Shown here piece by piece: positions 1-64,000 of a stretch of DNA of 64,000 nucleotides. The translations under genes and the position numbers were made by a program. This DNA comes from Desulfovibrio sp. DV (lineage in GTDB: Bacteria; Desulfobacterota; Desulfovibrionia; Desulfovibrionales; Desulfovibrionaceae). A model generated the notes under the pieces. That model was not told the DNA's origin and did no database searches. It saw only the letters and a list, made by a program, of their open reading frames with translations. The stretch's first letter is position 1. Every line of letters begins with the position of its first letter. The stretch lies in NCBI RefSeq assembly GCF_001936595.1, contig NZ_MLBG01000005.1:1-64000 (forward strand), written 5' to 3'.

Positions 1-28
1 GTTACCCCCTCCCGGCCGCCGGAGGCAT
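1..28 (-). repeat. Partial copy of dispersed GCCTCC repeat
   Basis: Truncated by the window edge. On the minus strand it reads ATGCCTCCGGCGGCCGGGAG and lies just downstream of the purM stop codon. It has the same orientation toward its upstream gene as every other copy of this repeat family in the window. Confidence 0.65.
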
Positions 29-38
29 CCGCCTCTTT

Positions 39-1091
39 TTACTTGCTAAACAACACTTCGACCTGCTCGGCTCCGTCTTTGCGGATGTCGATGCGGCCGA
101 TGATGCGGGCGTATTCGTGCAGGGCCTTTAAGCGTTGCATGACATCGTCGGCAATCTCCGGGGCCACCACCAGCATGAACCCCACGCCGCAGTTGAAAAT
201 CTGCAGCATCTCCGGCCAGGTGAGCTTGCCCTGCTCTTTTAACCAATCAAAGACCGGCAGCATCGGCCAGGACCCGAACCGGATATGGGCGGCCACGCCT
301 TTGGGCAGGATGCGGTTGACGTTGTCGTAGAAGCCGCCGCCGGTGATGTGGACCATGCCCTTGATGTCGAAATCGCGCAGCAAATTGAGCACGGTCTTGA
401 CGTAGATGCGCGTGGGGGCCAGCAGGGCCTCGCCCACGGTCTGGGTGGAATTGGGCAGGGGATCGGTCGGGGACAAGCCGGAGTCGGCCAGGATCTTGCG
501 AATCAGCGAATAGCCGTTGGAGTGCGGTCCCGAGGACTCGATGCCGATGATGACGTCATCGACGCCAATGCTCGAGCCGTCGACGATTTTGGCGTTGTCC
601 ACCAGCCCCACGCAAAAGCCGGCCAGATCGTAGACGCCGTCGGGATAAAACCCCGGCATCTCGGCCGTCTCGCCGCCAAGCAAGGCGCAGGACGACTCTT
701 TGCAGCCGTCGGCAATGCCGGAGACGACCTGGGCGGCCAGATCCACCGAAAGTTTGCCGGTGGCAAAATAGTCCAGGAAAAAGAGCGGCTTTGCCCCCTG
801 AACCAATATGTCGTTGACACACATGGCCACAAGGTCGATACCGATGGTATCGTGCTTTTCCATGTCGTGGGCGAGTTTGAGCTTGGTGCCCACACCGTCG
901 GTGGAGGCTACCAGCACCGGGTCGGCCATGGCTCCGGCGTCGAGTTTGAATAGGCCCCCGAAGCCGCCAATGTCGGAGAGCACGCCCTTGCTGTAGGTTC
1001 CGGCCACAATGGACTTGATGCGCGAAACCAGGGAGTTGCCGGCGTCGATGTCAACGCCTGCGGCTTTGTAGGCTGCCGATCTGTCGGCCAT
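39..1091 (-). CDS. purM: Phosphoribosylformylglycinamidine cyclo-ligase (AIR synthetase)
   Basis: PurM closes the imidazole ring of 5-aminoimidazole ribonucleotide with ATP, step five of de novo purine synthesis, in the cytoplasm. The 350-residue product has the family's usual length. It carries the N-terminal glycine loop (IGGFGGLFKLD, about residue 41), the ATP-binding segment STDGVGTKLKLA (about 63-74) and the C-terminal HITGGGFYDNVNRILP block. The start MADRSAAYK is chosen over an upstream in-frame codon because AAGGAG lies 7 bases before it. No other pur gene is nearby. The next gene is divergent with only about 26 bases between the starts, so the purM promoter must overlap the first codons of that gene. 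Confidence 0.97.
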   Translation of the reverse strand: MADRSAAYKAAGVDIDAGNSLVSRIKSIVAGTYSKGVLSDIGGFGGLFKLDAGAMADPVLVASTDGVGTKLKLAHDMEKHDTIGIDLVAMCVNDILVQGAKPLFFLDYFATGKLSVDLAAQVVSGIADGCKESSCALLGGETAEMPGFYPDGVYDLAGFCVGLVDNAKIVDGSSIGVDDVIIGIESSGPHSNGYSLIRKILADSGLSPTDPLPNSTQTVGEALLAPTRIYVKTVLNLLRDFDIKGMVHITGGGFYDNVNRILPKGVAAHIRFGSWPMLPVFDWLKEQGKLTWPEMLQIFNCGVGFMLVVAPEIADDVMQRLKALHEYARIIGRIDIRKDGAEQVEVLFSK

Positions 1092-1117
1092 GGGGTCGCT
1101 CCTTGCGAGAAATGCAA

Positions 1118-1783
1118 ATGAAAACACGTCATGCTAGCCGTTTTATCGGCGAAGTTCAAGGGAAGCCCGCCCCCGGCCGCCGGACTGCGGCCCTGGCCCT
1201 GGCCCTGGTTGTCGCCGCCACCCTGCTTGCTCCAAGGCCGGCCCCGGCTGACGGCATGGACGGTTCGCCGCCGGTCGAGTACGGCCCGCCGCCGGCTGCG
1301 CCCTCGGACTCCGCCTGGGACAACAACGACGAGTCCCGCCGCGATGTGCGCCTGGGCAATGTGGACCACATGCGCCTTGGCCGCGAAGATGACGGCAGCG
1401 TCATCATGGAAGTCCGGCCACGCCCCAAACAGACCCAGGACCAGCAGCAAGTCGGCCCCTTCTACATCTATCCGCAAATCGGCAACATGCCCGGCCAGCA
1501 GACCGGCCAGCAATCCGGACAACAAGCTGGACCGTCGCGTGGACAACCCGGCCAGCCCGGCTCTATGGGCCAGCCAGGACAATCAGGCCAGGGACGAGGC
1601 CAGCCCGGACAGCAAGGCCAGCCCGGCCAGCAGCCGGGGATGTCCCGGGCGGCTCCCGGCAGTCAGGGCAATCCGGGAAATTTCGGCAATACTGGCGCCA
1701 ATTCCGGGTTCGGCCAGTCCCCTGGTTCGCCATCCGGCCAGGGAACCGCAACCGGCCAATGGCCGGCCGGCTCCGGTTCCTAG
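1118..1783 (+). CDS. Secreted Gly/Pro/Gln-rich collagen-like protein
   Basis: Function unknown. The N-terminus has a basic stretch and a hydrophobic core (TAALALALVVAATLLA) ending APA-DG, a Sec signal peptide. The middle (about residues 50-115) is charged and ordinary. The last 100 residues are built from short repeats such as GQPGQPGSMGQPGQ and GQQGQPGQQPG, with glycine often every third position, like bacterial collagen-like or other low-complexity surface proteins. Two upstream in-frame starts (TTG at 1103, ATG at 1112) are possible; 1118 puts the signal peptide closest to the N-terminus. It is divergent from purM and upstream of amrS with no obvious shared role. Confidence 0.7.
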   Translation: MKTRHASRFIGEVQGKPAPGRRTAALALALVVAATLLAPRPAPADGMDGSPPVEYGPPPAAPSDSAWDNNDESRRDVRLGNVDHMRLGREDDGSVIMEVRPRPKQTQDQQQVGPFYIYPQIGNMPGQQTGQQSGQQAGPSRGQPGQPGSMGQPGQSGQGRGQPGQQGQPGQQPGMSRAAPGSQGNPGNFGNTGANSGFGQSPGSPSGQGTATGQWPAGSGS

Positions 1784-1911
1784 TGCCGCAGCCTTCAAAA
1801 ATCCGGTCGCAATTTTTATTACCGCTTGTTGTGATACAGCCCTTTCTCGTTCCTTGATGCAGCCACTGCCCTCGTGGCTGCGACACGGGTCCCAAACCCA
1901 AGGAGGCCGCC

Positions 1912-2928
1912 ATGCACCCTGCCGCCCTCTGGAAAGCCCTGCCTGACGGGCGCGTGTCCTGCCGGCTGTGTTCGCACTTCTGCCGCATTGATGTTGGCCG
2001 CCGGGGCCTTTGCGGGGTACGCGAAAACCATGACGGCGCGCTTTATACCCTGGTCTACGACCGGGTGGCCGCCGCCAATCTCGATCCGGTGGAAAAAAAG
2101 CCGCTGTACCACTTCCTGCCCGGCACCACGACCTTTTCCTTTGGCACCATGGGCTGCAACCTGTCCTGCTCCTTCTGCCAGAATTATTCGTTGTCCCAAC
2201 CGCCGCGCCAGGGCAAGGCCATTACCGGCGAGCGGGCCAGTCCGGCCGATCTGGTGGCCGCAGCCCGCCGTAGCGGTGCGGCCTCGGTATCCTACACCTA
2301 TTCCGAGCCCACGATCTTTTTCGAGCTGATGGCCGATACGGCCGATCTGGCCCGGGCGGCGGGCCTTAAAAACATCCTGGTCTCCAACGGCTTCCAGAGC
2401 CGGCAGTGCCTTGACGCCCTGGCCGGGCGCATCGACGCGGCCAACATCGACTTAAAGGCCATGCGCCCGGATTTCTACGAACGCATCTGCGGGGCGAAGC
2501 TGGCCCCTGTGCTCAAAAACCTCGTGCGCATCCGGGAGCTTGGCTGGTGGCTGGAAGTGACGACCCTGCTCATACCAGGCGTCAACGACAGCCCTGGGGA
2601 GCTTTCGGAGCTGGCCGGTTTCCTGGCCAAGGAGCTCGGGGTGGACACGCCCTGGCATATCTCGCGGTTTCATCCCGATTTCGCCATGCGCGACCGGCCC
2701 CCGACGCCGCCGGAAAGTCTGGCCCAGGCCTACGACCTTGGGCGCGAGGCCGGCCTTCGCTACGTGTATGTCGGCAATGTGCCGGACCAGGAACGCAGCA
2801 CCACCTTCTGCCCGAACTGCGGCGAACGGCTCATCGAGCGCCAGGACATGGGACTTCAGGCGGCGCGAACGGCAGGCGGCCGCTGCTCCTCGTGCGGCGC
2901 GCCCATCGCCGGCATCGGCCTGCCATGA
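1912..2928 (+). CDS. amrS: AmmeMemoRadiSam system radical SAM enzyme
   Basis: A 338-residue radical SAM protein of the PflA-like AmrS family. The cluster motif CNLSCSFC (C82, C86, C89) follows an N-terminal cysteine-rich segment (CRLCSHFC...GLCG, residues 17-34). The C-terminus is a zinc-ribbon-like pair, CPNCGE and CSSCGA. In the family this protein co-occurs with AmrA and AmrB homologues; neither is in this window. The substrate of the family is not established, so only radical SAM chemistry (4Fe-4S cluster, SAM cleavage) can be asserted. The start is set by AAGGAGG five bases upstream. Older annotations call relatives pyruvate-formate-lyase activating enzyme, but no partner glycyl-radical enzyme is present. 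Confidence 0.9.
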   Translation: MHPAALWKALPDGRVSCRLCSHFCRIDVGRRGLCGVRENHDGALYTLVYDRVAAANLDPVEKKPLYHFLPGTTTFSFGTMGCNLSCSFCQNYSLSQPPRQGKAITGERASPADLVAAARRSGAASVSYTYSEPTIFFELMADTADLARAAGLKNILVSNGFQSRQCLDALAGRIDAANIDLKAMRPDFYERICGAKLAPVLKNLVRIRELGWWLEVTTLLIPGVNDSPGELSELAGFLAKELGVDTPWHISRFHPDFAMRDRPPTPPESLAQAYDLGREAGLRYVYVGNVPDQERSTTFCPNCGERLIERQDMGLQAARTAGGRCSSCGAPIAGIGLP

Positions 2929-3034
2929 CGGTTTGTCGTGGCGACGGACGGGCAGAATAGGCTGCCGCTCACGATTGTGCCGCTCCTGCCCTTGCCAGGG
3001 CCAGGAAGTTGCAGTAACCAATGCCCTCTTCCGT

Positions 3035-3111
3035 CGGGGCGTGGCGCAGACTGGTAGCGCGCCTGCTTTGGGAGCAGGATGCCGGGTGTTCAAATCACCT
3101 CGCCCCGACCA
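3035..3111 (+). tRNA. tRNA-Pro (anticodon TGG)
   Basis: Folds as a complete 77-base tRNA. The acceptor stem CGGGGCG (3035-3041) pairs with CGCCCCG (3101-3107), then A and an encoded CCA. The anticodon stem CCTGC/GCAGG encloses the loop TTTGGGA with TGG at 3069-3071. The T arm GGGTG-TTCAAAT-CACCT is present. It reads proline codons CCN. Confidence 0.97.
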
Positions 3112-3122
3112 GTATATTTCAA

Positions 3123-3159
3123 GGGGGATAGACCGTCTTTGGCCTGTCCCCCTTTTTTT
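3123..3159 (+). terminator. Intrinsic terminator after tRNA-Pro
   Basis: GGGGGA (3123-3128) pairs with TCCCCC (3147-3152) and is followed by seven T residues. It is placed 12 bases after the tRNA and fits termination of the tRNA transcript. Confidence 0.85.
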
Positions 3160-3404
3160 GGCTAGCCGGGCTGGACAACCTATTGACCAACCGTTCAGGA
3201 TCACAAGATAAATCTTGGCAATATTCGGGTTGGATGCGGGCCGTAAACAGACAGACTGCGGGCTGTGCCAGGTGAAATAATCCGGCAAAACGACCCGCAC
3301 AGCCGTTTTATCAACCAAATTTGGCACCTATTTCGTGATGCCGCAAATGCACACTGCCTTGCCGATGAGGCTCCCCGCAAGACCTCGGGACAAATCTGCA
3401 TCTA

Positions 3405-5042
3405 TTGATGCTGGTTAGTTGCTCTGATACCAAGCGGTATGTTCAATGCGCCACGTCGCTGCCGGGCGTGTCCGGCCCGTCAGTGATCGCCCCTTTTAAA
3501 CCACCCCGACTGACGGCCCGGGAGTGGCTCGTTTGTGCAGTTGCCGCCTGGGGATTCCTCTTCGATAGCTACGAACTGCTTATGCTGCCGCTCATCATAC
3601 GCCCGGCGCTCATGGAACTTGGCGGAATCCGACCCGGCTCGCCAGAATTCACGTTCTGGTTCGGAATGCTCTTTTACATCCCAGCCATAGCGGGCGGCAC
3701 CTTCGGACTTCTTGGCGGCTACCTCACCGACCGCTTTGGCCGGCAACGAATACTGACGGCAAGCATCATGCTGTATGCGATCTCCTCGTTCCTGACAGGG
3801 TTCGCGACGACCTTGACCATGCTGCTTGTCCTGCGTTGCCTCGTTTTTATCGGCATATGCGTGGAATTCGTGGCTGCGGTTGCCTGGCTGGCTGAATTTT
3901 TCCCCGAACCACGCCGACGCGAGGCCGTCCTTGGAACCACCCAAGCCTTTTCTTCGGTCGGGGGACTGCTGGTGGCCCTGGCAGGAGGCGTTGCATCCTC
4001 CTTGGCGAGCGGACGCCCCATCGAGATCTTGGGATGGTTCCTCTTGCCGCCGATGGCCTTGCCGCCAATCGGCCTCCCGGATTTGTTGTCGTTTCTCGGA
4101 CACATCGACAATCCCCACGCCGATTGGCGCTATACGCTCATGTCCGGCCTTCTGCCGGCCCTGCCGCTTCTTCTGGTGCGGCCTTTTCTGCCCGAGTCCC
4201 CGCCCTGGCTGGAAAAACGCCGCACCGGCCGCCTTGGCCGGCCAAGCGTAGCCGCCCTGTTCTCCCCGAAGCTTTGGCGCACCACCTGCCTGGTCACCGG
4301 CATGTTCATGCTGAGTTTCGCCGCCGCCTTTGGGGCCATGCTGCAAGCGCCGCAGATCGTGCCCGGGCTGCCCGAGACCCGGGCCGCTGTGGCAGAGGCC
4401 CACGGCAAACTGCTTTCCGCGCAAGATCAGGCGTCGCTTCGCGCCCAGTTCGCAGCGGCGGGATTCTCCGAGGACGAAATCGAGCAGAGGGTGTTCGCCG
4501 AAAAACGCCGCGTCGCCGGCCCGGTGGAACAGGGAATCGCGGCCCGGGTGACCACATTTCAGGAGATGGGGGGAATTGGCGGGCGGTGCGCCCTGGCGGT
4601 GCTGGCGGTCTGGATTGTCAGCCGCAGGAGGCTTCTGCGGTTTTTCCTGATTCCGGCAACGGTTATTTTGCCGATGACCTTCGCCTGGGCCGGCACCACG
4701 AGCCTGCCCGCCTTCGAAAGCGGTCTGTTTCTCGCGGGATTTTTTATTATCGGCCAGTTCAGCTTCTGGGGAAATTATCTCCCCCGGGTCTATCCACTGC
4801 ACTTGCGGGGCACAGGGGAAAGCTTCGCGGCCAACGTCGGCGGACGCATGCTCGGATCGTGCTTCGCCGCCCTGACCCAATGGCTCGCCGCCGTCCTGCC
4901 CGTCGCCGCCGCCCATCCCGCCCGGGTCGCCTACGCCGCCGCCGGAGTCGCCTTCCTGGTCACCCTGGCCAATCTGATTGCCTCACGCTGGCTGCCCGAG
5001 CCCGCCTCAGGGCTCCTGCCCGAGGACGCGCAAGACCTTTGA
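3405..5042 (+). CDS. MFS transporter with a large central insertion
   Basis: About 545 residues with twelve likely membrane helices. The cytoplasmic loop after helix 2 has the major-facilitator motif GGYLTDRFGRQRIL, and PESPPWL precedes the central region, as in sugar-porter-like MFS proteins. Between the two halves is a long hydrophilic, predicted helical insertion (about residues 310-375, rich in A, E, R and Q) that is unusual for a 400-residue MFS carrier. The substrate cannot be told. The start is uncertain: TTG 3405 or ATG 3408 lack a ribosome-binding site, and GTG 3468 is possible. It converges with the acyl-CoA synthetase-like gene. Confidence 0.85.
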   Translation: MMLVSCSDTKRYVQCATSLPGVSGPSVIAPFKPPRLTAREWLVCAVAAWGFLFDSYELLMLPLIIRPALMELGGIRPGSPEFTFWFGMLFYIPAIAGGTFGLLGGYLTDRFGRQRILTASIMLYAISSFLTGFATTLTMLLVLRCLVFIGICVEFVAAVAWLAEFFPEPRRREAVLGTTQAFSSVGGLLVALAGGVASSLASGRPIEILGWFLLPPMALPPIGLPDLLSFLGHIDNPHADWRYTLMSGLLPALPLLLVRPFLPESPPWLEKRRTGRLGRPSVAALFSPKLWRTTCLVTGMFMLSFAAAFGAMLQAPQIVPGLPETRAAVAEAHGKLLSAQDQASLRAQFAAAGFSEDEIEQRVFAEKRRVAGPVEQGIAARVTTFQEMGGIGGRCALAVLAVWIVSRRRLLRFFLIPATVILPMTFAWAGTTSLPAFESGLFLAGFFIIGQFSFWGNYLPRVYPLHLRGTGESFAANVGGRMLGSCFAALTQWLAAVLPVAAAHPARVAYAAAGVAFLVTLANLIASRWLPEPASGLLPEDAQDL

Positions 5043-5097
5043 GGACGGCGCGACAGCCCATGCGGAAAAATGCTGGACCATCCCGTGCCCGGCTCGC

Positions 5098-6621
5098 TCA
5101 GACATCCCCGCGCACCCGGCCAAGGCATTTTACGGCCAAAGCCGTCAGCTGTTGCCGGTCGGTCTTGCCCCGAGGCGTCACCGGCCACTGCGCAATGGCC
5201 AGGCAAGCCACGGGCACCGACAGAGCATCCACCCTGTCGGCGAGGTACCGGAGCAGCGTTTCGGCCCCGGGATCGGGGCCGGCCGTTCGATAAAAGGCCA
5301 CAGGAACCTGCCCGGCCTCGGCATCGGGAGCCCCCACCACCACGGCCTCGGCCACCCCAGGATACCCGGCCAGGACGTCGGCCACCAGGGCGGCGGCCAC
5401 CTGGACGGCATGGCGCACGATGATGTCTCCGCTGCGCCCGAGAAACCAGTAGTCGCCCTCGGCGTCGCGGCGCATGCAATCGCCCGTATCGTACCAGCCG
5501 GTTCCGATGGCCCGATGGGTGGCCATGGTGTCGTTGAAATAGCCGGCCATCATGTTCGCCGAGGTGACGAGGAGGCGTCCGGGACTGCCCTCGGGAACGC
5601 CCTGCCCGGCGTCGTCCACAAGCCGCATGGACACGTCGCCAACGGGCCGGCCGACGCAGCCGGGCTTGTCCGTTTCGCTTGGCGCGACCACGGCCACAAG
5701 GCCTGTTTCAGTCAGGCCGTACAGGTTGCAATACGGCCGGCCGGTGATTCGCCGGGACGCCTCGTAGAGGGCTTGTCCCGGCGCGTCGCCGCCGCTGAGC
5801 CAAAATCGCAGCCGCGAATGGTCAACCCGGGCGGCGGCCGGATCGGCAAACAGCTTCCGGGCGTAACTGGGCATCACGAGGCAATACCCAGGGCGGACCT
5901 CCCCATAGAGACGCCAGAACGCGGCCGGGTCCGGATTTTCGGCCAGCACGACGGTCCCGCCCTGGCGCAGCATGGCCAGCACCTGGAACACCAGGACCAC
6001 TGGCCGGTGGACAGCGAAAACGGCCACGGTCGTGTCGGCCGTGACGCCCAGGGCCTGGACAAAGGCTTCCACCCGTCGTGCGAGCCGCTCCTGGGTGTGC
6101 GCGACGGCCTTGGGCCGGCCGGTGGAGCCGGAGGTGTAAACGAGCAGGCAGATCGGGTCCGGGACGGTGCTCCGGGGCACAGGGGCGCTCGGAGTATGGG
6201 CGAAAAAGGAGTCGTAGCCGACGGTTCCCGGTTCGGGCCGACCGAGGCAGACCGTGACGGCCAGTTGCTCCCGCGTCTCGGCCGGGATGGCTGCACCCAA
6301 ACCGGAAGCCAGGACAAGGCCCCTGGCCCCTGTCTGCCCGATGATCTCTGCTTGCCGGGTCGGCGGCGCGTCCAGCAAAAGAGGAACGAGGACAAGTTCA
6401 GCCCGGCAGGCGGCCAGGATGACGGTAACAAGCTCGATGGAGTTCGGGAGAAGAACAGCAAGCCGGTCGCCCGGAGCAAGACCGAGGCTTGAAAGCCAGG
6501 CGGCCAGCCTGCCTGCGTCTGCCACCAGTTGGGTATAGGTGACGTGGCGCGGCCCGCAACAAAGGGCCACGGCCTCGGGTAGCTCCGCTGCCGTGGCGGC
6601 GACCATGCGGAAAAGGGGCAT
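5098..6621 (-). CDS. AMP-dependent acyl-CoA synthetase/ligase family protein
   Basis: An ANL-superfamily adenylating enzyme of 507 residues. It shows the P-loop-like YTSGSTGRPKAV (about 162-173), the YGLTETG block, YDTGD in the hinge region, and PRGKTDRQ near the C-terminus with the adenylation lysine at about 486. It should activate a carboxylic acid as an acyl-adenylate and transfer it to CoA or a carrier protein. No carrier protein or pathway genes lie beside it, so the acid is unknown. AAGGAG is six bases before the start. The nearest genes are convergent or unrelated, so it is probably monocistronic. Confidence 0.9.
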   Translation of the reverse strand: MPLFRMVAATAAELPEAVALCCGPRHVTYTQLVADAGRLAAWLSSLGLAPGDRLAVLLPNSIELVTVILAACRAELVLVPLLLDAPPTRQAEIIGQTGARGLVLASGLGAAIPAETREQLAVTVCLGRPEPGTVGYDSFFAHTPSAPVPRSTVPDPICLLVYTSGSTGRPKAVAHTQERLARRVEAFVQALGVTADTTVAVFAVHRPVVLVFQVLAMLRQGGTVVLAENPDPAAFWRLYGEVRPGYCLVMPSYARKLFADPAAARVDHSRLRFWLSGGDAPGQALYEASRRITGRPYCNLYGLTETGLVAVVAPSETDKPGCVGRPVGDVSMRLVDDAGQGVPEGSPGRLLVTSANMMAGYFNDTMATHRAIGTGWYDTGDCMRRDAEGDYWFLGRSGDIIVRHAVQVAAALVADVLAGYPGVAEAVVVGAPDAEAGQVPVAFYRTAGPDPGAETLLRYLADRVDALSVPVACLAIAQWPVTPRGKTDRQQLTALAVKCLGRVRGDV

Positions 6622-6703
6622 GGAACACTCCTTGGCATGTTCCCATGCCCGTGCCGCCGCAGGTTTTCACCTTGTAAGCCCTGGCGACGCTTTCACCGAA
6701 AGG

Positions 6704-7207
6704 CTACTTTTCCGAGAACTCAGCCGGATCGGCATTACTGCTTTTCCCAATCTTTTCACGCAGGGATTTGCTGTACGCAGCAGTCTTCGCCTCGCCTGTC
6801 TTGTTGTTGTATTTGAACTTGAATTCAACATCATTTGGCAAGTCACAACCATATAAACTCCATTCAGCATCGTCTTTTATGCTGGTTGGAGTGCAAAGAT
6901 TTTTTTTCATGTCGGCAAGGATATCTTCTTTATCCCTGCCGACAACGCGGATAATCCTGGCGTAGTACTTCCCATCGATGAACGCATATGCGATGGCCGG
7001 CGACGCCTTCTGATGCACGGGAAGGCGGCAAATTCCAACATAATTGTAGTAGGAAACGCCTTCTTTCTCCGTATACAATATGAAATTGCCATCGTCGATA
7101 TCGCTTAACTTTGCACCGAAATCAAGTTTTCCGCACTCAAAAGCCTGAGCTTGCTGGGACAGCAGAGCAGTGAAAACAAAAACTACAACAAAAATGAACG
7201 AACGCAT
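6704..7207 (-). CDS. Secreted hypothetical protein, low GC
   Basis: No recognised family. A signal peptide (MRSFIFVVVFVFTALLSQQ ending AQA) precedes a mature part of about 145 residues with four cysteines (FECG, GICR, LCTP, GCDL) that could form two disulfides in the periplasm. The composition is much more AT-rich than its neighbours, with many AAA, TAT and AAT codons, which suggests recent acquisition. The start at 7207 is preferred over an upstream in-frame codon because GGAGGAG lies immediately before it and it begins the signal peptide. Confidence 0.75.
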   Translation of the reverse strand: MRSFIFVVVFVFTALLSQQAQAFECGKLDFGAKLSDIDDGNFILYTEKEGVSYYNYVGICRLPVHQKASPAIAYAFIDGKYYARIIRVVGRDKEDILADMKKNLCTPTSIKDDAEWSLYGCDLPNDVEFKFKYNNKTGEAKTAAYSKSLREKIGKSSNADPAEFSEK

Positions 7208-7748
7208 AACTCCTCCATTGTTTGTTGGACTGAACCAATCTCCATATACCACTACACAACTCTCTTTCCACGATCAGCATCGATTCAGAATTGTCCCATA
7301 GCAATACAAAAACAGACTGATCTGGGATGGAAGCATGACTCCAGCAAAAACAGCAGAGCCATGCTTCCGCATCGTTGGCAACAAATCGAGATACGATAAC
7401 AGTATTGAGAAATATCGCATGGCTTGCGGCGACAGTCAATAAAGAGAGTGATGCGCTGAGGCCCGAGACGCAATAGGCAAGGGTTCACACGTTTAAAAAA
7501 AATCCCGAATGCTTCCCCTTTGCACCGCATCGTCTCAGTGCCAAGCGGACAGACCATGCTCAACGGATATCCGGCCGGCAAAGCCCTTCGCTCGTCAATC
7601 GGAATGGCTGGTTCGCGGCGGATAAATCTCTAGGGAGGGGGAGACAGTCGCGGGCTGCCCCTGTTCCCCTCCTGCAGGCAAATCCCGAGGACTTTGGGCT
7701 GCAAGGGCTGGAGAACCGGGGACTGGACAACCGCCCAGGCTGCTCCCC
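7208..7748. other. Non-coding stretch between two minus-strand secreted-protein genes
   Basis: About 540 bases without a convincing gene. The left 250 bases are AT-rich like the gene at 6704 and presumably hold its promoter, but no clean -35/-10 pair was found. The right part is GC-rich and follows the stop of the next gene; no clear terminator with a T run is visible. Confidence 0.5.
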
Positions 7749-8756
7749 CTACGGCGTGGCGCCGAGGAGTAACAGCAGGGGCCCCTGCAGATAGGCACCC
7801 GCAGGGTGATAGGAGCCGATCAGTTTGAGACTGGCGGTCTTCGAGAAATCATCACCCGAAAAGCCATAGCCTGACAGGGTCATTGTCGCATTGGAGGTGT
7901 TTCCGCTGATTTGCCCCAGCAAGGAAGTGAGCACGCCGTTACTGATCGTGTCAAACAGGACAGAGCCTTCAGGGGTTATTGACCCGAGTTGCGTAAAGAA
8001 CTGGACCGCACTGCCGGTCGGGCCATGGCCTTCGCCCAGGAAAAATCCATTACTGTACTGGGTAATGGTAAAACGTCCGGGATTCTCTGATCCAAACAAC
8101 GCCTGGCTTGTTATTTCCCATACCGTATTGGCTGTCCAGGCCCATTCAGGGGATGTGCCGTAAGCGGTCGACACTTCCGAGGCTTGCGGCGGCGTGAATA
8201 CCGCCGGGTCATAGGGCGTCATATAGGCCCAATGCGTCAAGAGCAGGCCGGTCCCGGTGATCATTTGCATTTCCATCAACGGGATATCGCCAAGAGACTG
8301 CATCCTGCCGACGCCAAGGGTCGTCACGCCGGAGGTTGTGTCCGTGAAGGTTATGCGAATGTCTCCATTGGCAGCGACTGTCCCGGACATTGCGCTGGTG
8401 CTGGTCGATGTGGTGGCGGGCTGGGCCAGATCCGCTCCGGACGCCACATACAAGGTGGCGCTGCTTGTGCCGGAAAAAGATCCGTTCACCACCGGGCCAA
8501 GAGCCCAGAGCGTCTGATCGCCTGTAAGGATTGGCGGCGGCACGGTAAAGCTGTTGGGATTTACGGCGGCATAGGCGACCAGATATGGAACGGGAACATA
8601 CCAGCTCGTGTTTGAAAGCAGGGCGTCCCATTGGGTGCTTTGGGCCAGGGCGACTCGCGGTCCGCTGTACAAAACGATGCCCAGAAGCAGCAAGCCAAGG
8701 ACGGCCAGACCCGCGCACCGGTTTGCGTGGCCTGTTGTTGCTGGAGGTACTTTCAT
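7749..8756 (-). CDS. Secreted hypothetical protein, Ser/Thr-rich
   Basis: No recognised family. The 335 residues start with a signal or anchor segment (AGLAVLGLLLLGIVLYS, then VALAQ) and continue as a Ser/Thr/Gly-rich, beta-type sequence with no cysteine in the mature part. Phrases such as GTVAANGDIRITFTDTTSG suggest a repetitive beta-sheet exoprotein. The product ends in a hydrophobic tail (GPLLLLLGATP) that could act as a membrane anchor or sorting end. The start at 8756 has AAAGGAC eight bases upstream and begins the signal peptide directly. Confidence 0.7.
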   Translation of the reverse strand: MKVPPATTGHANRCAGLAVLGLLLLGIVLYSGPRVALAQSTQWDALLSNTSWYVPVPYLVAYAAVNPNSFTVPPPILTGDQTLWALGPVVNGSFSGTSSATLYVASGADLAQPATTSTSTSAMSGTVAANGDIRITFTDTTSGVTTLGVGRMQSLGDIPLMEMQMITGTGLLLTHWAYMTPYDPAVFTPPQASEVSTAYGTSPEWAWTANTVWEITSQALFGSENPGRFTITQYSNGFFLGEGHGPTGSAVQFFTQLGSITPEGSVLFDTISNGVLTSLLGQISGNTSNATMTLSGYGFSGDDFSKTASLKLIGSYHPAGAYLQGPLLLLLGATP

Positions 8757-9400
8757 GATGCACTGTCCTTTGGCCCTGCAATCGTTCGACAATCATGGTC
8801 CGGCTTGTCCGCGGACGCAGCTGTAACGGCTTTCGCTTGCAACCCAGGATACCTGTTGCGTGCGCTTCGGGAAGGAGAGCCCGGAACCGCGCAGCAAGCC
8901 CCTGTCGGCGGGAGCCGAAACCCCTTGCCTCGAGCTTGTGTCTGCGCGTCAGACTCCCGGTTGATCGTTACCCTAAAGTGCATCCAATAACCACCCAAAG
9001 GCTCTTAAAACCAATTCTCTGCAAAATGCGCATTGGTCAGGCGGAACCGTCTCCCGGACGGCCGGGAAGCCACTCCCCCTGGCGGCGTCGGGCACCAGGA
9101 CCTTCCCTCCCGGTCCCGGCCGCCGTTGCGCCCCCGGGATCAAGGCCAGACCGGTTTGCGATTTTGCTATACCATACCGGCCACCCGGACGCCGGGTTGG
9201 GTGTTCCGGTTCTCGGCTGCAGGCAAAACAACCGCCGTCAAGCGCCGCGCCTCCTGCCACACCTTGGTATGGACCGGGCGGATTGCCCTTGCCCTGTGCA
9301 TCTGCATCCAGTAACAATGGAGAAACCGCTGCGAACTCTTCGCAACAACATTCTATTGCTTGGAACACTATCCCAAACGAACCACAAGAGGATAACAGCA
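8757..9400. other. Long non-coding region upstream of mgtC, with strong hairpins
   Basis: No gene is convincing in these 640 bases. From 8845 to 8917 three nested or adjacent hairpins can be drawn: TTGCGTGCGC (8856-8865) with GCGCAGCAA (8889-8897), TTCGGG with CCCGGAA inside it, and CGGC-GGGA-GCCG (8906-8917). CCAGGATACCTG at 8844-8855 resembles the 3-prime box of cobalamin riboswitches, but the rest of that fold is not found. The mgtC ribosome-binding site AGGA lies at the right end. Confidence 0.4.
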
Positions 9401-10089
9401 ATGAATGGATTCCCATATGAAACACAGATGATGATACGCTTATTGCTGGCCCTGATCTGTGGCTTTTGTCTTGGCTACGAGAGGGAACGGCATGGCGTCA
9501 GCGCTGGGCTTCGCACCAATATGCTCGTGTGTTTGGGCTCAGCCCTGATAATGATCATATCAAAATTTTTCATTTTCAAGACGGATGAGGCCATGGGAAA
9601 CGTGGCCATGACTTTTGATCCAACGCGCATTGCGGCTCAGATCGTGACCGGCGTCGGTTTCCTCGGAGCCGGAGTCATCCTCAAAGACAAGGGCTCTATC
9701 CGAGGCCTGACCACAGCGGCCACCCTGTGGTTTAATGCGGGCGTTGGCATGGCGCTCGGGGCTGGCATGATATTTATCCCATTGTTTTGCACAGCAATGG
9801 GACTGGCCGCGTTGACTGTTCTGAAACGATTTCAGAAAAAAATACGGCGCGACACCTTCAGAGTGTTGACCGTTACCTGCCAGGAGTCGGAACGGCCCCT
9901 GGAATCGCTGTTGGCTATTTTTTTTCAGAACGGAAACTGGGCATTGAGTCTCTCAATCTGGACAAGGTCCGGGGCGGCCTGTCCACCTATCGGTTCAATC
10001 TCAGATGCGACTGGTCAGATATGGATTCCATCATCACGCTTCGCGATTTGGCTGCATTTGAGTTTGTCAGCAAAATAAAACTCACCTAG
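9401..10089 (+). CDS. mgtC: MgtC family membrane protein, frameshifted in T8 run
   Basis: An inner-membrane protein of the MgtC/SapB family, linked in other bacteria to growth at low magnesium and control of membrane ATP synthase. Typical blocks are GYERERHGVSAGLRTNML and VTGVGFLGAGVILKDKGSIR. The first 173 residues read in one frame to a run of eight T (9918-9925). The expected C-terminal ACT-like part (SERKLGIESLNLDKV... to 10089) continues in the -1 frame. Joined there the product would be 229 residues, the normal family length. Read without a shift it ends at 10078 with an unrelated tail. Start set by AGGA eight bases upstream. The cause could be sequence error, mutation, or slippage on T TTT TTT. 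Confidence 0.8.
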
Positions 10090-10579
10090 CAGCAACGCTG
10101 CATCCTCCCTCATGCCGCCTGTCTGCCCCATGTTCTTTTACGAAGCATGGTTTTGGTCGTCGAGTCGGCCAAAATGGGCCTGGGGCCTCGTCGGGTGCCC
10201 CCACGGCCGGCGGCAGCCACCGGGCTCCAGGGCCGCAATGCCGCGAAAGGCCCCCTGCGGCGGCACGACGCCGGCCAGCCGCCCCTTTGCAGACAGCAAA
10301 AGCAGGCCGGGCGGCATCGGGCCCCCTGCCCGTGCGACTTGGTGTTATAACGAGACGATAATCCTAGGCTTGGCTGTTAAATGGGGGTAATGTGAACGTG
10401 TCGGGCCTCTACAAAAAGGCCTGAAAATCGGCCACCTGTCTTCCGGAAATGACGCAGGCCGGGCGGTTTTCTGGGTGCGCCCGCCGGTTTCCGAAACAGT
10501 GCCGTACCCAGCCGGGGTGTCCTGCAGTCTGTTGCGGCGCATCATGGCATTCCTCAAGGTTTTCACAGGAGTGAAGGTC
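10090..10579. other. Non-coding region before the efflux operon
   Basis: About 490 bases. No supported gene; short frames here have no ribosome-binding site or family. An AT-rich core at 10340-10400 is the likeliest place for the promoter of the HlyD/ABC operon, but no well-spaced -35/-10 pair could be fixed. Confidence 0.45.
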
Positions 10580-11671
10580 ATGCCGTCCACATCTTTGAAG
10601 CGTTGGCTTCTCTATTCGGGAATCCTGGCCTGCCTCGGCGGCGCCGCCCTCGCCTGGTATTTCTATGCCAAACCCGCTGCAACCATCGGCTTTGCCTCAG
10701 GAAACGGCCGCATCGAGGCCACAGAGGTGCTCATCTCCACCAAACTGGCCGGACGACTGGCCACGGTCCTGGCCAAGGAAGGGGATGACGTCGCCCAGGG
10801 GCAGGTGTTGGCCCAGATGGACACCACGGTCCTGGAGGCCAATCTGCGCGAGGCCAAGGCCGCCATCGGCCAGGCGACGTCCAGGAAAGCCAGCGCCGTT
10901 GCCGCGGTCGACCAGCGGCAAAGCGAAATCGCTGCGGCCGAGGCCCTGGTGGCCCAACGCATAAGCCAGTTGCATCTCTCGGCCAAAGAGGAAAAGCGGA
11001 CCCGGCAACTCTACCAGGGCGACTTCATCACCGGCGAAAAAATGGACGTGGACAAGACCACCACGGAAACCAACAACGCCCAGGTGATCGCGGCCAAAGC
11101 CCAGCTCCAGGGGGCCCAGGCCGCCCTGGAAGCGGCCAAGGCCGGGGTCCTCGAGGCCCAGGCCGCCATCGAGGCAGCCATGGCCCAGGCTGCCCGGTAT
11201 CAGGCCGACATCGAGGACTCCACCCTGACCGCGCCAATTAACGGCAGAGTGCTCTACCGGCTGGCCGAGCCGGGCGAGGTGCTGGGTGTCGGCGGCCATG
11301 TCCTGACCCTGCTCGATTTAAGCGACGTCTACATGACCATGTTTTTGCCCACCTCCCAGGCCGGCCGGATTGCCCTGGGGGCCCAGGCGCGCATCGTGCT
11401 GGACGTTCGCCCGGATGTGTCCATCCCGGCCCAGGTCACCTTTGTGTCGCCCCAGGCCCAGTTTACGCCCAAGGCCGTGGAAACCCACTCCGAACGCGAG
11501 AAGCTCATGTTCCGGATCAAGGTCACGATCCCGCCGGAACTGTTGCTGGCCTATGCCAGACAGGTGAAAACCGGCCTGCCCGGCGTGGCCACCGTGCGCC
11601 TTGACCCCGACGCCCCCTGGCCGGCAACCATGCCGCCCCTGGTTGGCGAAAAGAAGAAGACCGGCCAATGA
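10580..11671 (+). CDS. HlyD-family periplasmic adaptor (YhiI-like)
   Basis: A 363-residue membrane-fusion protein. A single N-terminal membrane anchor ([20 protein letters not shown]) is followed by the first biotinyl-lipoyl half ([19 protein letters not shown]), a long alpha-helical hairpin rich in Ala, Gln and Glu (about 100-215), the second lipoyl half ([18 protein letters not shown]) and beta-barrel domains. It should link an inner-membrane pump to an outer-membrane channel. The stop overlaps the start of the next ABC gene by four bases (ATGA), so the two are translationally coupled. AGGAG eight bases upstream fixes the start; two upstream in-frame codons lack one. Confidence 0.9.
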
Positions 11672-14415
11672 CGTCCCCCGGCGTTGCCCGGCTGGCCGGC
11701 GTGTCCTTGCGCTATGGGAAAACCACAGCCCTGGACGCCATCGACCTGGAGATCCCGTCCGGCTGCATGGCCGGCCTGATCGGCCCGGACGGTGTTGGCA
11801 AATCAAGCCTCCTGGCCCTTGTTTCCGGCGCACGCCGCATCCAGGCCGGCACCGTGGCCGTGCTTGGCGGCGACATGGCCGATGCCGGCCACCGAAACGC
11901 CCTTTGCCCGCGCATCGCCTACATGCCCCAGGGCCTGGGCAAGAATCTGTATGCAGCCCTTTCCGTTACCGAGAACCTGACGTTTTTCGGCCGTCTCTTC
12001 GGCCAGGACCGGGCCGAGCGGGAAGAACGCATTGCCACGCTGTTGGCCGCAACCGGGCTGGCCGCCTTTGCCGACCGCCCGGCCGGCAAACTCTCAGGCG
12101 GCATGAAGCAGAAACTCGGCCTGTGCTGCGCCCTGATCCACGATCCCGACCTGCTGATCCTGGATGAGCCGACCACCGGCGTGGACCCCCTGTCCCGGCG
12201 GCAGTTCTGGCGGCTGATCCAAACCATCCGGGCCGGACGTCCGGGCATGAGCGTGCTGGTGGCCACGGCCTACATGGAAGAGGCCGAGAGCTTTGACTGG
12301 CTGGCGGCCATGGATGCCGGGCGCATCCTGGCCCAGGGCAGCCCGCAGGAGCTGTTGGACCACACGAAAACACCCGACCTTGAGACGGCTTTTATCGAAC
12401 TGTTGCCCCAAGACAAGCGCCAGGGGCATAAGGCCCTGGTCGTCCCGCCGTTTGTGGTCCGGGAGGGCGAGCCGCCGGCCATTGTCGCCAAGGGCCTGAC
12501 CATCCGTTTCGGCACGTTTACAGCCGTGGACCATGTGGATTTCGAGATCCGGCGCGGCGAGATCTTCGGGTTTCTCGGCTCCAACGGCTGCGGCAAGACC
12601 ACGACCATGAAAATGCTGACCGGCCTTTTGCCGCCAAGCGAAGGGGAGGCCATGCTCTTTGGGCAAAAGGCCGATGCCCATAATCTGGAAACGCGCAAGC
12701 GCGTCGGCTTCATGACCCAGGCCTTTTCGCTCTACAGCGAGTTGACCGTACGCCAAAACCTCACCCTGCACGCCCAGCTCTTCCACCTGCCAACGGCCGA
12801 AATTGCCCCGCGCGTGGCCGAGATGCTGACCCGGTTTGATCTGACCGATCAGGCCGACACCCTGCCGGACCAACTGCCCCTTGGCCTGCGCCAACGCCTG
12901 TCCCTGGCCGTGGCCGTCATCCACCGGCCCGAGATGCTGATCCTGGACGAGCCGACCTCCGGGGTGGACCCCGTGGCCCGGGACAGTTTCTGGGAGCTTT
13001 TGATCGATCTCTCCCGCAACCAGGGCGTTACCATCTTTATTTCCACCCATTTCATGAACGAAGGCGAACGCTGCGACCGGATTTCCCTGATGCATGCCGG
13101 CCGGGTGCTGGCCAGCGACACCCCGGCGAAGCTGGTCGAGCAGCGCGGCAAGTCCAACCTGGAGGACGCGTTCATCGACTGCCTGGAGGAAGCGACCGGC
13201 AAGGAACAGACGGCCGTCCCGGACCGGCCTGCGGCAGCCCCCTCGCCGCCGCCCCAGGCCAGCCCCCGGACAGGCTCATACGACCTCCGTCGCAGCCTGC
13301 TGCGCCTGTGGGCCTACGCCGACCACGAGACGCGGGAGATGCTGCGCGATCCGGTCCGGCTGGTCGTTTCCCTGCTCGGGTCGGTGCTGCTGCTGTTTGT
13401 CCTGGGCTATGGCATCACCTTTGATGTGGAGAATCTCAAATTTGCCGTTCTGGATCGGGACCAGTCGCCGGAAAGCCGGGACTACATCCAAAACATGGCC
13501 GGCTCCCGCTATTTTATCGAGCAGCCGCCCCTGGCCGACGCCGCCGAACTCGACCGGCGCATGGCCGGGGGGGACCTGAGTCTGGCCCTGTCCATCCCGC
13601 CGGACTTTGGCAAGGATCTGCGGCGGGGACGGGTGGTTGAAATAGGCGTCTGGGTGGACGGGGCCATGCCCTTTCGCGGGGAAACCGTGCGCGGCTATAT
13701 TGAGGGATTAAACACCCTGTACCTGCAGCAACTGGCCCTTCGCACCCAGGGCGTCGTCACCGGGATGCCGGCGGCCGGCACGCAGGTGCGCTACCGCTAC
13801 AACCAGGATTTCCGCAGCCTCTACGCCATGGTTCCCGGGGTCATCCCCTTGATGCTGATCTTTATTCCGTCGATCATGATGGCCCTTGGGGTGGTGCGCG
13901 AGAAGGAACTGGGTTCCATTACCAACCTCTACGTCACGCCGGTGACCCGGCTGGAATTTCTTCTCGGCAAGCAACTGCCCTATGTGGCCGTCAGCATGGT
14001 CAGTTACTTCGGGATGATGGCCGTTTCCGTTTTCGTCTTCGAGGTGCCGCTCAAGGGCAGTTTCCTGCTCCTGAGCGGCGCCGCCCTGGTCTTCGTGACG
14101 GTCACCACCGACATTGGCCTGCTGATCTCCTCGTTTGCCAAAACCCAGATAGCCGCCCTGGCCCTGACAGCCATTTCGACCCTGCTGGTCACGGTCACGT
14201 TTTCGGGCCTGACCACCCCGGTTTCCTCCCTGCAAGGACCGGGGGCGTTTCTCGGGGCGGTCTTTCCAGTCACCTTTTTCATCAATATCTGTCGGGGAAT
14301 TTTTACCAAGGCCCTGGGCTTTGGGGAGCTTTGGCCCAACTTTCTGGCCCTGGCCGCCTACGCCCCGGCCCTGACCCTGTTAAGCGTCGCGTTACTGCCC
14401 AAACAGGAGAAATGA
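11668..14415 (+). CDS. Fused ABC-ABC-permease transporter (RbbA-like)
   Basis: A 915-residue fusion of two ATPase domains and an ABC-2 permease, the architecture and size of E. coli RbbA. ATPase 1 has Walker [10 protein letters not shown] (39-47), signature [11 protein letters not shown] and Walker [14 protein letters not shown]. ATPase 2 (from about 270) has GSNGCGKTT and [13 protein letters not shown], but its signature is altered to LPLGLRQRL. The permease part (from about 555) has one N-terminal helix, a large periplasmic domain and five or six C-terminal helices. It lies between an HlyD adaptor and a second permease, as in yhiI-rbbA-yhhJ. Export of a drug or other hydrophobic compound is likely; the substrate is unknown. 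Confidence 0.92.
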
Positions 14416-14417
14416 CC

Positions 14418-15542
14418 ATGCGCCGTCTGGTCAATATCTACCGGCTGGGGACCAAGGAGTTTTACAGCCTGTGGCACGACAAGATCCTGCTGGTCGTCAT
14501 CTGCTGGGTCTTTACCGGCGGCATCTATGTGATCGGCACGGCCACCTCCCAGGAATTGCACAATGCCCCCATCGCCATTGTGGACGAAGATGCCTCCAGC
14601 CTCTCGGTGCGCCTCATCCAGGCCTTTTACGGTCCATACTTCCAGACGCCCAGTCTCATCCCCTTGACGGCCATGGACCATGAGCTCGATGCCGGGCGCT
14701 CCATCTTTGTCCTCGACATCCCGCCGGATTTCGAGCGGGACGTGCTGGCCGGCAAACAGCCCGACATCCAGGTCAATATCGACGCCACCTGCATGTCCCA
14801 GGCCTTTATCGGCGCGGTCTACATTCAAAACATCCTTGCCAATGAAGTGGCGGCCTTCGTCGCCTGGGGCCAGGAGACGCCAAAATCGCCCATCACCCTG
14901 GCCACCCGCGTCAAGTTCAATCCCAACCTGACCAGTTCGTGGTTTGGCAGCGTCATGGAAATCATCAACAACATCACCCTGCTCTCCATCCTGCTCGTGG
15001 GCACGGCCCTGGTGCGCGAGCGCGAGCACGGGACCCTGGAACATCTGCTGGTCATGCCGCTTTCGGCCACGGAAATCTTGCTGGCCAAGATCTGGCCCAC
15101 AAGCCTCGTCATCCTGGTGTCCGTCACGATCTCCCTGTACGGCGTTGTCCGGGGAGCCCTTGGCGTGCCGCTGGCCGGGTCCATCCCCTTGTTTCTTTGC
15201 GGAACATTGCTGCAATTTTTCGCCACCGCCTGCATCGGTATTTTCCTGGGCACGATTTCGCGCAACATGCCGCAATTCGGGCTGCTCATGATCCTGGTCA
15301 TTTTGCCGCTGCAAATGCTCTCCGGCAGCATCAGCCCGCGCGAGAGCATGCCTGTTGCCGTCCAGGACATCATGCTGGCCGCACCGACCACCCATTTCGT
15401 CAATCTGGCCCAGGCGATTTTGTATCGCGGTGCGGATTTCAGTCTGGTATGGCCGCGCTTTGTCGCCATTGCCGCCATCGGCGCAGTGTTTTTCGGGCTG
15501 GCCCTGGCGCTTTTCCGCCGGAGTCTGGCCCAGTCACGCTAA
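14418..15542 (+). CDS. ABC-2 type permease (YhhJ-like)
   Basis: Third gene of the efflux operon, 374 residues. It has one membrane helix near the N-terminus (ILLVVICWVFTGGIYVI), a periplasmic domain of about 150 residues and five C-terminal helices with the ABC-2 phrase TALVREREHGTLEHLLVMP. It should pair with the permease half of the upstream fusion to form the membrane channel. ATG 14412 overlaps the previous stop but is only two bases from AGGAG; ATG 14418 is eight bases from it and is preferred. Confidence 0.9.
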   Translation: MRRLVNIYRLGTKEFYSLWHDKILLVVICWVFTGGIYVIGTATSQELHNAPIAIVDEDASSLSVRLIQAFYGPYFQTPSLIPLTAMDHELDAGRSIFVLDIPPDFERDVLAGKQPDIQVNIDATCMSQAFIGAVYIQNILANEVAAFVAWGQETPKSPITLATRVKFNPNLTSSWFGSVMEIINNITLLSILLVGTALVREREHGTLEHLLVMPLSATEILLAKIWPTSLVILVSVTISLYGVVRGALGVPLAGSIPLFLCGTLLQFFATACIGIFLGTISRNMPQFGLLMILVILPLQMLSGSISPRESMPVAVQDIMLAAPTTHFVNLAQAILYRGADFSLVWPRFVAIAAIGAVFFGLALALFRRSLAQSR

Positions 15543-15628
15543 GGTGCCGGCCGACGCGTTGCCTGCGACGGCAGGCGAAACAGACTTGGCCCGTTTGGCG
15601 GCCAACTCCGACAGGAGGGAGAACAGAC

Positions 15629-16420
15629 ATGCACATCGATCTGACTGGAAAATTGGCCATCGTCACCGGCTCGACTGCTGGCATCGGATTGGCAATCGCC
15701 AAGGGGCTCGCCGCAAGCGGCGCAACGGTCGTTGTCAACGGCCGCTCGAAACAGGCGGTCGAAAGCGCCCTGGAAAAGCTCGCCCGCGACCTTCCTCCGG
15801 GCCGGCTGCTCGGATTCCCCGGCGACCTAGGCGACGCCAAGGGCTGCCAGGCCCTGGTCGCCGCCCATCCGGATTGCGATATTCTCGTCAACAACCTGGG
15901 GATTTACGGACTGCAGGATTTCTTTGAGATCCCGGATTCGGAGTGGACCCGCTTCTTTGAAACAAACGTCATGTCCGGGGTGCGCCTGTCCCGGGCCTAT
16001 CTGCCCCAGATGGCAAAAAAAGGCTGGGGCCGGGTGGTGTTCCTGTCCTCGGAGTCCGCGCTCAACATCCCGGCGGAGATGATCCACTACGGCTTTACCA
16101 AAACCGCCATGCTCTCCATCGCGCGCGGCCTGGCCAAGCGGATGGCCGGCACCGGCGTCACGGTCAATTCGGTGCTGCCCGGCCCGACCCTGTCCGACGG
16201 CCTGGCCGCCATGCTGGGCGATGCGGCGGCCGCCAAGGGGCAAAGCATCGAAGAGGCGGCAACGGCTTTCGTCATGGCCAATCGCCCCTCCTCGCTGCTG
16301 CGCCGGGCCGCGACGGTCGAAGAAGTCGCCAACATGGTCGTCTATGCCTGCTCCAAGCAGGCTTCCGCCACCACCGGGGCCGCCTTGCGGGTGGACGGCG
16401 GCGTGGTCGAGTGCCTGTAG
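15629..16420 (+). CDS. Short-chain dehydrogenase/reductase
   Basis: A classical SDR of 263 residues. Cofactor motif TGSTAGIG (about 13-20), the NNLG block, the catalytic serine in FLSSESA, and Y-x-x-x-K as YGFTK. The residue context (VVVNGRSK) after beta-2 suggests NADP(H). It should oxidise or reduce an alcohol/carbonyl; the substrate is not evident. An AGGAGGGA ribosome-binding site lies eight bases before the start. It begins 86 bases after the efflux operon on the same strand and could be co-transcribed with it. Confidence 0.9.
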   Translation: MHIDLTGKLAIVTGSTAGIGLAIAKGLAASGATVVVNGRSKQAVESALEKLARDLPPGRLLGFPGDLGDAKGCQALVAAHPDCDILVNNLGIYGLQDFFEIPDSEWTRFFETNVMSGVRLSRAYLPQMAKKGWGRVVFLSSESALNIPAEMIHYGFTKTAMLSIARGLAKRMAGTGVTVNSVLPGPTLSDGLAAMLGDAAAAKGQSIEEAATAFVMANRPSSLLRRAATVEEVANMVVYACSKQASATTGAALRVDGGVVECL

Positions 16421-16437
16421 GAGCCTTGGCCGGGCAA

Positions 16438-16470
16438 CGAGCCTGCCTCTGAAAATGCAGGGCAGGCTCG
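16438..16470. terminator. Hairpin between convergent SDR and kinase genes
   Basis: CGAGCCTGCC (16438-16447) pairs perfectly with GGCAGGCTCG (16461-16470). There is no T run on either side, so it is a strong hairpin of terminator-like position rather than a standard intrinsic terminator. Confidence 0.4.
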
Positions 16471-16553
16471 CCGCGGCCTGGCGGCAGGACCGGCTGGCAG
16501 CCAGGCCGCGGCGGATCTGGCGCAGGCTTCTCCGTATGCCTTGCCCGCCGCCG

Positions 16554-18566
16554 TTACTCCGCCAGGGGAAAAAGGAAATCGAACGTCGAGCCCTGGCCGG
16601 GTGTGGAGCTGACCCGGATGGTTCCGCCCAGGCGTTCCACCTCGGCCTTGACCGCAGACAGCCCCACCCCGCGGCCGGACAAGGCGCTCACTTCTTCCTT
16701 GGTGGAAAACGAATCGGCAAAGAGCAGGCCGTAAACCTCCTGCGGGGCCATGTCCCGGGCCTTGGCCGGGGAGACAAGGCCCTTGGCCACGGCCAGTTGC
16801 AACACCCTGGCCGCGTCTATGCCCTGCCCGTCGTCAGACACCCGCAGGCAGACCGTATCGCCGGATTGCTCGATGACGCAGGCAATGCGCCCCTGCTCGC
16901 GCTTGCCATTCTCCAGACGGTCCTCGGGCGTTTCAATGCCATGGTCGATCATGTTGCGGATGACGTGGACCAGGGACTTGACGAATTTCTGGACGAGCTC
17001 CTTTTCCACGAACACGTCATCACCGCTGACGCGAAGCGGTTCGACCGACTTGCCCAAACGGGCGGCCAGGGCCTGGAGATAGTCCTGGTATTCGGCCACC
17101 AGGCTTTTTAAGGGGCAAAGCCGCAGCCGGCGCAGGGCCAGCAGGATGCCCCGGCGCTCGGGGCCATCCGGCAGGCCAGCCACCTGGGCCTCGACAGCCT
17201 GCACCATTTCCGCACTGACCTGGAACCGTTCGTCCTTCTCGAAAAAGGACTTGCCGAGGATATCCGCCAGGATGTTCACATCATCCCGGGCGATGGCCCG
17301 GCCATCCCAGCCGGCCACGATCCCGGCGAGCGACTCCTGGTCCGGGGCCTCGGGCCGGGCGACCAGTGCGGCCAGCTCGTCCTCAATGACGTGCAGATTG
17401 GCGGCCGTATTGTGCAGGCCCAATTGGGCGAAATCGCCCTTGTAGGTGTGCATCAAACGGAAAATCTCGGCCAGGGCCGCCCTGGGCTCGGCAATCTCCT
17501 GGGCCATGGCCCGGGCCTCGCCCGGGACGAAACGGTAAAATTCCTCAAGGGCCAGATTGACGTCGGATTGTTTGGTCAGGGCCTTGGCCACCATCTTGAC
17601 GTTGTTGCGCTCCTCGGTCATGCGCGCTTCAAGCTTTCGTTTCTCGGTGACGTCCGTCAAAATCAGCATCATCTTTTTGTGGTCGCCGTGGGGAATGATC
17701 TTGTAGGCCACGCTGACGGTCTTGCCGTAGATGCCGAACTCCGGCGGCAACAGGGAGAGGTAGACCTTTTCCCGCAGGGACTTGCCCGAGGCAAAGATGC
17801 TCTCGAACACCCGGGCCATGGTCTGGATGGTTTCCGGGGAAACATGCTTGGCCATGAGCTCCAGGAAATTGCGGCCCTCCATGGGCACGCGAAAGATCTG
17901 GACGCATTCCAGACTGTATTCGCCGGACACGGCCAGATCCTGTCCGAACGACAAAAAGCCCTGGCCGGCGTTGTCCATGAGGTTTTTTATCGACTCGTTT
18001 TTCTCGCGCAGCTCCAGGCTTTTCTCCTCGATCTGCCGGCGGTTGCGGATCTCGGTCTCGTTGGCCTCGTGCAGGATCTCTTTTTGCCGCTTTAAAAGTT
18101 TGATCTCCACTTCCCTGTTCTGCGACAGCTCGATCATGAAGCGTTTGACGCTGACCACGCCGGAGAACTTCTCATTCTCGGTGATGACCACGAGGTCGTA
18201 GAGCTGGTCATGGGGTCGGTTCATGGCAATGAGGCCGATGGTGGCGATATCCACCGAGACATCCACCACCAGCGGCTGGGTGTTCATGATGAGCTTGATG
18301 GGCCGGCTCATGAACAGGTCCCGGCCATAGAGCGTGCCGATCTTCTGGTAGAAATCGTTGCGCATGATCAGGCCGGCCGGGGCGTGGTTCTCCACGATGA
18401 CCACCCCTTCGGCGCTTGGATGCTCGGTGAAAAAGCGGTGCACCGCCAGACCCGGGTCAGCCGCCGCAAAGGTCCGGGTCTGCTCCACCAGATTGCCGAT
18501 GGATTGGTCTTCGGCCGAGTACGCCTCCTGGTCCATGTCCAGGTCCTTCAAGGCTGTCGCTTCCAT
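16554..18566 (-). CDS. CheA-like hybrid sensor: CBS-like, PAS-like, Hpt and kinase domains
   Basis: 670 residues, probably cytoplasmic since no membrane segment is seen. Order: CBS-like N-terminal region (about 20-145), coiled coil (150-195), PAS-like segment beginning NAGQGFLSF (198-310), Hpt-like helix with LMHTYKGDF and candidate phospho-His373, then a GHKL ATPase with N box HVIRNMIDHG, G1 DDGQGID and G2 GRGVGLSAV. It lacks the CheW-binding domain of CheA. It should autophosphorylate on the Hpt histidine and pass phosphate to the CheY-like protein encoded 43 bases upstream. It is the last of four minus-strand signalling genes. Confidence 0.87.
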   Translation of the reverse strand: MEATALKDLDMDQEAYSAEDQSIGNLVEQTRTFAAADPGLAVHRFFTEHPSAEGVVIVENHAPAGLIMRNDFYQKIGTLYGRDLFMSRPIKLIMNTQPLVVDVSVDIATIGLIAMNRPHDQLYDLVVITENEKFSGVVSVKRFMIELSQNREVEIKLLKRQKEILHEANETEIRNRRQIEEKSLELREKNESIKNLMDNAGQGFLSFGQDLAVSGEYSLECVQIFRVPMEGRNFLELMAKHVSPETIQTMARVFESIFASGKSLREKVYLSLLPPEFGIYGKTVSVAYKIIPHGDHKKMMLILTDVTEKRKLEARMTEERNNVKMVAKALTKQSDVNLALEEFYRFVPGEARAMAQEIAEPRAALAEIFRLMHTYKGDFAQLGLHNTAANLHVIEDELAALVARPEAPDQESLAGIVAGWDGRAIARDDVNILADILGKSFFEKDERFQVSAEMVQAVEAQVAGLPDGPERRGILLALRRLRLCPLKSLVAEYQDYLQALAARLGKSVEPLRVSGDDVFVEKELVQKFVKSLVHVIRNMIDHGIETPEDRLENGKREQGRIACVIEQSGDTVCLRVSDDGQGIDAARVLQLAVAKGLVSPAKARDMAPQEVYGLLFADSFSTKEEVSALSGRGVGLSAVKAEVERLGGTIRVSSTPGQGSTFDFLFPLAE

Positions 18567-18609
18567 GAACCCTCCGTACGTCAGGGTTGGGGGCTTGGGG
18601 TGGCCTGGA

Positions 18610-18972
18610 TTATTCGCTTAACAGTTCGGTCACCGCTTCCAGGACTTTTTCCGGCTCATAGGGCTTGGTGATATAGTGGCGCGCGCCGCTGTTGATCGCC
18701 TCCAGGATCTTGGCCCCCTGGCCCAGGGCGCTGATCATCATCACCCGGGCCTGGGGATCGTGGCCGAGGATGGCCTTGAGGCACTCGATGCCGTTGAGCT
18801 TGGGCATGGTGATGTCCATGGTCACCATGTCCGGCCGCAGGGACAGGTACTTCTCCAGGCCGTCCTCGCCGTTGACGCCCTCGCCCACCACTTCATGCCG
18901 GGCGCTTTGCAGGATGTTTTTGAGGCTGGTGCGGGACACGATGGAATCGTCCACAATGAGTATGCGGGCCAT
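18610..18972 (-). CDS. CheY-like single-domain response regulator
   Basis: A 120-residue receiver with no output domain. The acidic pair is D8-D9, the phosphorylation site D53 (VTMDITMP), S81 replaces the usual Thr, and K103 is in TKPYEP. It should act by binding a partner when phosphorylated. It lies between a CheX-type phosphatase gene (13 bases upstream) and a CheA-like kinase gene (43 bases downstream), so kinase, receiver and phosphatase form one unit. AAAAAGGA seven bases before the start supports the start chosen. Confidence 0.94.
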   Translation of the reverse strand: MARILIVDDSIVSRTSLKNILQSARHEVVGEGVNGEDGLEKYLSLRPDMVTMDITMPKLNGIECLKAILGHDPQARVMMISALGQGAKILEAINSGARHYITKPYEPEKVLEAVTELLSE

Positions 18973-18985
18973 GGCTGGTTCCTTT

Positions 18986-19888
18986 TTAGCGATGATTGAA
19001 AACAGGCGAGCCGACGCCGATAAAGAAATCGAACTGCCCAAAAGACAGGGCGAAGGGAATTTTGTAGGCCGCGCCCACGGACTTGAGGCTGCCGCTGTGC
19101 TTGTATTCCGGGGGCAAAAGCTCCAGTTCGACCCATTCGTTGGACAGCTTGGAGAGGTACAGGCCATTGTGGACGTTCATGAACTCGCCCAGCGAATCCT
19201 TGGCCACCTCGTCCATGCCGGACACGGCCATCTTGGCGAAGCGGGAGGCAAATTCAGCCATGGCCGGCTCAGGTCCGGCAACACCGGTGAAAAACTTGAA
19301 GCGGCCTTCGATCTCCTGGTAGATCAGGCAGTCGAATTCCTCCAACTGGACCTTCCGGGCTTCCTCCAGCAGGATATGGTCATCAATAAAGCGGACCAGA
19401 TTGCGGACGAACAGGGCGAAATAGTCCACGTACATCTTGGCGTCGCCAAGCTCGGGCAGGTGCACCAGGGCCTGGGTGACGGTGTCGATGTCGTTGGTTT
19501 TAAGCGCCTCGAACTCCTTGGCCGAAAGCCCGGAATCCTTTTTGTAGTCCTCCAGGTAGCTCTCAAAGGTCTCGAAGGTCATGATGCCCTGGTCGATAAG
19601 GGCCTGGCTGATAAACAGGTGGCGCTTGTTTTGCTGGCCAAGCAGGACCGAGAGCTTCTCCTGGTCAAGGATGCCCCTATCGATGGCGATCTCGCCGAAA
19701 CGCTTGTCGATCGTGGATTGCAGGTTGTGGACCTCTTCAACCTGGGCTGCGGTCATGTACCCGGCGTCGATGGCCAGGACACCCAGTTTGACGCGCACGG
19801 AATCCTGCAACGCCAGCACGTCCCGCATCTGCTCCAGGGTGATGCAGCCGCGTTTGCGCAGGTAATTCCCAAAAAACTGACTGAACAT
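18986..19888 (-). CDS. CheX-type phosphatase with four tandem MshEN-like repeats
   Basis: 300 residues. The C-terminal half (about 190-300) is CheX/CheC-like: D231-x3-E235-x2-N238 matches the catalytic signature, with prolines at 259-260 where the family has one. The N-terminal 115 residues are four 24-residue units at 5-28, 34-57, 63-86 and 92-115, each separated by exactly five residues. The first three keep Gly at positions 3 and 10 and end in Gln. The 24+5+24 pattern is that of MshEN cyclic-di-GMP-binding domains. By inference the protein dephosphorylates the neighbouring CheY-like regulator under control of a nucleotide. AAGGAG eight bases upstream fixes the start. Confidence 0.85.
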   Translation of the reverse strand: MFSQFFGNYLRKRGCITLEQMRDVLALQDSVRVKLGVLAIDAGYMTAAQVEEVHNLQSTIDKRFGEIAIDRGILDQEKLSVLLGQQNKRHLFISQALIDQGIMTFETFESYLEDYKKDSGLSAKEFEALKTNDIDTVTQALVHLPELGDAKMYVDYFALFVRNLVRFIDDHILLEEARKVQLEEFDCLIYQEIEGRFKFFTGVAGPEPAMAEFASRFAKMAVSGMDEVAKDSLGEFMNVHNGLYLSKLSNEWVELELLPPEYKHSGSLKSVGAAYKIPFALSFGQFDFFIGVGSPVFNHR

Positions 19889-20063
19889 GATACACACTCC
19901 TTGAAAATATCGGCCAGACCGCTGGCCAAATGGCCGTATTGCCGCCACACCATCGTATTCCCCGCGCGACTTATGGTCGCATGCTGACTCCTGCACTGCG
20001 TGCGCAATATCCCGGGAGCCAACCCGGCCTGTCTGAAGGCGAAGCCCCCGCGGCAGCCGGCGG
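19889..20063. other. Intergenic spacer before the CheX-type gene
   Basis: The 175 bases between the PilZ gene and the CheX-type gene hold the AAGGAG ribosome-binding site of the latter. No terminator is visible, so co-transcription of all four minus-strand genes is possible, but a separate promoter here cannot be excluded. Confidence 0.4.
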
Positions 20064-21014
20064 CTAGCCCGCCTTTCTCCTGGCCCCGGGCTCGGACGCA
20101 CAACCGCAAGCCGAGTCCTCGCGCATGATGAGATTCTTTTTCAAATCCCGGTAATATTCCAACTGGTAGGATTGCAGGAGCTTGAGCAGTTCCAGGCAGC
20201 CCTCGGCCCGGACATCCCGCCAGCGGGCCTTGTGGCCCCTGCCCAAGGCGGAAAGAAATTGCACCCCGACCTCGGGACAGGCATCGGCATCGTCGGGCAC
20301 CCGGGAGTTGCTGACCTTGGCGATAAACTCATAGCCGTGCTCCTGGTCCGGCTCCTGCCCCGGAAAGGAGAGCCTGGCCAAAAGGCGACAGCCTTGTTCC
20401 AGCCACTCCATGTGCTCCTCGAACAAGGGCCTTGGCAGGGCCAGGCGCATGCCGCCTGCCGAGATGTTTTTCAACACCGCCTGCACCGCGTCCGCCTGAT
20501 CGGTCAGTTCAAGCAGCAGGCGTTGCTCCACCAGCCGGGACTGGCTCTCGTTCTTGCTTTTGCTCACACCCCAGACCGACAGGCTGGGCAGATGGCGCCG
20601 GTGCAGTTTGAGGCGGATGTTGCGGCGTTGTTCGAGGACCGTGATGCTGGCCGGCATGGCCACGGTGATGGTTTTCAGGTCACCGTGGATTTCGGTGATC
20701 CGCCCTTGAAATTTGTGGAGCCTGGGGAACTTGTCGCTGTGGGTCTGCAGGAGAAAGCGGAACGGGAACTCCTGTTTTTCCCATATTTTGCAACAATTGT
20801 GATTGGGTCCGCGGCAGGCCAGGACCACGCTGTTGCCCTTAACCCCCTGGCAAACCATGTAGCGAAACGGCTCCATGGCCTTGTCCGGATCGATCGTCAG
20901 CTGGAATATGGCCTGCTGTTGCGCCGCCAGACCCAGGAGATTTGCCGCCATGGGGTCGGGCCTCTTTTGCCTGGACGAAAAAAGCGAAAGCAAACGCTTT
21001 AAGGAATCGTACAT
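20064..21014 (-). CDS. PilZ domain protein with YcgR-like N-terminal region
   Basis: A 316-residue predicted cyclic-di-GMP receptor. The PilZ signature is complete: RRNIR at about 130-134 and NISAGG about 55 residues later. The N-terminal 125 residues have the YcgR-type flanking beta-domain (FQGRITEIHGDLKTITV at the junction). It lies directly upstream of the CheX/receiver/kinase genes on the same strand, which suggests a link between cyclic-di-GMP and that phosphorelay. The second ATG is chosen because GGAGG sits eight bases before it. A decayed copy of part of this gene is found at 30222-30341. Confidence 0.9.
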   Translation of the reverse strand: MYDSLKRLLSLFSSRQKRPDPMAANLLGLAAQQQAIFQLTIDPDKAMEPFRYMVCQGVKGNSVVLACRGPNHNCCKIWEKQEFPFRFLLQTHSDKFPRLHKFQGRITEIHGDLKTITVAMPASITVLEQRRNIRLKLHRRHLPSLSVWGVSKSKNESQSRLVEQRLLLELTDQADAVQAVLKNISAGGMRLALPRPLFEEHMEWLEQGCRLLARLSFPGQEPDQEHGYEFIAKVSNSRVPDDADACPEVGVQFLSALGRGHKARWRDVRAEGCLELLKLLQSYQLEYYRDLKKNLIMREDSACGCASEPGARRKAG

Positions 21015-21208
21015 CTCCATCGCCTCCGCTCGTCAGTCGGAGGATGGTATAGGGGGTGAATATTGCGGACCGGTGAAAAAAAAGTGACCGATCAAAATGA
21101 CCTGCAATCTCTATAAAACCCCTCTCCCCCGGTGCGGCAAAACCGGCGAATGCCCTGGCCGACAGGCCAGGCGCACAGAAGCCCCGGCCCGGCCTGTCGG
21201 CAGGAACG

Positions 21209-21231
21209 AAAAAGCCGCCTCAAAAGGCGGC
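21209..21231 (-). terminator. Intrinsic terminator downstream of ClC gene
   Basis: On the minus strand GCCGCC-TTTTGA-GGCGGC is followed by TTTTTCG. It lies 41 bases after the stop codon of the ClC channel gene. Confidence 0.8.
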
Positions 21232-21271
21232 GACGGCCTGTCCCAGGCCAACAACGACAACGGGGGGAGTC

Positions 21272-22576
21272 CTACCCGATACGGACGCCACGCCGGGCAA
21301 GCAGCGTGTAGGTTGCATAGGAACCGGCAACGGCAAAAAGCAGCGGATAGAAGAAATCATGGGCAAAGTGCGTGAACTCAAAGGCCAGCACCAGGGCGGT
21401 GACCGGCATATTGAGCGAGGAAGCAAGGAACGCTCCAGCGCCGATGATGGCCAGACTGGCCGGCTCGATGGGGGGCAGGGCAAGGTTCCAAAGGCCGGCG
21501 CTCATGGTGGCCAGCATGGCCCCAAGGGCCAGGCTTGGCGTCAGCAGGCCGCCGGCAGCGCCGACACGCAGGCTGGCTATGACAAAAAAGAATTTGAGCA
21601 GGAAGAGCACTGCGGCCAAATTCGGGGAAAGGGCATCATAGAAACTGAGTTGGATCGGGCCTCTGCCGTTTCCCAACAGTTCCGGGTAGGGAATGGCCAG
21701 TGTGCCGAGCAGGACAAAATGCACCAGGCACAAGACGATCATGCGCCAGTCTTGCGGCGCATGACGCCTTGCAGCCGCTGCGCCTCGTGAAAAGGCAAAG
21801 GCGGCCATGCCCAACAACGGCCCCATCACCAGGGACCAGGCCACAAGGGAAACGGAAATCGTTTGTTGCGAAAAATGGTATTGGGTCGCATCCCCCAATC
21901 CAATCCAGGCAATCATGGACGCGATTCCGGAGGTGGCCATGGCCGGCAGCACCGCCGAGAAGCGAAAGGTCCCAAGCAGCACTTCCAGCGTAAAGAGCAT
22001 CCCGCCAACCGGCACGTTGTACACGGCGGCGAGTCCGGCCCCGGCTGCAGAAGCGACGAGAACCCTGGATTCCTGGCTGGTCAGGTGGGCAAACTGGGCA
22101 ATTTTTCCGGCGCAAACGGCTGCGAGTTCCCTGGGCGCGACTTCCCGGCCAAGCGGCGAACCGAGGGCCACGGTGACAATCTGCAACAGGGCATGGCAGA
22201 TTGTGGCAACGACAGGCATCCGGTGGTCGTCGTGAGCCTCGACCGCCTGCGAAATGGAGACAAGGGGCCGGCAGAACCGGCGAACGCTCCACCAGCCAAG
22301 GCCGGCGACAAGCCCGCAGACTCCAAGCACAACCACCCGACGAAAGGGGGCGGCATCGGACACGCCCTGCAAAAAGCTTTCTGCCCCATGGGGCTGGTAC
22401 ATGTCATAGCCAAAGGCAATATGCTGTATGGCATGCAGCAGCAAAGCCAGACCCATGCCGCCGAGGCCGGCAACAATGCCGGTCACTATGGTCACGCCCG
22501 CAAGCACGGGAAGGGATGAGCCGTGTTCTTTGGGGGCAGCACTGCCGCTTCGCGTCATCACCATAAAACGTCCCAT
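21272..22576 (-). CDS. ClC-family chloride channel/transporter
   Basis: A 434-residue inner-membrane protein with about ten hydrophobic segments and ClC landmarks: GSPLGREVAP in place of the usual GREGP filter loop, with the gating glutamate kept, and GGLLTPSL for GxFxP. It moves anions across the inner membrane as a channel or H+/Cl- exchanger; the altered filter leaves selectivity open. It has no C-terminal CBS domains. No strong ribosome-binding site precedes ATG 22576, so the exact start is unsure. It is followed by an intrinsic terminator. Confidence 0.88.
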   Translation of the reverse strand: MGRFMVMTRSGSAAPKEHGSSLPVLAGVTIVTGIVAGLGGMGLALLLHAIQHIAFGYDMYQPHGAESFLQGVSDAAPFRRVVVLGVCGLVAGLGWWSVRRFCRPLVSISQAVEAHDDHRMPVVATICHALLQIVTVALGSPLGREVAPRELAAVCAGKIAQFAHLTSQESRVLVASAAGAGLAAVYNVPVGGMLFTLEVLLGTFRFSAVLPAMATSGIASMIAWIGLGDATQYHFSQQTISVSLVAWSLVMGPLLGMAAFAFSRGAAAARRHAPQDWRMIVLCLVHFVLLGTLAIPYPELLGNGRGPIQLSFYDALSPNLAAVLFLLKFFFVIASLRVGAAGGLLTPSLALGAMLATMSAGLWNLALPPIEPASLAIIGAGAFLASSLNMPVTALVLAFEFTHFAHDFFYPLLFAVAGSYATYTLLARRGVRIG

Positions 22577-22611
22577 GCCTGACTGGAATAGGGCCCATAG
22601 CGGGACCGAGA

Positions 22612-24585
22612 CTAAAAGCTGTAGCCCAACGACAGTTGTCCGCCAAGCCCGGCGCTGCCTGCGCCGTCGCCGACAACGACATTGCCCCTGGCCTCCAGGC
22701 TGAGGGCATGGCGTCTGGCCGTGATACCCAGGCCGGCCGTCAGGAGATCGTGGCTGTCAAAGGCCGATTTCTGGCTCACGGCGAAGCCGTAGCGCGTTCC
22801 CGTGCTGGCGACCTGGGGATTGCCAAGATAGCGCTCATAGCGAAGCGTGGCCGTGGGCGCCAGGCTCCAAGCGCCGAGAATCTGCGGCTCAAGGGCTGCG
22901 TCGAGGTCAAGCAGGAGGCTTGCGGCGGTATTGTCGAGGCCATGGACGCCAAGCGCCGCTTCACTGCCGCTTTCCGTGAAAGCGCCAAGGGTCTGGCTCG
23001 TCACCCGAACCCCGGCCTGGGGCGTGAGCGTTACCGGCGAAAAAGCAATGACATCGCCCAAACCGGCCAGACCGCTGAAAAGAGCGCCGTTGGCCTGTCC
23101 GCTGGCGGCTCCCAGGCCGCCGCCCAGGGGGCGGTTGCTTCGGTAGTCCACCCAGCCGCCATCGACCCGCCCCACCACGTACGGACCGGCTTCCAGGCTC
23201 GAAAAACCGTAGCGCCCGCCGAGGGTGGCCATAACCGTATTGACCGTGGCCGTGGCCGCCGCACTCTCGACCGTGCCGGAGGTGTAGCCAAGCCCAAGGC
23301 TGGCACTCCCCCGATCACTTAAGCGGGAGGTCGCGCCGATAAGCGTGCCGGCGCTGCGTTCCGTGCTGGGGGAAATACCCGCCCGGCCCTGTGACCAGAA
23401 GCCGCTGCCCATCCCGGCCAGCCACATCCGGGCCTGCCCCGGCACGAGTTCCCGGCTGTCCGTATAGGGCGCGAGGGCCGCATCGATCCACCGGGGCTGG
23501 CGCAGCAGATACGAGGCCGCATCGGCATGGACCTGGCCGCCGACCTGCCTTTGGACGCCGCCAAGGGTGCCGGCGTCCACGGAGGACTGCAGATAGTAGT
23601 TATAGGCGGTATAACGGCCGGACAACGAGGAATTCTGCAAGGCGTTTAAGAAGGCTGCGCCGGAAGCATCATTGCCGGAATAGACGGTTTGTCCGGGCAG
23701 TATGGCATAATTGACCATCTTGCCCCGCAGCACATAGATGTCTTCCAGACTGAGGCCCAGGCCCTGGATCAGGTAGCCGTACATGGAGCCATACGAAGCC
23801 GTCACCTGATCGAGGGCCGCCTGGAGATACCCGGAATTGACGCCGAAAAGCGGGGTCAGGTCTACGCCGCGCAGTTCCGGAACCGCCGCCGCCAGGGCCG
23901 CCGCCTGGGCATCGATGGTCCCGGCCAGATAGGTATTCGAGGCCAGATAGTCGTTTAGGAGGGTGGTCGAAGACACGCCGGCAATGCTCTCCAACAGGGC
24001 CGCCACCCAGCCGGTGCGGTCCTTGCCCATGGAACAGTGGAACAGATCCGGGCCGGTGTCATGGGCCAGGGTCAAAAGGACGGTGCGAAAACCTTCCCGC
24101 TCGACCGGATTGGTCACAAAGGTCTGATAGCCGCTCTGGCCGACACTGAGGAGAGACGCCAGGGAGACGCTGGACGGGAGCATGGACGGCATGCTCGACG
24201 TGCCGATGACATTGATGTTGGTATAGACGGCTCCGGCCGGCACCACGTCGGGTGTCGCGCTGATCTCCGCAGGGGTGCGCAGGTCGATAACCCGGCCGAT
24301 GCCCAGCCCTGAAAGGGTGGTCCAATCCGCGCTGTCCAGGTCAAGGACATTGGAACGATAGAACACGCCGGTACGCATCACGCCAAAGTTGCTGGTCAGG
24401 TTGGCAAAGCCGGTCCCGCCGGCACTGGCCGAAATACCGGCAATATCCCTGAAGTTCTCGGCTGTCGTGAGAATCGGCGTGCCAATGGCCTGCTGCGCCG
24501 AGGCCGTGGCCCAGGGCAGGCAGGCGCCAAGGGCCAGAGTACAAAGGACACGACGCACCCCGACAAGCATTGTACACAGAGACAC
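22612..24585 (-). CDS. Tyrosine-phosphatase-like autotransporter
   Basis: 657 residues joining two usually separate modules. After a signal peptide (ending ATASA-QQ) comes a phosphatase domain of the Y_phosphatase3 type (LipA/MptpB-like): NFRDIAG, IDLRTPAEI, and the P-loop HCSMGKDRTG with nucleophile C184. The last 270 residues are an autotransporter beta-barrel with alternating small/aromatic strands ending LSLGYSF, the terminal Phe expected for Bam insertion. The enzyme should sit outside the cell or in the outer membrane and hydrolyse phospho-protein or phosphoinositide-like substrates. GTG 24585 with GAGG eight bases upstream is preferred to ATG 24570. First of four exported hydrolases on this strand. 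Confidence 0.87.
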   Translation of the reverse strand: MSLCTMLVGVRRVLCTLALGACLPWATASAQQAIGTPILTTAENFRDIAGISASAGGTGFANLTSNFGVMRTGVFYRSNVLDLDSADWTTLSGLGIGRVIDLRTPAEISATPDVVPAGAVYTNINVIGTSSMPSMLPSSVSLASLLSVGQSGYQTFVTNPVEREGFRTVLLTLAHDTGPDLFHCSMGKDRTGWVAALLESIAGVSSTTLLNDYLASNTYLAGTIDAQAAALAAAVPELRGVDLTPLFGVNSGYLQAALDQVTASYGSMYGYLIQGLGLSLEDIYVLRGKMVNYAILPGQTVYSGNDASGAAFLNALQNSSLSGRYTAYNYYLQSSVDAGTLGGVQRQVGGQVHADAASYLLRQPRWIDAALAPYTDSRELVPGQARMWLAGMGSGFWSQGRAGISPSTERSAGTLIGATSRLSDRGSASLGLGYTSGTVESAAATATVNTVMATLGGRYGFSSLEAGPYVVGRVDGGWVDYRSNRPLGGGLGAASGQANGALFSGLAGLGDVIAFSPVTLTPQAGVRVTSQTLGAFTESGSEAALGVHGLDNTAASLLLDLDAALEPQILGAWSLAPTATLRYERYLGNPQVASTGTRYGFAVSQKSAFDSHDLLTAGLGITARRHALSLEARGNVVVGDGAGSAGLGGQLSLGYSF

Positions 24586-24800
24586 GTTACCCACCTCGTT
24601 TGTTGCGATGTATCCGTTACGCCAATCGGGCCGGAGGCCTTCCCCGGCCTGACGCCCTGGCCCTGCGGCGCTCTTTGCCGCCGCCACGTGGCCGGCCTGT
24701 CAGCACAGCTTTTTCCAACATGCGCCCCCCACCCCGCCCTAACTTTGGCCAATGACGCCGCCTCACAGGCCGGGGTCGGCGTTTGGCCACGGCGCGGCGC

Positions 24801-26534
24801 TCAGGCTCCGGTTGCCGCCGGGGCGGCTTTGGCCGGCATCGGCGTCCCGGATGCCGCCAGTTTCGCCTGCATCTGCGGGCTAAGCGGCACCACCAGTTCC
24901 CCATTGTAGGTGCCGGTTGGCAGGTAGGGCATGGGGTTGGAGGAAATCGCCGGATTGACGATAAGCTGCATGGCGGCCACGGCATGGGAACGGGACACGG
25001 CGGCCAACGACCCGTCCTCAAGCTGGGGGCCGGCATTGACGGTCACGATGGAAACCGTGCCGTCGCTGTTGCGCACGATGTCGAAAGTGCGAAACTGCTG
25101 GGGGAAGTCGCGCAACGAGGCGGTCTCGACCTGCCAGAAGCCGAGTTCCGGACGGGTCTGGTCCGGGGAGGGAAAGGCAGTGACCGTGTTGTAATGACGA
25201 TGTCCGGCGATCCACAACAGAAGATTGGGATAGCTGTGGAGCTTGGCGAAAAGCGCCTCTTCCGTGACATAGGCCTTGTCCCACCAGCTCATGAACGCGC
25301 CCGGCTTTTCCACGCCGATGGGGATGTGGGCGGCGATAATCATGAGCTTGCCCTCGGCCTGCCCCGCATCCAGTTCGCCGACCAGCCAGTCCCAGCGCTT
25401 CTTGTCCACGCTGCCGTGCCAGAGAAAGCCCCGGCCGGAAAAGTCCTCGTTTTGCTGGGTGTCGTCCAGGACGATGACCTTAAGCGGCACGTCGGCTTTG
25501 GGCTCGAAGCTGTAGCAGGCAAAGTCGGCATCGACATTGGCCTGGGTAAAGCCGTGCCCGACCGGTTGGGAGGAGGTCTTCAAAAATTCGCCCATCCACT
25601 CCCGGCGGGTCAGGGGCCGGCGGTCCGGGTCCGGGACGACCTTGGGCGGGCTGGCAAAGTCGGTCACCGGCCCGGAATCGATCACCGTGCCGTAAGGGGT
25701 GCCGCCGTCGATGGTCCCCATATAAAAGCCCCGGCTGTCCATGCCGTCGACCAGGATGTTGCCGAGGTTTAAGACCGTATCGCCGAGGCAGGCCTGACGC
25801 AGATAGTCGTCCACCGGAGCCGAGCCCAGCCAGAAGTGGTCGTGGTTGCCAAGGGCCTGGTACCAGGGAATGGACCGGTGGAGCCCGGCGGCCTGGAAGG
25901 GTTTTTGATAGTCGATGGTATCGGCCCCGGCATGGTCTCCGGAACTGGGGGTGATGGGCTTGCCGTCCAGGATGTCGACGTACCAGCGCAGTTCGTTGTA
26001 GAGCGTGCTGTTGCAGGCATCGCCCAGGGAGATGCCGAAATCGATGGGGTCCTGGGCATTGAGGGCGTTTATGGCCTGCACTGCCGCGTCAAACACCTGG
26101 GTGGTATAGAGCATGACCGGGGAATAGGCCGAGGAAATATGCCGCACAAGGCCGAGGCCGATCAACTGGGCCGGCGACTGCTTGTCCGTCAGATGGATGT
26201 CGCTGATGGTGAAAAAGCGGATCAGCCGCGCCGCCCGGGCCGCGCCCTGGCCGCTGTAGCCAGACGGCATGAGGTCCAGCCTTTTGGGGCAGTCCAGCCC
26301 CGGGGCAAACGTAAAGACGCCATAGCCATACCGGGCAAATTGGCCGATGTCCGTCGGCGACAGGGCCGGGGACGCGGCAGGCACCGGGACGGCGACCACG
26401 GTCCGCTCCAGGCTGGTCCAGGGAATGACCGCTGCGACCGCCGGTTTCGGACCGGGCATGGCGTAGACGCCGCAGGCAATGCAGGCCGCGCCGGCCGCGC
26501 CGGTCTTCAAAAAGGCTCTTCTCGACATCGCCAT
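24801..26534 (-). CDS. Tat-exported calcineurin-like metallophosphoesterase
   Basis: 577 residues. The N-terminus has a Tat motif (SRRAFLK) and a hydrophobic segment, so the folded enzyme with its metals is exported. Calcineurin-type blocks are ISDIHL (first metal), SLGDACNS in place of GDxxD, ALGNHDHFW (GNHD), IIAAHIPI and WIAGHRHYN (GHxH). It should hydrolyse phosphomono- or diesters in the periplasm; the family resembles a long uncharacterised TIGR03768-like group. The C-terminal 40 residues are Ala/Pro-rich. GGAGA precedes the start. Flanked on the same strand by other exported phosphatase genes. Confidence 0.9.
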   Translation of the reverse strand: MAMSRRAFLKTGAAGAACIACGVYAMPGPKPAVAAVIPWTSLERTVVAVPVPAASPALSPTDIGQFARYGYGVFTFAPGLDCPKRLDLMPSGYSGQGAARAARLIRFFTISDIHLTDKQSPAQLIGLGLVRHISSAYSPVMLYTTQVFDAAVQAINALNAQDPIDFGISLGDACNSTLYNELRWYVDILDGKPITPSSGDHAGADTIDYQKPFQAAGLHRSIPWYQALGNHDHFWLGSAPVDDYLRQACLGDTVLNLGNILVDGMDSRGFYMGTIDGGTPYGTVIDSGPVTDFASPPKVVPDPDRRPLTRREWMGEFLKTSSQPVGHGFTQANVDADFACYSFEPKADVPLKVIVLDDTQQNEDFSGRGFLWHGSVDKKRWDWLVGELDAGQAEGKLMIIAAHIPIGVEKPGAFMSWWDKAYVTEEALFAKLHSYPNLLLWIAGHRHYNTVTAFPSPDQTRPELGFWQVETASLRDFPQQFRTFDIVRNSDGTVSIVTVNAGPQLEDGSLAAVSRSHAVAAMQLIVNPAISSNPMPYLPTGTYNGELVVPLSPQMQAKLAASGTPMPAKAAPAATGA

Positions 26535-26677
26535 GGTTTTTCTCCGATGGGGCCGTAGGATTTCTGTTTGGATGCCACGCCCCAGAGCATGAAAAGCCCC
26601 CGGAAGCCGGCAGCAACGCCGCCGGGCTGCCCGCAAACCGGCCGGCTCCTGCCCTCTTTCGCGGCGGCTTGCCCGCC

Positions 26678-27705
26678 TTATTCCCAGGCGAAAATGCGCT
26701 TCCAGTCCTTTTGCATGCTGATGACGACCCAGCCTCGTTGCGCTGCTTCCGCCATCAGGGAATCAGGGAACGTGCCGACCTTGGACTGGGCGCCGTAGGC
26801 GTATTCCCGGGCGGCGTCATCGTGGTGCACGAGCATCATAAGGCGCACCCCGCCGCCGGCCTGGGTGTATTCGAGCATCTCCTTGTCTCCGTCCGAATTG
26901 CCAAACGCGGCCTGGGGACGCCGGCCGACCATGAGCTGGATGCCCTCGGGCTTGCCCGGACCGACATTGTTGAGCAACAGCCGCGGCTCCTCGGTGAGGA
27001 TCGGCTTGCCCTTGGCGTCATAGCTGAATTTGGTGGCATTCATGGTGCCAACCACCTGCTCGGGCGGGATGCCGTAGACCGGTTCGGCGTAGGCGCGCAA
27101 AAAATCCTGGCCGCCGCCGGTGACGAAATAGGTCTTGTAGCCATTTTGGCGAAGGAGCTGCATCACTTCGAGCATGGGCTGGTAGACAAGTTCGGTGTAG
27201 GGACGATGCCAGCGCGAATCCCGGGCCGTTTCCAGCCACTGCCGCACCTGCCCCCCAGCTCCTCCACGGTCATGCCGGTCATCGTGGCGGCGTAGACCTT
27301 CACGATGTCGCTCATGGGCAGGCCAGCCAAGCGCTCCAGACTGCCGGACAGCACGGACTTGAAGGGCTCGGTGTCGGCCAGTTCCGGTTTCTCCTGGGCC
27401 AGCGCCCGCAGCCGGGCCAGACAGTAGAGCATCGGCGTATACATGGGCTGCTCGACCCAGGTCGTGCCGTCCTGGTCAAAGGTGGCGATGCGCTCGTTTG
27501 GCGGGACGTAGCCCGGATTCGAGGCATCGGTGGTGGTGCGCACAAAGGCCAGGATCGCCTGTTTGGCCGGCCCCTCGTTCCAGGATGGCAACGGGTCGGG
27601 CTGGGCCAGGGCGGCAGTGGCGGCAACAAGCAGGAAGCACAGGACCAGGGCGGCCTGGCGATATGGGAAAAGAGCCACACGCAAAGGCGTCAACCGGGTA
27701 GCCAT
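26678..27705 (-). CDS. Exported HAD-family phosphatase, frameshifted at C6 run
   Basis: A haloacid-dehalogenase-type phosphatase with signal peptide (LVLCFLLVAATAALAQ). HAD motif I is FDQDGTTW (DxDGT), motif II is in YFVTGGGQ, motif IV is FGNSDGDKEM. The gene is split: residues up to VEELGG read in one frame and the rest, from VRQWLETARD to IFAWE, in the -1 frame. The break is at a run of six C on the plus strand (27251-27256); a seventh would restore one 342-residue protein. GGAGGA lies before the start at 27705. It is probably a periplasmic acid phosphatase like its neighbours. The break may be a sequence error or a real null allele. Confidence 0.83.
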
Positions 27706-27915
27706 GATATTCCTCCACTTGGATTGGTGATCGCCGACAGCCGGAGACCGGGCTAAAACAGTTCGGGAGTAATTGGGATGATGGACACTTGTGCGGGTCG
27801 CGGCCACGGCCGCAACCCGCGTAAGCAACCCGCCCCAAACGCCCCCTGCCCGATGCGCTGGCCGCAAGCGGGTCCGGCCAGTCCGGGGCAGGAAACCGAC
27901 CGGACCAACCAGAAA

Positions 27916-29850
27916 TTAAAAGCTGACGCTCAGGCCGATATCCCCGCCATAGCTGACCGTTTGCGGATTGAAGACCGTGGCCGAAGCCGCGCCCCGCACC
28001 ATCACCCGCTCGCTTATCCTGTAGGTCGATCCCGCCGAGACGGTCGCCCAATCGGTTTGGACCGGGGCGGCGGCCAGGGAATACGGCGCGGCCGTGGCGG
28101 AGGTGAGGGCGGCCCGGACCTTGCGCTCGCTTTGGTCCACCAGCTCATGATTCCACTTGGCCTCGGCAAACGGCCGCCAGCCGGCCACGGCCACCGAGAC
28201 GCGCCAACCGAGCTGGCTTATGGCCGAATCCCGGAGCTGCTCGCCAAACGACAGGGCGGTGACGCCGTTGCTGCCGGTCAGCCCGCCACTGGTCCCGGTT
28301 TCGGCAAAGCCTTTGAGGCGCACTCGCTGCAGCACCAGCCCGGCCACCGGGCCGGTGGCGACCGGTCCAAGCGTGATGTCGCCCCCGGCCCGAAGGGCCA
28401 GGGCCAGGGACGTTCCCGTGGTGTCGGCGCTGTTGCGGTCGGTAAAAAGGCCAAGGGCCACGTCCCGGACAATGCTGTCCTGGTACCAGCCATAGGAAGC
28501 CACGACATTGCCCCAGACCGGGCCGGCCTGATAGGCTGTGTAGAGGCTCAGGGCCTGGTCGTTTTGGTCCACGTGGCCGCCGCCCATGGAAAACTGCTGG
28601 GTCTGGGTCCCGGCCGTGAAGGCCGCGCCCAGGATCAGCCCGGACGGCGTCTGGTAATCCGCGCCAACCGATCCGGTAAACGGCGTGCCAAAGACGCCGG
28701 GAAAGCCCGAAGCATTGTGGAGATCCAAAGCGCCCGCGCCGCCGCCGAGCCAGACGTTGAATCCGGTCGGGCCGCGGTGCTGGCCGGACAGGTCGATCTG
28801 GCCCTGCAGGGTGGCTGCCCGGGCCAGCCCGCCGGCAACCGGGAGTTCGGCCAAAAGCGACATGAGGCGCGGGGCCGTCAGCAGACTGGTTTCGTAATCC
28901 GACTCGATCCGCTGGCCGGCCGTGGTCAGATGCTTGCCGTCGATAAACAGGTACGTCTGCAACTGGACCGGGGTGATGTCGGACCAGTCGGTGACCAGGG
29001 CGCTGACCGGGGACGGGGCATTGGCCGCCAGCACCGAGGCCGGGGTAAACCCGAACAGGCCGGGGTTGGTGGCCACGAACCGGAACACGCTGTCGAGGTC
29101 GGCCGGAACAAAGCGCACGCCCGCAGCCGTCAGGTCCGACCATTTCGTGGCCCCATAGGCCGTGGTCAGGGCGTAGGCGTCGAGGTTGGCCGCCGGGACG
29201 ATGCCGCCCGAACCGGTGAGCACGGTTGTGTAAAACGAATTGGGAACCACAATGGTGCGCGCCCCGGCAGCCTGCAGAGCGGCCACGCCGGCCGTCAGTT
29301 CGGCCGCCACGCCGCTTAAATAGGTGGGATTGGCCGCGATCCAGGCCGAGCCCTGGTTGATGACGAAGGACACGTCGTTGTTGCCGCTGCTAACGACATA
29401 CAGGCCGCCCGGGTTGGCAACGCCGCCGACCGAAGCGAGATAATTGGCGATCTGCCCGGTGGTGGACACGTTCCCGGGCAGTTGGCCGGAAGCGCCCGTG
29501 CCGCCGGCCGTGGCACTGAGCAGCGCCGTATAGGCGCTGCCGTTGGCGAAATTGGTTCCGCCGAGGCTTACGGGTGCGGCCGAGAGGCCAAACCGCCCGG
29601 CCAGCATGGTGCTGGCCATCACCCCGGGTCCGGAGAACCCGCCGCTGGCCCCGTCGGCAACAGCAGCGACGACCTGTGCATCGACGGATGCGTTGCCGCT
29701 CGACGTATAGCGAAAGTAGCCGCTATCCAGTGTACTGTCGCCCAGGCCGATAAATTGATTGAACGCTCCTGTTGCGCCGGCCGGACCGACGGCAAAAAGA
29801 GAGAAAAGGAAGAGGCCAAGGGCCAGGATAGGCGACCTGAACTGGTGCAT
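27916..29850 (-). CDS. GDSL/SGNH esterase autotransporter (EstA-like)
   Basis: 644 residues: signal peptide, SGNH-hydrolase passenger and C-terminal beta-barrel. Block I is IGLGDSTLDS with catalytic Ser39, block II GGTNFANG, block III SSGNNDV, and block V FIDGKHLT giving the Asp-His pair at about 318. The barrel covers the last 280 residues and ends LSVSF. EstA-type proteins keep the esterase attached to the outer membrane facing outward, acting on lipids or short esters. GGAG is eight bases before the start. It is the most upstream of the four exported hydrolase genes, which all point the same way. Confidence 0.92.
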   Translation of the reverse strand: MHQFRSPILALGLFLFSLFAVGPAGATGAFNQFIGLGDSTLDSGYFRYTSSGNASVDAQVVAAVADGASGGFSGPGVMASTMLAGRFGLSAAPVSLGGTNFANGSAYTALLSATAGGTGASGQLPGNVSTTGQIANYLASVGGVANPGGLYVVSSGNNDVSFVINQGSAWIAANPTYLSGVAAELTAGVAALQAAGARTIVVPNSFYTTVLTGSGGIVPAANLDAYALTTAYGATKWSDLTAAGVRFVPADLDSVFRFVATNPGLFGFTPASVLAANAPSPVSALVTDWSDITPVQLQTYLFIDGKHLTTAGQRIESDYETSLLTAPRLMSLLAELPVAGGLARAATLQGQIDLSGQHRGPTGFNVWLGGGAGALDLHNASGFPGVFGTPFTGSVGADYQTPSGLILGAAFTAGTQTQQFSMGGGHVDQNDQALSLYTAYQAGPVWGNVVASYGWYQDSIVRDVALGLFTDRNSADTTGTSLALALRAGGDITLGPVATGPVAGLVLQRVRLKGFAETGTSGGLTGSNGVTALSFGEQLRDSAISQLGWRVSVAVAGWRPFAEAKWNHELVDQSERKVRAALTSATAAPYSLAAAPVQTDWATVSAGSTYRISERVMVRGAASATVFNPQTVSYGGDIGLSVSF

Positions 29851-30179
29851 GGCGGCGGCTCCAAGGCCGCCATGGCGGCGGCCGCTGTCTGATGCAGACC
29901 AAACGTTTTAATGACATCCACTTAAGTGTGCTGTTTTACAAGCATATCGTACTTGCGACACAGAGTAAAGCCCATACCGGGCCGCCGCCCTCAGGGGACG
30001 GGGCCACAGTCCTTTCAGAGGCCATGAACTTCAAGAGGGATTTCCGGAATAATCCACCAGCGACTCGGGCTTCCCGCAGTAAAGCCGCGCCCCGGTGTCC
30101 CTTGTCCTTTTCCGGTTCGGCCCGGCCAAACCACCCGCCGCCAACGCTGCATTCGTTTCGCGGGTCCTGGAAATGCGGA

Positions 30180-30206
30180 CGGCCTGATTCTGACGGAATC
30201 AGGCCG
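30180..30206. repeat. Perfect inverted repeat, 11-bp stem
   Basis: CGGCCTGATTC (30180-30190), loop TGACG, then GAATCAGGCCG (30196-30206). No T run follows on either strand, so it is not a standard terminator. It sits 16 bases beyond the end of the PilZ relic and may be its old transcript end. Confidence 0.6.
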
Positions 30207-30221
30207 AATCGGCATGGATGG

Positions 30222-30341
30222 TTACTGCGGGTAAAGACGGAGGGCCTGGTGCTGCGCCACGGCAGTGACGCCGGCCGGCCCGGGCACAGTGATGGTCTTC
30301 AGGTCGCGATGAATTTCCGGGATCCGTCCCAGAAATCTATT
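30222..30341 (-). pseudogene. Relic of a PilZ protein gene
   Basis: Minus-strand codons read NRFLGRIPEIHRDLKT, then ITVPGPAGVTAVAQHQA, and stop. This aligns without gaps to residues about 101-140 of the PilZ protein encoded at 20064-21014 (HKFQGRITEIHGDLKT, then ITVAMPASITVLEQRRN), close to half identical. The rest of that gene, including the PilZ motifs, is absent. Confidence 0.65.
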
Positions 30342-30349
30342 GGTACAGA

Positions 30350-30427
30350 CTAATTGAACAAGAGGTACACGATTACCAGGATTATGGTCGGCACACCAAG
30401 GATCCAGGCCAATAAATACTTCCCCAT
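30350..30427 (-). CDS. 25-residue single-span membrane protein
   Basis: ATG at 30427 is preceded by GGAGGG at seven bases, a near-ideal ribosome-binding site. The peptide is MGKYLLAWILGV followed by PTIILVIVYLLFN and a stop: one basic residue at the N-terminus and then a single hydrophobic helix. No family is recognised with certainty. It lies directly upstream of the PilZ relic on the same strand; the stop is eight bases before the relic begins. Such peptides often sit in the inner membrane as regulators of larger proteins, but no partner is evident. Confidence 0.6.
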   Translation of the reverse strand: MGKYLLAWILGVPTIILVIVYLLFN

Positions 30428-30767
30428 GGTAAAACCCTCCAGGTTTGTTCTTTTGTTTGCCGCAATGAAAACGTCGGATACCTTTTTGGCGTCGTCACGG
30501 CATACAAAAAATCCTTATCAAGGCTGTTACCACAGGGATTCGTTCCCTGGGTAGTTTTATTTTTATCCAGGCATTGAAATGTGTTTCTCGCCCAGACCAC
30601 TCCTGACGCAATTTTGGTCGGAAAAAAAACAAAGCCCAGGCTTTCCGGGGGAAACCGGGAGCCGTGGGCTTTGTTCTTGTTGCGAAAAAAAACGCCCGCT
30701 CCGCAACGGCACAGGACACCGTCGCGGCCGGCAGGAAGGGAACTTCCGCCTGCAGCTGCCGGAGGGT
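30428..30767. other. Spacer with terminator
   Basis: 340 bases holding the upstream region of the 25-residue peptide and, at 30622-30674, the terminator of the zinc-knuckle gene. Nothing else is supported. Confidence 0.5.
30622..30674 (-). terminator. Intrinsic terminator of zinc-knuckle gene
   Basis: ACAAAGCCCA (30629-30638) pairs with TGGGCTTTGT (30665-30674); on the minus strand the stem is followed by TTTTTTTT. It lies about 95 bases after the stop codon. Confidence 0.8.
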
Positions 30768-33488
30768 CTATTTTTTGGGTGCGGCCTTGGCCTTGGGGGC
30801 CGGTTTTTTCTTGGGCTTCGCGGGCTTTTTGGGCTTTTTCTTGGGCAGTTTGCCTTCCTCGGCCAGCTTGAAGAGCTTGCGCTTTTTCGAATCAAAGCTC
30901 AGCGCCGTGTTGATGGCCGCCAGGGCCAGGGCCGAAATGGTCAAAATGACCACCAGCCCCTTTTGCAACTGCCACTTCTGGTGCTCCACCATCTCCGCCA
31001 CCCAGCCCTGGCCGAAACGCTGGAAGGCATAAACCATAAGCGGCACCAGTACGAGTGACAACCCCAGGCTCGCCACCTCCATCCACATGAAATTGCGCCC
31101 AAAAAGCATGGTGAAAAAGGTCGTGTCGCGGACAAGGCGCAGCGTGATGAGCCGGGTGCGCAGGGTCTGGATTCGCTCGTCCACCTCGGGGATGCTCTCA
31201 CGGCTTTTGCGGAAATTGGCGGCCTCGTCCATGGGCGAGGTGCGCATCCAGTTAATCCGGGTGGCGCAGTAGTTGAAATCCTTGTTAAATTCGCGCAACA
31301 GCGTGGGAAACGGAAACCACGCCGCCTCCCTCTGGATGCCCTTTAAGTCCTCCACCTGCCGGTCCTGTTTGGCCCGCATGGCCGCCAGTTCCACTTCGAT
31401 GGCCTTTTTGACTTCGCCCTCAAAGGCGTCCACCCCGTTGACCAGACGCTTGAAGGCCACATAGTTGCTGACCTTGCCAAGCGTCGTCAGGACTTCGGCC
31501 CTGGCCGTGGCCTCGGCCAGATACGGGTCTTCCTCGAGAAACCGGCCGCGCACCGACTCGGTCAGCTCGGCCAGGGTGGCCAGCCGGCTCCTGGCCTCTT
31601 CCCGGGCCGCGCTCCAGACCCGCCACAAGGCCGCCAGCACCTGCAACCGGCCACGTTCCAGTTCCGGGTCGAGCATCACCCGGTTAAACGTCGGCGCATC
31701 CGCCGTCACCAGGGGGAGCAGATACTGCAAGCCCTGGTCGATAAAGCCCATCTTTACCAGACACACACCCTGGCGGTAGACCGGCTCCAGCCACTTGGGA
31801 TTTTCCCGAAGCGTTTCGCGGTAATGGGCAATGGCACTGTGGCTGTCGCCCTGGATTTCCGCAGCCCGGGCCTCCAGGAAATGAAAATAGCCGCGTTGCA
31901 GGGCCGTATAGCATTGCCGGCCCGACTCCTGCCAATAATAGACCGCCTTGGTCCAGTCGCCGGCTTCCATGGCCTGGAACCCTTGCAGCGACTTGGGCTG
32001 GTAGGCGCGGGGATACTTGCCCAGGGCCTGGGTCATAAGCGCTTCATAGTTTTCCGCATCGTCGCTGCGAAGGGCAGCCAGAGCGCCCCAGAAAAACTCC
32101 CCCTCGCGCTGGCCAAGCTGGGCCAGGCCATCGGGCAGGATCTTGCCCTTGCTGCGCCATACCAGCTCCAGGAAGCGGGTCTGAAACGGCATCCCGGTCT
32201 CGAAAAGGGACTGGTAAAACAAAGACGGCGCATCATTCCCGGCCAGCAGGCGGGCCGATTCCGTGGCGAAATCAGCAGCCAGGGCCGTGTCCAGGCCCTG
32301 GGACAAGGCCTCCAGCCCGCCCATGTCCACATCGCCAAAAAGCTCCCACACCTCAGGCTTGGGCGCACTGAGCAGTTTGGACGGGCAATGGCGCGGGGTG
32401 TGGTTGTTAAGCCCGCAATAGAAACACGGCTTGGCGTCCCCGCCGGACAGGGCCGAAGGGAGCGGCACGGCCAGTTCGCCTTTCGGTTCCTCGTCGGCGG
32501 CGTCTTCGGCCCCCTCCACCTGGACCAGGCTGACGTTGCACCAGTCCTCGACATTGATCCCGCGCGACAGCGCCCGGGCCTCGTGGATGATGAAGTCGTC
32601 GCCAAGCAGAAAGGCCGAGCGGTAGCTCATGTGGGGATAGTCCGGGCTCATCTGGTCCCAGTCAAGGCCGAGCCGCCTGGGCAGGTCCTTGCCCAGGGTG
32701 CGGCCCTTGGACGAGGCCGCAGCCATGACGCTTGGCCAGTAATGCCCCTGCTCCCCCTCTTCCTTAAGGCGCATGATCCGGGCGATGGTGTCGCGGGTCC
32801 AGGACCGGAACTTGCGAAGGCCCGACAACTCGAAAATGAGAAAGCCTTCGTGGCGGATGAATTTGACGCCCAGGCGCTCGACGATGTCGAGGAGTTCCTC
32901 GGCGATGTTGCGCCAGCCCTCGGCCGTGTTGCGGCTCAAGGGATCGCCCAGGGGACGCAGCACGCAGTACCAGATAAGCCCCGGATCATAGGACAGGGCG
33001 GTATCGGCCTCCAGCCGCTCGAAAGCGACCCGGGCCAGGCCCATGGTGGGCTTGGTGTGCTGGCCCGACAGCCCCGGAAGATGGGCCAACTGCTGCTTGA
33101 GGTTGGGGTGGAGCAGGATTTCCAGGGTCTCGCCCGGCGAGACATGCTGGCGCGAGAGCTCCACGGACATGGTCAGCGAGCGCTCGAATTTGGGGCTGAC
33201 CAGCATGGCTGCCGGCACCGCCTCCATGAAAAGGCGCATGGCATTGACCTTGCCCCAGACCTGGATGCGCCCCAGAGCCCGCAGGCCCTCCTCGCTGAAA
33301 AAAAACCACAAGGCCTGGCCGTAGGCGTCGGCTATGCGAAAACCGCCGTAGTCCTCGAGCATGGTCGGGATGCCCGGATCGAGTTCGCCGTCCCAGACCA
33401 CCCAGATGCAGATGCCGTTATGCACCATGCGCGTGGTCGGAATCTGGGGCAGCTTCTCCAGCAGATTGGCGATGTAAAACGTAGACAA
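30768..33488 (-). CDS. Large TPR membrane protein with a CCHC zinc knuckle
   Basis: 906 residues, no known family as a whole. The first 340 are globular and unrecognised. At 355-368 is C-FY-C-GLNN-H-TPRH-C, an exact CX2CX4HX4C zinc knuckle of the retroviral-nucleocapsid type, rare in bacteria. Residues about 500-600 contain TPR-like helices (FLEARAAEIQGDSHSAIAHY). A charged helical stretch follows, then two membrane helices near 815-865, and a 40-residue Lys/Pro/Ala tail resembling histone H1 tails. The tail and knuckle suggest nucleic-acid or protein binding at the membrane, but the function is unknown. It is divergent from the MoaE-like gene, 28 bases apart. Confidence 0.8.
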   Translation of the reverse strand: MSTFYIANLLEKLPQIPTTRMVHNGICIWVVWDGELDPGIPTMLEDYGGFRIADAYGQALWFFFSEEGLRALGRIQVWGKVNAMRLFMEAVPAAMLVSPKFERSLTMSVELSRQHVSPGETLEILLHPNLKQQLAHLPGLSGQHTKPTMGLARVAFERLEADTALSYDPGLIWYCVLRPLGDPLSRNTAEGWRNIAEELLDIVERLGVKFIRHEGFLIFELSGLRKFRSWTRDTIARIMRLKEEGEQGHYWPSVMAAASSKGRTLGKDLPRRLGLDWDQMSPDYPHMSYRSAFLLGDDFIIHEARALSRGINVEDWCNVSLVQVEGAEDAADEEPKGELAVPLPSALSGGDAKPCFYCGLNNHTPRHCPSKLLSAPKPEVWELFGDVDMGGLEALSQGLDTALAADFATESARLLAGNDAPSLFYQSLFETGMPFQTRFLELVWRSKGKILPDGLAQLGQREGEFFWGALAALRSDDAENYEALMTQALGKYPRAYQPKSLQGFQAMEAGDWTKAVYYWQESGRQCYTALQRGYFHFLEARAAEIQGDSHSAIAHYRETLRENPKWLEPVYRQGVCLVKMGFIDQGLQYLLPLVTADAPTFNRVMLDPELERGRLQVLAALWRVWSAAREEARSRLATLAELTESVRGRFLEEDPYLAEATARAEVLTTLGKVSNYVAFKRLVNGVDAFEGEVKKAIEVELAAMRAKQDRQVEDLKGIQREAAWFPFPTLLREFNKDFNYCATRINWMRTSPMDEAANFRKSRESIPEVDERIQTLRTRLITLRLVRDTTFFTMLFGRNFMWMEVASLGLSLVLVPLMVYAFQRFGQGWVAEMVEHQKWQLQKGLVVILTISALALAAINTALSFDSKKRKLFKLAEEGKLPKKKPKKPAKPKKKPAPKAKAAPKK

Positions 33489-33516
33489 GGGCGAAATTCT
33501 CCCTTACTTGCCGCTG

Positions 33517-33876
33517 ATGGACATATCAAAAACCATTGCGGCGCTTAAGGCTCAGCCGGGCTTTCTGGAGAAAGTCGGCATGGTACTCGTGCATAACGGC
33601 ATGGCCCGGGCCACATCCCGCCAGGGAGCCCCGGTGGCCTCCCTGGAAGTCCAGGTGGATGCGGACCTGGTGGAAGCCATCCGCCAGGAAGGCGAAGCCA
33701 TGCCCGGCATGTTCCGGGTGCTGGTCGAAGCCAGGGCCGGCACCTTTGCCCCCGGCGACGACCTGCTTTTCATCATCGCTGCCGGCGATATCCGGGAAAA
33801 CGTCCTGGCTGCCCTGACCCACACCCTGACGCGTATCAAAGCCGAGGCGATTACCAAACGGGAAGTCGCGCCCTAG
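33517..33876 (+). CDS. MoaE-like protein (molybdopterin synthase large subunit family)
   Basis: 119 residues, shorter than MoaE (about 150). Recognisable parts are the start of the core (MVLVHNGMARATSRQG), the central hydrophobic strand LLFIIAAGDIRENVLAAL and the C-terminal RIKAEAITKREV, which corresponds to the MoaE segment with the catalytic lysines. MoaE with MoaD adds sulfur to precursor Z in molybdenum cofactor synthesis. No moaD or other moa gene is near, so the enzymatic role is not proven. No ribosome-binding site is clear; a TTG at 33508 is another possible start. Confidence 0.7.
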   Translation: MDISKTIAALKAQPGFLEKVGMVLVHNGMARATSRQGAPVASLEVQVDADLVEAIRQEGEAMPGMFRVLVEARAGTFAPGDDLLFIIAAGDIRENVLAALTHTLTRIKAEAITKREVAP

Positions 33877-33923
33877 GCTTTTCCCCCGGGCCGCGCCTCC
33901 CTGTAGGGAGCCGGCCGGACCAG

Positions 33924-34835
33924 TCAGCCGCAAGCCGCCCCGCCCTGCGCGGGCGGCCGGCTTTGGTGCGCCCCGGCGGCCAGCAGGGCCGCCTCCATCA
34001 GGGCCGACACCCGCGTCGCCTCTTCCGGCCTGTCGCGCTTGAGACAGCCCGTCACATACACCCGGACCTTGCGGCGCAGTTCTTTTTCAATGCAATCCCG
34101 ATGCCAGGGCGTTATTTCCGGCCGGCCCAAAAGCCCGATCATGGACCGGATGCGAAAGAGGTCCTGGCCGATGTACATGGTCGAGAGCTGATCCCCCCGC
34201 CCGCCGTGGCGTACGGCCAGATATTCGTCCACCAGCCCAATCGGGTGTCGCAGCAGGGTGCGCAGCCACAGGTCATAGTCTTCGCAGGCCGGGAGGCTTT
34301 CGTCAAAAAGCCCGATTTCCTCAAAAAATCCCCTGGCAAACATCGTTGTCGAGGGGCTGACCAGACACATATCCAAAGCTGCCTCAAAAAAGAACCCATC
34401 CGGCTTGCCATGTCTGGCCACGGGATTGACCCGCCGGCCGCCGCGCATCCATATTTCCTGGGTCTGGCTGATGACATGGCCGCTGGCCTGCATAGAGGCC
34501 AGTTGCCGGGCAGTCTTTTGCGGCAACCACTCGTCATCGGAATCAAGCAGGGCGATATAGTCGCCGCGAGCCACGCCAATGGCGACATTGCGCGCCGCCG
34601 ACACCCCGCCGGGCGTCTGGCGGCGGATGACCACCAGCCGGGGATCGTCCAGGGCGGCAAGGAGCGCCGGGGTGTTGTCGGTCGAGGCGTCGTCGACCAC
34701 GATGATTTCCAGGGCCGTCCAGGTCTGGGCCAGGGCCGAGGCAATGGCCCGCGGCAGCAGCCCGGCCCGGTCCCGGGTGGGGATGATGACCGTGACCAGC
34801 GGTCCGGCCGCAGGCGACAGGGATGCATGCGTCAT
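33924..34835 (-). CDS. Family 2 glycosyltransferase
   Basis: 303 residues, GT-A fold. VTVIIPTRDRAGLLPRAI at the N-terminus, the nucleotide-sugar binding DDASTDNTP, and the DxD-type motif LLDSDDEWLP, followed by the acceptor segment with CEDYDLWLR. It should transfer a sugar from a nucleotide donor, probably for surface polysaccharide or glycoprotein. It stands alone: the neighbours are not sugar genes. The frame continues open far upstream of the chosen start, but the family's first strand begins right after it. Confidence 0.9.
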   Translation of the reverse strand: MTHASLSPAAGPLVTVIIPTRDRAGLLPRAIASALAQTWTALEIIVVDDASTDNTPALLAALDDPRLVVIRRQTPGGVSAARNVAIGVARGDYIALLDSDDEWLPQKTARQLASMQASGHVISQTQEIWMRGGRRVNPVARHGKPDGFFFEAALDMCLVSPSTTMFARGFFEEIGLFDESLPACEDYDLWLRTLLRHPIGLVDEYLAVRHGGRGDQLSTMYIGQDLFRIRSMIGLLGRPEITPWHRDCIEKELRRKVRVYVTGCLKRDRPEEATRVSALMEAALLAAGAHQSRPPAQGGAACG

Positions 34836-34939
34836 GTTCCCGACACTACATGGCCGGGCCGGGCCTGCCAAGGCCGCCTCTTTCCCCACGGCAGACAACC
34901 GGGCATACTGGGGCAAACGCCGCCCGCAAAGGAGCCGCC

Positions 34940-35686
34940 ATGCCCCCCGTCCACCTCGATCCCGTGCGCGCCTACCGCCAGACCCTGGCCCCGCGGCCCG
35001 GCGAAACAGCCTTCCAGGTGGTGGTGGCCCAGACCGATCTGCTGGTCGTAGCCGAACGCGATTTGTCCAGGGAAATAGCAGATTTCGTCTCCGCCCTGCG
35101 CGCCCGGCTCTCCACCTACCTGCTGCTCCACCCTGATTTCCAGCACAGCCTCGTGCCTGTGGCCGCAACCGACGACGCCCCGGACATTGCCCGGGACATG
35201 GCCGAGGCGGCCGCGCGCTTTGGCGTCGGCCCCATGGCCGCCGTGGCCGGGGCCATGTCCCAGGCCGTGGCCGACCATTTTGCCGGGCAGTCGCCGGAAC
35301 TCTTGGTGGAAAACGGCGGCGACGTGTTTTTAACCGGCCGGCGCGAACGCATCGTGGCCCTTTTGGCCAAGCCCGTGGAAGGGGCGCGCCTGGCCCTGCG
35401 CTTTGGCCCGGACGCCCTGCCGGCCGCCATCTGCGCCTCCTCGGCCACGGTCGGCCCATCCTTAAGCCTTGGCCGGGCCGACATGGTGACGGTGGTGGCC
35501 GACCGGGGGGCCATCGCCGACGCCGCCGCCACGGCCCTGGCCAATCTCTTGGTCACGGCCGATGATATGGAAGGCGTGCTGGCGGCGGCCGAGGGCATGG
35601 CCGGAAGGGGCGTTCGCGGCGCGTTTCTCCAACTGGGCGAACTGGTGGGACTGGTCGGGGACCTGGAACTGGTGGCCTTGGAGTAG
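34940..35686 (+). CDS. UPF0280 family protein
   Basis: 248 residues, Ala/Val-rich. Phrases such as LVENGGDVFL, ICASSATVGPSLSLGRADMVTV and DAAATALAN are typical of the UPF0280 group, which is distantly related to ApbE (flavin transferase). Many anaerobes and methanogens carry it; its reaction is unknown. No signal peptide is visible. AAAGGAG precedes the start. It is divergent from the glycosyltransferase and stands at the edge of the low-GC patch. Confidence 0.85.
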   Translation: MPPVHLDPVRAYRQTLAPRPGETAFQVVVAQTDLLVVAERDLSREIADFVSALRARLSTYLLLHPDFQHSLVPVAATDDAPDIARDMAEAAARFGVGPMAAVAGAMSQAVADHFAGQSPELLVENGGDVFLTGRRERIVALLAKPVEGARLALRFGPDALPAAICASSATVGPSLSLGRADMVTVVADRGAIADAAATALANLLVTADDMEGVLAAAEGMAGRGVRGAFLQLGELVGLVGDLELVALE

Positions 35687-35845
35687 GCCGATGCCGTTGC
35701 CAAACCCATTGCCTGTGCAATCAGACACCGGGCTGACCAGATTCCAGGAACTGAGGGTCAAAATGGTAACGGCGACAAACCTGACAAATTTCCTGTCCTC
35801 CAGATGCGCACGTGTGTAGATTGTAAAGAGGTTTAGCGGCAATAT

Positions 35846-36178
35846 ATGAGGCTGATATCCTTTCGCTTTAAGCTAGCACTTGCTGGCGGAGTCTTCGGGG
35901 CAGTTCTTGCGTTTTTAATCAATAGCATATTGGACCCAGAGGCGTTTGCTAAATGGCTAATTCTTGGCATAGGGATACTATCTGGATTTGAAGCTGGTTA
36001 CAGTTTGGGTGAATTCAAGGCTGTACAAAAGAATCATTCCACGATGCTTGATTCAAGAACAACATCCCCAAAATTTATCATATTTCTATCCTGCGGCATG
36101 ACACTTGCCGGATTATTCTGCATAATATATATTGACCGGTCTGTTAAGACGATCATTTCTACATTGTTTTTTATTTAG
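35846..36178 (+). CDS. Small membrane protein, low GC (first of three)
   Basis: 110 residues, unknown family. Two hydrophobic stretches at the N-terminal end (LALAGGVFGAVLAFLINSI; WLILGIGILSGFEAGYSL) and one near the C-terminus (FIIFLSCGMTLAGLFCIIYI) suggest three membrane helices. Base composition is distinctly AT-rich compared with the genes on either side. No good ribosome-binding site. With the next two genes it forms a small foreign-looking island. Confidence 0.55.
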   Translation: MRLISFRFKLALAGGVFGAVLAFLINSILDPEAFAKWLILGIGILSGFEAGYSLGEFKAVQKNHSTMLDSRTTSPKFIIFLSCGMTLAGLFCIIYIDRSVKTIISTLFFI

Positions 36179-36216
36179 TTCAATATATTTAATCTTGGAA
36201 AAGAAGTGAGTCGAAA

Positions 36217-36627
36217 TTGTCGACGTCGCAACTTAGCGCTATCCATGACGTCTTACACTTACTTGTCAAATATTGCCAATTTGTTAATTTGGGTATGGTA
36301 GGTACTGGCGAACGTTCAATGCTTGGTGGCATGACAATAATTGGAACTGGCATTGCTGCCATCGGTGCAATTTCTTCCCTCACAGCCGGGGATTCAGCAG
36401 ACATTGCTGTCGTCGGGACCCTAATGATTCCTGTTTTTGTAGGTGGTTCCTTTAATACTTTACATGGTGCGCATAGCATCGTAGAGGGTTTTCCGATCAC
36501 GGCACTGACCATGACAATAAACAAGACCAAGGATCAGAGCAAAATCCACCAGTGGCACCTTGTCCTTAGATTTGTGCAGTCTCTTACAGTCAACACAATA
36601 GGTTGTAACCTATATGGCAATCGATAA
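36217..36627 (+). CDS. Small membrane protein, low GC (second of three)
   Basis: 136 residues from a TTG start; an ATG at 36295 is another option. Hydrophobic segments GGMTIIGTGIAAIGAISSL and VVGTLMIPVFVGGSF point to membrane location. No recognised family. AT-rich like its neighbours, and its 3-prime end overlaps the next gene by 14 bases, which suggests co-expression. Its place upstream of an RHS-repeat remnant makes an orphan immunity-type protein possible, but that is inference only. Confidence 0.5.
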   Translation: MSTSQLSAIHDVLHLLVKYCQFVNLGMVGTGERSMLGGMTIIGTGIAAIGAISSLTAGDSADIAVVGTLMIPVFVGGSFNTLHGAHSIVEGFPITALTMTINKTKDQSKIHQWHLVLRFVQSLTVNTIGCNLYGNR

Positions 36628-36871
36628 TAAGCGCTCAGATGTTTCCGCTAAAGTATTCACTACCTCTGTGTCGTTCACAGTATCAACGATAGTTTGCAGC
36701 ATGGTACTCGCCATTGAATTCGCCCTCTTTATGCTAATTCTCCCTAGGCTTAATTCACAGCCTTTGGAAATTGCAATATTCTCTACTATGGTCATTATTG
36801 CCATACTATGCGGTGTGATATCATTTACGCGTGCGCGCAAATATCTAAAAAAAACTACCCGTAACATTTGA
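36614..36871 (+). CDS. Small membrane protein, low GC (third of three)
   Basis: 85 residues with two long hydrophobic helices (VSTIVCSMVLAIEFALFML and IAIFSTMVIIAILCGVISF) and a basic C-terminus (RARKYLKKTTRN). Unknown family. Overlaps the end of the preceding gene. AT-rich. Confidence 0.5.
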   Translation: MAIDNKRSDVSAKVFTTSVSFTVSTIVCSMVLAIEFALFMLILPRLNSQPLEIAIFSTMVIIAILCGVISFTRARKYLKKTTRNI

Positions 36872-36956
36872 TAAAAAACGTTATAATTTCTGCAGCCCAT
36901 AGCTGTTGCCTTCTTAAAGCCATAAATAAGACCTTTCCGCCGGCGATAGCTAGGCA

Positions 36957-37253
36957 GTGATGACTGTTTTCGTCTTAAGGCGGCACAGCACCCAACAGGG
37001 TCTACCGTTTTCCCTCTACGTCTACGACACCGTCGGCCAGCTGCCCCAGGTGACCAAGGACGGGGCGGTCGTCGAAGCGCACGCCTCCGCCGGGCCGGGC
37101 ACCGGCTGCACCGTCGAGACCAACGCCCTGTACGGGCTGGCCAATCGGGCCAGCGCCTACAATCCTGGCAACCGCCCGCGACCGCGCACAAAAAAAGCAG
37201 ACGCCGGACTTTTCAGTCCGACGTCTGCCCGGCCAATGGCGGCCTCCCCCTAG
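36957..37253 (+). pseudogene. Remnant of an RHS/YD-repeat protein
   Basis: From about 37011 the frame reads SLYVYDTVGQLPQVTKDGAV, followed by VEAHASAGPGTGC. This fits the YD-repeat pattern Y-x-YD-x-x-G-x-L-x-x-V-x-x-DG of RHS proteins. Only one to two repeats remain; the sequence then runs into the dnaA terminator. The GC content is high again here, unlike the AT-rich genes before it. Confidence 0.6.
37190..37228 (-). terminator. Intrinsic terminator of dnaA homologue
   Basis: GCAGACGCCGGACT (37197-37210) pairs, with one mismatch, with AGTCCGACGTCTGC (37215-37228). Seven T follow on the minus strand. It lies about 155 bases beyond the dnaA stop. Confidence 0.85.
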
Positions 37254-37382
37254 CTGGTGCTTGTTCTCTGTTTTCGAGTCTGCCTGCCGGCTCCACAGGG
37301 CGCCTGGTGTTGGTCGCCGGAGCGTGTGGCAGGGCTGCCCTCGAAGGGGGCCTGAAGGGGAAATCCTTGTGTGCGGCGCTCG

Positions 37383-38747
37383 TTAGGCCCGCATCTGGTC
37401 GATGGTGCGCTCCAACTCCCGGCCAAGCGGGGTTTTCAGGGACAGATGCTTCTCCAACGAAGTGATGCCCTTGACCACCGTGGAATGGCGGCGATTGAAC
37501 CGGTTGCCGATGTCGGCCAACGACAGGTCGGTGTGCTGCCGGGCCAGCAGGAAGGCCGTGTTGCGGGCCAGGACAAGCTGGCGCTTGCGCGATTTGGACT
37601 TGAGCTGGTCGGGCGAAAGCCGGTAGACGTCGCAGACATAGGTCACGATGTCGTCGATGGTGCGCGGCGCGGCGTCCACGTCGTAGTGGCGAAGGACCTC
37701 CCAGGCCAGATCGACGGAGATGCGGCAATTGAGCAGCCGGGCCTTGAGCGCCAGATTCTGCAGGCAGCTTTCGAGTTGGCGCACATCGGCCGAGAGCTTG
37801 TCGGCCAGAAGCGTGGACACGTCCTCGGGCAGGAGCACCTGATGAATAGCGGCCTTGCGCTCCAGGATGCGCCGGCGCGTCTCCCGGTCGGGCTTGTCGA
37901 TGACGGCCAGAAATCCGGAGTTGATGCGCGATAAGAGCTGGTTGTCCAGGCCGGCCAGTTCCTTGGGCAAAAAGGAGCTGGTGAAAACAAGACGGCAGCC
38001 CCGTGAATTGAGCGCCTTCAAGGTATTTAACAGCTCGTCCTGGATGCGCGGCTTGTCGCGGAAGAAATGGATGTCCTCCAGAAGAAGCACATCGACGTTT
38101 TCCCGGAACGCGGCCTTGAACTGCTCCACCTGCCGGGTCTTGATCGCCATGATGAGCCGGTTGGCGAATTCCTCGGCCGAGAGGTAGGCCACCCGCGGCT
38201 GGCGCTGGCTCGGGTCGCTGTGGCACAGCCGCCGGCCCATGGCCTGGATGAGATGGGTCTTGCCCAGGCCCGGGGCGGAACTGATGAAAAGCTGGTCCGC
38301 CGTCAGCGACATGTCGCAGATGCCCCGGCTGGCAGCGTAGGCCAACTCGTTTGAGGGGCCGACCACAAACTCGTCATAGCTGAAGCGGAAGCGGTCGGCG
38401 GCCAGTTCCGGGGCGCGCGGGGCCACGGGCAGGGTCAGCGAAGCGGCCACCGGACGGGGTCCGGCGGCTTTGGGCGTCTCCTGGCGGCGGCTGCGGGGCG
38501 CGGCGCTTGTCGGCTTGGCTTCGGCGACAAGGACCTGGGGACGGCTGCCCATGACCACGGCAGCGGCTTCGGCAATGGAATCGCTCAGTCGTTCCCGCAC
38601 CCAGGAGGCCACGAAGGCGTTGGGTGCGTCGAGTTCAAGGACGCCGTCGCGGGCCCGGGCCGCAAGCGGTTTGATCCAGAGGTTGAAGAGTCCGGGGCTC
38701 AGAGTCTTTTCGAGCAGCTCTTTGGTTTGTGACCAAATCGTTTCCAT
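37383..38747 (-). CDS. dnaA: DnaA chromosomal replication initiator homologue
   Basis: 454 residues with all DnaA domains: domain I (METIWSQTKELLEKTLSPG), a variable Pro/Ala/Arg linker (about 75-110), the AAA+ domain with Walker A APGLGKTHLIQAMG and Walker B VLLLEDIHFF, where Glu replaces the usual first Asp, and domain IV with GNRFNRRHSTVVKGI for box recognition. It initiates replication by unwinding the origin. The neighbours are thyX-ruvBAC rather than dnaN-recF-gyrB, so this may be a second dnaA copy. Start MET is preferred to an in-frame codon three residues upstream. Confidence 0.93.
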   Translation of the reverse strand: METIWSQTKELLEKTLSPGLFNLWIKPLAARARDGVLELDAPNAFVASWVRERLSDSIAEAAAVVMGSRPQVLVAEAKPTSAAPRSRRQETPKAAGPRPVAASLTLPVAPRAPELAADRFRFSYDEFVVGPSNELAYAASRGICDMSLTADQLFISSAPGLGKTHLIQAMGRRLCHSDPSQRQPRVAYLSAEEFANRLIMAIKTRQVEQFKAAFRENVDVLLLEDIHFFRDKPRIQDELLNTLKALNSRGCRLVFTSSFLPKELAGLDNQLLSRINSGFLAVIDKPDRETRRRILERKAAIHQVLLPEDVSTLLADKLSADVRQLESCLQNLALKARLLNCRISVDLAWEVLRHYDVDAAPRTIDDIVTYVCDVYRLSPDQLKSKSRKRQLVLARNTAFLLARQHTDLSLADIGNRFNRRHSTVVKGITSLEKHLSLKTPLGRELERTIDQMRA

Positions 38748-39188
38748 GGGGCGCACACTACGGCCGGGGGGCGGTCGGGCAAAGGACGATTAGGGACCGC
38801 TTTTCCCAGGCCGCCCTTTTTGTTCTCTACAATGCAAAAGTCCGGAATCAATTAGAATTTCCGCCAAGCCAGGAGAACCGTGGGATTTTGGGGGACCGCG
38901 CCAGGCCGCCTGTGGCCTGGGTTTTGGGGGAACGGATTTTTTATGCACATCTGTGAAAGGTTTTTAAACAGGCTAATCAGCATTTATCTTGATATTGCTC
39001 AATGACAGTCAAAATATTTCATCTTCCAACATGCATGTTTTGGGTTGACCTGCCCATAAATCCGCTTGGCCCTTGCCTTTGCGCCGCACAACACCCTCTG
39101 GTGAACATGCACATGACACGAACAATCTGCTTATTTTATTGGCAAAAAAAGATTATCCCGCATTTTCCGGCCTTTTTGACGCCAAAAC
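38748..39188. other. AT-rich region upstream of dnaA
   Basis: 440 bases without a gene between dnaA and the thyX terminator. TTATGCACA (38941-38949) matches the DnaA-box consensus TTATNCACA exactly, and TTATCCCGC lies near 39155. The stretch 38935-39035 is clearly AT-rich. It may be an autoregulatory or origin-like region; two boxes are too few to call an origin. Confidence 0.4.
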
Positions 39189-39215
39189 GAAAAAACCCGC
39201 CACTTTCGTGGCGGG
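39189..39215 (-). terminator. Intrinsic terminator after thyX
   Basis: CCCGCCAC-TTTC-GTGGCGGG (39196-39215), an eight-pair stem; on the minus strand seven T follow. It ends the rlmE-yebC-ruvCAB-thyX block. Confidence 0.9.
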
Positions 39216-39251
39216 TGGGAAAAAATGCTCCAGAAAGCCGGAATTCGGGAA

Positions 39252-39998
39252 TTACGACGAAATGGAACCAGTTTGCTGAAGACGCGGGTAGCGGCCGCAG
39301 CCAAAACGCTCGGACTCCGGGCAATAGCCCAGGCGCTCGCAGCGCGCCCCGGCCCGGGCAAAGATCACCGGCAGCGCCTCCCGGCAAAGGCCCAGCATGG
39401 CCAGGGCCATGGCCCGGATCTCCCACTGGGCCCGGGTGCAGCAGCGCAGTTCGAAAAAGTGCAAGAGCGACCGGCAGTTCATGGTCACGACAACCTTCGT
39501 CTCGCAGGCATTGGGCAACACGAACCGGGCATCCTCGTTGGCCTTGTCCCCCCGGCCATGGCGGGTGAGGATCTCCTGCAGCTCGGTATAGGCCGCAGCC
39601 GCCTGCTCCATGGCCGCCTCGTAGCGCGTCCGGGCTTCAGGGAGGGCGGCAATCTGCGGCGGCAGGACATAATCAAAGCCCACCGCGTCCACATAGCGCT
39701 GGGACTGCTGGGAATAGCTGGCGATGCGGTGGCGCACGAGCTGGTGCGACAGGGCCCGGGACACCCCGGCCACGGCAAATGTGAAGGAGACGTGCTCTAT
39801 GGGCGATTCATGGCCGGAATCCAGGATGCGGGCCACGAACGCGGCCTGCTTTTCCGCCGTTATCTCGCCGGACAACAGGCGCGGCCACATATCGGCCACA
39901 TACCCGGGATGGTAACATTGGCGAAAGGCGGCATAGATCAGGGCCAGGGCGTCGGGGGTGTGGGCGAGCAGCTCCACGGAAAGCCGCGTTTCGGGCAT
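39252..39998 (-). CDS. thyX: Flavin-dependent thymidylate synthase
   Basis: 248 residues. The ThyX motif is RHRIASYSQQSQRY, with the preceding SHQLVRHR block that binds dUMP and FAD, and MNCRSLLHFFELR in the C-terminal half. It makes dTMP from dUMP using methylene-tetrahydrofolate and NADPH, replacing ThyA. AGGA is seven bases before the start, which lies 20 bases after the ruvB stop, so it is in the ruv operon. The last 25 residues include a cysteine-bearing extension (ERFGCGRYP). Confidence 0.97.
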   Translation of the reverse strand: MPETRLSVELLAHTPDALALIYAAFRQCYHPGYVADMWPRLLSGEITAEKQAAFVARILDSGHESPIEHVSFTFAVAGVSRALSHQLVRHRIASYSQQSQRYVDAVGFDYVLPPQIAALPEARTRYEAAMEQAAAAYTELQEILTRHGRGDKANEDARFVLPNACETKVVVTMNCRSLLHFFELRCCTRAQWEIRAMALAMLGLCREALPVIFARAGARCERLGYCPESERFGCGRYPRLQQTGSISS

Positions 39999-40018
39999 GG
40001 TCGTATCCTCTGCGTCAC

Positions 40019-41023
40019 TTAAATCAACTGCATCTTGAGATGGGCATAGGCCTTGGCCGTGGCCACCCGGCCGCGCGGCGTGCGTTTGATCAGTCCGCAC
40101 TGGATGAGATAGGGTTCGTAAATCTCCTCCAGGGTGCGCACCTCTTCGCTTATGGCCACAGCCAGGGTTTTGACCCCGACCGGGCCGCCTTCATAATGGT
40201 TGATGAGCGTCTCCAAAATCTTGCGGTCCATCTGGTCCAGGCCGCTTGGGTCGACGTCCAGGCGCAGCAAGGCGGTCTTGGCCAGTTCCTCATCCAGAAC
40301 GGCCGCCCCGGCCACCACGGCGAAATCGCGCAGCCGGCGCAACAGCCGGTTGGCGATGCGCGGTGTGCCCCGGGAGCGCTGGCCGATGGCCAGAGCCCCG
40401 GCCGGGGTGATGCCGATGCCGAGAATGGCGGCGGCCCGGGTGACGATGCGGGCCAGTTCGGCCGGATCGTAAAATTCCAGGCGAAAGATCACGCCAAACC
40501 GATCGCGCAAGGGCGAGGTCAAAAGCCCCAGGCGGGTGGTGGCCCCGACCAGGGTGAACGGTTCGAGGTCGATGCGCACCGTCCTGGCCCCCGGCCCCTG
40601 GCCGATAATCAGGTCGAGCTTGAAATCCTCCATGGCCGGATAGAGGATTTCCTCGACCGCCGGCGGCATCCGGTGGATCTCATCAATAAAGAGGATGTCG
40701 CCCCGGCGCAGATTGGTGACAATGGCGGCCAGATCGCCGCAACGCTCAAGGACCGGCCCGGTGGTCTGGACCAGATTGACGCCCAGCTCCGAAGACATGA
40801 TCTGGGCCAGGGTGGTCTTGCCAAGGCCGGGAGGACCGTAAAGCAGGCTGTGGTCCAGGCTTCGGCCCTGCTCCATGGCGGCCTGCAAAAAGACGCGCAA
40901 ATTGGCCCGCAGATCGTCCTGGCCGATGAAATCATCCAGGCGCGAGGGGCGGATGGTGTCGTCGGGAACGGGCGTGGCGGCCACGATGCCGTCCGGCGGA
41001 CAGAAGTCCTTGTCCATGCTCAT
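40019..41023 (-). CDS. ruvB: Holliday junction branch-migration helicase RuvB
   Basis: 334 residues, usual length. Walker [15 protein letters not shown], Walker [12 protein letters not shown], sensor [18 protein letters not shown], arginine-containing [14 protein letters not shown] and the C-terminal winged helix ([16 protein letters not shown]). It forms hexameric motors with RuvA at Holliday junctions. Start and upstream ruvA stop overlap by four bases, so expression is coupled. Confidence 0.98.
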
Positions 41024-41628
41024 GCCTTGGCCGCCGCCAGCCGCTTGAGGGCCTGCCGCAGCGCCCCGGCCACATCGAGATCCGGCTCGTCGTCAAGCAC
41101 CCCGGCGGCCACGCGCCGGGCGTCGGCCTCGGGATAGCCGAGATTGGTCAGCCCGGCCACCACATCGCCAAGGACGCCGCCGGGCAGGGCCGCGCCGGCG
41201 GCCGGCCCGGCGACCGGAGCCCGGCCTTCGAGCTTGTAGGACAGCTCGATAAAAATGCGTTGGGCGCTTTTCTTGCCGATGCCCGGCACCCGGACCAGGG
41301 CCTCGGCGTCGCCGGCGGCCACCACCCGCAGCAGGTCGTCGGTGGAAAACTGCGACAGGATGGCCAGGGCCGTACGCGGCCCGAGCTTGCTGATGCTTAT
41401 AAGCGCCCGGAAGGTCTCGCGGTCTTCGAGGGTGGCAAAGCCGAAGAGCTCCAGGGCGTCCTCGCGCACCACGGTATGGACGAACAGGGCCGCCTGCCCG
41501 CCAGCGGCCGGCAGGGAGGCCGCCACCGGGGAGGGCAACTCCAGCTCGTAGCCCACCCCGCCCGGGGTCAGCACAATGGCGAAGCGGTCGCGCCGGGCCA
41601 GCACCCGGCCCTCGATATAGCCGATCAT
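41020..41628 (-). CDS. ruvA: Holliday junction DNA helicase subunit RuvA
   Basis: 202 residues. N-terminal OB fold ([19 protein letters not shown]), helix-hairpin-helix motifs ([13 protein letters not shown] and [13 protein letters not shown]), and a flexible Ala/Gly/Pro linker before the C-terminal RuvB-binding domain (ALTNLGY-like segment as [14 protein letters not shown]). It overlaps both ruvC and ruvB by four bases. Confidence 0.97.
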
Positions 41629-42137
41629 CGCGCCCCGCACAGGCGGGTCAGCCGCCTTTGGTTCAGATGGCACACGGCCGCGGCCAGTGCGTCGGTCGCG
41701 TCCACGGTGAAAGTTTCCCGACATGCCAGCACCCGTGTCACCATGAAGGCCACCTGGGACTTCTCGGCCCGTCCCGTGCCCACAAGGCTTTGTTTGATCA
41801 GCGTCGGCTCGTAGGAAAAGACCGGCAGCCCGGCCACGGCGCAGGCGGCCAGGGCCGCGCCCCGGGCCTGGCCGAGTTTCAAGGCCGTGGCCGCGTTTTT
41901 GGAGACGAACACGTTTTCCACCGAGGCTTCCGTGGGGGCATATTGTTTGATGAGGTCGGCCACGGCGGTAAAAATAACGCCCAGGCGGCTGGGGAAATCG
42001 GGCTGTGAGGCGGTGCGCACGACGCCGGCACCGAGCAGTTCGAGCACGCCCGAGCGTTCGCGCACAAAGCCGTAGCCTGTGATCCGCGAGCCGGGATCGA
42101 GCCCGAGGATGATCGTATCGCCGCCCTTGTGTTCCAT
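41625..42137 (-). CDS. ruvC: Holliday junction resolvase RuvC
   Basis: 170 residues, RNase H fold. Catalytic acidic residues lie in ILGLDPGSR, in the VENVF block and in DATDALAAAVCH. It nicks the two strands of Holliday junctions bound by RuvAB. The stop overlaps the ruvA start by four bases. Gene order ruvC-ruvA-ruvB-thyX; yebC lies upstream on the same strand, separated by 257 bases that hold a dispersed repeat. Confidence 0.97.
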   Translation of the reverse strand: MEHKGGDTIILGLDPGSRITGYGFVRERSGVLELLGAGVVRTASQPDFPSRLGVIFTAVADLIKQYAPTEASVENVFVSKNAATALKLGQARGAALAACAVAGLPVFSYEPTLIKQSLVGTGRAEKSQVAFMVTRVLACRETFTVDATDALAAAVCHLNQRRLTRLCGAR

Positions 42138-42250
42138 GCCCGTGGTCCTACCTTTTGTCCGGCCTCACGGCTAGCCCCAATACACCATCGCCCCCGGCAG
42201 CAAAAGGTCCGGGAGGCGGCAACCTCCCGGACCCGTATGCGCCGTGCGGC

Positions 42251-42328
42251 GCAGCAACGTGCGCTGCCACATCAAACATACCCCAGGTGGGATTCCAAAG
42301 GGCTCAGCCCTTTGGCCGCCGGAGGCAC
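42251..42328 (-). repeat. Dispersed GCCTCC repeat, type A (AAAGGG palindrome)
   Basis: Minus-strand reading: TGCCTCCGGCGGCC, palindrome AAAGGGCTGAGCCCTTT, GGAATCCCACCTGGGG, then a partly conserved tail. It lies downstream of yebC, with the GCCTCC end facing the yebC stop and a purine-rich lead-in. A shorter second piece (GTGCCTCCTGCGGCCGGG) is at 42350-42369. Confidence 0.85.
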
Positions 42329-42394
42329 TCTTTCTCTTTTCTCACTCCAGCCCGGCCGCAGGAGGCACTCTTCCTTCCCTCTCCGGCTCCTGCC

Positions 42395-43129
42395 CTAGCC
42401 CAACATCTCGTCGGGCAGGTCGCCGTTGCTGTGGACTTTCTGCACGTCTTCGTTGTCTTCGAGCATATCGATCAGCCGCAGGAGCTTCTGGCCGTTTTCC
42501 AGATCCAGGGCCACGACGTTGGCCGGCACCATGGCGATTTCGGCGTCGTCCGACACCATGCCGGCGGCCTCGAAGGCGACCCGCAGCGGCTCGAAATCGG
42601 CCGGGGCGCAGTGCACTTCCCAGACGTCGCCCTCGTCCATGATCTCTTCGACGCCGTGCTCCAGGCCGATTTCCATGAGCTGGTCCTCGGTGAAGGATTT
42701 GGGGAAGGAGAACACGCCCTTTTGGGAGAACATCCAGGACACGCAGCCGGATTCGCCCATGGCCCCGCCGCCCTTGGAGAGCATATGGCGCACTTCGGCC
42801 ACGGTGCGGTTGCGGTTATCCGTGGCCGCCTCGACCAGGATGGCGACGCCGCCCGGACCATACCCTTCGTAGAGCACCTCTTCCAGGTTTTCGCCGGCCA
42901 GCTCGCCGGTGCCCTTCTTGATGGCCTGCTCGATCTTGTCCTTGGGCAGGTTGACGGCCTTGGCGGCGGCGATGGCGGATTTGAGCCGCACGTTCAGGGC
43001 GGTGTCGGCTCCGCCGGACCGGGCGGCCAGCATGAGTTCCTTGGTGACTTTGGTGAAAAACTTGCTCTTCTTGGCGTCCTGGACCGACTTGCGGGCCTGA
43101 ATGTTGTGCCATTTGCTATGTCCGGCCAT
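42395..43129 (-). CDS. yebC: YebC/PmpR family protein
   Basis: 244 residues with the family hallmark MAGHSKWHNIQARKSVQDAK and later GTGELAGENLEEVLYEGYGPGGVA. YebC/TACO1 proteins act as translation factors for proline-rich or stalled sequences or as transcription regulators; which applies here is not shown by the sequence. AAGGAG five bases before the start. It lies 66 bases after rlmE and upstream of ruvC, a common gene order. Confidence 0.96.
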   Translation of the reverse strand: MAGHSKWHNIQARKSVQDAKKSKFFTKVTKELMLAARSGGADTALNVRLKSAIAAAKAVNLPKDKIEQAIKKGTGELAGENLEEVLYEGYGPGGVAILVEAATDNRNRTVAEVRHMLSKGGGAMGESGCVSWMFSQKGVFSFPKSFTEDQLMEIGLEHGVEEIMDEGDVWEVHCAPADFEPLRVAFEAAGMVSDDAEIAMVPANVVALDLENGQKLLRLIDMLEDNEDVQKVHSNGDLPDEMLG

Positions 43130-43195
43130 GGTTTCTCCTTGAAATATACCGGGGTTTCGCCCGGGGGATGCGTCTTTTGCTGCCTGGGGGCCTGT

Positions 43196-43852
43196 TCAAT
43201 CGGCTGCCGTCGCCTCGCCCGGCGGCAACGGCGAGGGGGCGGGATCGTCAGGCTGCCCCACCGGCGCATGAAAACCGGTGGCCACGAAAAAGATTTCCTT
43301 GCTCTCGGGCCGGGAGCTCTTGGGCTTGGCCACGCGCACCTTGGAAAAATACAGCCGCAGCCCCTTCTGGTAGGCCTGGAAATCCGGGCCCTGGAAAATC
43401 TTGACCACGAAGGAGCCGCCGGGTTTGAGCCGGGCCACGGCCACGGACAGGGCCGCCTCGCACAGTTCAAACGACCGGGCCTGATCCGTGAACTTATGCC
43501 CGATGGTGTTGGGGGCCATGTCGCTTAAGACCACGTCAAAGGGGCCGTATTTGGCAAAGGCCTCGAGGATGTCCGGCCCGGGGTCGAGCATGTCGCCTGT
43601 GAGGTAGGTGACGTTGCCGGAAAAGGCCGTGCCGGCCGGCTTGAGGTCGATGGCCAGCACCCGGCCCTGCGGGCCGACGCGTTCGGCGGCATACAGGCTC
43701 CAGGAGCCGGGGCAGGCCCCGAGATCCAGCACAGCCGCGCCGGGAACGAGCAGGCGCGATTGTTTTTCGATCTCCTTGAGCTTATAGACCGAACGCGCCG
43801 GATAGTTCTCCTGCTTGGCCTTATTGAAATAATGATCGCGATACGTTTTCAT
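43196..43852 (-). CDS. rlmE: RlmE/FtsJ 23S rRNA 2'-O-methyltransferase
   Basis: About 218 residues. SAM-binding motif AVLDLGACPGSWSLYAAE; the K-D-K-E tetrad is formed by Lys in ARSVYKLKE, Asp in LSDMAPN, Lys in VVKIFQGPD and Glu in SRPESKEIFF. It methylates the ribose of a 23S rRNA uridine in the peptidyl-transferase region. The C-terminal 20 residues are a Pro/Ala-rich extension not typical of the family. Start at 43852 or a TTG at 43861. It is the first gene of the minus-strand block running to thyX and is divergent from a glycosyltransferase. Confidence 0.94.
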   Translation of the reverse strand: MKTYRDHYFNKAKQENYPARSVYKLKEIEKQSRLLVPGAAVLDLGACPGSWSLYAAERVGPQGRVLAIDLKPAGTAFSGNVTYLTGDMLDPGPDILEAFAKYGPFDVVLSDMAPNTIGHKFTDQARSFELCEAALSVAVARLKPGGSFVVKIFQGPDFQAYQKGLRLYFSKVRVAKPKSSRPESKEIFFVATGFHAPVGQPDDPAPSPLPPGEATAAD

Positions 43853-43907
43853 GACGGGCAACCCCGATACCGTTTACCGAACAAGCTTTCAAGGAAAAGA
43901 CGCAGCC

Positions 43908-45419
43908 ATGGCCAGTTTAAACCGTCCAGCGCGCCCAAGCGTCATTGATGAAACAGGCGGGAAGCGCACGCTGGCCGGCGGTCCCGGGGCCTTTGCCGCT
44001 TTTGGGGACGGTGACAGATTGATTTTTCTCGGCCTTGGCCCGGACCCGGCCGATGCCGTGACCCTGGCCGACGGACGGCCCGCCGCCTATGTCGAATGCC
44101 CGGCCTTTGCCGCGGCCATGGGGCCGGCCTTTGCCGCGGCCATCCCGGACTCCTGGCCGCGCCTGGACCCGGCCGAACTGACCCCCAATCGGGTCGGCGC
44201 GTCCCGCTTCTATCTCTATCGGCAAAACACCCGGCTTTTCCCGTCGTTTTGGGGACCAATCTGGGGCCGGGTCCAACTGGCCCTGCTGCCGCGCCCGGAG
44301 ACCGTGCCGGCCAGCCCGACCGTGCTGCTCTTTCGTTCCCCGTCCGGGATGCTCGAACCGCAACTGGCCCGGACCCTGGCCGGCCTTGGCCGGCCCGTGG
44401 CCGACATCCCGGCCGGGGGGAGCACTACAGCCGTGGCCGCTCTCCTTTGCCGGGAAAAACCGGCCCTGGCCCTTTGCGTCAACGGGGCGGGGCTTGACGA
44501 CGACGGGCTGGCGGCCGAACTGCTCGAGGCTGCCGGGGTGCCGCTTTGCCTGTGGTTTGTGGACAACCCGTTTCATGTGCTTGGGCGCTTTGCCAGCCGG
44601 TTCTGGCAGCGGGCCCTGCTTTGCGTCACGGACGACAGCTTTCTTTCGCCGCTCAAAGCCCTGGGTGCCGCCCGCGTCCTTCATCTGCCCCTGGCCGCCT
44701 CGGACCATTTCTTCGGAGCCTCACCGGCTCCGGGCCTGTCCGACCGGGCGGTCTTTGTCGGGCGAAGCGCCTTTGCCGGCCGCGATGCCTTTTTCGCCGG
44801 CTGCCGGATTCCCGGCACGCTGGCCGACCATGCCCGGGAAATGACGCTGGCCGGGGAACGGCCGGACTTTTTCTGGTGGACGCGCTCCCTGGGCCTTGGG
44901 GCGCTATGGCCGGGAAAGGCCGCCCGGCAGGCCGGCTGCGGCGCCGAAGCCGCGGGGCTGGCCCAGCGCACGGCCGTGCTGGCCGCGGTCGGGCACGGTG
45001 CCGCGCTCACCGTCTACGGCGACCCGGGCTGGCGGGACCTGCTGCCGCCGGGAATCGAGGTGCGCCCGCCAATCGATTACTACGGCGCGCTCCCGGGGCT
45101 CTATGCCGGGGCCGGGGTGTCGGTCAACGTCACGAGCCTGCTTCTGCCCCGGGGACTGACCCAGCGCCATTTCGACGTCTGGGCGGCCGGCGGCTGCCTT
45201 CTGACCGATGCCACGCCGGGACTGGCCCTGTTCCCGGCAAAACTCACCGCCCCCATAGGCTATGCCGCGCCGGCCGCAGCCGGCCCGCTCGCTGCCGCGC
45301 TCCTGGCCGATCCGAACCGGCGCCAGGATCTGACCGCCGCCTGGCAGGAACACATCATTGCCGGGCACCGCTACGCCCACCGCCTCGCCGCCCTGCTCGG
45401 CCGCCTGTCCGACCCCTGA
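43908..45419 (+). CDS. Glycosyltransferase, CgeB/DUF3880-like
   Basis: About 503 residues with a GT-B-like layout. The middle (WFVDNPFHVLGRF, then ALLCVTDDSFLSPL) and the C-terminal segment LLLPRGLTQRHFDVWAAGG with LLTD resemble CgeB/DUF3880 proteins, which carry spore- or flagellin-type glycosylation in other organisms. It has no signal peptide. It may act on flagellin, together with the DUF115 protein encoded at 50977, but the two are 5 kb apart and this is inference. AAGGA lies 12 bases before the chosen start. Confidence 0.75.
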   Translation: MASLNRPARPSVIDETGGKRTLAGGPGAFAAFGDGDRLIFLGLGPDPADAVTLADGRPAAYVECPAFAAAMGPAFAAAIPDSWPRLDPAELTPNRVGASRFYLYRQNTRLFPSFWGPIWGRVQLALLPRPETVPASPTVLLFRSPSGMLEPQLARTLAGLGRPVADIPAGGSTTAVAALLCREKPALALCVNGAGLDDDGLAAELLEAAGVPLCLWFVDNPFHVLGRFASRFWQRALLCVTDDSFLSPLKALGAARVLHLPLAASDHFFGASPAPGLSDRAVFVGRSAFAGRDAFFAGCRIPGTLADHAREMTLAGERPDFFWWTRSLGLGALWPGKAARQAGCGAEAAGLAQRTAVLAAVGHGAALTVYGDPGWRDLLPPGIEVRPPIDYYGALPGLYAGAGVSVNVTSLLLPRGLTQRHFDVWAAGGCLLTDATPGLALFPAKLTAPIGYAAPAAAGPLAAALLADPNRRQDLTAAWQEHIIAGHRYAHRLAALLGRLSDP

Positions 45420-45431
45420 AATCCCGCCGAC

Positions 45432-45833
45432 TTATTTGACCGGCAAACGCCAGGACGGATCGTAGCGCCCCTGCCTGGGCCGTCGCGAAGTGCCCCCGTG
45501 CAGGCCGCGACGCACCAGATAGAGCAGCCGCCGGCTGAACTTGGCCGCCCAGGCATCGCAGGCCTTGTCCAGGCGGATGCGCTCGACCAGCGTTTCCGCC
45601 CCGTCCGGCAACCGCTCGCGCCTGGCAATGCGCCGACGCAGGGCGTAGTGCCCAAGTTCGTCAACCAACACCATGGTTTTTCGGAAGTCGCGGATGGAAC
45701 GGTTGATGAAAATATGGTAGCGGCCGTCGCGAAACAGTAAAAATCCCCAGCTATCAATGTCATCGACCTCGGTGACCACGAGATCGTCGCGCCTGCCGGC
45801 CATGTCAATCAATCGGGCCAGAAGTCCAGCCAT
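45432..45833 (-). CDS. Short M78 (ImmA/IrrE)-like protein with altered metal motif
   Basis: 133 residues. The segment KTMVLVDELGHYALRRR aligns with the HELGHY helix of ImmA/IrrE metalloproteases but has Asp58 where the first zinc histidine should be (DELGH). DKACDAWAAKFSRRLL, 30 residues later, resembles the following helix that gives the third ligand. The C-terminus is Arg-rich. It may be an inactive or metal-altered relative. AAAGGAG lies five bases before the start. It is convergent with the glycosyltransferase, only 12 bases between stops. Confidence 0.6.
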   Translation of the reverse strand: MAGLLARLIDMAGRRDDLVVTEVDDIDSWGFLLFRDGRYHIFINRSIRDFRKTMVLVDELGHYALRRRIARRERLPDGAETLVERIRLDKACDAWAAKFSRRLLYLVRRGLHGGTSRRPRQGRYDPSWRLPVK

Positions 45834-45994
45834 ACGCGCTCCTTTGCCGGCCCTGTCGCCGACCTCCCCCTAGGATAAACCCTTGGTCACTGCCGTCAAG
45901 CCGCCAGGGACGAGGCTTGCCCCCTGACAGGCCGCATGGTAACGCCATTGAGGCAGCGCACACCCCTGTTTGGCCCGATGTATCCAAGGCCCCC

Positions 45995-46429
45995 ATGGCA
46001 CTTCTCGAATACCGGCAATGCCCGCATTGCGGCAAAACCACCTGGCAGGAATACGTTCCCCGGGTCAGTTCGGCTGATTCCTACTGGCGTTGCCGGGATT
46101 GCGGCGACCGGCGCACGGCCAAGCGCATCTGCGTCGGCGATGCGGCCCTGCTCCACCGGGGCCGGCTGCAGGCCGAAGGTGTCTGCGCCGATGTGCTCAT
46201 CGTCGACATCAGCCGCACCGGCGCAAAACTGCGCCTGGACGAAGAAATGCCCGTCGTGCTCACATGCGAGCAAAGCGTGCTGTTTAATCCCAAGCTCCAG
46301 CCCTTTGGCGAACTGGCCCAGTACATCCAATGCCTCGTGCGCTGGACGGATGGCAGTGCGTTCGGCCTGCTTTTCAAGCAACCGCTGACGATCTCGTCCA
46401 GCGACATCATGCGTATCGTCAAGAATTGA
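45995..46429 (+). CDS. PilZ domain protein with N-terminal zinc ribbon
   Basis: 144 residues. A four-cysteine zinc ribbon (CPHCG at 9-13, CRDCG at 33-37) is joined to a short PilZ domain with RTAKR (40-44) and DISRTG (71-76), the two cyclic-di-GMP-binding motifs at normal spacing. The RxxxR arginines come directly after the second cysteine pair, so the ligand loop and zinc site are adjacent. Target unknown. AAGG precedes the start. Confidence 0.82.
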   Translation: MALLEYRQCPHCGKTTWQEYVPRVSSADSYWRCRDCGDRRTAKRICVGDAALLHRGRLQAEGVCADVLIVDISRTGAKLRLDEEMPVVLTCEQSVLFNPKLQPFGELAQYIQCLVRWTDGSAFGLLFKQPLTISSSDIMRIVKN

Positions 46430-46534
46430 ACAGTCTGCCTGCCCGGACATTGCCTCCGGTCCGGCAAGCGGCTATGGTCGCCAAGGGTCCGGAATCCTCC
46501 GGGCCATCCCCCAAGCCAAGGCGCGGCGCGGCGT

Positions 46535-46705
46535 ATGATGGACTACGAAAAGATTCGGCACGCGGCAAAAACCGGCGACAAGATTCTCGAACTGGCCCTG
46601 TCCATCGGTCTTGACCCGGCCCGGCACACCATCAAAGAACTGGCCGATAAATTGCTGGCCCGCGCCCTGGCCGAAAGCGGCCGCGACGACGGCTGCAAGC
46701 CGTAG
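46535..46705 (+). CDS. Small hypothetical protein, 56 residues
   Basis: ATG-ATG start, then DYEKIRHAAKTGDKILELAL, followed by SIGLDPARHTIKELADKL and ending GCKP. It reads as two amphipathic helices with coding-like GC3 usage. No family recognised. It follows the PilZ gene by 105 bases and is followed by a type A repeat, as real genes are in this window, which supports it being a gene. Confidence 0.55.
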   Translation: MMDYEKIRHAAKTGDKILELALSIGLDPARHTIKELADKLLARALAESGRDDGCKP

Positions 46706-46739
46706 GACGAGAAGGACGGGAGCAAGAGAAAAAAAAGAA

Positions 46740-46840
46740 TGCCTCCGGCGGCCAAAGGGCTGAGCCCTTTGGAATCCCACCTGGGGGTTTATTTGATTTG
46801 ACCAGGTGCGTTATCGAGTCGATGCGTGAAAGTTGCACAA
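46740..46840 (+). repeat. Dispersed GCCTCC repeat, type A, long form
   Basis: Reads TGCCTCCGGCGGCC, AAAGGGCTGAGCCCTTT, GGAATCCCACCTGGGGG, then TTTGATTTGACC and CGAGTCGATGCGTGAAAG. The whole 100-base unit matches the reverse complement of 48412-48511. It lies downstream of the 56-residue gene behind a purine-rich tract. Confidence 0.88.
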
Positions 46841-46868
46841 AAAAAGCCCGACGAATCCGCCGGGCTTT
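46839..46868 (-). terminator. Intrinsic terminator of gene at 46893
   Basis: AAAGCCCG (46843-46850) pairs with CGGGCTTT (46861-46868); T run on the minus strand. 25 bases after the stop. Confidence 0.85.
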
Positions 46869-46892
46869 CTGCTATCCGCCACAGCGGACACA

Positions 46893-47447
46893 CTATTCCA
46901 GATCGATGATGACCGGGCCGAGGATGTTGCCCACGGGATGGGACAGAAATTCCTCGCGTTTGATTTCCTTGCCGTCGTAAAGCATACTCTCGATATGGAT
47001 GATTTTCTGCATCCAGACGTTGTTCTCGATGGTTTTCGGGATCTCCGTCTCGGTAATGCGGGCGGTGATCTTGTCGATGTCTATTTCCTCGACGTCGCTG
47101 AACGAATAGGTGTGGATATACTCTTCATTGAAGCCGAAGCAATAGAGCAGGTTGTTCTTGACGTGGGGCTGAAAGATCTTCTTGGCCGGATGGCTCTTGA
47201 CCTCGCAATTGATCTTGCTTAGGCTGACCCGGAGCTTCTCCCTCTCATTGACAATGATGTAGACGACGGGACGATTGCTTTCCAGCAGGTCCTCGCCCGA
47301 AGAGTGGATGTTGTTGTCCGCTCCATGATAAATGTATTCGATGTAGCGTTCCCGGTTGGCTTCCCTGGCCTCCCGCACCACTTCCTTCTCAATGTAGGAA
47401 TAAAAAATTCGCTGACCGAAACCCTTGATCTCAATGGTAAACTTCAT
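46893..47447 (-). CDS. Hypothetical protein, AT-rich
   Basis: 184 residues, acidic and hydrophilic, no membrane segment, no recognised family. It begins MKFTIEIKGFGQRIFYSYIE and contains VVYIIVNEREKLRVSLSKI and a C-terminal hydrophobic strand GNILGPVIIDLE. Composition is lower in GC than its neighbours. Followed by a good terminator. Divergent from the NlpC-like gene, whose start lies 80 bases away. Confidence 0.65.
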   Translation of the reverse strand: MKFTIEIKGFGQRIFYSYIEKEVVREAREANRERYIEYIYHGADNNIHSSGEDLLESNRPVVYIIVNEREKLRVSLSKINCEVKSHPAKKIFQPHVKNNLLYCFGFNEEYIHTYSFSDVEEIDIDKITARITETEIPKTIENNVWMQKIIHIESMLYDGKEIKREEFLSHPVGNILGPVIIDLE

Positions 47448-47526
47448 CCTCCGCCTCCTGAGCAGATTCCGTGGTGTTCCGGCCTTGTCCGGGAAACGGC
47501 CCCAGTCCTTGCGGCCCGGCTATCGT

Positions 47527-48285
47527 ATGGATGTTACGCCGCTTTCGCCTCGCGGTCAATTTGTCGTCAGCGGATTGGTCCTTGCCGCTGTCCTGGCCGT
47601 CGCCATCCCGGCCCTGGCCGGCGATCCGGGCGCGGCCGTCACTCCGTTGCTCGGCGTGGCCTACCGCGACGACGGCGTGGACGACCCGGCCGGCCGCCAT
47701 ACCCTTTTTGCCAACCAATCCGCCACGTTCCCCGACCGGGGCTACAACTGCAGCGGCTTTGTCGTGACCGCCTCCCGGGGCATCCTCGGCCGGCCCCTGC
47801 CCCTGGAGGCCATGCGCCGCGACCGCAAGGGCGATTCCGGCAAGACAGCCCCGGCCGGCGAGGACTGGGATTTCGGCTATGACCTGATCTTAAACGTCAC
47901 CGACGGCCTGCCCAGGCGCGTGCTGCTGCCGGCCGGCCAGACGGCCCCTGCGGCTCCGGAAGCCCTCGACGCGGCCCGGTTTCGCGGCTTTCCCCTGCAC
48001 GACGCCGCGGCCTGGGCCTCGGTCCTTGGCCAACTGCGGCCCGGCGAAATCGCCTATGCCACGCTCAGCAAGGAAATTACCGGCCGGCTCTACTATTACC
48101 ACGTCGGCCTGCTCTATGCCGACGCTTCGGGCCGGGCCTATTTTGCCCACGCCACCCCGGGCAAGGGCAGCCACCGCCTGGAGCTGACCTCCCCGGCCGG
48201 CATGGCCGCCTTTAAGAAGGAATTTGCCGAAAAGCGTTTCGGCGAAAAATGGATCCTTCTCGTCGCCGCCCCCCTGCCCCGCTGA
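47527..48285 (+). CDS. Secreted NlpC/P60-like cysteine hydrolase
   Basis: 252 residues with a signal or anchor helix (VVSGLVLAAVLAVAIPALAG). RGYNCSGFVV carries a candidate nucleophile Cys75 in the Cys-Ser-Gly-Phe context of NlpC/P60 amidases; the histidine is likely in YYYHVGLLYAD or FAHATPGKG. Such enzymes cut peptide stems of cell-wall peptidoglycan. The match is by motif only and the fold is unproven. No convincing ribosome-binding site; upstream in-frame starts exist but would overlap the divergent gene. Confidence 0.62.
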   Translation: MDVTPLSPRGQFVVSGLVLAAVLAVAIPALAGDPGAAVTPLLGVAYRDDGVDDPAGRHTLFANQSATFPDRGYNCSGFVVTASRGILGRPLPLEAMRRDRKGDSGKTAPAGEDWDFGYDLILNVTDGLPRRVLLPAGQTAPAAPEALDAARFRGFPLHDAAAWASVLGQLRPGEIAYATLSKEITGRLYYYHVGLLYADASGRAYFAHATPGKGSHRLELTSPAGMAAFKKEFAEKRFGEKWILLVAAPLPR

Positions 48286-48411
48286 TATTTCCATCGGGCG
48301 AAGGCCCCTTGCCCATTTTGGAGGGCCGAGGCCCCCGGCCACCGGAGCAACGGTGGTTCCCGTCAAGCGCAAACACCAAATGTCACGGCTCCGGCCCTTT
48401 CTCCTCTTTTC

Positions 48412-48511
48412 TTGCGCAACTTTCGCGCATCGACTCGGCAACGTGGCCGGTCAAATCAAACTCCCCCAGGTGGGTTTCCAAAGGGCACTGCCCTTTGGCC
48501 GCCGGAGGCAT
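48412..48511 (-). repeat. Dispersed GCCTCC repeat, type A, long form
   Basis: On the minus strand ATGCCTCCGGCGGCC, AAAGGGCAGTGCCCTTT, GGAAACCCACCTGGGGG, then TTTGATTTGACC and CGAGTCGATGCGCGAAAG. Downstream of cysK-cysS, with GCCTCC toward that stop codon. Closest relative is 46740-46840. Confidence 0.88.
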
Positions 48512-48549
48512 TCTTCCTCTTCCCCCTCTCTCCCTACCTACACCAACTT

Positions 48550-50852
48550 TCACCCCACCGGAAAAAGCCGGGCTCCGTCGGCTGCGTCTTCCACCCGGTA
48601 ACCCAGGGCCTCGATGGCCTGGCGCAGGGCATCGGCCCGGGCGAAATCACGGGCCTCCCGGGCTGCGGCCCGCTCGCCGCAGAGCCGGGCCGCCTCGGCC
48701 GGCCACAGGGCGCGCGGCGCCGGCAGGCGGGTGGCGTCGAGCAGGCCCAGGGCGCTGTCGGCCTGGGCCAGGCCGGCCAGCAGCCGCGCGGCGTCGCCCG
48801 GAGGCAGGGAACCTGTGGCCAGGGCGGCATTGGCATAGCGGCAAAAGGCAAAAAGGGCCGGCCAGAAATGGTAGACCGACAGATCGTCGGCCAGGAACGT
48901 TTCCAGGGACGCCTCCAGGCGCTCGGCTTCACCGGCCGCAGCCAGTCCCGGCGCGGCGTCATTGGTGGCGGCCAGGGTCAGGTTGGCGGCCAGTTCCTGG
49001 ATGCGGCTGCGGTTTCGCTCCCACATGGCCAGGGCGTCAGGGGTGGCGGAAAGCGGCTTGTGGTAGCTCGTGGACAACAGCCAGGCCCGGATGGACAGGG
49101 GATGGACGCCAAGGGCCAGCAGATCGTCCAGGCGCGGCACGCCTTCGATGCCTTCCCGGCCCGACACCCGGCCGCCGGCCAGCCAGGCCGCCGGGGGAAA
49201 GCCCGGCCCCGCCGGGCCCAGATGGCCCGGAGGTTTTCCAGATGGGGAAACGTCTTGTCCTCGTCGGCCACGACCACGGTCACGGCCGGCAGGGTCTTGG
49301 CCGCTGCCGCCGCCATCTGCAAAAACCAGCTCGGCCGCACATTGCCCCAGGGTGTCACCAGGATATCCCCGGCCTTGAGGTCTTTGAGGCTCACGCGCTT
49401 AAGCAGGGTGAAATCCCGGGGATGGTCCTTGGCGTAGGAATCGAGGTCCACGGTCTTGCCAAGGGCCAGCTTGGTCATGTCCAGGCCAAGCAGCCGGCCG
49501 TAGGCCTTGTCCCGGGCCACGTCGAAATAGACGCTGCGCAGCTTTTCGTAGGCCAGCCCCTTGTCCATGAGCTTGCGGGTCATGGACAGGGATTCCTCCA
49601 GGGCGTCGCCGGCCAGGGGAAAGACGGCCCCGGCCACGCCCAAAAGCGCTGCATAGCCGGCCACGCGCTCCCGGGCCGTGGCGGCAAATTCCCGGCACTT
49701 GAGCCCGGCCGCCCGGGAGGCTTCCAGGCAGCGGTCGTCGAGATCGGCCAGCCCCACGGCCAGGGTCGGCCGGCCCCCGCCCCGGACCAGGGCCCGGGCC
49801 AGGACGTCGAGGACGACCACCCGCCGCCAGGCGTCCAGGTCGCCGGGATCGGACAGGGGCGGACCAAAGGTGAAAAGCCCTGGCGAGGCGGCGGCCGGGT
49901 CGAGATAGACCGGCGAGGCCGGCCCGACGCTGCCAAGGGCCACGCCCTTTTTCTCGGGCGCGGCAAAAAGCGTGGTGGAGAGGTAGCGCTCGCCGCTGTC
50001 GGCCAGGATGACCACCACAAGGCCCGTGGCCAGTTCCGAGGCCAGCCGCGTGGCCGCAGCCATGGCCGCGCCGCCGCTCATGCCGATCAAAAGCCCTTCC
50101 TCCCGGGCCAGACGCCGGGCCATGGCAAAGGCCTCGTCGTCCTCAACCGGCACAATGGCGTCCAGGGCGTGCTTGTCGAAGATGCCCGGCGGATAGGACT
50201 CCTGCATGTTTTTAAGGCCCTGGATCTTGTGGCCGGGCCTGGGCTCCACGGCAATGACCTGGCAGGCCGAGTTCAACTCTTTGAGTTTCTTGACCAGTCC
50301 CATGGCCGTACCCGACGTGCCAAGGGCCGCGACCACGTGGGTGACCCGGCCTTCGGTCGCCTCGAAAATTTCCACGGCCGTGGCCGCGTAGTGGGCCTCG
50401 ATGCTGGCCGGATTGTTGAACTGGTCCATGAGCACGTAGCGCTCGGGTTCCTCCCGGGCCAGCCGGTAGGCCTCCTCGATGGCCCCGTCCGTGCCGAGGT
50501 TGCCCGGGGTGAGCACGATCTCTGCGCCGTAAGCCCGCATGATGCGCTTTCGCTCCTCCGAGGCCGAGGCCGGCATGAGCAGCTTCAACTTGTAGCCCTT
50601 GACGGCGCAGACCATGGCCAGCCCGATGCCGGTATTGCCGGAGGTGGCCTCGATGACCGTGCGTCCGGGCGTCAATTCGCCGGCGCGCTCGGCCGCCTCG
50701 ATCATGGCCAGGGCCACCCGGTCCTTGATGGAGCCGCCGGGGTTTCGCATCTCGATTTTGGCGCAAACGGTCACCGCCGGGTTGGGAGAAACCCGGCCCA
50801 TGCGCACAAGCGGGGTCTGGCCGACCAGGGACAATACGGAATCATGAATCAT
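48550..50852 (-). CDS. Cysteine synthase fused to degenerate cysteinyl-tRNA synthetase, frameshifted
   Basis: Residues 1-300 are an O-acetylserine sulfhydrylase (CysK): PLP lysine K43 in GGSIKDR, SGNTGIG and GTSGTAMG. From about 310 the sequence follows CysRS collinearly: FTFGPPLSD for CGPTVYD, SVYFDVARDKAYGRL, ENLRAIW for HHENE, RVSGREG for KMSKS, then RAWLLSTSYHKPLS. The HIGH motif and the zinc Cys/His ligands are lost, so it cannot be a normal synthetase. The frame breaks at a run of five G (plus strand 49193-49197); one more base restores 767 codons. GAGG lies six bases before the start. The fused domain may bind tRNA-Cys or cysteine to regulate the synthase, which is speculation. Confidence 0.85.
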
Positions 50853-50976
50853 GGCACGCCTCGCAGGATAAAGCCCGGTCATGGCCGGACAGGAAACGTG
50901 GTAGGCAAAAAATCGTCAACCGGCAAGAGTGGCAGGAAATTTGCTTGAGGCCAGGCAGCAAACCAAGGATGGGACC

Positions 50977-52746
50977 ATGGAGATCAACAAGTACCTTGCC
51001 GACAATCTCGCCTGGCTGGCCGAGTCCGGCGACCCGACGGGCCGCTGGCTGGCCGGCTGCAATCCTGATCCGGCCATCGTCCACGAGCGGCTTTTCCGCA
51101 ATCCGGGCGGCGTCATCGACTGGCGCATGGACGACGGGCAAAGCCTTTTTGAGAAGCTGCCGCCGCCGTTTTTCTACAAGGACTGGCGGCCCACGGAAAA
51201 GCTCGAAGGCGCAGCCACGATCATCATCGGCACGGCCCTTGGCTATGGTCTCAACCATGTGCTGACCGGCACGCCCAACTCCCACAAGGTGCTGGTAGTG
51301 GAACCGCGGCCGGAAATGCTGCTGGCCTGCCTGGGACAGACCGATTATCGGCCGTTTCTGGCCCATGGCAAGCTGCGCTTCGTGCCGCCCGAGGCCCCGG
51401 CCATCGAAGCGGCCCTGCAAACTCTCGACGTCAGCTTCCTTTTCTCACGGATTTTCCTGCGAAACGACATGGCCTGCAAGCAAATGGGGCCGGAATATTC
51501 CCGGCTCACAGCCCTGGTCAAAGCCAAGCTCGAAAGCCTGTCCGTGGAACTGACCACGCTGCGCCAGAAGCAGGAAGTCATGGTCGGCCACGAGCTTCGC
51601 AACTACGGCCGGGCCATGGACGAAGGCAGTCTGGTCCGGGTGGCCGGCATGGCCAAAGGTTTGACAGCCGTGCTCCTTGGCGCCGGTCCGTCCCTGGCCG
51701 ACTTCGCCCCGCTGCTGCGCCGCCACCGGGACAAGGGCTTTTACGCCGCTGCGCTGCAGACCCTGCCGGCCCTGGAACGCCTGGGCATCAAGCCCGACCT
51801 GTGCCTGGCCATCGATTATAACGACAACATGGTAAACAGCCTGGAGAATCTGACCGACCCGGACTTTGCCGCCGACATTCCCTTCATCTATTCCACCAAG
51901 ATGGCTCCGGCCGTCCTGGCCCGCTATCCCGGCCCCAAAATTCCACTGTGGACCCAGGGCGGCATCGGCACCTACGTGCTCAAGGACCAGGAGCTGGTCC
52001 TCGACGCCGGCGGCAACGTCTCCGTCACCCTGGAACGCTTTCTCACCTGGGCCGGGGCCGAACGCTTCATCCTGGCCGGCTGCGACCTGTCCTGGAAGGG
52101 GTCGAGCACCCACGTCGCCGGCCACCACAACGCCGGCTGGGTCCATACCTACAACCCGCAGGAAGACGTGAAGCTGGCCAACCAGCAGGGCGAGGCCATC
52201 TACACCCACCTCGGCTTCCTGGCCGCCAAACGGGACATCGAAAAAGACATCGCCACCTCCCGGGCCGGGTTTTTCAACCTCTACGGCGGCGGCGTCGTCA
52301 TCGACGGAGCCGTCAACATCGGCCCGGACGACCTGGAGTCCGGCGAACTGCTGGCCAGCCAGGGCATTGCCAAACAGGTGTTCCTCGACGCGCTGGCCCG
52401 GGCTTCGCGGCCCTGCACCCGGCCGGTGTTTTCGCCCAAGACCGACGCCTGGGCCACATCGCTTAAAAACGCCTCGCGGCGGCTGGAAAAGCTCGTGCGC
52501 AAGGCCGACAAGCACCAGGGCGAAATCCGGCAACTGCTGTCCCAAATCCAGTTCTTCACCCGGCATGACCCGCTGTACATGCCCTATCTGTACAACGAGA
52601 TCATGGACCTGGCCGGGCTGGTCCAGACCAAGGCCCGCTACGGCGTCAAGGAATTGGCGACCTTCAAGGCCATCCGCCAACGCATCCTGGCCAAGACCCG
52701 GGAAATAGACGTCTGCCTCGCCCCGTCCGGGTCATGGGCGGCGTAG
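50977..52746 (+). CDS. DUF115/MAF-like protein
   Basis: 589 residues. The central GAGPSLADFAPLLRRH and CLAIDYND, with ILAGCDLSW and GVVIDGA later, are characteristic of the DUF115 (6-hydroxymethylpterin pyrophosphokinase MptE-like) fold. In bacteria this fold occurs in motility-associated factors (Maf) that add nonulosonic sugars to flagellin. No membrane segment. The role here is likely flagellin or surface glycosylation, but there are no flagellar or sugar-synthesis genes adjacent. It is divergent from cysK-cysS. Confidence 0.78.
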   Translation: MEINKYLADNLAWLAESGDPTGRWLAGCNPDPAIVHERLFRNPGGVIDWRMDDGQSLFEKLPPPFFYKDWRPTEKLEGAATIIIGTALGYGLNHVLTGTPNSHKVLVVEPRPEMLLACLGQTDYRPFLAHGKLRFVPPEAPAIEAALQTLDVSFLFSRIFLRNDMACKQMGPEYSRLTALVKAKLESLSVELTTLRQKQEVMVGHELRNYGRAMDEGSLVRVAGMAKGLTAVLLGAGPSLADFAPLLRRHRDKGFYAAALQTLPALERLGIKPDLCLAIDYNDNMVNSLENLTDPDFAADIPFIYSTKMAPAVLARYPGPKIPLWTQGGIGTYVLKDQELVLDAGGNVSVTLERFLTWAGAERFILAGCDLSWKGSSTHVAGHHNAGWVHTYNPQEDVKLANQQGEAIYTHLGFLAAKRDIEKDIATSRAGFFNLYGGGVVIDGAVNIGPDDLESGELLASQGIAKQVFLDALARASRPCTRPVFSPKTDAWATSLKNASRRLEKLVRKADKHQGEIRQLLSQIQFFTRHDPLYMPYLYNEIMDLAGLVQTKARYGVKELATFKAIRQRILAKTREIDVCLAPSGSWAA

Positions 52747-52768
52747 AGAAAGAGGAAAGAGGGAAGAG

Positions 52769-52813
52769 TGCCTCCGGCGGCCAAAGGGCAGTGCCCTTTG
52801 GAAACCCACCTGG
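52769..52813 (+). repeat. Dispersed GCCTCC repeat, type A
   Basis: TGCCTCCGGCGGCC, AAAGGGCAGTGCCCTTT, GGAAACCCACCTGG, 22 bases after the DUF115 stop behind the purine tract GAGAAAGAGGAAAGAGGG. Forms a convergent pair with 52867-52914. Confidence 0.88.
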
Positions 52814-52866
52814 AAGACACGTTTTTTTGGGGGGGAAGTGGCCGGGCGCGACCGTTTGGAAATTTT

Positions 52867-52914
52867 CCCCTTTGCAGGGGTCCGGGGGGATCATCCCCCC
52901 GGCCGCCGGAGGCA
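52867..52914 (-). repeat. Dispersed GCCTCC repeat, type B (GGGGGATGATCCCCC palindrome)
   Basis: Minus-strand reading ATGCCTCCGGCGGCC, GGGGGGATGATCCCCCC, GGACCCCTGCAAAGGGG. Downstream of thiE with GCCTCC toward its stop. Confidence 0.88.
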
Positions 52915-52947
52915 TTCCCCCTTCTTCCTCTTCCTCTGCTCTCACAC

Positions 52948-53592
52948 TTACTTCACACCAGCCGCGTCCACGATGGCGCGCAGTTGACGGGCCGCAGCTT
53001 GCGGGTCGGCTGCCGAGCACACGGCTGACACCACGGCCAGCCCGGCCACGCCCGTGGCCATGACTGCGGCGGCATTGGCCGGGGCCACTGCGCCGATAGC
53101 CAGCACCGGGACCTCGGCCAGGGCCAGCATCCGGGCCAGCCCGGCCAGCCCCTGGGGCGCGCCGGCATCCTTTTTGGTCGCCGTGGCAAAGACCGGCCCG
53201 GCCCCGAGGTAATCGACCGGCATCCCCCTGGCGGCCCGGGCCTCGTCCTCGCCGGTGACGGACAGCCCGATGATCCGGTCCGGCCCGATAAGGGCGCGCA
53301 CATCGGCCGGATGCATGTCGTCCTGGCCCACATGCACGCCGTCAGCCCCGGCCGCCAGGGCCACATCCACCCGGTCGTTGATGACAAGGCGCGCGCCGAG
53401 CGGACGGATGCAGGCGGCCAGCCCCCGGGCCAGTTCCACGAATTCGCGGGTGGTGGCGTTTTTTTCCCGCAGTTGCACAAGGCGCGCCCCGCCGGCCACG
53501 GCCCGGCCCACCACGTCAAACAGGTCGCGGCCTAACAGTGCCGCCCGGTCCGTGACCAGACACAGACCCAGGTCGAAAACCGGCCGGCTCAT
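52948..53592 (-). CDS. thiE: Thiamine-phosphate synthase
   Basis: 214 residues, TIM barrel. [26 protein letters not shown] (pyrimidine-phosphate site), [20 protein letters not shown] and [18 protein letters not shown] are family blocks. It couples hydroxymethylpyrimidine diphosphate and hydroxyethylthiazole phosphate to thiamine phosphate. The start overlaps the thiM stop by four bases, so the two genes are coupled. Confidence 0.96.
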
Positions 53593-54389
53593 GCCAACAC
53601 CCGCACGCCGGCCGCGATGTCGGCCTCGGTCAGATTGTACACCACATCGAGAAAACGCACGGCCAGACTGCCCGGTCCGGCCACACCGGCAGCGGCCAGG
53701 GTCCCGGCGGCGGCCATGACGGCCATGGCGTGGACCGTGGCCGAAAGCCGGTTGGGGTTGACCGCCAGAAAGGCGCCGACAAAGGCCGTGGCCGTGCAGC
53801 CAAGGCCCGTGACCCGGGTCATCATCACGTGGCCGCCGGCCAGCTCCACTGCATCGCGGCCGTCGGTTATAACATCGACCTCGCCGCTGACGCACACCAC
53901 GCAGCCCAGGCCCTGGGCCAGGGACGTGGCCGCCTTGATGGCCTCGCGGCTGGAATGCTGGCTGTCTGCGCCCTTGGAGGCGACATTGCTGCCGGCCAGA
54001 TAGAGTATCTCCGAGGCATTGCCCCGGATGGCGGCCAGGCGCACGGATTCGATGATGGTTTTCGCCACCTCCCGACGCCGGCTGGTGGCCCCAACAGCCA
54101 CCGGATCAAAGGCCACCGGTACCCCGGCCTCGCCGGCGGCGGTGGCCGCCGCCACCATGGCTGCCACGTTTTCGTCGCCCGGCGTCCCCATATTGCACAC
54201 CACGGACCGGGCCAGCGCAGCCAGTTCGGCGGCATCGGCCGGATGATGGGTCATGGCCGGCGACGCGCCAAGGGCCAGCAGGGCGTTGGCCGTGACATTG
54301 GTGACCACGTTGTTGGTGATGTTGACAACCAGCGGGGCCTGCTCGCGGATGCGGTTCAAATCGGAAAAAACAGCGGCAGCAAAATCCAT
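53589..54389 (-). CDS. thiM: Hydroxyethylthiazole kinase
   Basis: 266 residues, ribokinase-like fold. [20 protein letters not shown] at the N-terminus, [29 protein letters not shown] and the catalytic loop [17 protein letters not shown]. It phosphorylates thiazole for salvage into thiamine, directly upstream of thiE. The leader (54390-54505) has faint resemblance to a TPP riboswitch, but the invariant CTGAGA is missing. Confidence 0.96.
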
Positions 54390-54505
54390 AGCGATTATCC
54401 GGGGTTTTGAGGTTGGTGGGGGCATGACCCGGCTGAAACTAGCCTGGGCCACGCCCCTTGGCAACGCCCGCATTGACTCCGGCTTCGCATAGGCTATATT
54501 GCATC

Positions 54506-56134
54506 ATGCCCCGCCGTGACAGCCACATTGTCCTTCTTGCGGTTCTTGCCTGGACAACGCTTCTGGGCCTTCTCTTTGCCATTCAATACCAGTCCGACCG
54601 CCAGAGTACCCAGACCATGATGTTGCAGGCAGCCCGGGGCATCTTTCAACAGATTGTCATCACCCGGGAATGGAACGCCGGGCACGGCGGCGTGTACGTG
54701 CCGGTCACCGGGGAAACCAGGCCCAATCCCTATCTTCCTGCGGAAAACCGCAGCCTGACCACCACCGACGGCCAGCAACTGGCCTGGATCAATCCGGCGT
54801 ACATGACCCGGCAGATTTCCGAGGTGGCCGGCAAGCGGGACGGCATCAGCCTGCACATCACCAGCCTCAAGCCCCTGCGCCCGGAAAATGCGCCCACCCC
54901 CTGGGAAACCCGGGCACTCTGGGACTTCGAGGAAGACATCCCGGAAGCCTACACCCTGGATCAGCCTCCGGACGGGCCGGTCTTTCGCTATATGGCCCCC
55001 CTGCCGGTCACCGAATCCTGCCTGCCCTGCCACACCCGTCAAGGTTATCAGCTTGGCGAGGTGCGCGGCGGTATCAGCGTCAATTTGCCGGCCGGCTATT
55101 TCATCGCCGCCCAATCCGCCGCCCTGGGCGGCACCGCCGGGCTGTACACCCTGATCTGGCTGGTCGGGGCGATCAGCACCGGCGTCGGCACGGCCACCAT
55201 CCTGTCCGGCAAAACCCGGGCCGAGGCAGCCAGCCGGGCCAAGTCCGCCTTCATGGCCATTTTGAGCCATGAACTGCGCACACCCTTAAACGGGGTCCTG
55301 GGCATGTTGGGACTGGCCCGCTCGACCGAACTGACCGAGGAACAGCAGTCCCTGCTGGCCGATGCCCAGGCCGCCGCCCAGACCATGAATCTCCATGTCC
55401 AGGAGCTGCTGGAACTGGCCGGTCTGGAAAACGGCCAGGACCTTCTACAAAAGACCTGCTTTTCCCCGGCCGTACTCCTGGCCGAGGCCACCGCCCCCTT
55501 TGCCGCCGCTGCCCGCAGCAAAGATCTGGCTTTCTCCGTCGCCCCGGACCCCGCCTTGCCGGCGCACCTTGTCGGCGACGGGGCGCGGTTTGTCCGCATC
55601 CTCGGTCTTGTGCTGGATAACGCCGTCAAATTCACCGACTCGGGGAGCATCACCGTGGCCCTGGCCCCGGGCGGCCTGGAGGACGGGCGCTACGTCCTTT
55701 CCGCCACTGTGGCCGACACCGGCTGCGGCATCCCCCCGCCGCGGCTCACCGCCATCTTCGAGCCGTTTTTCCAGGATGCCGACATCCTCACCCGGCGCTT
55801 TCCCGGCCTGGGCGTGGGACTGACCATTGCCCGCCGCCACGTCGAGATTCTTGGCGGGACGCTGACCGCCGACAGCCGCCCCGGCAGCGGCTCGACCTTC
55901 ACACTGCGTGCTCCTTTTGAGACGAGAGGCGACGAGCGTAGAGAAGAGGAAGCGTGCCGGCGGCCGGGGCATGCGTGGGAGAAGAGGAGGAATGCCTCCG
56001 GCGGCCGGGGGATGATCCCCCCGGACCCCTGCAAAGGGGAAAAATGGAAAGGGGGTGATTTGCTCTTTCAGTCGGCCGGAAGTCAGAACTGCATCCCAAC
56101 GCAACAGCCTGTCACCCACGACCACTCCCCATAA
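54506..56134 (+). CDS. Haem-motif (DUF3365-like) sensor histidine kinase, C-terminus running into repeat
   Basis: 542 residues as read. N-terminal membrane helix (10-28), periplasmic sensor with a c-type haem motif CLPCH (172-176) in a DUF3365/Tll0287-like domain, second helix (about 207-233), HisKA with phospho-His255 (SHELRTPLNG), HATPase with DTGCGIP and GLGVGLTI. It may sense redox state or a gas. The kinase fold ends at about STFTLRAPF; the remaining 70 codons pass through purine tract and a type B repeat (NASGGRGMIPPDPC), so the natural stop has been lost. TGA would follow APF directly if the T4 run at 55915-55918 had five T. No response regulator is adjacent. Confidence 0.85.
   Translation: MPRRDSHIVLLAVLAWTTLLGLLFAIQYQSDRQSTQTMMLQAARGIFQQIVITREWNAGHGGVYVPVTGETRPNPYLPAENRSLTTTDGQQLAWINPAYMTRQISEVAGKRDGISLHITSLKPLRPENAPTPWETRALWDFEEDIPEAYTLDQPPDGPVFRYMAPLPVTESCLPCHTRQGYQLGEVRGGISVNLPAGYFIAAQSAALGGTAGLYTLIWLVGAISTGVGTATILSGKTRAEAASRAKSAFMAILSHELRTPLNGVLGMLGLARSTELTEEQQSLLADAQAAAQTMNLHVQELLELAGLENGQDLLQKTCFSPAVLLAEATAPFAAAARSKDLAFSVAPDPALPAHLVGDGARFVRILGLVLDNAVKFTDSGSITVALAPGGLEDGRYVLSATVADTGCGIPPPRLTAIFEPFFQDADILTRRFPGLGVGLTIARRHVEILGGTLTADSRPGSGSTFTLRAPFETRGDERREEEACRRPGHAWEKRRNASGGRGMIPPDPCKGEKWKGGDLLFQSAGSQNCIPTQQPVTHDHSP
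55993..56039 (+). repeat. Dispersed GCCTCC repeat, type B
   Basis: TGCCTCCGGCGGCC, GGGGGATGATCCCCCC, GGACCCCTGCAAAGGGG. It is read as coding by the upstream kinase gene. Convergent pair with 56150-56193. Confidence 0.88.
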
Positions 56135-56149
56135 AAACCCTTTGCCTTT

Positions 56150-56193
56150 CAGGTGGGATTCCAAAGGGCTCAGCCCTTTGGCCGCCGGAGGCA
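56150..56193 (-). repeat. Dispersed GCCTCC repeat, type A
   Basis: Minus-strand reading TGCCTCCGGCGGCC, AAAGGGCTGAGCCCTTT, GGAATCCCACCTG, preceded by a 45-base purine tract running from the clpB terminator. GCCTCC faces clpB. Confidence 0.88.
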
Positions 56194-56246
56194 CTCTTTT
56201 CTCTTCCTCTTCCTCTTCACCTTCCCCTTCTCTCCCTCTATCACGC

Positions 56247-56279
56247 AAAAAAGGCCGCTTCCTTGCGGATGCGGCCTTT
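56247..56279 (-). terminator. Intrinsic terminator after clpB
   Basis: AAAGGCCGC (56250-56258) pairs with GCGGCCTTT (56271-56279), followed on the minus strand by a T run. 22 bases after the clpB stop. Confidence 0.88.
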
Positions 56280-56300
56280 CGTTGGTCGGCAATGTGGGAT

Positions 56301-58901
<2,601 letters not shown>

Positions 58902-59029
58902 ACAATGTCCTCCTCCGTGGCTGCATCAGAGATAAGAACGCCGGCGGAAATTGCAACAACCCAAAACAATTTTTTCTGTCAACGAGCGAAAACTTCAAAA
59001 ACACTTGACCGTTTCTTGGTATGTCTCAG

Positions 59030-59347
59030 CTATAAGAGTCGATGCAGCTCATTGACCTTGCCTTCAAGATACTCGATACGCTCCAGCAGATCGACAACAA
59101 TGCTTGCACCCAGGAGCGGCAGCTCGAAATCGCGCTTGATGCGGTCGAGCTTGCGCAATCTGTAGACGTCCCGGCTGCGAAACAAAAACGCCTCGGACGT
59201 GGTGCGTTCCGGCGTGATCCAGCCAAGTTCGATAAGCTCCCCCACCACCGCAGAATCGAGTCCGGTCAACTCCTGGACCTGGGCCAGACTGAGACGCTCG
59301 GACCGGGCGGGGAGGCTGCCGGCAATAACGATGTGCTTGATCTCCAT
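59030..59347 (-). CDS. cbpM: Chaperone modulator CbpM-like (MerR-type helix)
   Basis: 105 residues. N-terminal winged-helix-like segment (LSLAQVQELTGLDSAVVGEL) with WITPERT, then SRDVYRLRKLDRIKRDFEL and a short C-terminal coiled coil (LLERIEYLEGKVNEL). CbpM binds the J-domain of CbpA and inhibits it. The start is 17 bases from the cbpA stop, and the pairing with cbpA and clpB agrees with the assignment. Confidence 0.9.
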   Translation of the reverse strand: MEIKHIVIAGSLPARSERLSLAQVQELTGLDSAVVGELIELGWITPERTTSEAFLFRSRDVYRLRKLDRIKRDFELPLLGASIVVDLLERIEYLEGKVNELHRLL

Positions 59348-59364
59348 GGCGACCTCTCTTGGCC

Positions 59365-60393
59365 CTAAAACGGCCGGGGGTTGAAATCAGAGGCTTGGGC
59401 CAGCTTTTCCCAGAGTTCCCGCTCCTCGTCCGTGAGGCTGCCCGGAACCTGCACCATGAGCCGCACCAACTGATCGCCGCGCTTGCCCTGGCCCCCCAGG
59501 CCCTTGCCGGCCAGACGGAGCTTGCGGCCCGACGACGAACCGGCCGGGATGGACATCTCCACGGCCCCGTCCAGGGTCGGCACCCGGACCTTGGCCCCAA
59601 GGGCGGCCTCCCAGGGGGCCAGGGGCAGATCCAAAATGACGTTGCCCTCTTCCAGCTTGAACAGGGCATGGGGCATGATCCTGACCTTGAGATAGAGATC
59701 CCCGGCCTTGCCCCCGGCCCGGCCGGCATTGCCCTGGCCGGAGAGACGGATTTTCGCCCCGTCGCGCACGCCGGCCGGAATGGACACGCTCAGGCGCTTG
59801 GTGCCCAGGCGCGGCGCACCATCAGGACCGATGGTCTGCTCCTGGAAAGCCACTTCCTTGGCCCCGCCGAGGTAGGCTTCCTCCAGGGTCAGCTCCAGGC
59901 TGGCATTGGCGTCGGAGCCGCGCGACGGTCCCCGGGAATAGCCCCCGGCCCCGCCAAAACCGCCCGCGCCGCCAAAACCGCCGAAATCCCCAAAGGACCC
60001 GCCCCGGTCCTGGCGTCCGCGAGGGCCGGCCGCCCCGCCCACGCCGCCGAAAATGGTCTCGAAAAAGTCGGAAAAGGCCCCGGCGTCGAACTGCTGGCCG
60101 CCCTGGCCGCCGAAGTTGTACTGCACGTTTTCAAAGCCCGGCGGACGCTGGAAATTCTGGCCATGCTGCCAATTGGCCCCCAGCGAATCAAAAAGCTTGC
60201 GCTTCTCCGGGTCTTTTAGGACCTCATAGGCCTCGCTGCACTCCTTGAACTTCTTTTCCGCGTCCGGATCGTTCTGATTGAGGTCAGGATGGTGCTTGCG
60301 GGCCAACTTCTTGAACGCCTTGGATATTTCTTCCTGGCTGGCAGCCTTGGTCACCCCCAGGATCTTATAATAGTCTTTGTATTCAACGCTCAT
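59365..60393 (-). CDS. cbpA: DnaJ-class co-chaperone CbpA
   Basis: 342 residues. J-domain (1-70) with HPD in KHHPDLNQND, a Gly/Phe-rich linker (about 75-170) with repeats like GGFGGAGGFGGAGG, and the two C-terminal substrate-binding barrels plus dimerisation end. No zinc-finger cysteines, so it is CbpA-like rather than DnaJ. It stimulates DnaK ATPase. GGGAGA is eight bases before the start and a sigma70-like promoter lies 48-75 bases upstream. Confidence 0.95.
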   Translation of the reverse strand: MSVEYKDYYKILGVTKAASQEEISKAFKKLARKHHPDLNQNDPDAEKKFKECSEAYEVLKDPEKRKLFDSLGANWQHGQNFQRPPGFENVQYNFGGQGGQQFDAGAFSDFFETIFGGVGGAAGPRGRQDRGGSFGDFGGFGGAGGFGGAGGYSRGPSRGSDANASLELTLEEAYLGGAKEVAFQEQTIGPDGAPRLGTKRLSVSIPAGVRDGAKIRLSGQGNAGRAGGKAGDLYLKVRIMPHALFKLEEGNVILDLPLAPWEAALGAKVRVPTLDGAVEMSIPAGSSSGRKLRLAGKGLGGQGKRGDQLVRLMVQVPGSLTDEERELWEKLAQASDFNPRPF

Positions 60394-60440
60394 AGGGGCT
60401 TTCTCTCCCGTTTTCCCGGCTGGTTTCCCGGCAAGTTTAC

Positions 60441-60468
60441 ATAATAAGCCGACATCGGACTGCGTCAA
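60441..60468 (-). promoter_or_regulatory. Predicted sigma70 promoter of cbpA-cbpM-clpB
   Basis: On the minus strand TTGACG (60468-60463), a 16-base spacer, then TATTAT (60446-60441), 48 bases before the cbpA start codon. Confidence 0.6.
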
Positions 60469-60689
60469 CCATCCCGGTCGATTCTCCAGCCGGACCGCTG
60501 CCCTGGCAGTATTACACCAGGGCCGCGGCAAAGGCCATAGGCTCCCGCCCGGCCGGGCTTGCCGGATGCGAGCCAGGCCGGGCCCCTGGCGGCACAGGCG
60601 CCCGCCAGCCAGCACCCCGGGCCGGACCAGACTCGTCCGGCCCGGTCCCGGCTTGCCAAGGGCGATGGTTGCCTATAGCCTCTCCGGCC

Positions 60690-61424
60690 ATGTCGAAGAA
60701 AGAAGATCCAACAGCGTTTCGTCCCTTTGCCGGCGTCTTCAAGGGCGTTAAAGTGGCCCGAAAAAAAGACCTGCCGCCGGCCGTGGCCAAGGCCGTGGCC
60801 GCCGCTTCCAAACCGGCCCAGCCGCAACAGGCCGACGAATCGGATTTTTTGCGGGCCATGAACGGCGTGGCCAAGCTCGATCGGGAGAAAAGCGGCGGCC
60901 GCGACATCCGGCCGGTGACCCCGCTGCCGCCGCCGCCCTCGCCGGCCGATGAAGAGCAACAAGCCCTGGACGCCCTGCGCGATCTGGTGGCCGGCCGGGT
61001 GGAATTCACCCTGGAATACAGCGACGAATACGTACAGGGCTTTGTCAACGACCTCGATCCCAAGATCTACCGCCAATTGCGGGCCGGCCAGTTCTCCCCC
61101 GAAGCCCACCTCGACCTGCATGGCTTTACGATTGACCAAGCCAAGCTCACCCTGCTCCACTTCGTGCGCGAACACTATATGGCCGGCAAACGCTGCCTGC
61201 TTGTCATCCCCGGCCGGGGCTCCAATTCACCCGGCGGCCTGCCGGTGCTCAAGGAAGAACTCAAATCCTGGCTCACCCACGACCCCCTCAAACGGGCGGT
61301 CCTGGCCTTCAGCACCGCCCTGCCCCGCCACGGCGGCACAGGCGCACTCTACGTGCTGCTGCGCAAATTCAAAAAGACCAAAGGAAAAGTGCGCTTCGAA
61401 AAGGACTGGCCGGACTTCGGCTAG
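60690..61424 (+). CDS. Smr domain protein
   Basis: 244 residues. The N-terminal 100 are charged and Pro/Ala-rich (PLPPPPSPADEE). The C-terminal Smr (MutS2-like) domain has the hallmark LDLHGFT, then LVIPGRGSNSPGG for the usual HGKG loop, and ALPRHGGTGALYVLL. Stand-alone Smr proteins are nucleases or RNA/DNA-binding factors, in some bacteria ribosome-collision sensors. Divergent from cbpA; followed by purine tandem repeats and a type B repeat. Confidence 0.9.
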   Translation: MSKKEDPTAFRPFAGVFKGVKVARKKDLPPAVAKAVAAASKPAQPQQADESDFLRAMNGVAKLDREKSGGRDIRPVTPLPPPPSPADEEQQALDALRDLVAGRVEFTLEYSDEYVQGFVNDLDPKIYRQLRAGQFSPEAHLDLHGFTIDQAKLTLLHFVREHYMAGKRCLLVIPGRGSNSPGGLPVLKEELKSWLTHDPLKRAVLAFSTALPRHGGTGALYVLLRKFKKTKGKVRFEKDWPDFG

Positions 61425-61445
61425 GCGTGGCGTGAGAGAGAAGGC

Positions 61446-61480
61446 GAGAGGGAAGGTGAGAGGGAAGGTGAGAGGGAAGA
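61446..61480 (+). repeat. Purine tandem repeat, 12-bp unit
   Basis: GAGAGGGAAGGT repeated almost three times, leading into the type B repeat at 61488. Every GCCTCC repeat has a similar purine lead-in, but only this one is an exact tandem array. Confidence 0.8.
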
Positions 61481-61487
61481 GGAAGAG

Positions 61488-61530
61488 TGCCTCCGGCGGC
61501 CGGGGGGATGATCCCCCCGGACCCCTGCAA
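61488..61530 (+). repeat. Dispersed GCCTCC repeat, type B
   Basis: TGCCTCCGGCGGCC, GGGGGGATGATCCCCCC, GGACCCCTGCAA, 63 bases after the Smr stop. Confidence 0.88.
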
Positions 61531-61648
61531 CGAAAGAAGTGTGTAAAGGGGTCTTGGCGTTGGCTGGTAATTCGGTCGGCCGGGGACCGGAACAGCCGAA
61601 GCATGCCCTTGATCCGGGCCACCGTCGCTCCGGTGGCCGGACGGCGGG

Positions 61649-62314
61649 TCAGCCGCCCCGGCGGGGGGCAGCGGGCGGAGTCGGGGCCGGAACGCCTTTG
61701 CGGGGCGCCCAGGTGCGGGCCATGGCCTGCATGGACTCGATCTGGCGCTTGGACAGGGTGGCCTGGATCTGGTCGCGAAGGGCCGTGGCCGCAGCCTTTT
61801 CATCCTCCGGCAGGTCGGCGGCGGCAACAGCCAGCAAGGACCAGAAATAAGCCTTGACCGGGTTGGCTTCGATGCCCTTGCCGTAGAGTTGCAGGGTGGC
61901 AAGCAAATACTGGGCCCCGCCCTTGCCGCCAAGGGCCGCGTCGGTGAGCTGCTTGACCGCCTCTTCGAAATTCTGGGGCACGCCCTGGCCGTAATAGAAA
62001 AGCTTGCCCAGGCAATACTGGGCCTCGGGACTGCCGGCCACAGCAGCCTTTTTAAACCACTCCGCCGCCTTGGCATAATCCTGGGCCACGCCCTGGCCGG
62101 TATAGTACATGGCCGCGATCTGGTTTTGCACCGTCGTGTCGCCGGCCATGGCCAGGGGCAGAAATTCCTCGAAAGCCCGCGAATAGTCCCCATCCCGCCA
62201 GGCCGCCCGGCCTTCCTCCAGCCCGGCCCGCACCGGCCCGGCCTGGACCAGACAGACCACGGCCGAAAGCGCGGCAACCCCGGCCCGGATAAAACGCAAC
62301 CCGGCCTCAGCCAT
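61649..62314 (-). CDS. Secreted Sel1-repeat protein
   Basis: 221 residues. A signal peptide (FIRAGVAALSAVVCLVQAG) precedes three Sel1/TPR-like repeats, for example QIAAMYYTGQGVAQDYAKAA and CLGKLFYYGQGVPQNFEEAV, then a Pro/Ala-rich tail. Such proteins act as periplasmic scaffolds. The start overlaps the end of the PerM-like gene by eight bases, so it is translated from the same message. Confidence 0.85.
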   Translation of the reverse strand: MAEAGLRFIRAGVAALSAVVCLVQAGPVRAGLEEGRAAWRDGDYSRAFEEFLPLAMAGDTTVQNQIAAMYYTGQGVAQDYAKAAEWFKKAAVAGSPEAQYCLGKLFYYGQGVPQNFEEAVKQLTDAALGGKGGAQYLLATLQLYGKGIEANPVKAYFWSLLAVAAADLPEDEKAAATALRDQIQATLSKRQIESMQAMARTWAPRKGVPAPTPPAAPRRGG

Positions 62315-63419
62315 TGCCGCCCCCCTGCTCTGCCGCCTGCGGCGTACAGGGTGGTTCCGGCACGCTGGACGAACTTTCCAGATCCACCCCGAGGATGACG
62401 TAGCGCAAAATGAAGACCGACACCGGCACGCCGAGCACCATGCCCCACAAACCGAAAAGCTTGTGCCCGACATAGAGGATCATCAGCGTAATGAGCGGAC
62501 TGATCTTGAACATGGCGGCCACAATGCGGGGATTTAAAATATAGGTCTCAATGGTGTGGACGATGATGATCATGAAAATGGCCCACAGGGCATGGTTGGG
62601 CCCGGTGGTGTTGACGGCCACCAGGACGATGGGGGCCGAGGAAATAAAGGTGCCGAGCACCGGGATCAGGCCGCAAAAAAACACCACCGTGGAGAGCAGC
62701 CCCACCGGCTCGATGCCGAGAATATACATGCCAAGGGCGGTCAGCAGGGTGTTGAGGCCGGCAATCATCATCTGGGCCCGAAAGCCCATGCCGACCACGA
62801 TGGCAAAACGCACCACGCTCCTGGCCGTGACGTCGTAGATGTCACGCAGCCGGGACTCGCGCAGGGCAATGGTCTTGGCCTTCAGGTTGGGGAAATCGAG
62901 CATGATGAGAAAACTGAACAGCGTGCCCAAAAGAAAGGTCGAGACGTAGGTGCTAATCTGGTTGAAGGAATTGACAGCCAGGGAAAAAAGCGTCTCGGCC
63001 TTGACCCCGACCAGGGCTTCCAGGGCTAGGTAGTCCTTGACCTTGGAGATGGGCGCAGCCATGTCCGGGGCAATCCAGGCCCAGTTGTCCAGGTGCTTGC
63101 GCAGGGTCTCCAGGGTGTCGGGCAGCTTTTTGAGGAACGACGAGGACTCGGCTCCGATCTTCGGCACCACCGTGGAAATGATGGTCAGGACCACGGCCAG
63201 AAAGACAATATAGACAACGACGGCCCAAAGCACCCGGGGCCACCGGGTCTTGGCAGCCAGCCGTTCGATGGGGCCGTTGAACAGGAAACACAGGATATAG
63301 GTGATAAAGACCAGCCCGAACAGGCCGTAGTAACTGGTCAGCCACACCAGACCGAAAAAGGCTGCCCATATGGCCAGGGTCTTGTTGGTGCGAAAAATCT
63401 GGGCGATGTCGAATGGCAT
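62307..63419 (-). CDS. AI-2E/PerM family membrane protein
   Basis: 370 residues with about eight membrane helices. FGLVFITYILCFLFNGPIER, FIVVGMGFRAQ-like VRFAIVVGMGFRAQ, GLIPVLGTFISSAPIVLVA and the C-terminal LFGLWGMVLGVPVSVFI are conserved in this family (annotated as AI-2 exporters or permeases; the substrate is usually unproven). The C-terminus has a Ser/Pro/Gln-rich tail. AGGCGG lies before the start. Co-transcribed with the Sel1 gene. Confidence 0.87.
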   Translation of the reverse strand: MPFDIAQIFRTNKTLAIWAAFFGLVWLTSYYGLFGLVFITYILCFLFNGPIERLAAKTRWPRVLWAVVVYIVFLAVVLTIISTVVPKIGAESSSFLKKLPDTLETLRKHLDNWAWIAPDMAAPISKVKDYLALEALVGVKAETLFSLAVNSFNQISTYVSTFLLGTLFSFLIMLDFPNLKAKTIALRESRLRDIYDVTARSVVRFAIVVGMGFRAQMMIAGLNTLLTALGMYILGIEPVGLLSTVVFFCGLIPVLGTFISSAPIVLVAVNTTGPNHALWAIFMIIIVHTIETYILNPRIVAAMFKISPLITLMILYVGHKLFGLWGMVLGVPVSVFILRYVILGVDLESSSSVPEPPCTPQAAEQGGGNG

Positions 63420-63504
63420 AGGTCCGCCTGGGTAGCACGTTTCAGGGTGGGCGACAATCGCGGACAGGCCCGGTCTGGCGACGCCCCGGGCGTCGTGGCA
63501 GACG

Positions 63505-63747
63505 TTATTTTCGCAGCAGCCACAGGAGCAGACTGGCCAGGGCGCTGACCACCAGACAGCTGACCCACGGGAAATACACGGAAAACCCCTCGCCCTTGAC
63601 GCGCACGTCACCGGGCAGCCGGCCCAAAGGCAGGCGTTCGAGCAGGCTTCGCACCACGCCCGGCCGCTCCGCCAGCATAAACACAAGCCCCAGGGCTGCA
63701 AGCAGCACCCCGACGATCAGAAGCATCTTGCCGGTTGTCGCGAACAT
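63505..63747 (-). CDS. DUF2905 small membrane protein
   Basis: 80 residues with two membrane helices (KMLLIVGVLLAALGLVFML and WVSCLVVSALASLLLWLL) joined by the conserved loop LGRLPGDVRVKGEGFSVYFP. Function unknown; widespread in anaerobes. AAGGGG is nine bases before the start. Upstream of the PerM-like gene on the same strand. Confidence 0.9.
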   Translation of the reverse strand: MFATTGKMLLIVGVLLAALGLVFMLAERPGVVRSLLERLPLGRLPGDVRVKGEGFSVYFPWVSCLVVSALASLLLWLLRK

Positions 63748-63811
63748 GCGTATGTCCCCTTGTCCCTTTTTTCCCAGGGACGCTATCCTACATAAAAAGG
63801 ACCGAAACGCC

Positions 63812-64000
63812 TTGAACCTACCCCCGTTTCGTCTGGAGCGTTTTTTCGCCCGCCACGAATTCACCGCTCCCTATCTGCTGTGTGTCTCCGACGGCGAATC
63901 GTTAAGCGTGGCCGAACTGCTGGCCCTGGCGCCCGGCGGGGCCGAAGGGCTTGGCGCGGTCCACCTGGGCTACACCGATTCCAAAGGTTCGCCGGCCCTG
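63812..64000 (+). CDS. Aminotransferase class I/II, N-terminal part
   Basis: Cut by the window end; 63 codons visible. From a TTG start with AAGGA ten bases upstream it reads MNLPPFRLERFFARHEFTAP, then LLCVSDGESLSVAELLAL and LGYTDSKGSPAL, which matches the N-terminus of a PLP-dependent aminotransferase subgroup. The substrate cannot be judged from this part. Confidence 0.75.
   Translation, partial: MNLPPFRLERFFARHEFTAPYLLCVSDGESLSVAELLALAPGGAEGLGAVHLGYTDSKGSPAL

Follow-up and report, generated by a model that had tools for sequence, protein, structure and literature searches.

An MshEN-like repeat array joined to a CheX-type domain, and its conserved CheY neighbour, in Desulfovibrio sp. DV and a Desulfobacterota/Bacillota family

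The locus described here lies in a 64,000-nucleotide stretch of Desulfovibrio sp. DV (RefSeq assembly GCF_001936595.1, contig NZ_MLBG01000005.1, positions 1 to 64,000), referred to below as the window, and consists of four genes that follow one another on one strand in the order PilZ protein, MshEN-like-CheX protein, CheY and CheA-like kinase (Table 1). The open reading frame of the MshEN-like-CheX protein starts with ATG at 19888 on the minus strand, and the CheY gene begins 13 bases past its stop codon. A Pfam scan at E ≤ 10 found no CheW domain in the CheA-like kinase. Elsewhere in the window, a single open reading frame at 22612-24687 (minus strand) carries a Y_phosphatase3 tyrosine-phosphatase domain together with an autotransporter beta-domain, a composition that suggests a surface-exported phosphatase; the reading frame adjoining it, at 24801-26636 (minus strand), matches Calcineurin-like phosphoesterase at 23.3 bits (cut-off 21.5).

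Table 1. Positions in the window of the repeat-CheX gene, its parts and its neighbours
Feature	Position	Strand	Basis or remark
MshEN-like(x4)-CheX protein, 300 aa + stop	18986..19888	minus	translation; NF053729; AlphaFold
Repeat unit 1, residues 5-28, FFG start	19805..19876	minus	sequence, conservation
Repeat unit 2, residues 34-57	19718..19789	minus	MshE-like pair with unit 3
Repeat unit 3, residues 63-86	19631..19702	minus	MshE-like pair with unit 2
Repeat unit 4, residues 92-115, degenerate	19544..19615	minus	sequence, conservation
His54 (unit 2 position 21)	19727..19729	minus	MshE equivalent is guanine-contacting Leu29
Asp61, spacer of units 2/3	19706..19708	minus	conservation
CheX-type domain (predicted), residues 148-293	19010..19447	minus	VIA-align to 1squ_A
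CheX active-site motif D231-x3-E235-x2-N238	19175..19198	minus	complete motif in 48/62
Partner CheY, stand-alone receiver, 120 aa	18610..18972	minus	Pfam Response_reg 8.2e-26; active-site residues present
CheA-like kinase	16554..18566	minus	Hpt + HATPase domains; weak sub-cut-off CBS match
PilZ-domain protein, upstream of CheX gene	20064..21020	minus	Pfam PilZ 26.0 bits, cut-off 22.5

Translation of the window protein gave four 24-residue units separated by spacers of 5 residues each, with the arrangement and residue numbers described in the original prediction, whose observation of glycine at unit positions 3 and 10 and glutamine at position 24 of units 1-3 was also correct; unit 4 has Ser3, Gly10 and Tyr24. 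Self-similarity within residues 5-115 was maximal at a shift of 29 (BLOSUM62 sum 55), and a chance repeat was rejected because none of 5000 shuffles equalled this sum at shifts of 5-59. The window's own genome encodes another protein that opens with the same four units and continues for ~160 residues (L006:820-1659, minus strand, contig C40); in hhalign its match to A1 covered residues 5-113 (probability 98.6), and a CheX scan of the genome returned nothing on that contig.

The expected profile match to MshEN was obtained in part: the NCBIfam model NF053729 ('c-di-GMP_motif, MshE-related') scored the window protein at 55.2 bits, above its cut-off of 38, and was matched by 41/41 aligned relatives at E ≤ 0.001, but Pfam MshEN (PF05157) matched neither the window protein at E ≤ 10 nor any position of the locus in a genome scan. 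For the C-terminal part, Pfam CheX (PF13690, cut-off 27) gave 24.8 bits in the protein scan and 27.3 bits in the genome scan, and by sequence the CheX assignment of the window protein is borderline. Ten relatives scored on either side of the same cut-off, five above (28.4 to 56.5 bits) and five below (14.6 to 24.7 bits), and 35/41 relatives were matched at E ≤ 0.01. DUF4388 matched 13/41 members at E ≤ 0.01, with the score of the window protein under the cut-off, and matches to FumaraseC_C, EpsG, HHD_RTEL1 and similar models were set aside, all being under their own cut-offs.

By predicted fold the CheX assignment is clear. The AlphaFold2 model of the window protein (41 aligned members, mean pLDDT 85.3, pTM 0.69) is laid out as four hairpins (eight helices) and two more helices followed by a CheX fold, and its CheX part aligned in VIA-align to CheX of Thermotoga maritima, with Z 17.9 for 1squ_A (model residues 148-293, 146 aligned, rmsd 2.3) and Z 17.2 for 1xko, and to 3hzh_B, the Borrelia CheX solved with CheY, with Z 16.9. 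The solved Thermotoga and Borrelia chains share this fold with the CheX part of the window protein, are about 150 residues long and have no N-terminal repeat array. The motif known for CheX is D/S-x3-E-x2-N, and the window protein reads DSLGEFMN at residues 231-238, i.e. D-x3-E-x2-N, so that with the predicted fold a CheX-type domain with an intact motif is supported, as is the fusion of such a domain to MshEN-like repeats, for which the NF053729 matches in the relatives speak as well.

In the repeat array, it is units 2 and 3 that resemble MshE most closely. Model residues 32-89, which span these two units, aligned to c-di-GMP-bound MshE (5htl_B) at Z 11.2 (rmsd 2.0, 58 aligned), with 33-34% identity in structure alignments to 5htl; Foldseek superposed them on 5htl with rmsd 0.8 over 55 columns at a weak E-value of 0.18, and phmmer against PDB sequences matched MshE to the same stretch as the model. 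Residues 1-120 modelled alone (pLDDT 89.9, pTM 0.83) aligned through units 2+3 to 5htl_A at Z 7.7, a value that alone is not decisive for a helical bundle and could reflect a common helical arrangement, and to PilF GSPII-B at Z 6.6-7.1. The N-terminal region is thus predicted to form an MshEN_N-type four-helix bundle through units 2+3. NF053729 itself reports two stretches in the window protein, the best being residues 6-55 (units 1+2), and in the genome scan its overlapping pairs scored 35.6 bits (1+2), 30.9 bits (2+3) and 26.1 bits (3+4). This ranking somewhat favours pair 1+2 at the level of sequence and was placed below the structural and conservation evidence for 2+3. Units 1 and 4 may pair with each other in the model, as a VIA-align row for 9g1w indicates (Z 3.8, 61 aligned, model range 1..120), a match too weak to use.

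Conservation was assessed over 62 full-length members, comprising the window protein, 41 loci (L042-L082) and 20 further loci, of which 24 remain after filtering to <60% mutual identity. The 41 loci were found with peptide patterns, one of which was MFSQFFGN, and therefore the conservation of residues 1-8 among them arises partly by selection; the 20 further loci are free of that bias. Left out of the 62 were duplicate places (L007-L009, L012, L083-L085), narrower copies (L013-L020, L086-L096), the second full-length member of one genome (L155 in G298) and two Bacillota loci, L097 and L098. Full-length matches were present in 12/299 genomes sampled from the phylum of Eubacterium xylanophilum (Bacillota; G297, the genome of L080), that genome included. 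Among 297 genomes of the window's phylum, four matched across the CheX part (the window's own, G213, G277 and G004), and five of one family matched via the repeats, with Pfam CheX confirmed in 3/3 tested. In a tree of 35 members, the window clade lies beside a Bacillota cassette with the same four-gene order (L108; 93/74, an unsecured branch), and both belong to a secured group of 30 rows, 25 of them Bacillota. The Desulfobacterota label requires 2 changes on the tree, which was rooted at its midpoint and has two long rows, and forms a single clade in 0/200 bootstrap trees; the secured branches are compatible with one origin. These results suggest, and do not prove, horizontal transfer of the family.

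The four units are conserved very unequally. Gly3 is kept in 61/62, 59/62, 61/62 and 17/62 members in units 1 to 4, respectively (23, 23, 23 and 13 of the 24 members <60% identical), and Gln24 in 21/62, 62/62, 59/62 and 0/62 (14, 24, 22 and 0 of the 24). The fold thus seems not to need Gln24, given its low count in unit 1 and its absence from unit 4, and the retention of both Gly3 and Gln24 by units 2 and 3 alone favours a single ligand site at this pair over two sites. The original prediction had spoken of a doubled array; taken as two complete sensors (units 1+2 and 3+4), this is unlikely and was set aside as the preferred reading, because sequence and model select units 2+3 for the match to MshE and because unit 4 is without Gln24 in all 62 members and without Gly3 in 45/62.

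In each MshE unit the ligand is contacted by the backbone at Gly3 and the next residue, by Gln24 and by leucines 17 and 21, and Leu29 contacts guanine (PMC5013675). Like the units of the window protein, the two 24-residue motifs of Vibrio cholerae MshE (5htl) lie 5 residues apart (PMC5013675), and units 2 and 3 share with MshE a basic position 1 as well as Gly3 and Gln24. The consensus residues Arg/Lys/Leu at position 1, a hydrophobic residue at position 2, Gly3 and Gln24 are present as K34 L35 G36 Q57 in unit 2 and R63 F64 G65 Q86 in unit 3, and since position 1 tolerates Lys or Leu (PMC11731258), Lys34 is no obstacle. In both motifs the consensus is also hydrophobic at positions 17 and 21, and here unit 2 departs from it, having Val50 but His54. 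The relaxed MshEN motif of Wang et al. (2016), which demands a hydrophobic residue at position 21 (PMC5013675), constrains 11 positions and is passed by unit 3 only; unit 1 fails at positions 1, 7 and 11, unit 2 at 21 and unit 4 at 1 and 3. With His54 at position 21 of unit 2, the window protein is therefore not classed as a consensus c-di-GMP binder.

This departure is a property of the family. Position 21 of unit 2, a leucine in the first motif of MshE, is His or Asn in 56/62 members (21/24 of the <60%-identity set), and Asp61, in the spacer that follows unit 2, is kept in ≥90% of the 41 aligned members. In 18 comparison pairs, drawn from 58 loci scanned, position 21 was Leu, Ile or Val in 18/18 and the spacer position of Asp61 was Gly in 13/18 and Asp in 0/18, although these pairs lean to the consensus because the search pattern fixes positions other than 17 and 21, and 13/18 came from loci picked by best NF053729 score. 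The residue at position 21 weighs against simple binding of c-di-GMP, and the changes at His/Asn54 and Asp61 may tune affinity or ligand choice. One alternative, rather unlikely in our judgement, is that the array has lost nucleotide binding and acts as a scaffold, either for dimerisation or for docking the protein on CheY, the kinase or some other partner. His/Asn at the guanine-contact position would fit such a role, as would the missing Pfam MshEN match, the degenerate units 1 and 4 and the precedent of XpsE, in which the fold is kept and c-di-GMP binding is lost, with L29R, at the same residue as MshE Leu29, among its listed changes (PMC5013675). Against a scaffold stands the joint retention of Gly3 and Gln24 in units 2 and 3, with Gln24 wholly absent from unit 4, which is a ligand-contact pattern rather than a fold pattern. 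A further alternative, distinctly unlikely, is that the array uses His/Asn54 and Asp61 in place of Leu and Gly to bind a different or additional nucleotide, e.g. a cGAMP-type or linear dinucleotide. The family-specific nature of both residues is consistent with this, and cGAMP is a ligand of MshE itself, though a weaker one than c-di-GMP (PMC5013675); His54 together with Phe64 could, on the other hand, equally stack on guanine.

The second conserved feature of the family is its CheY neighbour. A same-strand CheY lies within 100 bases (profile ends) in 41/41 of the loci L042-L082 and 18/20 of the further loci, i.e. in 60/62 loci with the window included. Of the two misses, L112 has no CheY neighbour and L124 is unjudgeable, with only 173 bases of contig upstream; the genome of L112 (G521) holds two family members, one with a CheY neighbour (L113) and one without. 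The CheX gene precedes CheY in 40 loci, the window among them, and follows it in 20, and all 60 neighbouring CheYs retain the acidic pair, phospho-Asp, Ser/Thr and Lys. L155, outside the 62, has a CheY 85 bases downstream. By comparison, 0/24 stand-alone CheX loci taken from the same search of the phylum had a CheY within 200 bases, in flanks that covered 1.4-2.0 kb on either side; this control was enlarged from 5 to 24 loci drawn from CheX-only matches blind to their neighbours. The Bacillota loci L097 and L098 encode shorter proteins, match the family model only from position 85/92 (about unit 4), without units 1-3, and yet have a CheY 5 bases upstream; thus the CheX-CheY pairing is independent of the sensor, which these members have perhaps lost.

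The remaining genes of the window cluster recur less often. A CheA-like kinase was found in 8/62 loci (the window, L042, L043, L117 and L118, and in Bacillota L108, L109 and L116, where the kinase relatives lie downstream of CheY), and a PilZ gene in 4/62 clusters (the window, L042, L043 and L108, the last Pfam-confirmed on the copy L089), counts that may be too low because one kinase query and two PilZ queries were used and flanks were short in some loci. At L080 and L074 the CheX-CheY pair sits among genes read by eye as metabolic, and no adjacent kinase or PilZ gene was found. The genome of the window has 31 GGDEF matches, so c-di-GMP is probably made in the host, and the many GGDEF proteins together with the PilZ neighbours indicate c-di-GMP and weigh against a different nucleotide.

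The CheX motif D-x3-E-x2-N is complete in 48 members, the window protein among them, and its Asn is present in 62/62. The first residue is Ala in 14/62 members, 9 of which also have Asp for Glu (A-x3-D-x2-N in L056, L066, L071, L073, L074, L076, L077, L079 and L106), and all 14 belong to the 20 loci in which CheY precedes CheX. Phosphatase activity may therefore not be general in the family. These substitutions would suit a CheX domain that is non-catalytic in vivo and acts as a ligand-switched binder sequestering CheY, a reading that we hold to be distinctly unlikely given the complete motif in most members and the invariant Asn.

The domain pairing itself is already in print. Wang et al. (2016) list CheA and CheX among the domains associated with MshEN (PMC5013675), which contradicts the earlier statement that no described example was known; in the main text CheX is named once, in a clause that gives the same domain combination as the family described here without naming a protein, a number of repeats, a CheY partner or an experiment for it (PMC5013675). 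Searches of the literature in open-licence papers found no characterised MshEN-CheX case. Relative to MshE, the window protein has four units instead of two and CheX instead of an ATPase. Long MshEN-type arrays are not unusual elsewhere: several frames outside the family have two matches in a row (e.g. G030:C6, G004:C76), and Thermus thermophilus PilF has three GSPII domains of tandem motifs, with Lys/Leu at position 1 and three motifs in the last domain (PMC11731258). Units 2+3 align to PilF GSPII-B, although the PilF array sits on a pilus ATPase. Thus, what is new here is a conserved Desulfobacterota/Bacillota family with a CheY partner and an altered site.

The known links between c-di-GMP and chemotaxis-type signalling have motors, receptors, CheR or CheY-like proteins as their targets. 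In Cle of Caulobacter the CheY-like protein itself reportedly binds c-di-GMP, whereas in the window protein the sensor would sit on the phosphatase and not on the CheY-like protein. The Caulobacter Cle proteins provide c-di-GMP input to CheY-type signalling (PMC5677366), as is proposed here. The idea that a second messenger controls dephosphorylation of a receiver is plausible, and the CheY neighbour found at nearly every locus strengthens it. On our preferred reading, in which we have roughly even confidence, the whole protein is a nucleotide-controlled CheY-P phosphatase whose units 2+3 bind one cyclic dinucleotide, most likely c-di-GMP. Units 2+3 would form the four-helix bundle of MshEN_N type that holds the ligand, flanked by units 1 and 4 as structural hairpins; on binding, the array would move against the CheX domain or the CheX dimer, and this shift would alter, in one direction or the other, the rate at which Glu235 and Asn238 strip the phosphoryl group from the neighbouring CheY, the presumed substrate. 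CheY would be loaded in the window by the cluster's CheA-like kinase and at the pair-only loci by a kinase encoded elsewhere. A bolder extension, which we consider unlikely, is that the family constitutes a mobile Desulfobacterota/Bacillota module built around one stand-alone receiver: a CheA-like kinase that has no CheW domain would phosphorylate it, a CheX gated by a cyclic dinucleotide would dephosphorylate it, and the MshEN-type site would have been re-tooled at His/Asn54 and Asp61 for an altered ligand or affinity.

If the extended reading is true, phosphorylation input and second-messenger input would converge on one protein. The altered site raises the question of which ligand the array evolved for, and the conserved CheX-CheY gene pair lends itself to a simple test in vitro, since it supplies the enzyme together with its probable substrate. 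If the protein is a gated CheY-P phosphatase, the messenger would set the lifetime of the signal directly.
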